Shown piece after piece: positions 1-25,541 of a stretch of 25,541 nucleotides of DNA; positions within the stretch are counted from its first letter, which is position 1; every line of letters starts with the position of its first letter. This DNA is from Candidatus Latescibacterota bacterium. Lineage in GTDB: Bacteria > JAAXHH01 > JACQVL01. The stretch is taken from contig JACQVL010000327.1 in assembly GCA_016209865.1 (NCBI GenBank), forward strand, positions 1 to 25,541, in the 5' to 3' direction. The notes beneath the pieces are model-generated. The model was given only the letters and a program-made list of their open reading frames with translations. It did no database searches and was not told the DNA's origin. The translations under genes and the position numbers were made by a program.

Positions 1-567
1 GACCTCAAACAGGTGCCCCGGTTAGGTCCCAAGGCGTTCGAGCAGGCGGCCGGTTTCTTGCGCATCCGGGACGGCGTCAACTCGCTCGACCGGAGCGCCG
101 TCCATCCTGAGAGTTATTCCATCGTCGATGCGATGGCGCGCGACTTAGGCTGTGGGGTGGAAGACCTGATGCGCGATGAGGCGCTCCGGAAACGGCTCCG
201 GCTGGCCAGCTACGTGACGGAGACGGTGGGACTCCCGACGTTGAACGACATCGTAGCCGAGTTGGTCAGGCCCGGCCGCGACCCACGCGACCAGTTCGAG
301 GCCGTTCGGTTCGCCGAAGGGGTGTCAAAGATCGAGGACGTGAAGCCCGGCATGAAGCTGCCCGGCATCGTCACGAACATCACCGCGTTCGGGGTGTTCG
401 TCGATATCGGGGTCCACCAGGACGGTCTGGTGCACATCAGTCAGCTCGCCAACCGGTTCGTGAAAAACCCCGCAGACGTCGTCAAGGTGCATCAGAACGT
501 TATGGTCACCGTCCTGGGCGTCGACCTGGAGCGGAAACGGATTGCGCTCTCGATGAAAGGGGTGTAA
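1..567 (+). CDS. tex: Tex-family S1 RNA-binding protein, C-terminal part (5' end outside window)
   Basis: The reading frame is open from base 1 and the gene is cut by the window edge; 188 codons plus TAA remain. The visible part starts in the helix-hairpin-helix region (VPRLGPKAFEQAAGFLRI, followed by a Tex-typical LDRSAVHPESY stretch). It ends in an S1 OB-fold RNA-binding domain over about the last 75 residues (GIVTNITAFGVFVDIG, DGLVHISQL, ALSMKG). Tex is a conserved cytoplasmic nucleic-acid-binding protein linked to transcription in several bacteria; its exact biochemical role is not settled. The next gene starts one base after the stop, and its ribosome-binding site lies inside the tex 3' end, so the two are very likely co-transcribed and translationally coupled. 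The family assignment is firm. Confidence 0.93.
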   Translation, partial: DLKQVPRLGPKAFEQAAGFLRIRDGVNSLDRSAVHPESYSIVDAMARDLGCGVEDLMRDEALRKRLRLASYVTETVGLPTLNDIVAELVRPGRDPRDQFEAVRFAEGVSKIEDVKPGMKLPGIVTNITAFGVFVDIGVHQDGLVHISQLANRFVKNPADVVKVHQNVMVTVLGVDLERKRIALSMKGV

Positions 568-568
568 G

Positions 569-1576
569 ATGACGGGATTGGTTCAACTCCACCACCCTGA
601 GCACGGGCGGCGAGTCGCGGTCGTCGAGGGGGAGCAATTACGTCTGCTCCGGACGTACCGGTCGATCTACGACCTGGCATGGGCGGCGATCGGCGCGCGG
701 ATCCGTTTCCCTGCGATGGCGCTGACGGCTCTCTCGACCGAAGCGCTGCCCTACGATCCCATCTACCGGGGAGAGTCCGGCTGGACGTTCCTGCCCGCGT
801 TCGATCATCCCGACGAACCGGCCCGGTGCCTGGTGACGGGCACGGGCCTGACCCATAAGGCGAGCGCCGCCAACCGCCAGGCGATGCACGAAGGAGAGAA
901 AGGTCCGGTCGTCATCACGGACAGCATGCGCATGTACCAATGGGGCCTCGACGGCGGGCGTCCGGCTCCTGGAACGGTGGGGGTGCAGCCGGAATGGTTT
1001 TACAAAGGACACGGAACGATCCTGCGGGCGCACGGGGAGCCGCTGGAGGTGCCATCGTACGCGAACGACGGGGGCGAGGAGGGAGAAGTCGCGGGTGTGT
1101 ACCTCATCGACCCCACAGGCCAGCCCAGGCGGGTCGGGTTCGTCGTCGGCAACGAGTTTTCCGATCACGTGATGGAGAAACAGAACTACCTGTACCTGGC
1201 GCCGTCAAAACTGCGGGCCTGCGCGATCGGACCGGAGCTGAGCGTCGACGCCGATTTTCGGGATGTCCAGGGTTCGGTCAGGATCGAGCGCGGCGATCAG
1301 GCCGTTTGGTCGCATCCGATCAGGACCGGGGAGGCCAACATGTCGCACACGGTCGCTAACTTGGAGCATCATCACTTCAAGTACGCCGCCCATCGCCGTC
1401 CGGGCGATATCCACATCCATTTCTTCGGGGCGGACGCCTTCAGCTTCGGCGGCGGAGTCGTGCTGGAAGATGGGGATGTGATGGCGATCGAGCTGTCCGG
1501 CTTCGGGCGCGCCCTGCGCAACCCCATCCGGATCGACCGGTCGCCGCAGGGCTGTGTGACGGTGGAGCCGGTCTAA
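569..1576 (+). CDS. GguC/AraD1-family protein (fumarylacetoacetate-hydrolase-like fold)
   Basis: A 335-residue protein that I recognise as the GguC/AraD1 group of the fumarylacetoacetate hydrolase superfamily. Characteristic segments are GTGLTHKASAANRQAM (about 91-106), an acidic DGGEEGEVAGVYL stretch (168-180) that matches the position of metal-binding Glu residues in this fold, GFVVGNEFSDHVMEKQNYLYL (190-210, written here only as a location guide) and the C-terminal GDIHIHFFGADAFSFG. Members are often found with sugar-acid catabolism or sugar ABC transport genes and are proposed to act on 2-keto-3-deoxy sugar acids; the reaction here is inferred only. ATG at 569 is preceded by GAAAGGGGTG inside the end of tex. 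The neighbouring oxidoreductase (from 1689) fits a sugar-acid catabolic role. Confidence 0.82.
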   Translation: MTGLVQLHHPEHGRRVAVVEGEQLRLLRTYRSIYDLAWAAIGARIRFPAMALTALSTEALPYDPIYRGESGWTFLPAFDHPDEPARCLVTGTGLTHKASAANRQAMHEGEKGPVVITDSMRMYQWGLDGGRPAPGTVGVQPEWFYKGHGTILRAHGEPLEVPSYANDGGEEGEVAGVYLIDPTGQPRRVGFVVGNEFSDHVMEKQNYLYLAPSKLRACAIGPELSVDADFRDVQGSVRIERGDQAVWSHPIRTGEANMSHTVANLEHHHFKYAAHRRPGDIHIHFFGADAFSFGGGVVLEDGDVMAIELSGFGRALRNPIRIDRSPQGCVTVEPV

Positions 1577-1586
1577 GCCTATTCTT

Positions 1587-1657
1587 GTCATTCCCGCGCA
1601 AGCGGGAATCCATGCAGCGGTTCAAAGGTCTGGATGCCCGCTTTCGCGGGCATGACA
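1587..1657. repeat. Paired inverted copies of a 27-bp palindromic (dRS3/REP-like) unit
   Basis: One unit at 1587-1613 (TGTCATTCCCGCGC then AAGCGGGAATCCA) is itself palindromic, and an inverted copy lies at 1631-1657, with 17 bp between them. The same unit occurs at 14417-14443 and again as an inverted pair at 18579-18655. The element sits between the GguC-like gene and the oxidoreductase and can fold into a long stem or two small hairpins, so it may serve as a 3' end structure. A perfect 12-bp palindrome, GAAGAATTCTTC, follows at 1660-1671. Confidence 0.85.
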
Positions 1658-1688
1658 TCGAAGAATTCTTCATCCCTGGAGCCTTCCC

Positions 1689-2762
1689 TTGTCAAACCCC
1701 TTTCGCGTCGGCATCCTCGGCGCTGGCCGCGCGTTGTTCATGGTCGCGTGCCGGAACGCATTCCCTCACGACCTGGCACTCGCCGGCATTTGCGACATTC
1801 GTCCAGCCCGGGCTGAACGGGTTGCCCAGCAACATCAGATCGAACGAATCTACCCGTCCTACGAGGCGATGCTCAACGACGACGCCATCGACCTCATCGT
1901 GATCGGGACGCCCGACCACGAGCACGCCCCGCAGGCGATCCAGGCTTTAGAGGCGGGTAAACACGTGCTCAGCGAGATCCCGGCGGCGTACGAGATCGCG
2001 CAACTTCAGCGTCTCATCGAGCTGGAAGAGAAGAACGGGCTTATCTATGCGATGGGGAATGAGGTCCGCTGGTTTCCGTACCTGGAGGCCGCGAAAAAGA
2101 TGGCGGAGGATGGTCTCTGGGGGACGATCTTCCACAGCGAAGCGGGCTACCTCCACAACCTGCGGATGGAAGGATGGCGACTGACCGAGCCGGAGACGGG
2201 CGAGACCCACTGGCGCTTCGACCCCCGGCGGCCGCAGACCACCTTCCTCGGCGGCGGGCCTCATGCGTTCGATACCCTGCGCTGGCTGACCGGGGAGATC
2301 AACTGGGTCGAGGTCTTCGCGTACGGAAACGCCCCCTACGTCCCGCCTCACCCGGAGCCGGGCAACGTCGTCGCCCTGCTGAAAGGGGCGTCCGGCCTGA
2401 TCAGCAAGGTCGAGTGCAGTTACGTCATGGCCCGGCCGTATTGTCTGTATTTCAACCTGTACGGGGACAAGGGCACGTTCGAGACTTCGCGCACCGACAG
2501 GGCCGGGCTGTTCTTCACGACGACGATTCCGCACATGGACCGGATGGAGCCGCTCGCGGTGCCGTACGCGACGCGCCCCGGCTACCACGCCGCCGATCAT
2601 GGTTCGTCGGAGATTCACATGGTGGCCGACCTGATTCAGGCCATCCGGCAGGGCAGGCCGGCGGCCATCAACGCCCGAGAGGCGGCACGGTCGATCGCCC
2701 CGGCGATCTGCGCGTTTGAGTCGATCCAGACCGGACGTCCGGTAGCGATTCCGCAATTTTGA
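1689..2762 (+). CDS. Gfo/Idh/MocA-family NAD(P)-dependent oxidoreductase
   Basis: A 357-residue protein starting at TTG 1689, supported by TGGAG 7 nt upstream; there is no in-frame ATG before residue 18. The N-terminal Rossmann domain shows VGILGAGRA (7-15) and VIGTPDHEHAPQAIQALEAG (71-90). The usual EKP catalytic/nicotinamide motif reads SEIP (95-98), so its lysine is Ile. The C-terminal alpha/beta domain keeps the GxHxxDxxxW-like motif GPHAFDTLRW (190-199), with His192 and Asp195. Family members oxidise or reduce sugars, inositols and sugar acids in the cytoplasm; the substrate cannot be read here. Its position after the GguC-like gene and just before a carbohydrate-deacetylase-like gene suggests sugar use. 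The EKP lysine is also lost in some other family members, so the protein may still be active. Confidence 0.88.
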   Translation: MSNPFRVGILGAGRALFMVACRNAFPHDLALAGICDIRPARAERVAQQHQIERIYPSYEAMLNDDAIDLIVIGTPDHEHAPQAIQALEAGKHVLSEIPAAYEIAQLQRLIELEEKNGLIYAMGNEVRWFPYLEAAKKMAEDGLWGTIFHSEAGYLHNLRMEGWRLTEPETGETHWRFDPRRPQTTFLGGGPHAFDTLRWLTGEINWVEVFAYGNAPYVPPHPEPGNVVALLKGASGLISKVECSYVMARPYCLYFNLYGDKGTFETSRTDRAGLFFTTTIPHMDRMEPLAVPYATRPGYHAADHGSSEIHMVADLIQAIRQGRPAAINAREAARSIAPAICAFESIQTGRPVAIPQF

Positions 2763-2788
2763 TACTGACGCCGAGGAACCTACCACTC

Positions 2789-4387
2789 ATGACGACATCT
2801 GACACTTCCGCCAGCATCCTCGTCCTCGCGCAGCACTCCGACCGCTGGTTCGCCTCGCCCGACGCGCTCGCTGAGCTGCTCCGGTTGGAAGGGATCAACG
2901 ACCTGGAGACGGCGGACCTGGAGCGTCTGACCCCGGCGCTCATCGAAGGCCGTTCCCTGGTCGTCGTCGGGCCGGCGGACCCATCCCCGGAGGCGGTCGA
3001 CCTGCTCCTTGCCCACGTGCGCGCCGGGGGCGGGCTGATCTGCCTGGCGCCGGGCGAGGCGTTCGCGTCCGCTCTGGGCCTCACCCATCACCTGCGCGGG
3101 ATGATGCACGGGCGGCTCCGTATCCCGCTCGACGGATTCCCGGATGTCGCACTGCCCATCCGGGGCTGGGCGCACCAGTATGGACTCAGCGCGTCTGCGG
3201 ACGGCGCAGAAATCGCTCCGTTGCTCGATCCGCAGGGACACCCGACCGGCTCCCCGGCCGTGCTCGAACTCCGTCACGGCGATGGGACGATCATCGTCTT
3301 AGCGTACGACCTGGCCGCCAGCACGTACCTGCTCCGCCAGGGCAACCCGCTGTTGGCCGGATGCCGGGCCTCCGGGTTCGACCGCATGCGTCCATCCGAT
3401 CTGTTCGACGGCTGGCACGACTTCAGCACCGCCGCTCATCCGGGCGCGGACCTCCAGTGCCATTTCTTCCGGACGCTCGTCCATCGGGCATGGCCGGATG
3501 AGACCGTCCTCCCCTGGCTCTGGTACTTTCCGGACGAGGCCGGGACGATCCTCCTGCTCACCTCGGACGACGACTGGTCGACGCGGGACGAGTTCAAGCG
3601 GCTCATCACCTCCTGCGAGGCCCACGCCGCCGGGCTGACGCTCTACCTCGTCCAGGAACGCAGCGTCATGGATCGTGCCTGGCTGGAGGACCTGGCCGGC
3701 CGTGGGTTCGATTTCTCCATCCACCCCGACCTTCCGCCGCCGACTCTCCCGCTCTGGGAACACCGGCTCGCCGGTCATGTTCGCCAATTCCAGGAAACAT
3801 ACGGCCGGTCGCCCAGCCCGTCAATCCGCAACCATTGCATCACCTGGTCGGGCTACTTAGAAGGCGTCCTGATCGAATCCCGCCAGGGGTTCCGGTTCGA
3901 CACCAACTACCTCTCACTCCTGCCGCAGGGACAGTATTACATGACGGGGTCCGGGCTTCCGATGCCGTTCGTCGACCTCTCCGGGTCGGTGCTCCCGGTC
4001 TTTCAGCTCCCCACGCAGTTTTCCGACGAGACAACCTTAGGCGACCGGGGGTTCGATTGGTCGTTGAACCTGACCCCGGAGCAGGGCATCGATCTGATCA
4101 CCGGATTGATGCGCCAGAACGTCGCAGGGCAGCACAGCATGCTGTGCGTGAACGCGCATCCAGTCTCCTTCGCCACCTACAGCGCCCCGCTCTGGGAGCC
4201 GGTGATGCAGTTCGCCCGTGCAGCAAGCATCCCGGTGTGGGACGTCGACCGCTTCAGCCGCTTCTGGCAAGCCCGGCGACAGGTACGGCTCAAACCGATC
4301 CCGAAACATCAGATCACCGATGAGACCCGCCTCCTCGTGTCCGAGTTCCCTGGGTTGTCGGTCAGACTCCCGAATCACTACCACTGA
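2789..4387 (+). CDS. Two-domain protein: GATase1-like N-terminus and polysaccharide-deacetylase-like C-terminus
   Basis: A 532-residue protein; ATG 2789 is preceded by GAGGA 11 nt upstream. An in-frame TTG at 2759 overlaps the previous gene and would add ten residues. The first ~190 residues look like a class I glutamine-amidotransferase-like or ThuA-like alpha/beta domain (ILVLAQHSDRW at 10-20, GRSLVVVGPADPSPEA, VRAGGGLICLAPGEA at 78-91), without a clear catalytic Cys. From about 250 a NodB-like deacetylase pattern appears: LLLTSDDDWS (255-264, metal-binding Asp cluster), FSIHPD (309-314, His312) and SIRNHC (345-350). No signal peptide is visible, so it is predicted cytoplasmic. Substrate unknown. 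It probably belongs to the same transcription unit as the oxidoreductase. The C-terminal call is moderately sure and the N-terminal call is weaker. Confidence 0.65.
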   Translation: MTTSDTSASILVLAQHSDRWFASPDALAELLRLEGINDLETADLERLTPALIEGRSLVVVGPADPSPEAVDLLLAHVRAGGGLICLAPGEAFASALGLTHHLRGMMHGRLRIPLDGFPDVALPIRGWAHQYGLSASADGAEIAPLLDPQGHPTGSPAVLELRHGDGTIIVLAYDLAASTYLLRQGNPLLAGCRASGFDRMRPSDLFDGWHDFSTAAHPGADLQCHFFRTLVHRAWPDETVLPWLWYFPDEAGTILLLTSDDDWSTRDEFKRLITSCEAHAAGLTLYLVQERSVMDRAWLEDLAGRGFDFSIHPDLPPPTLPLWEHRLAGHVRQFQETYGRSPSPSIRNHCITWSGYLEGVLIESRQGFRFDTNYLSLLPQGQYYMTGSGLPMPFVDLSGSVLPVFQLPTQFSDETTLGDRGFDWSLNLTPEQGIDLITGLMRQNVAGQHSMLCVNAHPVSFATYSAPLWEPVMQFARAASIPVWDVDRFSRFWQARRQVRLKPIPKHQITDETRLLVSEFPGLSVRLPNHYH

Positions 4388-4399
4388 GGGAGGGTGATG

Positions 4400-4738
4400 A
4401 TGCTCATCGTAATCCGTCTTGCGTTTCTTTTCCTTATCATCGGAGTCATGGGAATGTTCGGGTGTCGAGAGGATGAGAGCCGTGCGATGAACAAACTCGA
4501 CCCACGACTGAAGCTCCAGGTGCAGCGATTGGAGAACGCACCGGTGTCGGTGATGCTCAGAGTGACGGCAGAACTCGACTCGACACAATTGACGATTCTT
4601 GCACGCCATGGGGTGACGATCCAATCCCATATCGGCCCCGTCTACGTCTGCCAGATTCCGTTGCGATCCATCCTGCCGGTGGCCCGTGAGCCGTTCGTCG
4701 TGATGTTAGAAGCGCCGAAGGAGATGAAGCCGCAATGA
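4400..4738 (+). CDS. Small lipoprotein resembling the propeptide of the adjacent subtilase
   Basis: A 112-residue protein with a hydrophobic signal segment (1-18) and a lipobox-like MFGC (19-22), so Cys22 would be the lipidated residue. ATG 4400 is chosen because GGAGG ends 6 nt upstream; ATG 4397 and GTG 4394 are in frame but too close to it. The mature part matches the pro-region of the next gene by eye. KLDPRLKLQV aligns with KLDPVLKKLIV, and VTIQSHIGPVYVCQIPLRSI aligns with LQVQTVIGEIVVAEVPISRL, both followed by an ARE/ARPE-(F/V)VV segment. It therefore looks like a separate, membrane-anchored I9-type inhibitor or intramolecular-chaperone-like domain. It lies 11 nt before the protease start. 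The homology rests on a visual alignment; the function is inferred. Confidence 0.72.
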   Translation: MLIVIRLAFLFLIIGVMGMFGCREDESRAMNKLDPRLKLQVQRLENAPVSVMLRVTAELDSTQLTILARHGVTIQSHIGPVYVCQIPLRSILPVAREPFVVMLEAPKEMKPQ

Positions 4739-4749
4739 AGGAGTCCGTT

Positions 4750-7263
4750 ATGTCTCTGCATCGCCCACTGAAGACGATATCCCGACTTTCTCTCCGCGTC
4801 CTTCTCTTCACCCTGATGGTCGTCGTTCCGGCGATCGGCTTCAGCCAGGAGAACGATAAGCTCGACCCGGTGCTCAAGAAACTCATCGTCAGCCCGGACG
4901 CCGCGCAAACCCCCGCCCTCCGGCCGCTGGTCAGGACGACCGGGATCGAACCGACGGTCGGGGTGTTCATCCGGACGACGAACGGCGCGGTCGCGCTCGA
5001 TACGCCGGGACTCCAGGTGCAGACGGTCATCGGGGAGATCGTCGTGGCAGAGGTCCCGATCTCCCGGCTGGGCGACCTGGCGGCCCGGCCGGAGGTGGTG
5101 TCTGTTCACGCCGCGAAAGTCTGGATGCCGCTGCTCGACGCCAGCGTGCCGGAGACGAAAGCCAATCAGGTGCGCAGTTCGTACGCCGTCACCGGCAAGA
5201 ACGTGATCGTCGGGGTGATCGATACGGGGATCGACTGGCGGCATCTCGACTTCCGGTCCGCGACGGACACGACGAAGACACGGATCAAGTTCCTCTGGGA
5301 CATGAGCGACAACACCGGGCCGCCGCCCGGTGGGACGTTCGCCACCTCCGGGGGGACGGAGTATGCTGACACGACGATCAACAAAGCGTTTGTGGGAATG
5401 GCGACCGTGAATGAACGAGATGTCGCCGGTCATGGGACGCACGTGGCGGGGATTGCCGCCGGGAACGGTCGTGCCGGCTCACCTGGCGGAGTGTACGTCG
5501 GCATGGCTCCTGAGGCGGACCTGATCATCGTGAAGGCGACACGGGGGAGTGCCCAGAGTTTCTCATCGAACGATATCGTCACGGCCATGGACTACATCGA
5601 CGCGAAGGCTGCCCAGTTGAACAAACCGTACGTCATCAACTTGAGCCTGGGCGGCCAGCAGGGCCCGCATGACGGGACGGATACGGAAGGGGTTGCCATC
5701 GATAATCTCGTCGGAACCGGAAAACTGGACAAAGTTGTGGTCGCCTCTGCCGGGAATGATGGCACCAAACGGATTCACGCTCGTGGGACGCTTATCAGCA
5801 GTGTGGTCGACAGTACGAAGAGTTTCACCGCATCAGCCGGGGATAACATCTCTATCGATATCTGGACGCAGGTTCAACTGGCTATCCCAAACCAGGTCTT
5901 CATCAGCGTCGCAGGCCCGGATACGACCGCCGGCCCGGACGACGGGTTCCCGACGTTCGTCAGCGATAATTCGAACGGGAAGGTCACCATCGTGAGCAGT
6001 CCGTTTGGCACGTCAAACATTAACACGGACGTGAACATCGTGGTCAAGAAATCAGGCACCTGGAGCATCAAAATCCGAGGCAACAAAGGGTCGGCGTCCG
6101 GCCGGTTCGACATGTGGATCTACGACGGCGTCGTCCAGTTCAACGCGGCGGATGGGGATACGACGACGCTCGTCGGCGCGCCGGGCGCGTCGAAGAACGC
6201 GATCACCGTCGGCGCGTACGTGACCAAAGGGTCCTGGACAGACGTGAACGGGGTCCCGCATACGTCCACGTCCGGTGGAGTGCCTGTGGTCGTGGGGAAC
6301 GTGTCGAGTTTTTCCAGCCCGGGTCCGACGCGCGACGGACGCCAAAAACCGGAAATCTCCGCCCCTGGCCAGGTCATCGGGTCGTCGTTCTCGTCCGATG
6401 CGACACCGGGTAACGGGACATCGATCTTCCAGACGGCGAACCTGCTTCAAGACGGCAAGCACGCCATCGCGCAAGGGACGAGCATGTCCGCTCCGCACGT
6501 GACGGGCGCGGTCGCGCTGTTCCTCGAACAGAGCGTCAAACGGAGCCTCTCACTCGATGCGATCCAGGTTCGAAGCCTCTTCCAGTCCTCCGCGAAGACC
6601 GACGTGTTCACAGGAACCGTTCCGAACGACAAATGGGGCTACGGGAAGATGGACGTCGAGAGGCTGTTTGTCAACTTCTTCGGATTGCCGAATGCCGTCA
6701 CACTCGCTTCCTTTACAGTGGCAGCGAACGGTCGGCGGGTGCATCTCGCCTGGGAGGTGACGAGCACGTCCGATCATGCGGGGTTTCATGTCTACCGCTC
6801 TCCATCCGGCCGTGAACAAGACCGCCGGGTGATCACCCCGCAGCTCCTCACGGGTGGGCCGAGTCTCACGTACGACGACATGCCACCGGGGCCGGGAGTG
6901 TACGCATACTGGCTCGCCGACGTTGATCTGGCAGGCCGGACGACGTTTCATGGGCCCGTGGTCGTCACGTTCTCGACCGTCCCCTCCACGTTCCGGCTCG
7001 GCCAGAGCCGTCCGAACCCGTTTAACCCGACAGCCACGATCGAGTATGATGTTCCTCGATCTGAACACGTCACTCTTCGCGTCTACGATATCATGGGCCG
7101 GGAAGTCCGGAGGCTCGTCAACGAGCGGCAGCCAGCGGGCTTCTACCAGGTCGTCTGGGACGGCCGGGATGACCAGGGTATCGCGGCCAGCAGTGGAGTA
7201 TATTTCTACAAGATGACCGCCGGTGCATTCACTCAATCACGCAAGATGACGCTGGTGAAATGA
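4750..7263 (+). CDS. Secreted S8 subtilisin-like serine protease with FN3-like and FlgD-type C-terminal domains
   Basis: An 837-residue precursor. ATG 4750 has AAGGAG 6 nt upstream; ATG 4735, overlapping the lipoprotein stop as ATGA, is the alternative. A signal peptide covers about 1-32, an I9-like pro-region about 36-125, and the peptidase S8 domain about 135-645. The catalytic triad is Asp158 (GVIDTG), His228 (GHGTHVAGI) and Ser578 (GTSMSAPHV), with Asn336 (SAGND) as the oxyanion residue. A roughly 140-residue beta-rich insertion lies at 340-480. A FN3-like domain (about 650-750) and a FlgD-like tail (about 757-837: RPNPFNPTATIEYDVP, VYDIMGREV, SSGVYFYKM) follow. Such tails are common on exported proteins of FCB-group bacteria and in some phyla are type IX sorting domains. 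The adjacent propeptide-like lipoprotein may control folding or activity. Confidence 0.95.
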   Translation: MSLHRPLKTISRLSLRVLLFTLMVVVPAIGFSQENDKLDPVLKKLIVSPDAAQTPALRPLVRTTGIEPTVGVFIRTTNGAVALDTPGLQVQTVIGEIVVAEVPISRLGDLAARPEVVSVHAAKVWMPLLDASVPETKANQVRSSYAVTGKNVIVGVIDTGIDWRHLDFRSATDTTKTRIKFLWDMSDNTGPPPGGTFATSGGTEYADTTINKAFVGMATVNERDVAGHGTHVAGIAAGNGRAGSPGGVYVGMAPEADLIIVKATRGSAQSFSSNDIVTAMDYIDAKAAQLNKPYVINLSLGGQQGPHDGTDTEGVAIDNLVGTGKLDKVVVASAGNDGTKRIHARGTLISSVVDSTKSFTASAGDNISIDIWTQVQLAIPNQVFISVAGPDTTAGPDDGFPTFVSDNSNGKVTIVSSPFGTSNINTDVNIVVKKSGTWSIKIRGNKGSASGRFDMWIYDGVVQFNAADGDTTTLVGAPGASKNAITVGAYVTKGSWTDVNGVPHTSTSGGVPVVVGNVSSFSSPGPTRDGRQKPEISAPGQVIGSSFSSDATPGNGTSIFQTANLLQDGKHAIAQGTSMSAPHVTGAVALFLEQSVKRSLSLDAIQVRSLFQSSAKTDVFTGTVPNDKWGYGKMDVERLFVNFFGLPNAVTLASFTVAANGRRVHLAWEVTSTSDHAGFHVYRSPSGREQDRRVITPQLLTGGPSLTYDDMPPGPGVYAYWLADVDLAGRTTFHGPVVVTFSTVPSTFRLGQSRPNPFNPTATIEYDVPRSEHVTLRVYDIMGREVRRLVNERQPAGFYQVVWDGRDDQGIAASSGVYFYKMTAGAFTQSRKMTLVK

Positions 7264-7264
7264 C

Positions 7265-7353
7265 GGAAAATAGAAAATGGGAAATGGGAAATAACCCCAA
7301 TGCTCATTTTCCATTTTCTGATTTCCATTTTCCATTTCCTATTTTCCATTTCT
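7265..7353. repeat. Inverted A/T-rich heptamer arrays between subtilase and rnr
   Basis: The left arm (7265-7292) is about four degenerate units of the GAAAATG type and the right arm (7305-7353) about seven units of the complementary ATTTTCC type, both with period 7. The arms can pair into a long imperfect hairpin. The array begins two bases after the subtilase stop and ends two bases before the likely rnr ATG. Because seven is not a multiple of three, the right arm is read as a heptapeptide repeat of the HFPFxxF kind in the rnr frame, which is open throughout. Confidence 0.88.
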
Positions 7354-7355
7354 CT

Positions 7356-9575
7356 ATGCCTCTCACCAAAGACGATATCCTCACTTTCATGCGGAGCCCG
7401 GAGTACCGGCCGCTCCGCATCCGTGAATTGGCCCGCTCGCTCGCCGTGCGGAATGAAGGCTACCGCTCCTTTCGCCGGCTCGTCGCAGAGATGGTCGAGG
7501 CCGGCGAGGTCGTGGAACTCCGGCGGAAGCAGTTCGCTCTGCCTGGGAGCGGGAGCTTCATCGTCGGCCTGCTGCACGGCCATCAGGGCGGGTTCGGTTT
7601 CGTCACACCCGACGCTGGTGAGCCGGATGTCTTCATCGGGGCGGACTCGATGGGACAGGCTCTTCACGGGGATAAGGTGCTCGTTCGGCTGTACGGACGG
7701 CGGCGCGGGCTGAACCCGGAAGGGGAGATCGTCCGCGTGCTCGAACGCGGCCGCGCCCCGATCGTCGGTCTCTACCGGCGGGAAGGGACTGGTGGGTACG
7801 TCATCCCGGATGATACGAGGATCACCCGCAACATCCTGATCGCCCGGCGGAACGCGAAAGAGGCGCAGACGGACCAGAAGGTCGTCGTCCATGTCACGAA
7901 CTGGGACACGAGTTCCCACCTGCCAGAAGGCCGGATCACCGAGGTGCTGGGGTTCCCGGACGACCCCGGCCTGGAGATACTGTCCCTCATCCGGAGCTAC
8001 GACCTGCCGCTCGATTTCCCCGACCCGGTGTTAGACGAAGCGGAACGGTTTCCCGCCAGTCTCCCGCACGAAGCGCTCGTCGGCCGGGTTGACCTGCGAT
8101 CCACCCGGTGCATCACGATCGACCCGGTCGATGCGCGGGATTTCGACGACGCGGTGTCCATCCAGCGGCTTCCGAACGGCCACTACCGGCTCGGCGTTCA
8201 CATCGCGGATGTCGGGTCCTACGTGCGCGAGGGGAGCTTGATCGACCGGGAAGCCCTGTACCGGGGGACGAGCATCTACCTCGTCGATCGTGTCATCCCG
8301 ATGCTCCCGCACCGGTTGACGAACGACATCTGCTCGTTGAAACCCGGCGTCGACCGGCTGACGATGAGTGTGTGGATGGAGGTCGCTCCGTCGGGGGAGG
8401 TCGTCCGGTACGAGATTCGGGACAGCGTTATCCGGAGCGCGTACCGGCTGACGTACGAAGAAGCCCAGGAATGGGTCGAGACGGGCGACCCGCACGACGC
8501 GAAGACTGGGGCGATCGTCGCCGACCTCCGGGTGTTGCTCGACCTGAGCGTCATCCTGCGCGGCCGGCGGGTGGCGTCGGGAAGTCTTGATTTCGACCTG
8601 CCGGAACCGTTCGTGCTGCTCGACCCGGAGGGCAAGCCGCTCGACGTCCGCAGAGCAGAACGATTAGCCAGTCATCGTCTGATCGAAGAATGTATGCTGC
8701 TCGCCAACCAGACGGTCGCGGGTCACCTGCTCCGGCTGGGCATCCCCGCCCTCTACCGCGTGCACGCGAGACCAAGCCCGGACAGGCTCAAAGAGCTCCA
8801 GCTCCTCCTCGCCGGGTTCGGGTATACGCTGACCGCGCGGGATGTGGCGCATCCGAAGAAACTGCAGGCGTTCCTGGAATCGATCAAAGACCAGCCCGAC
8901 CATGTGGTCATCAACGACATCGTCCTCCGGTCGCTGAAGAAGGCTCAGTACGCTGTGGACAACATCGGGCATTACGGCCTGGCGTTCGACTGGTACACGC
9001 ATTTCACGTCCCCCATCCGGCGGTATCCTGATCTGGCCGTCCACCGGCTCCTCCGCGAGCTGCAGCCGGGACTGCCCCAGCCCGACCGGCAGCGCCAGGT
9101 CGAGCTGTTTTTCCGGCGGGCGGCGGAGATCGCCTCCCGGCGGGAAAAGCTGGCGGAGGAGGTCGAGCGGGAGTCGGTCAAGATCAAGCAAGTCGAGTTC
9201 ATGGAGGGGAAGATCGGGGAGGTGTATGAGGGGATCATCTCCGGGGTCGTCCAGTCCGGGTTGTTCGTCGAACTGGAGGATTCGTTGATCAACGGTCTGG
9301 TGCATACCTCGACCCTGACCGATGATTATTATGTGTTCGATCGGGACCGGCGCCGGCTGATAGGGGAGCGGACGAAGCGGGTCTTCCGGTTGGGCGACCG
9401 GGTGCGGGTCCGGGTGACGCGGGCGGACCGGCGGCTCCGGCGGATCGATTTCGAGCTGGTCGACGAGGGGGCTCGTGCCGTGCGAGTTGTCGACGGGGAG
9501 CAGGACACACGTCGCGTGCGCGGCCGGGTCAGGAAAGGTCGGCCTCGTCGTGGAGGGATAGGGCGGAGCAGATAA
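7356..9575 (+). CDS. rnr: Ribonuclease R (RNB-family 3'-5' exoribonuclease)
   Basis: A 739-residue protein, a usual length for RNase R, which degrades structured RNA processively in the cytoplasm. Domains in order: a winged-helix HTH_12 domain (about 3-60: LTKDDILTFMRSPEYRPL), cold-shock/OB domains (about 65-200: GFGFVTPDAGEPDVFIG), the RNB catalytic domain (about 245-585) and an S1 domain (about 620-705: GIISGVVQSGLFVELED). The catalytic aspartates are in IDPVDARDFDDAV (255-267: Asp256, 262, 264, 265). A basic tail follows. ATG 7356 fits the family N-terminus, but the bases before it are pyrimidine-rich heptamer repeat with no Shine-Dalgarno site. The frame is also open back to ATG 7260, which overlaps the subtilase stop (ATGA); starting there would add 32 repeat-encoded residues. 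Function is certain, start is not. Confidence 0.95.
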   Translation: MPLTKDDILTFMRSPEYRPLRIRELARSLAVRNEGYRSFRRLVAEMVEAGEVVELRRKQFALPGSGSFIVGLLHGHQGGFGFVTPDAGEPDVFIGADSMGQALHGDKVLVRLYGRRRGLNPEGEIVRVLERGRAPIVGLYRREGTGGYVIPDDTRITRNILIARRNAKEAQTDQKVVVHVTNWDTSSHLPEGRITEVLGFPDDPGLEILSLIRSYDLPLDFPDPVLDEAERFPASLPHEALVGRVDLRSTRCITIDPVDARDFDDAVSIQRLPNGHYRLGVHIADVGSYVREGSLIDREALYRGTSIYLVDRVIPMLPHRLTNDICSLKPGVDRLTMSVWMEVAPSGEVVRYEIRDSVIRSAYRLTYEEAQEWVETGDPHDAKTGAIVADLRVLLDLSVILRGRRVASGSLDFDLPEPFVLLDPEGKPLDVRRAERLASHRLIEECMLLANQTVAGHLLRLGIPALYRVHARPSPDRLKELQLLLAGFGYTLTARDVAHPKKLQAFLESIKDQPDHVVINDIVLRSLKKAQYAVDNIGHYGLAFDWYTHFTSPIRRYPDLAVHRLLRELQPGLPQPDRQRQVELFFRRAAEIASRREKLAEEVERESVKIKQVEFMEGKIGEVYEGIISGVVQSGLFVELEDSLINGLVHTSTLTDDYYVFDRDRRRLIGERTKRVFRLGDRVRVRVTRADRRLRRIDFELVDEGARAVRVVDGEQDTRRVRGRVRKGRPRRGGIGRSR

Positions 9576-9714
9576 GAGTGACGAGTGACGAGTGACAAGT
9601 AAAACAGAAGGGTGAGATTGAGGTTGAAATTCGGGAGCCTGGGTTCTTCGTCAACCTGCATCTCAACCTGAACCCGTTTTTTTCTCGTCACTTGTCACTG
9701 GTCACTCGTCACTG
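9576..9714. repeat. Nested inverted arrays: heptamer outer arms, hexamer inner arms
   Basis: Directly after the rnr TAA, a period-7 array of AGTGACG-type units runs 9576-9600; its reverse complement runs 9690-9714, pairing over about 24 bp with one internal mismatch. Between them lies a second pair of arms with period 6, built from TGAGGT-type units (9611-9632) and TCAACC-type units (9650-9674). The whole element can fold as a cruciform or long stem between rnr and the tRNA promoter. The outer unit contains TGA, which a 7-nt period places in all three frames on the + strand. Confidence 0.88.
9641..9683 (+). terminator. Possible Rho-independent terminator after rnr
   Basis: GGGTTC (9641-9646) pairs with GAACCC (9670-9675), followed after one G by seven T residues (9677-9683). 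The loop is long (23 nt), and this stem competes with pairing of the hexamer and heptamer arms around it. A U-tract just 3' of strong secondary structure makes termination of rnr transcripts here plausible. Confidence 0.4.
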
Positions 9715-9732
9715 CTCTCTCCGCTTTTTCCC

Positions 9733-9761
9733 TTGACAGCATCAATCACTCAACATATTTT
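9733..9761 (+). promoter_or_regulatory. Sigma-70-type promoter for tRNA-Ala (and possibly the transglycosylase gene)
   Basis: A perfect -35 box TTGACA (9733-9738), a 17-nt spacer and a -10 box TATTTT (9756-9761). The mature tRNA begins 11 nt after the -10 box, which fits a start site a few bases upstream of the tRNA 5' end. Confidence 0.8.
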
Positions 9762-9772
9762 AACACATCGTT

Positions 9773-9845
9773 GGGGCAGTAGCTCAGTTGGGAGAGCGCA
9801 TGAATGGCATTCATGAGGTCAGCGGTTCGATCCCGCTCTGCTCCA
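9773..9845 (+). tRNA. tRNA-Ala (anticodon GGC)
   Basis: A 73-nt tRNA that folds fully by hand. The acceptor stem is 9773-9779 with 9838-9844, and the D-stem is GCTC/GAGC (9782-9785 with 9794-9797). The anticodon stem is CATGA/TCATG around the loop ATGGCAT, placing GGC at 9806-9808. The variable loop has 5 nt, and the T-arm is AGCGG/CCGCT around TTCGATC. Position 3:70 is a G-U pair, the classical alanine identity element. The discriminator is A9845 and CCA is not encoded. Confidence 0.97.
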
Positions 9846-9867
9846 CTCTCGCCGATCCCGCTCTGCT
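9828..9867. repeat. 15-bp direct repeat of the tRNA 3' end
   Basis: CGATCCCGCTCTGCT occurs inside the tRNA T-arm and acceptor stem (9828-9842) and again, exactly, at 9853-9867, 25 bp downstream and outside the tRNA. Duplications of tRNA 3' ends are typical scars of integrase-mediated insertion, but only 10 bp lie between the copies and no integrase gene is present, so a small tandem duplication is equally possible. Confidence 0.85.
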
Positions 9868-9897
9868 TGCCTTTAGCCTCGTGAGAAAGGTGTGTCG

Positions 9898-11127
9898 ATG
9901 AGAAAAGGCCGATTCTGGTACGTCGGGGTTGTCCTCGCGCTCCTCCTCGCGCTCGATGAGCTGGCGGCCCTGGCATCCTCTCCTCACTCTTCTCCCACGC
10001 TCCCCGGCCTCACAGCGAAACATCCCTCGTCCCCCGACTCCGCAGACGCGATCAGATCGGGCCTGGCCCAGTTGTTCAAGAGTCCTCCGAAGGAAACGGT
10101 GGCCGGTCAGCGGATCTCTGGATGGGAAAGCAGACTCCCGGATGATGCGCTGGACCTCAGTGTGTTCGACCTGCCGGTGCTCATCAACGAACGGGTGAAG
10201 GCAGAATTTCAGTTCCTGCTCAACTTTAAGAAATTCCCGGAATGGCTGAACCGCGCGAACCGGTACGTTCCCATGATGCGGGAGATCTTTGAGAAAGAAG
10301 GGGTGCCCGGGGACCTGGTGTACCTGTCCTTGATCGAGAGCGGGTATCACCCACGGGCGTATTCCAGACGGAATGCGGCAGGCCTCTGGCAGTTTATTCC
10401 CACCACCGGCCGGGAACGCGGGTTGAAGCGGACGACCTGGGTTGACGAACGGTTCGACCCGGAGAAGGCCACGCTGGCGGCGGCCCGTCATTTCAAGCAA
10501 CTCTACCGGATGTTCGGCGATTGGCAGCTCGTCATGGCCGCGCACAACGGCGGCCCCGGACTCGTCCAGAAAGTGATGAAGAGGAAAGGGACGCAGGATT
10601 ACTGGCAGATGAAACTCCCGAAAGAGACGATGAAGTTCGTCCCGCTCATCATGGCCGCGGCCATCATCGCCAAAGACCCCAGCCGGTATGGGTTCAGTCC
10701 GAGTGCAGAACCTCCGCTGGCGTACGAAACGGTTTCCGTCAACCGGAGTGTCGGCCTGGAGACGATCGCGAAGGGGATGAACGTCCCGCTCGATACGCTC
10801 AAGATGCTCAACCCTGAACTGCGGAAATGGCGGCTGCCGCCCGGCGGGTATGACCTGAAGATCCCGGTTGGCACCCGGCCGAATCTCCTGGCCTGGCTGT
10901 CGGGAACGGCTTCCTCCACAGCGGCTCCACCCCCAGCCAGTGAGAGCGCGGATCAGACCGTCGTCTACATCGTCAAACGCGGGGACACGCTCTGGTCTAT
11001 CGCCCGCCGGTTTCACGTGACGGTCGATGCGATCAGGGAGGAGAACGGTCTGTCCCGCAGGGGCACGCTGCATCCGGGCGATCGGCTGAAGATCAACGGG
11101 AGCGATTCGCGCCAATCAGGCGAGTAG
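9898..11127 (+). CDS. mltD: MltD-type membrane-bound/periplasmic lytic murein transglycosylase with LysM
   Basis: A 409-residue precursor. ATG 9898 has AAAGG 7 nt upstream; the in-frame GTG at 9892 overlaps that site. A signal peptide covers about 1-27 with no lipobox Cys. The SLT domain (about 130-260) carries the catalytic Glu147 in LSLIESGYHP, then NAAGLWQFIPTTGRERGL and VMAAHNGGPG (212-221; most relatives read AYNAG). A degenerate LysM-like segment follows (about 275-330), and a clear C-terminal LysM (about 357-402: VYIVKRGDTLWSIARRFHV) binds glycan strands. The enzyme cleaves the MurNAc-GlcNAc bond of peptidoglycan to give 1,6-anhydro ends. It lies 52 bp after tRNA-Ala with no terminator or separate promoter visible, so it is likely made from the tRNA promoter. 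Confidence 0.93.
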   Translation: MRKGRFWYVGVVLALLLALDELAALASSPHSSPTLPGLTAKHPSSPDSADAIRSGLAQLFKSPPKETVAGQRISGWESRLPDDALDLSVFDLPVLINERVKAEFQFLLNFKKFPEWLNRANRYVPMMREIFEKEGVPGDLVYLSLIESGYHPRAYSRRNAAGLWQFIPTTGRERGLKRTTWVDERFDPEKATLAAARHFKQLYRMFGDWQLVMAAHNGGPGLVQKVMKRKGTQDYWQMKLPKETMKFVPLIMAAAIIAKDPSRYGFSPSAEPPLAYETVSVNRSVGLETIAKGMNVPLDTLKMLNPELRKWRLPPGGYDLKIPVGTRPNLLAWLSGTASSTAAPPPASESADQTVVYIVKRGDTLWSIARRFHVTVDAIREENGLSRRGTLHPGDRLKINGSDSRQSGE

Positions 11128-11201
11128 GACTGATGCCTCTCTCGCGCGTTCATCCTCCGGCCTCTCTGACCGTTAGAGCCTGACATTCTTTCAAAAAGAG
11201 T

Positions 11202-11230
11202 TTGACTTTCTCCCCGTCTCCCCGTATATT
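11202..11230 (+). promoter_or_regulatory. Sigma-70-type promoter upstream of sppA
   Basis: TTGACT (11202-11207), a 17-nt spacer and TATATT (11225-11230). The predicted transcript has a leader of about 98 nt before sppA. Within the leader, GCCCGGCTT (11264-11272) pairs with AAGTCGGGC (11289-11297), with one G-U pair, and is followed by GTTTTC, an attenuator-like hairpin. Confidence 0.75.
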
Positions 11231-11259
11231 AGGGACGTTGTGTCTTCAGGAGACGTGTG

Positions 11260-11328
11260 GTGTGCCCGGCTTCTGTCTCAGTGTCTTCAAGTCGGGCGTT
11301 TTCATCTTTGTGCCGTCCGTACGGGTAA
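11260..11328 (+). CDS. Possible 22-residue leader peptide upstream of sppA
   Basis: GTG at 11260 has AGGAG (11248-11252) 7 nt upstream, and the frame runs 22 codons (rich in Ser and Val) to TAA at 11326-11328, six bases before the sppA ATG. sppA itself has no recognisable Shine-Dalgarno site, so translational coupling through this leader is attractive. The short length means coding cannot be shown from sequence alone. The hairpin at 11264-11297 lies inside this frame. Confidence 0.3.
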   Translation: MCPASVSVSSSRAFSSLCRPYG

Positions 11329-11334
11329 GCCGAC

Positions 11335-12216
11335 ATGGCGAAAAAGTCAGACTGGATCATCGGCGGAGCCCTCGGGGCCAGTATCCTGCTCCTGGTGTTC
11401 GTGGCGGGGATTGCGCTGATCGGGAGCCTGATGGAGAGGGATGGGGAGTTTTCCTACGCGGCCGGCAAGCGCATCGCCCTGGTGGAGGTGACCGGCGTCA
11501 TCCGGAACGCGCGCAGCGTAGTCGCGCAACTGGCCAGGTACCGAGAGGACGGCTCCGTCCCCGCCATCGTCGTCAGGATCGACAGTCCGGGGGGAGAGGT
11601 CGCGCCGACTCAGGAGATTTTCGACGAGATCCGGAAGACACGGAAAGCCGGGAAGAAAGTGGTCGCCTCGATGGGCGGAGTGGCCGCGTCTGGCGGGTAC
11701 TACATCGCCTGCGCGGCGGATTCAATCGTAGCCAACCCGGGGACGCTGACGGGGAGCATCGGGGTGATTTTCGAGCTGCCCAACGTCGAAGGGTTATTCA
11801 AGAAGCTCGGTGTCGATTGGGAGGTGGTCAAAAGCGGGAAATACAAGGACATCGGTTCGCTCGCACGGGAACTGACGGATGAAGAACGGCGATTGCTGCA
11901 AGCGGTCGTCGATGACGTGTACGTGCAGTTTATCGACGCCATCGTGCAGAATCGCCGCCTGTCACGCGATCAGGTGATGGCGCTCGCCGACGGTCGGGTG
12001 TTCACCGGGCATCAAGCGAAAACGTTGGGTCTGGTCGATCGGACCGGGACGTACGAAGACGCGATCGCCTTAGCGGCCCGGATGGTCGGGATGACGGGGA
12101 AACCCAAAACGATCCGAGCGCGAGGCCAGAACCTCCTGGATGTGTTGTTCGACAACTTCGAGACGGCAACTCGGACGACGGACTCATCGCTCTTATTGGA
12201 ATACCGGCTACGGTAA
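11335..12216 (+). CDS. sppA: Signal peptide peptidase SppA (short, 36K type)
   Basis: A 293-residue protein of the short SppA form, with an N-terminal transmembrane segment (about 8-32) anchoring an outward-facing S49 protease domain. The Ser-Lys dyad is Ser119 in GGVAASGGYYIA (114-125) and Lys171 in VKSGKYKDIGS (165-175), 52 residues apart as in other short SppA enzymes. Other family motifs are RIDSPGGEVAPTQEI (81-95) and TLTGSIGVIF (137-146). SppA degrades signal peptides released in the membrane after secretion. The ATG at 11335 lacks a clear ribosome-binding site, and a short upstream frame may couple its translation. The stop codon sits in the centre of a 15-bp palindrome (12208-12222). 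HU follows 51 bp downstream. Confidence 0.94.
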   Translation: MAKKSDWIIGGALGASILLLVFVAGIALIGSLMERDGEFSYAAGKRIALVEVTGVIRNARSVVAQLARYREDGSVPAIVVRIDSPGGEVAPTQEIFDEIRKTRKAGKKVVASMGGVAASGGYYIACAADSIVANPGTLTGSIGVIFELPNVEGLFKKLGVDWEVVKSGKYKDIGSLARELTDEERRLLQAVVDDVYVQFIDAIVQNRRLSRDQVMALADGRVFTGHQAKTLGLVDRTGTYEDAIALAARMVGMTGKPKTIRARGQNLLDVLFDNFETATRTTDSSLLLEYRLR

Positions 12217-12267
12217 CCGTAGACCGGATCGTCGATCAGCAAAGTGTTCTTCACGAAGGAGCTTCAC

Positions 12268-12546
12268 ATGACAAAGGCAGACATCGTCGCACGTATCGCG
12301 CAACAGACCGGGATGACCAAAGCGGACACGGCGGACGTCCTGGATTCGTTGCTGGAAGCGATCTCGGCGGCGCTGGGGCGTGGTGAGAAGATCGAGATGC
12401 GAGGGTTTGGCATTTTCAAGGTCGAGAAGCGCAAGGCACGCGTGGCCCGGAACCCGAAAACCGGTCAGGAGATTCGAATTCCGCCCCGGTCTGTCCCGGT
12501 GTTCAAGCCGTCCGACCATCTCAAGGGTCGGGTGCAGGGCAAATAA
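12268..12546 (+). CDS. HU/IHF-family nucleoid DNA-binding protein
   Basis: A 92-residue protein of normal HU length. ATG 12268 follows GAAGGAG by 6 nt; an in-frame ATG at 12244 lies upstream of this site and is rejected. Typical features are MTKADIVARIAQQTGMTKAD at the N-terminus, GEKIEMRGFGIFKVEKRKAR (about 45-64) and the DNA-contacting beta-arm with the Pro tip, RNPKTGQEIRIPPRSVPVFKPS. HU-type dimers bend DNA and organise the nucleoid. Sequence alone does not separate HU from IHF subunits, so no symbol is given. The mS38-like gene follows after 21 bp and probably shares its transcript and terminator. Confidence 0.96.
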   Translation: MTKADIVARIAQQTGMTKADTADVLDSLLEAISAALGRGEKIEMRGFGIFKVEKRKARVARNPKTGQEIRIPPRSVPVFKPSDHLKGRVQGK

Positions 12547-12567
12547 CCGGCGAAGGGGGGAGACAGC

Positions 12568-12663
12568 GTGCCAAGCGGGAAGAAGCGAAAGCGGCATAAG
12601 ATCGCGACCCACAAGCGGAAGAAACGTCTCCGCGCGGATCGACACAAGAAGAAGCTGCGGTAA
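12568..12663 (+). CDS. Tiny basic AURKAIP1/COX24-domain (mS38-like) ribosome-associated protein
   Basis: A 31-residue protein starting at GTG 12568, with GGGGGAGAC just upstream, ending at TAA 12661. Most residues are Lys, Arg or His, and the sequence begins PSGKKRKRHKIATHKRKKRL. I recognise this as the short bacterial AURKAIP1/COX24 type seen in Bacteroidota and relatives, related to the C-terminus of mitochondrial ribosomal protein mS38 and similar in kind to mycobacterial bS22, which binds the small subunit near the decoding region. A ribosomal role here is inferred from family membership. Its position 21 bp after the HU-type gene and before a terminator suggests a two-gene unit. It is easily missed by gene finders because of its size and GTG start. 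Confidence 0.88.
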   Translation: MPSGKKRKRHKIATHKRKKRLRADRHKKKLR

Positions 12664-12688
12664 CCGTCAGGCGACCGCCAGACGACAC

Positions 12689-12730
12689 ACGCGTCATCTT
12701 GAGCGCATTCCAGAGGATGACGCGTTTTCG
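12689..12730 (+). terminator. Rho-independent terminator of the HU/mS38-like unit
   Basis: ACGCGTCATC (12689-12698) pairs perfectly with GATGACGCGT (12716-12725) around a 17-nt loop, and the 3' arm runs into TTTTCGTTT. It lies 26 bp after the mS38-like stop and before the convergent end of the solute-binding gene at 12756. No U-tract is visible for the opposite strand. Confidence 0.75.
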
Positions 12731-12755
12731 TTTGTGCGCTTCAGCCCCGCACCGG

Positions 12756-14399
12756 TCATCGCGTGCCGATGTACACATCCGTCATGATAAAACTGTACCC
12801 CCCGAACTTATTCTTCTTCACCCCCTTGAGCCACGGTTTGTACAACTCATACGCGATCGGGTGATACACGAACACCCCGCCGACGTCGGAGACGAGGATG
12901 CGCTCCGCCTGCCGGTAGAGGGCCGTCCGCGCCGCGGCGTTCGGTTCCGCGTCCGCCCGGTCGAGCAGGCGCGCAAACTCCGCGTGCATCCAATCATGCC
13001 GTCCCGTCCCCGCCTCGCGCGGATGCCAGATCATGTCGAGCATATTCTTCGGGTCGCGGTAATCCGCGTAGAACGGGACGAACCCCATCGGGATTTTCCA
13101 GTTGAACATCTGATCGGTGAACACCGGGTAGTCCGCGCTCCGGATGGTGAGCCGGATGCCCAGATGGTCTTTGAGCATCCCCTGGATCGCCTCCGCGACG
13201 AGCTTTGTCTCCGGCGCCGCTTCCCGGAGCCACAGTTCCACGACCGGAAAACCCCGACCGCCCGGATAGCCTGCCTCGGCTAACATCTGTTTCGCCAGCG
13301 CCGGGTTGAACGCCTGGACCTGCCGGTAGTCCGCGTACGCATCGAACGTCGGCGTGAGCATCGAGTAGGCCGGCCGGCCCGCCCGCCGCAACATCACCCG
13401 GCAGATGCTCTCCCGGTCGATCGCGTGACTGATCGCCTGCCGGACTTTCAGGCGGTTGAACGGCGGCTTGCGCGTCTGAAAGAACAGGTACCACGTCCCA
13501 TCCGCCGGACTTGAGACGAGCTGGGATTTCAACACCGGGTTGTTGAGCACCCGGCTGAGTTCGTTCGCCTGGACCGCCACCCGTCCGACCTCGTCGTTCT
13601 CGTAGGGCAGAAGGTTGGCGGACGACGGATGCTGGAACGTCCGGATGATCCGCTCGACGGACCCCTTGACCGGCCCGTTGTAGTTCCGGTCGAGGACGAA
13701 GACCATCCGGTCGCCATGCTTCCATTCGACGAGTGCATAGCTGGAGTTCGTCACGCAATTCTCAGCCTCCGTCCACTTCTGGCCGTACTTCTCCACCTGC
13801 CATCGCGGGACAGGGTGGGAGGTCGGAAACGCCGCGATCAGACCTAAGTACGGAGCCGGGTGCTCCACTTCGATGACTAAGGTGTAGTCATCCGTCGCCC
13901 GCACGCCGAGCAGGCGGGGATCGTTCATCTTGCCCTGATTGTATGCCCTGGCTCCTTTGATGTCGTAGTAGAACGACGCATACGGGTTGGCCGTCTCCGG
14001 CGCGAGAAACCGGCGGTACGAATACTCGAAATCCCGTGCGGTGACCGGACGGCCATCGCTCCATTTTGCCTGTTTCCTCAGGTCGAACGTCCAGGTTTTC
14101 CCGTCGGGGGAGACGGTCCACCGGGCCGCCGCCGCCGGGATGAGTTTTCCGTTCTCATCCGTCGCTAACAGCCGCTCGAAGAGGAACTCGTTCCAGCCGC
14201 CGACGTAGAGGTTGACGCTCACGTCTAAGCTGGTCGGTTCGTCCCCCATGAACCGGTAGATTTGCTGGCTGAGCCGCGCGGCATCGGGCGGCAGAACCTT
14301 GCCGACGCTGTTCACGATGCGGGGCCCAGAGGCGGACGCGACGACCAGAAGAGCCAGTCCGGTCACGGCGAGCCAGAGGAGGGAGAGGGATAAACGCAT
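12756..14399 (-). CDS. Peptide/nickel-type extracytoplasmic solute-binding protein (SBP_bac_5)
   Basis: A 547-residue precursor of the OppA/DppA class. ATG 14399 is preceded by GAGGAG 10 nt upstream; the longer frame back to 14444 is encoded by the palindromic repeat and is rejected. A signal peptide covers about 1-25, with no lipobox Cys, so the protein should be free in the periplasm. Family landmarks are WTVSPDGKTWTFDLRKQAKW, WSDGRPVTARDFEYSYRRFL and VRQAISHAIDRESICRVML, followed by LAEAGYPGGRGFPVVELW. It probably binds oligopeptides or similar solutes for an ABC importer. No permease or ATPase genes are adjacent. A paralogue is divergently encoded from 14496, sharing the unusual mature N-terminus VNSVGKVLPPDAA. 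Confidence 0.92.
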   Translation of the reverse strand: MRLSLSLLWLAVTGLALLVVASASGPRIVNSVGKVLPPDAARLSQQIYRFMGDEPTSLDVSVNLYVGGWNEFLFERLLATDENGKLIPAAAARWTVSPDGKTWTFDLRKQAKWSDGRPVTARDFEYSYRRFLAPETANPYASFYYDIKGARAYNQGKMNDPRLLGVRATDDYTLVIEVEHPAPYLGLIAAFPTSHPVPRWQVEKYGQKWTEAENCVTNSSYALVEWKHGDRMVFVLDRNYNGPVKGSVERIIRTFQHPSSANLLPYENDEVGRVAVQANELSRVLNNPVLKSQLVSSPADGTWYLFFQTRKPPFNRLKVRQAISHAIDRESICRVMLRRAGRPAYSMLTPTFDAYADYRQVQAFNPALAKQMLAEAGYPGGRGFPVVELWLREAAPETKLVAEAIQGMLKDHLGIRLTIRSADYPVFTDQMFNWKIPMGFVPFYADYRDPKNMLDMIWHPREAGTGRHDWMHAEFARLLDRADAEPNAAARTALYRQAERILVSDVGGVFVYHPIAYELYKPWLKGVKKNKFGGYSFIMTDVYIGTR

Positions 14400-14416
14400 A
14401 CACAGAGGACTCCTCG

Positions 14417-14443
14417 TGGATTCCCGATTTCGCGGGCATGACA
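14417..14443. repeat. Single copy of the 27-bp palindromic (dRS3/REP-like) unit
   Basis: The unit reads TGGATTCCCGATTTCGC then GGGCATGACA on the + strand, matching copies at 1587-1613, 1631-1657, 18579-18605 and 18629-18655. It lies just upstream of the - strand solute-binding gene and 16 bp from the -35 box of the divergent one. Confidence 0.8.
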
Positions 14444-14458
14444 CCGACTGATAGAGCC

Positions 14459-14487
14459 TTGACAGCTATCTCTTCACGCTATATTGT
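14459..14487 (+). promoter_or_regulatory. Promoter of the second solute-binding gene, apparently giving a leaderless mRNA
   Basis: TTGACA (14459-14464), a 17-nt spacer and TATTGT (14482-14487); TATATT (14480-14485) is an overlapping alternative with a 15-nt spacer. The ATG at 14496 lies only 8 nt after the -10 box, where transcription itself would start, and there is no Shine-Dalgarno site. Confidence 0.6.
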
Positions 14488-14495
14488 AACATTCT

Positions 14496-16244
14496 ATGAG
14501 ATCATTACTCTCCTGGCTACGCTTCAGACCCATCTTCTTGCTCTTCTGGATGTGCGGCCTGTGCAGTCCAGCCGTCGCGCGGACGAACCGGGTCAACTCC
14601 GTCGGGAAAGTCATGCCGCCGGACGCTGCCCCGCTCGACGAGCAAGTGTTCCGGGCGTTCGACCTGGACGGCACGTACATGGAGTGGTTCAAGACCGTCT
14701 ACAAACGCACGGCCGGGACGGTGCTCATCGGGGAACCGTTGCTCCGGACGAACCGGAACTTCGACCTCATCCCCGGCGCCGCAGAACGCTGGGAAGCCAG
14801 CCCGGACGGGCTGACCTGGACGTTCCACCTGCGCCGTGGGATGGTCTGGAGCGACGGCCGGCCGTTGACCGCGCACGATTACGCCTACACCTACCGGCGC
14901 GCGGCCGACCCGGACAACGCGTACGATTTCGAATGGTTCTTCCGGCCGATTAAAAACTGGTCGGACGTGGTCGGCCGGCGCAAGCCGGTCAGCGCATTAG
15001 GCGTTCAGGCGATCGATGAGTATACGTTTGCCGTGACGACGGAAGCGCCCGCCCCGTACCTCCCGATGCTCCTGCAACAGTCGTGGCCTTCCCCCAAGCA
15101 GGCGATCGACAAGTACGGGGATGCCTGGTCGACCAGCCCGGAGACATCCGTCTCCAGCGGCCCGTTCCTCCTCAAGGAATGGCGACGGAACGACCTGCTC
15201 ATCCTGGCCGCCAACCCGCATTACCGCGGCCCGGAGAAACCGTACCTCGAGCAGATCATCTACCGGCTCTACACCCCGATGGCCATGCCGCAAATCTTAG
15301 CCACGTACGAGGCGGATGAAATCGACTTTGCCGCCATCGCCGGACAGGCTGCCCTCGGCCGGGTCAAGAGCGACCCTCACCTGCGCAGTCAACTCCATGA
15401 GTTCGTCGATTATATCACGATGTATCTGACGATGGATACGTACCACACCGTGTTCAAAGATGTCCGAGTCCGCCGTGCGTTCGCGCATGCGATCGACCGG
15501 AACGCTCTGATGAAATCCGTGCTCCGCGATATCGCCGTTCCCGCCTCGTCCATGCTCGCGCCCGGGTTCCCCGCGGCCGCGTCCGAGCAACTGCGTCCCC
15601 TCCAGGACTACAACCTGCCCCTCGCCCGCCGCTTCCTGGCCGAAGCCGGTTACCCGGAAGGCCGGGGATTTCCGGCGGTCGAGCTCTGGGTGCGGAACCG
15701 TGAGAGCGAGCAGATGCGTTCAGCCGCGGAAGCCATCCAGGCGATGATCTCGCAGACGCTGCACGTCCGGCTTGAAGTCCGGGTCATCGAGAGCAAGACA
15801 TTCATGGATGCCCTGAACACCCACCGGCTCCCCCTCGCCCTGCTGCCCTACAGTTACGATTACTACGACGCGAGCAACCTGATGACGCTGTGGCTGTCGA
15901 ACGGCCGGCACGCGTGGAAGAACGACCTGTTCGAGCGGCTCGTCGGCCAGGCGAATCAGTTCATGGGACCGTGGGTGGAGCGGGAGCGGATGTACCGCAA
16001 GGCTGAACGGCTCCTGGTCAGCGATGTCGGCGGGATCTTCCTCTGGCATCCGGTGACCAGCCAGGTCTGGAAGCCATACCTGAAGGGCGAAGAGTTGGTC
16101 CCGAACCGTGCAGGACTCCTCGCCTGGCGCGGCGGCCGGCAAGAAGTCACGATCTACGTGACCAACGACCGGCATGGCCGTTCGTCCCGCTTTTCCCTCC
16201 TGACCTGGCTTCGAAGGGTGTTCTTACCTGCCACCGACCACTGA
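14496..16244 (+). CDS. Peptide/nickel-type extracytoplasmic solute-binding protein (SBP_bac_5), paralogue
   Basis: A 582-residue precursor paralogous to the divergent gene ending at 14399. The signal peptide covers about 1-28 (SWLRFRPIFLLFWMCGLC, then AVA). Cys20 and Cys23 do not form a convincing lipobox. The mature N-terminus VNSVGKVMPPDAAPL matches its sister. Further landmarks are WEASPDGLTWTFHLRRGMVW, WSDGRPLTAHDYAYTYRRA, VRRAFAHAIDRNALM and LAEAGYPEGRGFPAVELWV. Predicted to bind an oligopeptide-like ligand in the periplasm for an importer encoded elsewhere. The start is fixed by the signal peptide, although no ribosome-binding site is present. The C-terminus extends about 35 residues past the family core with basic residues (RHGRSSRFSLLTWLRRVF), and its stop lies inside a heptamer array. 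Confidence 0.92.
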   Translation: MRSLLSWLRFRPIFLLFWMCGLCSPAVARTNRVNSVGKVMPPDAAPLDEQVFRAFDLDGTYMEWFKTVYKRTAGTVLIGEPLLRTNRNFDLIPGAAERWEASPDGLTWTFHLRRGMVWSDGRPLTAHDYAYTYRRAADPDNAYDFEWFFRPIKNWSDVVGRRKPVSALGVQAIDEYTFAVTTEAPAPYLPMLLQQSWPSPKQAIDKYGDAWSTSPETSVSSGPFLLKEWRRNDLLILAANPHYRGPEKPYLEQIIYRLYTPMAMPQILATYEADEIDFAAIAGQAALGRVKSDPHLRSQLHEFVDYITMYLTMDTYHTVFKDVRVRRAFAHAIDRNALMKSVLRDIAVPASSMLAPGFPAAASEQLRPLQDYNLPLARRFLAEAGYPEGRGFPAVELWVRNRESEQMRSAAEAIQAMISQTLHVRLEVRVIESKTFMDALNTHRLPLALLPYSYDYYDASNLMTLWLSNGRHAWKNDLFERLVGQANQFMGPWVERERMYRKAERLLVSDVGGIFLWHPVTSQVWKPYLKGEELVPNRAGLLAWRGGRQEVTIYVTNDRHGRSSRFSLLTWLRRVFLPATDH

Positions 16245-16258
16245 TCACCGACCACCGA
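16231..16258. repeat. Heptamer array spanning two convergent stop codons
   Basis: Four period-7 units: CCACCGA, CCACTGA, TCACCGA and CCACCGA. The TGA of the second unit (16242-16244) stops the + strand solute-binding gene, and the next three bases, TCA (16245-16247), are the TGA stop of the - strand fusion gene. Both reading frames therefore end within the array, back to back with no gap. Confidence 0.85.
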
Positions 16259-18557
16259 TTAACTTCACCGCCATCCGGATGGCGGCTCCTAAGTTTTCCG
16301 GGTTGGCCACCCCCTGGCCCGCGATGTCGAACGCCGTCCCGTGATCGACGGACGTCCGGACGATGGGCAAGCCGAGCGAGACGTTGACACTCCGGTCGAA
16401 CGCGATCGCTTTGACCGGGATGTGCCCCTGATCGTGGTACATCCCGACGATCCCGTCGAACTCGCCCCGCAGGGCCCTCATGAACACTGTGTCGGGCGGG
16501 AGCGGTCCGATCACCTGCCAGCCGGCTGCCTGCGCCTTCTGGATGGCCGGGGTGATGATCCGGATTTCCTCATCCCCGAACATCCCCCCTTCTCCGGCGT
16601 GCGGGTTCAGGCCGGCGACCGCGATCCGGGGGTTCGGTCTGCCCGTCCGTTTGAGCGCGTTCCCGATGATCTCGACCGTCGTGATGATGCCGTCTTCCGA
16701 GAGCCGCTCGATGGCCTGACGGAGGGAGACATGGGTGGTGACGTGCGAGACGAGGATCGAATCGAACGCGAGCGTCAGCCGGTACGCCTTCGTGCCCGTG
16801 AGGTCTGCCAGCAATTCCGTGTGTCCGGCGTAGTGATACCCGGCCCGGTTCATCGCCTCTTTATTGAGCGGCGCGGTGACCACACCGCCAATCTCCCCGG
16901 CCATCGCCAGCCGGGTCGCCGTCACGACCGACTCGACGGCTAAGCGCCCGGCCAGCTCACTCACCTCGCCCGGCTTCAGCCGTTCGACATCCGCCTCCAT
17001 CACGGTCAACACATCGATCGTCCCCGGGCGGAACTGCGCCTCACGCGGGGCGGTCACCGGGTTGACCCGGAGCGGGGACGGGGCAAACCGCAGGTGCCGG
17101 GCGATCACGTCCGCATGGCCGACGACCAGCGGACGGCACACCCTGTAGATCTCAGGGTCCGCCAGGGTCTTGACGATGATCTCAGGCCCGATGCCGTTCG
17201 GGTCGCCCATCGTGATACCCAAGATGGGACGCTGCGCGGGGTCGATCACGGCCGCTGACTCCGGCCGCAGCGCCTGGACGGTCGTGACCAGACCGTCCGG
17301 CCCGCCGAACGCCCCTGGTTTGATGACGACGGGCAGTCCGTCGTACGGGCCGCCGAGCAGGTTGACCCGCGCGATCCCCGGCCTGACTTCACTGACGATT
17401 CGAGTTCCCCACCCTTCCAGGCTGCGGATGACGTGCGTGGCCGTCTCCCCGCCGGTGACGACCAGGCCCGCGGGCCGCTCTCGCGCGAAGACCCGCCGCC
17501 CGATCTCTCCCAGCCGGGCCGCCAGACGTTCCACCGGGTCGTCGCCGCCTGCCTGCGTCCTGAGCCGGTCGACCCACGCCCGTCGATCCGTCTCGTCTGG
17601 GGGGGTGAGCGACAACATCACATCCTGGCCGGCGCTCAGCCCTGCTACGCCCTCTTGAACGACCCGCTCCATCTCCCGTTCCGTATCCCCGTCCATGAAC
17701 AAAGCGGCGAGATCGATCCGGCAGACGGTCGTCCGTGGACGCCGGCTCATCTCATCGACCTGTCGCGCCGTCACGGGATGCACACTCCCGGCGATGAGCA
17801 GGACGGGGCCGGACGCCTGCTGGACCGGAGGAAGTGCTGCCGCTGGCGTCGTTTCGGTCCCCGCCAGCCGGGCCGCCAGACGCCGGGCCAGGCCAGCCGA
17901 CCCGCAGAGCAGGGGCGCCGGCTGCATCGCGTCGACCGCGGCCAGAATGGTGTCCAGGTCGTCGGACGACGCGGCATCGACGACGATCGTCGCGGCGCCG
18001 GCCCAGATCAATTCATCAACCTGTCGCTGGATTGCCTCCGAGCCCGACAATACCGTCTGCAGCTCCACATGGCCGACCGGACAGCTCGACTGACGTTCGA
18101 TCAGGTCGGGGAGGAACGAGGTCGTCACCGGGCTGCCCGGGTCGTCTCTCATCGCCGTCCGGCTGACCGGGACGCCATCGACGAGATGGTACCCGCCGAC
18201 CGTAATCCGGCCGAGTTCCGGGAACGCGGGGACGACGAGCACGGCCGGGTATCCGAGCACCGCGCGGACCGCGTCCGCTTCCTGGCCGATGTGGCCGCGC
18301 AGCGTCGAATCGATCTTCTTATAGAGCACCCGATGACCAGTCTGGAGGGTCGTCTTACAGGCGGCCGCCGTCCGGCGGGACGCGTCATCAGGCGGGCAAT
18401 CGCGGCTGTGGGTGTCGATGACGACGATATCGGCCTCGACAGAGGGCAGCCGGTCGGCGGAGAGGAGCACGACCGTGCGGAGTCCATGCACGGCAAACGG
18501 CAGGCCAGCATCATTCGCCCCGGCGAAATCGTCGGCGAGGATGACAAGGGGGGGCAT
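16245..18557 (-). CDS. Fused four-carbon acid sugar kinase (DUF1537/OtnK-DtnK type) and PdxA-type 4-phosphate dehydrogenase
   Basis: A 770-residue fusion. ATG 18557 (PPLVILADDF) is chosen because the longer frame to 18659 is repeat-derived. The kinase half (about 1-430) has ADDFAGANDAG (8-18), KKIDSTLRGHIG (80-91), LLIAGSVHPVTARQ (253-266), the nucleotide-binding VVTGGETA (367-374) and IKPGAFGGPDG (412-422). The PdxA half (about 443-770) has GITMGDPNGIGPEI (447-460), metal-ligand candidates His579 (AGHTE), His609 and His708 (YHDQGH), and NPHAGEGG (651-658). As separate neighbours, D-threonate/D-erythronate kinases and PdxA2 turn four-carbon acid sugars into dihydroxyacetone phosphate plus CO2; the fusion would join both steps. 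The alternative is phosphorylation of 4-hydroxythreonine for vitamin B6 synthesis. Cytoplasmic. Confidence 0.92.
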   Translation of the reverse strand: MPPLVILADDFAGANDAGLPFAVHGLRTVVLLSADRLPSVEADIVVIDTHSRDCPPDDASRRTAAACKTTLQTGHRVLYKKIDSTLRGHIGQEADAVRAVLGYPAVLVVPAFPELGRITVGGYHLVDGVPVSRTAMRDDPGSPVTTSFLPDLIERQSSCPVGHVELQTVLSGSEAIQRQVDELIWAGAATIVVDAASSDDLDTILAAVDAMQPAPLLCGSAGLARRLAARLAGTETTPAAALPPVQQASGPVLLIAGSVHPVTARQVDEMSRRPRTTVCRIDLAALFMDGDTEREMERVVQEGVAGLSAGQDVMLSLTPPDETDRRAWVDRLRTQAGGDDPVERLAARLGEIGRRVFARERPAGLVVTGGETATHVIRSLEGWGTRIVSEVRPGIARVNLLGGPYDGLPVVIKPGAFGGPDGLVTTVQALRPESAAVIDPAQRPILGITMGDPNGIGPEIIVKTLADPEIYRVCRPLVVGHADVIARHLRFAPSPLRVNPVTAPREAQFRPGTIDVLTVMEADVERLKPGEVSELAGRLAVESVVTATRLAMAGEIGGVVTAPLNKEAMNRAGYHYAGHTELLADLTGTKAYRLTLAFDSILVSHVTTHVSLRQAIERLSEDGIITTVEIIGNALKRTGRPNPRIAVAGLNPHAGEGGMFGDEEIRIITPAIQKAQAAGWQVIGPLPPDTVFMRALRGEFDGIVGMYHDQGHIPVKAIAFDRSVNVSLGLPIVRTSVDHGTAFDIAGQGVANPENLGAAIRMAVKLIGGR

Positions 18558-18578
18558 GAAGGTCTCGCTCTTATGGGT

Positions 18579-18655
18579 TGTCATTCCCACGAAAGTGGGA
18601 ATCCATGTTCTTGAATGAACCGCCTCGATGGATTCCCGCTTGCACGGGAATGACA
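18579..18655. repeat. Paired inverted copies of the 27-bp palindromic (dRS3/REP-like) unit
   Basis: Units at 18579-18605 (TGTCATTCCCACG then AAAGTGGGAATCCA) and, inverted, at 18629-18655, separated by 23 bp. The stem bases differ between copies (CCCACG/AGTGGG in one) but still pair, so base pairing is conserved. The pair fills most of the 121-bp gap between the PLP enzyme and the kinase-PdxA gene and could separate or attenuate their expression. Confidence 0.85.
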
Positions 18656-18678
18656 GCATAAAGAACCGGCCAGGGGAG

Positions 18679-19923
18679 TCACAGGCTCAAATCCGACTGA
18701 ATCTGCCCCCATGTCGGCTCGACCGGGGCGGTCCGGTCGACCAGACCTGCCAGGACTTCCGGCCATTTCGCGCCGGAGCCGGTGATGAGACAGACAACCG
18801 TCTGATCCCGCCTGATCCGCCCCTCACGCGACGCTTTCATCGCGCAGGCCACTGAGGCTGCTGAGGAGGGTTCGACGAGAAACCCGCTCCGGGCGAGCAG
18901 CCGGACGGCGTGCAGGATCTCCTCATCCGTGACATCCGTCGCGTCCCCGCCTGATTCATAGATCGCCTGGAGCGCGGGCTTTCCTCCCATCTCATCACGG
19001 ATGGACAGCGCGATCGAGCGCGGGTCGGGATGCACCACCACCTCATTGAGACCCTGCTGGAACGACCGGACGTACGGGTTACACCCGGCTGCCTGGGCGC
19101 CGTGCATCCGGGGGAGCCGGTCGCTGATGCCCATCAGCCTCAGCTCGCGGAACCCCTTCCACGGCCCGTAGAGACTATCCCCGGCCGAGATCGGGCAGAA
19201 CAGATGATCGGGAACCCGGCGGCCGAGTTGAAGGAAAATCTCGTAGCCGATCGTCTTGTATCCCTCCACCCCGTACGGTGTCCCGACCGGCATCGGCTCC
19301 ATCGTCGTCGAGGGGTAGTACCCGTGGTCGGTCACGAGCGCTTCGAGGTACCGGTCGCGGTCTTTGAGGACGAACGCCGTCCCCCCGTAGAGCTGAATCA
19401 TGTTGCGCTGAAGGACGGAGGATTCAGGATGGCAGAAGATCGCGCAGGACGCCATCCCGGCCGCGGCGGCATAGGCGGCTGCGGAGCTCCCGTGGTTGCC
19501 TGTCGTGCTGGCCGTGACCTTCGTGAACCCGAGAGCTTTCGCCATCGAGATCGAAGCGGCGTGAAACCGATCCTTGAACGCCCACGTGGGGTTGGTGGTC
19601 TCGTTCTTGATGTACAGCTCGTTCAACCCCGTCTCCTCACAGACCACGCGTGGCCGGACGAGGGCGGTATTCCCCTCACCGAGCGAGACGATACAGCGCG
19701 GGTCGCTGACCGGCAGGAGCGCCCGAAACCGCCAGATCGAATGACTCTGGCTCGGCACGTTCCACTCGTTGATGTTCAGAGCCCGGGCGATGGCGTCATA
19801 ATCATAGGTCACGCCGAGAGCCGCGACCGTGCCGGCGGCGCGACAGAGAGGACACCCATGAAACATCGGTCCGATGGGATACTCGGCATGGCACTGAGTG
19901 CAGGTCAGGGCGATGGCTGGCAT
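18679..19923 (-). CDS. Threonine-synthase-like PLP-dependent enzyme with N-terminal zinc ribbon
   Basis: A 414-residue fold-type II (tryptophan synthase beta superfamily) PLP enzyme. ATG 19923 has AAGGAG 7 nt upstream. Cys8, Cys11, Cys24 and Cys27 (CTQC, CPLC) form a zinc ribbon seen on some threonine synthases. The PLP lysine is Lys117 in NPTWAFKDRFHA, where threonine synthases normally read NPTGSFKDRG. TTGNHGSSAAAYAAAAG (140-156) and SAGDSLYGPWKGFRE (246-260) match the substrate and phosphate loops. The general reaction is beta-elimination/replacement, classically O-phosphohomoserine to threonine. The changed residues beside the lysine make another substrate possible. It precedes the kinase-PdxA gene on the same strand, with a palindromic repeat pair in between. 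Family sure, substrate open. Confidence 0.85.
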   Translation of the reverse strand: MPAIALTCTQCHAEYPIGPMFHGCPLCRAAGTVAALGVTYDYDAIARALNINEWNVPSQSHSIWRFRALLPVSDPRCIVSLGEGNTALVRPRVVCEETGLNELYIKNETTNPTWAFKDRFHAASISMAKALGFTKVTASTTGNHGSSAAAYAAAAGMASCAIFCHPESSVLQRNMIQLYGGTAFVLKDRDRYLEALVTDHGYYPSTTMEPMPVGTPYGVEGYKTIGYEIFLQLGRRVPDHLFCPISAGDSLYGPWKGFRELRLMGISDRLPRMHGAQAAGCNPYVRSFQQGLNEVVVHPDPRSIALSIRDEMGGKPALQAIYESGGDATDVTDEEILHAVRLLARSGFLVEPSSAASVACAMKASREGRIRRDQTVVCLITGSGAKWPEVLAGLVDRTAPVEPTWGQIQSDLSL

Positions 19924-19944
19924 GGGACGCTCCTTGTTGTGTGA

Positions 19945-19973
19945 TCAATACCAGCTTCGCGCTACGTTGTCAA
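19945..19973 (-). promoter_or_regulatory. Promoter of the threonine-synthase-like gene
   Basis: On the - strand, TTGACA (19973-19968), a 17-nt spacer and TATTGA (19950-19945), then AACAAGGAG before the ATG at 19923. The predicted leader is about 15 nt. Confidence 0.75.
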
Positions 19974-19993
19974 GTCTTTTCCATGATTTCCTG

Positions 19994-20023
19994 TTGACAG
20001 CGGGGATGAGGTGGCGGTAGATT
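19994..20023 (+). promoter_or_regulatory. Promoter of the receiver-PilB fusion gene
   Basis: TTGACA (19994-19999), an 18-nt spacer and TAGATT (20018-20023). It is divergent from the promoter at 19945-19973, with the two -35 boxes 20 bp apart, so a shared regulator is possible. The leader to the ATG at 20106 would be about 75 nt. Confidence 0.65.
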
Positions 20024-20105
20024 ACCGACGTTGAACACGATCCAACCAGGAGAGAGTGGGGACCTGCATCAGCCAGGTTGTTGCGACGCTGGCGGGAGAG
20101 GGTTT

Positions 20106-22076
20106 ATGCGTGATCCTGCAAAGGTTCTGATTGTCGACGATGAGGAGGGGGTTCGACAGGTCGTTGCGGCGTTCTTCCAGAGACACGGCTGCCAGGTGTT
20201 CACGGCACGCGACGGTCTGGAAGGGGTCGAGCAGGTCCGGCAGCAGCACTTCGACCTGATCATCCTCGACCTGAACATGCCCCGGATGAATGGGATGGAA
20301 GCCTTACCGATCATCCGCGAAGTCGACCCAGAGACACGCGTGGTGATCCTGACCGGGTACGGCTCGTATGAATCCAAAGTGGAAGCGCGGGAGAAAGGGG
20401 TGTACGATTACCTCCTGAAGCCTGTCAGCGTGACCAAGCTCAAGGAGGTCGCGGATCGAGCCCTGCCGGAGCGTCGTCAGATGACGGACCGGCGCCAGGC
20501 CGGCGATCAACCCGGCGAAGGCCTCAGTAAGGTCCGTCTGTCCCCCGGGAAGGTCGACCCGGTGATCGCGCAGGAGATCCCGGAGCGGATTGCCCGTGTC
20601 TTTTCCGTGGTCGCCCTGGCCAAGAAAGGGGACACGCTGACGGTGGCGATGGTCGATCCGTTCGATCTCGTCGCGCTCGACACGCTGAATACACAGATCG
20701 GATACCAGATCAAGCCAGTGCCCGCGGACCGGTACGAGATCATGAAGACCATCGACGAGGTTTACAGGGGCGCGCGCGATACGGGACAGCGGTCTCTCGA
20801 CGCTGAACCGGTCCCGTCGCCGCCCCCGGTGACCGCAAAGCCAGCGGCGGTTGTCCCCGTTCACGAGCCATCCAGGCCTGCCAGCACCGGTGAGACGAAC
20901 GACGCCGCTGTGCAGTGGGTGAACCTCATCCTGCTGCAGGCCGTCCAAAGCCGGGCGAGCGACATCCATCTCGAGCCCTGGACCCAATCCGTCTCCGTCC
21001 GGCTTCGGATCGACGGCATGCTCCACGAGATCAACGCCCCTTCCAAACAGTTGTTCCTGCCGATCGTCTCACGCATCAAACAGCTCGCCGGCCTGGATGT
21101 CGCCGAGTGCCGGATTCCTCAAGGCCGGCGAGTCCATGTGCGCCTGGAACAGCAGGAGGTCGATCTCCGGATCATGACCCTGCCCACCGTGTATGGCGAG
21201 AGTGTCGTCGTCCACCTGATCGACGAGCGCCCCGGGTTCAGCGATATGAAGACATTGGGGTTCGACGCGTCCGCTTTGGCGCTCTTCGTTGAAGCGATTC
21301 AACGACCGCAGGGGATGGTGTGCCTGACCGGCCCGAAGGGGAGCGGGAAGACGACCACCCTGTATGCAGCCCTCCAGACCCTCAACTCGCGGCAACGGAA
21401 AATTATCACGGTCGAAGACCCGGTGGAGTACGAGGTCGAGGGCATCAACCAGGTGTCCGTCCGCGCCGACCTCGGCCTGACGTTCGCGTCCACCCTCCGT
21501 GCCGCCGTCCGGCAGAACCCGGACGTGATCCTGGCGGGAGAGATACGGGATGGGGAGACGGCAGACCTGGCCATCCAGGCCGCGCTGAACGGTCGACTCG
21601 TCCTCGGCGCCCTGCAGACGCCCGACGCTCCGTCCAGCCTGACCCACCTGGCCAGCCTGGGCCTCCCGCCCGCGCTCCTCGGCACAGCCCTGACTCTCAT
21701 CATCGCTCAGCGCCTCGTCCGCCGTCTCTGTCCCGACTGCACGACCGAGATCGTCCCGCCGGCAGAGCAGATAGAGCAGGCGAGGATGCTCGGCGCGGCC
21801 ACGATCCCGGCGAAGGTCTTCACGGGCGCCGGGTGCGGGCAATGTCGCAAGACCGGCTACCGTGGCCGGGTTGTGCTCCACGAGGTGCTGCCCATCACCG
21901 GCCGCATCCGGCAAGCCCTGATGCAAGGCGCGGGAGACGCGCACATCCGGAAAGAGGCCGCGGCGATGGGACATGCCTCGCTCATCGAGCATGGCCTGGC
22001 CAAAGCCGGGCAGGGGGTGACGACCCTGGCCGAGGTGCTGGGCGCGCTGTCTCCTTACCAGGCCGCATCGACCTGA
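20106..22076 (+). CDS. Fusion of response-regulator receiver, MshEN-type domain and PilB/GspE-family ATPase
   Basis: A 656-residue protein. ATG 20106 (MRDPAKVLIVDD) has GGGAGAGGG close upstream; the frame is also open from TTG 20031. Receiver domain about 5-120: acidic pair Asp11/Asp12, phospho-acceptor Asp55 (LIILDLNMP), Thr83, Lys105. An MshEN/GspE-N-like domain lies at about 145-222, then a Pro/Ala-rich linker (about 223-265). The secretion ATPase (about 266-640) has Walker A GPKGSGKTT (409-417), the Asp box TVEDPVEYE, Walker B DVILAGEIRD (473-482), and Cys542, 545, 577 and 580 for a zinc site. The His box is altered: the usual TGH is NGR (497) and LHTND is LQTPD (504). Such ATPases drive type IV pilus or type II secretion assembly. 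No pilus genes are nearby. A phosphorylation-controlled motor is inferred. Confidence 0.93.
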   Translation: MRDPAKVLIVDDEEGVRQVVAAFFQRHGCQVFTARDGLEGVEQVRQQHFDLIILDLNMPRMNGMEALPIIREVDPETRVVILTGYGSYESKVEAREKGVYDYLLKPVSVTKLKEVADRALPERRQMTDRRQAGDQPGEGLSKVRLSPGKVDPVIAQEIPERIARVFSVVALAKKGDTLTVAMVDPFDLVALDTLNTQIGYQIKPVPADRYEIMKTIDEVYRGARDTGQRSLDAEPVPSPPPVTAKPAAVVPVHEPSRPASTGETNDAAVQWVNLILLQAVQSRASDIHLEPWTQSVSVRLRIDGMLHEINAPSKQLFLPIVSRIKQLAGLDVAECRIPQGRRVHVRLEQQEVDLRIMTLPTVYGESVVVHLIDERPGFSDMKTLGFDASALALFVEAIQRPQGMVCLTGPKGSGKTTTLYAALQTLNSRQRKIITVEDPVEYEVEGINQVSVRADLGLTFASTLRAAVRQNPDVILAGEIRDGETADLAIQAALNGRLVLGALQTPDAPSSLTHLASLGLPPALLGTALTLIIAQRLVRRLCPDCTTEIVPPAEQIEQARMLGAATIPAKVFTGAGCGQCRKTGYRGRVVLHEVLPITGRIRQALMQGAGDAHIRKEAAAMGHASLIEHGLAKAGQGVTTLAEVLGALSPYQAAST

Positions 22077-23833
22077 ACCGTCCAGACCACATCAGACCGC
22101 TGGGGGATCGTCTTCCCGGCCTGACGAACCCGCCGCTGCGTGTACCGGACGGATAACTCTGTCTTCGCGGCGATCGGCCCGCGCATGAAGACCGACCAGG
22201 AGGCGCGGTCATCCGTGAGGGAATAGCCGGACACAGGATCGAAGGGGTCATCCGACTCATCCCTCAACGCCTGCGTGGTCACTCCGGATGATCCAACCCA
22301 TCGACCCGACAGGCTGAGCTTCCCCATCGTCTGGTACCGAACGTCCGCCAGGAACACCCGTTCGCGTTCTTCGGCTTTGCGCGTCGAGGAGAAGGCGACC
22401 TGATGCTCGGCTCGTCCCCTCAGCCGGAGGCGAGGAGTCACATTCCAATCGACCTGTCCCCTGAGTCGGGCCGGGTCGTAGCGGCGGCGAACCGGTTTCC
22501 CTTCTTCCCGGCGTTCGCCTCTCCACATCGCCGTCATCACGACTGATCGGGTGATGCGACGCATGATTCTGGCGGCGACCACGGTTCCCATCGCGGGGAT
22601 CGACTCGTCGGTCAAGTTCCACCGTCGTCGTGTTGTTCGATGCGAGAAGGCCAGGATGGTCTGGTCGTCCGGTCTGAACCGGACGTCAGTCGTGATGTTA
22701 GACTCATCCCGTCGCTGGGCAACCGTCCCGCCGTCCAGCCGCCCCAGCGTCCATAGCACGCCCGCCACGAACCCCATCCCACCATCGCGGCGGGCGATCT
22801 CGCCGTACAGGTTGGTCGGTCCGATCATCGCGTCGAGATCAAGCCCATAGACGAGCGCAGGGCTGAGCGGGGTTTCTGCCGGCTCGGCCTCATCGTCAGC
22901 CCCAGACGCATCGGATGGACGCCCCGATGGCGCTTTCCCCCTCCTGGCGAACGTCAGCCCAGCCGACGTCCCGTCGTGCATCCATGACACCCGGAAGCCG
23001 GTCAGAGAACGCTGAGTCTGCGAGCGTGCGACGGCGGTCGTCACCCGCAGCGCGCGCAAACGAGCGACCATCACGGCTCCGTGAAGCTGTCCCGACTGTG
23101 GGGACGATCGAACCGGCGTCACCCCGCGTGGGCGCCATTTAAAAGGGACACCCACGCCACTGACACCCGTCCCGCTCGACCGCTCTCCCAGCACCAGTCC
23201 CTGGCCGTACTCTATCCGGTATCGTCCGATGAGGAACTGTTCAATCAGACCCCAATCACGGACGCCCGCATAGCCGGTCATTCCACGGGTCTCTGCACGG
23301 CTGAGTCTCCGGTGATCGACACGCGCTCCCCACAGAACATGCGGGCCGATCGTGATGTCCGTACGGAGTCCCATCCAGCCTGTGCGCCGTCCCATGTCTC
23401 GTTCCCGTCGCTGTCCGGTCATCCTCCATCGCCCGCTGAGGCGCGGCGGCGCCCGCACCGAGATGAACGGGCGCAACCCCTCAACCAGCGCCCGATCCAA
23501 CCCCGGGACGTCTGGCAGGAGAGACACGGCCGGAAACGATCTCGACCGGTTCCGCCGCCGGACGACATCCTCCGCCTGCTGGGGGGTCATCCAGGGGAGT
23601 TGCTCCAGTTCCGTCCGGGTTGCGGTGTTGAGGTCGATGGGCGAATGGCGTAGCTCGTCGAGCCGTGCCATGTCCGGCGGCGCGATCAGACCGTCAGCCG
23701 CCTCTGCCAGGTCTTCCAGCGCCTCATCCAATTCCTGTGCGAACGCCGACTCGACGAGCAAATCGGCCGGGCCGAGGTTCCAGGCAACACACACCAGCAT
23801 GGCAGCCAGAGAACAGCCCTGGAGGACGCTCAT
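22055..23833 (-). CDS. Helix-hairpin-helix (ComEA-like) protein with predicted outer-membrane beta-barrel
   Basis: A 592-residue precursor. ATG 23833 overlaps the upstream stop as ATGA. A signal peptide covers about 1-33 (ending SAFA), followed by an acidic helix and a ComEA-like HhH segment (PIDLNTATRTELEQLPWMTP, about 66-85; a second half follows in LLPDVPGLDRALVEGLRPFI). The remaining ~450 residues are amphipathic, Arg-rich beta strands with many alternating aromatic positions, ending in Trp, as expected for a barrel C-terminus. Similar HhH-plus-barrel proteins are known to me only as uncharacterised proteins of Bacteroidota and allied phyla. DNA binding or uptake at the outer membrane is a possibility, not shown. 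Its 3' end overlaps the convergent fusion ATPase gene by 22 bp. Second gene of an operon. Confidence 0.75.
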   Translation of the reverse strand: MSVLQGCSLAAMLVCVAWNLGPADLLVESAFAQELDEALEDLAEAADGLIAPPDMARLDELRHSPIDLNTATRTELEQLPWMTPQQAEDVVRRRNRSRSFPAVSLLPDVPGLDRALVEGLRPFISVRAPPRLSGRWRMTGQRRERDMGRRTGWMGLRTDITIGPHVLWGARVDHRRLSRAETRGMTGYAGVRDWGLIEQFLIGRYRIEYGQGLVLGERSSGTGVSGVGVPFKWRPRGVTPVRSSPQSGQLHGAVMVARLRALRVTTAVARSQTQRSLTGFRVSWMHDGTSAGLTFARRGKAPSGRPSDASGADDEAEPAETPLSPALVYGLDLDAMIGPTNLYGEIARRDGGMGFVAGVLWTLGRLDGGTVAQRRDESNITTDVRFRPDDQTILAFSHRTTRRRWNLTDESIPAMGTVVAARIMRRITRSVVMTAMWRGERREEGKPVRRRYDPARLRGQVDWNVTPRLRLRGRAEHQVAFSSTRKAEERERVFLADVRYQTMGKLSLSGRWVGSSGVTTQALRDESDDPFDPVSGYSLTDDRASWSVFMRGPIAAKTELSVRYTQRRVRQAGKTIPQRSDVVWTVQVDAAW

Positions 23834-24666
23834 CGCCTGCGTTGCCTCCCGAACATCACGGACAGAGAGACCTGGTGCGTCAGGCCGAGGACCGGGTGGG
23901 ACGACACCGCGTAGGAGGTTTCGACGCGCGGGAGCATCACGCTCGCTCCGGCGAAGAACATCGACGGGTCGGTGAGGATGCCGCTCCGGACGACGAGGAA
24001 AGGGGCAAATCGGAACTCCTGGCCAATCCGGCCGCAGACGGGCTGTCCAGGCTCTCGATCGACCTGAGCAGTCACGACGACATGCGGTCCGGCCCGGCTC
24101 ATCCCGATACAGAGCGGTCGCGGAACCTGATCACGACTCCCGGCGAGCCTTGCACGGTTGACGTTTCGGGCGACCAGACCAATCCGTACCGCACCCGGCA
24201 AGCGTACCAGCAGACCCGCATCGATGGCCGTCGCGCGCGCAGTCCCGTAGCCGTCGATCGAGAGGATCAGCGTCCGTCCGGTGACCCCGATCATCAGCCG
24301 GGAGACGAGGGCACGGCTGGCTGACATCCCCATGACCGTTTCCCGGTACCCCTCCCCCCCGAACCCCTCGTAGGACACTCCCACCCCACCTACCGGGGTG
24401 GGAATCACCGCCGCGCACATCGTCCGGGTCAGTCCATCGAGACCATACAGGACGGTGTAGAAGCTGGTCAATTCAGGATGGCCGAGCTGTGACATCCCGG
24501 CAGGGTTCATGACCGGACTGTTCGCATCGTCCGCGACTGCCACGAACGCCCCGGCTAATCCGGTTGGCCGGGCTCCCATCGGGATGAACTCGAACGCCGC
24601 CCGGCCGGACACCGATGGGAACAGGCTGAGGGTGATCACGATGGCGATTGGAAACGATGCACGCAC
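23830..24666 (-). CDS. PorV/PorQ-like outer-membrane beta-barrel protein
   Basis: A 278-residue precursor. GTG 24666 is chosen because AAGGAG lies 7 nt upstream and a signal peptide (about 1-23: RASFPIAIVITLSLFPSVSG) begins there; ATG 24690 lies upstream of this site. The mature start AFEFIPMGARPTGLAGAFVA followed by VADDANSPVMNPAGMSQL is the hallmark of the PorV/PorQ/UPF0164 family of FadL-like barrels. In Bacteroidota PorV takes part in type IX secretion; other members are uncharacterised. The protein has the family's alternating beta-strand pattern to its end. It overlaps the HhH-barrel gene by four bases, so both are translated together and probably work at the same membrane site. The subtilase in this window has a tail of the kind exported by such systems, but no other secretion gene is here. 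Confidence 0.8.
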   Translation of the reverse strand: MRASFPIAIVITLSLFPSVSGRAAFEFIPMGARPTGLAGAFVAVADDANSPVMNPAGMSQLGHPELTSFYTVLYGLDGLTRTMCAAVIPTPVGGVGVSYEGFGGEGYRETVMGMSASRALVSRLMIGVTGRTLILSIDGYGTARATAIDAGLLVRLPGAVRIGLVARNVNRARLAGSRDQVPRPLCIGMSRAGPHVVVTAQVDREPGQPVCGRIGQEFRFAPFLVVRSGILTDPSMFFAGASVMLPRVETSYAVSSHPVLGLTHQVSLSVMFGRQRRR

Positions 24667-24764
24667 GACTGCGCTCCTTTCATCGTTCATCGTTGCTCTA
24701 TTGCAGTCGGAAAGCACGGCGAAATCTCGTATCGCCGTTCCATCTGTGCCATCTGTGATTCCGG

Positions 24765-24793
24765 TTGACAGACGGCGCGCGTGTGTGTATGCT
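24765..24793 (+). promoter_or_regulatory. Promoter of the YbaK-family gene
   Basis: TTGACA (24765-24770), a 17-nt spacer containing a GT-dinucleotide run, and TATGCT (24788-24793). The leader to ATG 24844 would be about 44 nt. Confidence 0.7.
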
Positions 24794-24843
24794 GTGTCCA
24801 GCGTCAGGCCATCACGGGACGAAAGGATTGTAGAGGAACTGGC

Positions 24844-25323
24844 ATGGAGCAGACGCTGAGTCCACACGGGCAGAGGTTTCAGGAGATACTCAGGGCGCTC
24901 GGCTGCGCGCATCAGGTTATGGAGTTACCCTATTCGACGCGGACGGCCGCCGAAGCCGCTCACGCGCTCGGCTGCCGGGTTGAACAGATCGCCAAATCCC
25001 TCGTCTTCAGGGGCACTCGCACGCACAAATCCCTCCTGATCATCGCCAGTGGGGGGAATCGGGTGAACGAACAGGCGATGGAGGCTTACGTCGGGGAGCC
25101 CATCGAGAAGGCGGATGCGGAGTTCATCCGCCAGCGGACGGGGTTTGCGATCGGAGGCGTCCCGCCCGTCGGCCATGCAGAGCGGTTGGAGACCCTCATC
25201 GATAAAGACCTGAGGCAGTACGAGGACATCTGGGCGGCCGCCGGGACGCCGAATGCCCTCTTTCGGCTGACGTTCGATGACCTGGTCCGCATGACGGACG
25301 GGCGCGTCGTCGCGGTCACGTGA
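24844..25323 (+). CDS. YbaK/EbsC-family aminoacyl-tRNA deacylase
   Basis: A 159-residue protein; ATG 24844 follows AGAGGAA by about 6 nt, and an upstream in-frame start at 24781 would fall inside the promoter. The whole protein is one YbaK/prolyl-tRNA-editing domain. Signatures are STRTAAEAAHALGC, QIAKSLVFRG with the conserved Lys, LLIIASGGNRVN, RTGFAIGGVPPVGH (the conserved GxxxGG(V/I)xPxG loop) and the closing GTPNALFRLTFDDLVRM. Family members hydrolyse mischarged aminoacyl-tRNA in trans, for example Cys-tRNA(Pro) or Ala-tRNA(Pro). Which substrate is used cannot be told from this sequence. It stands alone with its own promoter. No terminator is visible; palindromic repeats follow. Confidence 0.9.
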   Translation: MEQTLSPHGQRFQEILRALGCAHQVMELPYSTRTAAEAAHALGCRVEQIAKSLVFRGTRTHKSLLIIASGGNRVNEQAMEAYVGEPIEKADAEFIRQRTGFAIGGVPPVGHAERLETLIDKDLRQYEDIWAAAGTPNALFRLTFDDLVRMTDGRVVAVT

Positions 25324-25541
25324 CATTTTTACCGCAAAGAACGCAAAGGTAGGACAATTATGGTTCATCCGACATTTTTACGGATCACGCTGATGAGAGT
25401 TTGATGATCAAAACAGGGCATCCGTAGGGGCGATCCTTGTGATCGCCCGCATCGGGGCGAATACCAGATTCGCCCCTACAGGTTTTTACCGATTTGGGTC
25501 GTCAAATCTCATGAGGGGCGACCCGGTGAGTCGCCCAGGGC
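25324..25541. repeat. Non-coding right edge with a cluster of GGGGCGA-type hairpins
   Basis: No credible gene here. Three hairpins share the same core: GGGCGATC/GATCGCCC (25428-25435 with 25441-25448, 5-nt loop), GGGGCGAAT/ATTCGCCCC (25454-25462 with 25468-25476, 5-nt loop) and GGGCGAC/GTCGCCC (25516-25522 with 25530-25536, 7-nt loop). The first two are enclosed by GTAGGGGCGA (25424-25433) and its complement TCGCCCCTAC (25470-25479). Upstream, ACATTTTTAC is repeated (25323 and 25372), and a CGCAAAGAACGCAAAGG direct repeat lies at 25331-25347. The array probably continues beyond the window. Confidence 0.8.

Follow-up and report, generated by a model that had tools for sequence, protein, structure and literature searches.

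Why should a small lipoprotein gene stand immediately ahead of the gene for a secreted subtilase, and why should its product resemble the propeptide of that very protease? The window analysed here, i.e., the whole stretch of 25,541 nt from a Candidatus Latescibacterota bacterium (contig JACQVL010000327.1), raises this question with the following features, all on the plus strand.

4397..4738, plus strand: stand-alone propeptide-like lipoprotein, 113 aa (ORF and translation)
4397..4465, plus strand: predicted signal peptide of the lipoprotein with lipobox GMFG-C (sequence; hydrophobic N-terminus and lipobox scan)
4493..4735, plus strand: predicted propeptide-fold domain of the lipoprotein (AlphaFold pLDDT 91.5; VIA Z 10.6 to ProN-Tk-SP and 8.4 to the Tk-subtilisin propeptide)
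4709..4735, plus strand: C-terminal segment EAPKEMKPQ of the lipoprotein, expected within the active-site cleft of the protease by prediction (structural alignment ranges)
4735..4738, plus strand: ATGA overlap of the lipoprotein stop with the first subtilase start (sequence)
4735..7263 (alternative start 4750), plus strand: secreted Csp-like S8 subtilase, D/H/S motifs intact (Pfam PF00082, 1.6e-44; triad motifs; fold search)
4846..5133, plus strand: the subtilase's own prodomain (homology to stand-alones; secondary structure in the model)
7012..7248, plus strand: C-terminal FlgD_ig/Por_Secre-like tail of the subtilase (Pfam PF13860, 8.5e-12; TIGR04183, 1.7e-9)

The lipoprotein is 113 aa long when read from the ATG at 4397 and 114 aa when read from an alternative GTG at 4394; the original prediction had both ORFs at the right positions, but gave the smaller one 112 aa. 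It is the only stand-alone propeptide-like ORF in its own genome and has an ORF and a signal peptide of its own; the 50 other cases described below are separate ORFs as well. A hydrophobic stretch precedes the lipobox GMFG-C, as in bacterial lipoproteins, and Cys23 (codon 4463-4465) is the residue predicted to be lipid-modified. A spacer of 9 residues separates it from the KLDP motif (K33). The residue at +2 is Arg. According to the Lol rule of E. coli, it is Asp at +2 that matters, and lipoproteins lacking it go to the outer membrane; by this analogy the protein would be placed there, though for the present bacterium that is no more than a guess. No Pfam family matched the lipoprotein at E up to 10, neither Inhibitor_I9 nor CspB_prodomain (PF18425), and no NCBIfam model did. 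A PDB sequence search with a combined profile returned zero matches, and no relatives were found in the viral contigs searched. Just upstream of the lipoprotein gene ends an ORF for a 542-aa protein (2759-4387) with a sub-threshold match to DUF4350 only, which is not conserved beside the pair in the related genome G013.

The original prediction spoke of a gap of 11 nt between the two genes. This holds for the second subtilase ATG at 4750, but the first one overlaps the lipoprotein stop by 4 nt, and the ATGA arrangement makes translational coupling likely. Overlaps of -4 or -1 were present at 8/31 counted stand-alone/subtilase junctions, and the RNA around the overlap had no unusual structure (z +1.3). 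The subtilase carries a signal peptide and the motifs DTGID (Asp), GHGTH (His), and GTSMS (Ser), which by sequence are those of an active enzyme; cleavage of its prodomain is predicted near VWMPL/LDASVP. In the fold search, its model had clostridial CspB, CspC, and CspA structures as the top 11 matches. That model is shallow (6 sequences, pLDDT 62) and served for the overall fold only; a Csp-type jellyroll insert would fit these matches, but pLDDT is mostly below 50 in that region. PF18425 matched two fused prodomains homologous to the lipoprotein (E up to 2.4e-6), one of them with 23.7 bits, slightly below the cut-off of 25. The likeness to Csp proteases matters because the CspB prodomain supplied in trans folds the protease as a specific folding helper, and because its three C-terminal residues plug the active site (PMC3567191). 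A search of the genome for SprA of the type IX system gave no match, but this negative is uninformative, as the control genomes were likewise without one.

Elsewhere in the window, AT-rich direct and inverted repeats of the GGAAAATGGAAA type lie at 7265-7360, between the subtilase and RNase R genes. The RNase R ORF reads through them, and its true start is therefore probably the downstream ATG of MPLTKDD. One ORF of 804 aa (16245-18659, minus strand) fuses a four-carbon sugar-acid kinase (SBD_N and NBD_C) with PdxA, and at 20031-22076 a type II/IV secretion ATPase with a MshEN domain is joined to the receiver domain of a response regulator.

Homology of the lipoprotein to the propeptide next door was the core of the original prediction, where it was read from the shared motif order. 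The local BLOSUM62 score of the two regions is 63, while shuffled sequences gave 27 +/- 4.7 and none of 5000 scored as high. Profile-profile comparison, proposed there as a check, was carried out with hhalign on three stand-alones against seven subtilase prodomains and gave a probability of 97.6% and E 3.2e-12 from KLDP to the C-terminus; the Pfam Inhibitor_I9 profile itself did not match the lipoprotein. A score above all shuffles and this E value mean that the common order of motifs reflects homology and not chance; at the level of sequence, the lipoprotein and the adjacent prodomain are homologous.

The AlphaFold model points in the same direction. The 24 best VIA matches of the lipoprotein model are all S8 propeptides or proenzymes, and after the two matches listed above come subtilisin (Z 7.2-7.9), CspB (7.7), and POIA1 (6.2). 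Ferredoxin-like folds are common, and values of 7-8 are close to their background, because ribosomal S6 reaches 6.6. The alignment given to AlphaFold included subtilase prodomains, which could bias the model toward their fold. The lack of any fold similarity, named beforehand as a refutation, did not come about. Its last residue, 113, superposes on residues 77 of BPN', 69 of Tk-subtilisin, 96 of CspB, and 152 of PCSK9, and in the complete propeptides the final residue (P1) is aligned with the final residue of the lipoprotein, in a last block with pLDDT of 69. Residues 77, 69, and 152 of BPN', Tk-subtilisin, and PCSK9 are positions which we take to be P1. In CspB, P1 is Ser96 (PMC3567191). With its predicted fold, its separate gene, and a C-terminus placed by the model at P1, the lipoprotein would belong to the propeptide-like inhibitors of subtilases (MEROPS I9, taken broadly and by fold).

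To see how widespread the arrangement is, 471 genomes (G000-G470) were surveyed with a search profile that varied among genomes. Stand-alone copies numbered 51 in five phyla, with one weak case in a sixth. Among them, 35 adjoin a same-strand S8 gene with its own prodomain, 12 do not (seven in the phylum of G035 and five elsewhere), and four are cut by contig ends; G444, with its nearest S8 more than 1 kb away, was left out of the partner count. Every adjacent subtilase, that of the window included, keeps its own prodomain. Weak matches in G111 and G100 lie in unrelated proteins and were rejected.

Conservation of the pair in related genomes, which the original prediction had asked about, was found in G013, a member of the same order: the gene order lipoprotein-subtilase-RNase R is kept at 54-58% identity, and the contig CAJXCW010000028.1 of this genome was the sole match when genome contigs were searched with a profile of three stand-alones. 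Both genes are missing from the genomes of genus g3, and all that G011 has is a broken subtilase of a different type. Pairs are present in other phyla as well. In G263, the lipoprotein gene lies 57 bp upstream of a secreted subtilase gene. G121 and G385, from another phylum, have a stand-alone of 93 residues that lacks a signal peptide; its gene lies 48 bp downstream of that for a signal-less subtilase. In the phylum of G341, stand-alones were found in 28/82 genomes, mostly directly upstream of a subtilase, and in G469 (L114:948-7238) two stand-alone/subtilase pairs stand in tandem, with a separate small partner upstream of each subtilase. The small phylum of G035 differs; seven genomes there each carry a single stand-alone lipoprotein, which is not linked to the subtilases. 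A lipoprotein without any S8 protease, the other outcome named as a refutation, was encountered only in G061 (80% complete) and G177 (72%), both incomplete genomes in which no partner was found. With this recurrence across several phyla, the pair probably represents a general bacterial means of restraining such proteases.

Some further subtilases were noted in the survey. A second one lies just upstream of the pair in G013 (L022:5240-6803, minus strand) and is broken, being split over two frames and interrupted within its catalytic domain; its frameshifted relative in G011 stands beside the same amidohydrolase and aminotransferase genes. The large subtilases of G062 and G060 (L041, L043), with a frame of more than 1060 aa starting with a lipobox Cys, apparently have two propeptide-like domains in tandem.

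Both members of a pair share their compartment. About 30 signal-bearing stand-alones adjoin a signal-bearing S8 and four signal-less ones (G121, G385, G469, G470) a signal-less S8, G451b with its unresolved N-terminus being left out; the Fisher p of 2e-5 is too small because the genomes are related. The signal-bearing stand-alones are nearly always lipoproteins. The lipoprotein gene comes first in secreted pairs, with G445 as the one exception, and the protease gene comes first in the cytoplasmic ones. Such matching and gene order are as expected of a protein that must meet its protease, and they speak against pure anchoring.

A tree built from 73 domains places the window lipoprotein and its relative in G013 together with lipoproteins of the G341 phylum (93/93) and not with the prodomains of their neighbours. 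Forcing a clade of local duplication costs 18.5 log units with p-AU of 0.051, and such a clade is thus only marginally disfavoured by the sequences. The designation of the lipoprotein as a second copy of the propeptide stands as far as homology goes, but it was probably not simply made from the gene next to it. A single clade of all stand-alones was not rejected (p-AU 0.378); the cytoplasmic ones group with cytoplasmic prodomains, and therefore two origins are possible as judged from the sequences. Deep forks of this tree are weak because the columns are few. The tails of stand-alones are closer to those of their own partners than to swapped ones (mean 1.13 vs 0.57 per column; 0/10000 permutations, with relatedness kept in). 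Between the G000 and G013 lipoproteins, the tail is identical at 11/13 positions and the rest at 43/77 (p 0.07), and 8/9 residues of EAPKEMKPQ are the same in the G013 counterpart.

Taken together, the lipoprotein is probably, though not with certainty, a trans-acting mimic of the propeptide, i.e., a tethered inhibitor and possibly a folding helper of the neighbouring protease. Its homology, its length up to P1, and the conserved pairing in matching compartments are observed, and the fold is predicted. Binding, inhibition, a chaperone role, the membrane concerned, and the release of the protease are inferred. The lipoprotein would be synthesized from the overlapping genes just ahead of the protease, exported, lipidated at Cys23, and held at the membrane by its short spacer. 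Its propeptide fold would then dock where the prodomain of the protease sits, and the tail EAPKEMKPQ would enter the active-site cleft in the manner of a cleaved propeptide. A protease that is folding or in transit would in this way be kept from attacking the cell, and the lipoprotein may also aid its folding. Against the mimic speaks the prodomain of the subtilase itself, because of which a second one is dispensable in principle, as do the 12 stand-alones not beside an S8, the many Csp-like subtilases with no stand-alone partner, and several stand-alones that extend 10-20 residues past P1. A broader reading, which we put forward tentatively and hold to be somewhat short of an even chance, is an undescribed cross-phylum module in which a Csp-like subtilase that has a prodomain of its own is combined with a compartment-matched trans-propeptide, which would hold the matured protease latent at the membrane until release by a signal or substrate. 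As part of that reading, and with the same reserve, the trans-propeptide would be a lipoprotein outside and a soluble protein inside.

Among other explanations, an external foldase is a serious candidate, although we would not bet on it: the stand-alone would mainly aid folding or export of the subtilase, and inhibition would be a passing side effect. The CspB prodomain restores folding in trans, the lipoprotein is produced first from overlapping genes, and two known proteins behave accordingly. ORF2 of Aeromonas sobria, encoded by a gene adjoining that of the propeptide-less subtilase ASP, is an external chaperone needed for its maturation and inhibits it with IC50 of 84 nM (PMC5638518; PDB 3wqb), and deletion of the lipoprotein PrcB abolishes the PrtP protein in the PrcB-PrcA-PrtP (dentilisin) system of Treponema denticola, where the subtilase PrtP needs PrcB (PMC8167434). 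However, ASP is propeptide-deficient while all adjacent subtilases here have a prodomain, and in cytoplasmic pairs the stand-alone is encoded after the protease. PrcB was also proposed as an anchor of dentilisin, and the lipoprotein form and short spacer would suit a retention factor that tethers the protease to the cell surface and docks on it through the propeptide fold. This is unlikely, as the cytoplasmic stand-alones are paired likewise but have no anchor, and the C-terminus expected in the active site is conserved.

More doubtful still is an immunity protein that shields sister cells from a secreted subtilase harming competitors. A putative cognate inhibitor that is anchored in a membrane and whose gene adjoins that of an exported protease would fit it, as would the matched tails; on the other side, strictly cytoplasmic pairs exist, some stand-alones are unlinked to a protease, and neither a delivery system nor a toxin context was found. 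Hardly credible is the view that part of the neighbouring gene was recently duplicated and that the copy has no function of its own, for which the same motif order and the adjacency could be cited. It is largely refuted by conservation of the ORF, the lipobox, and the C-terminal tail in G013 and by the recurrence of pairing in several phyla; the duplication history itself is disfavoured by the grouping with lipoproteins of another phylum and by the cost of the forced clade, but not firmly rejected.

If the lipoprotein acts as a propeptide mimic, its significance lies in control. Subtilase propeptides are normally used once and then destroyed, and a separate membrane-tethered copy would allow the protease to be controlled after maturation and in a chosen place. 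The family provides candidates for cognate inhibitors of Csp-like proteases and a rule for annotating these small proteins, which no Pfam or NCBIfam model matched, and its recurrence in several phyla and both compartments turns dozens of 'hypothetical lipoproteins' into a testable question.

In the open-access papers searched, no bacterial lipoprotein was found that mimics a propeptide and accompanies a subtilase still equipped with its own prodomain. Stand-alone propeptide inhibitors as such are already known from eukaryotes and from Aeromonas; the lipoprotein version is apparently new and matched no Pfam or NCBIfam model. Those of fungi, plants, and apicomplexans (POIA1, yeast proteinase B inhibitor 2, Arabidopsis SPI-1, Plasmodium SUB1-ProM, and Toxoplasma MIC5; MEROPS I9) (PMC6993865) are likewise small products of separate genes, folded like a propeptide and with a C-terminus directed at the active site. 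The gene for SUB1-ProM, too, lies beside subtilase genes, and POIA1 is a structural match of the lipoprotein model. They are eukaryotic, whereas the present family consists of bacterial lipoproteins or cytoplasmic proteins accompanying Csp-like subtilases, and the window lipoprotein is detectably homologous in sequence to the prodomain of its partner. CspB, CspA, and CspC share the fold of the window subtilase, and PF18425 matches related fused prodomains, but Csp prodomains are part of the protease and none is described as a separate lipoprotein gene in PMC3567191. ORF2 is alike as an adjacent-gene chaperone and inhibitor of a subtilase with its C-terminus in the active site; it has Pro as the penultimate residue, as the lipoprotein does, and was a weak Foldseek match (rank 28) of the model. 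It differs in that orf2 is downstream of asp, whose product lacks a propeptide, while here the lipoprotein gene is upstream and the protease keeps its prodomain, as in all other adjacent pairs. PrcB, compared by its description, is also a small lipoprotein encoded upstream of a subtilase that requires it, but it is a 23 kDa protein described as lacking homologues outside oral Treponema (PMC8167434).
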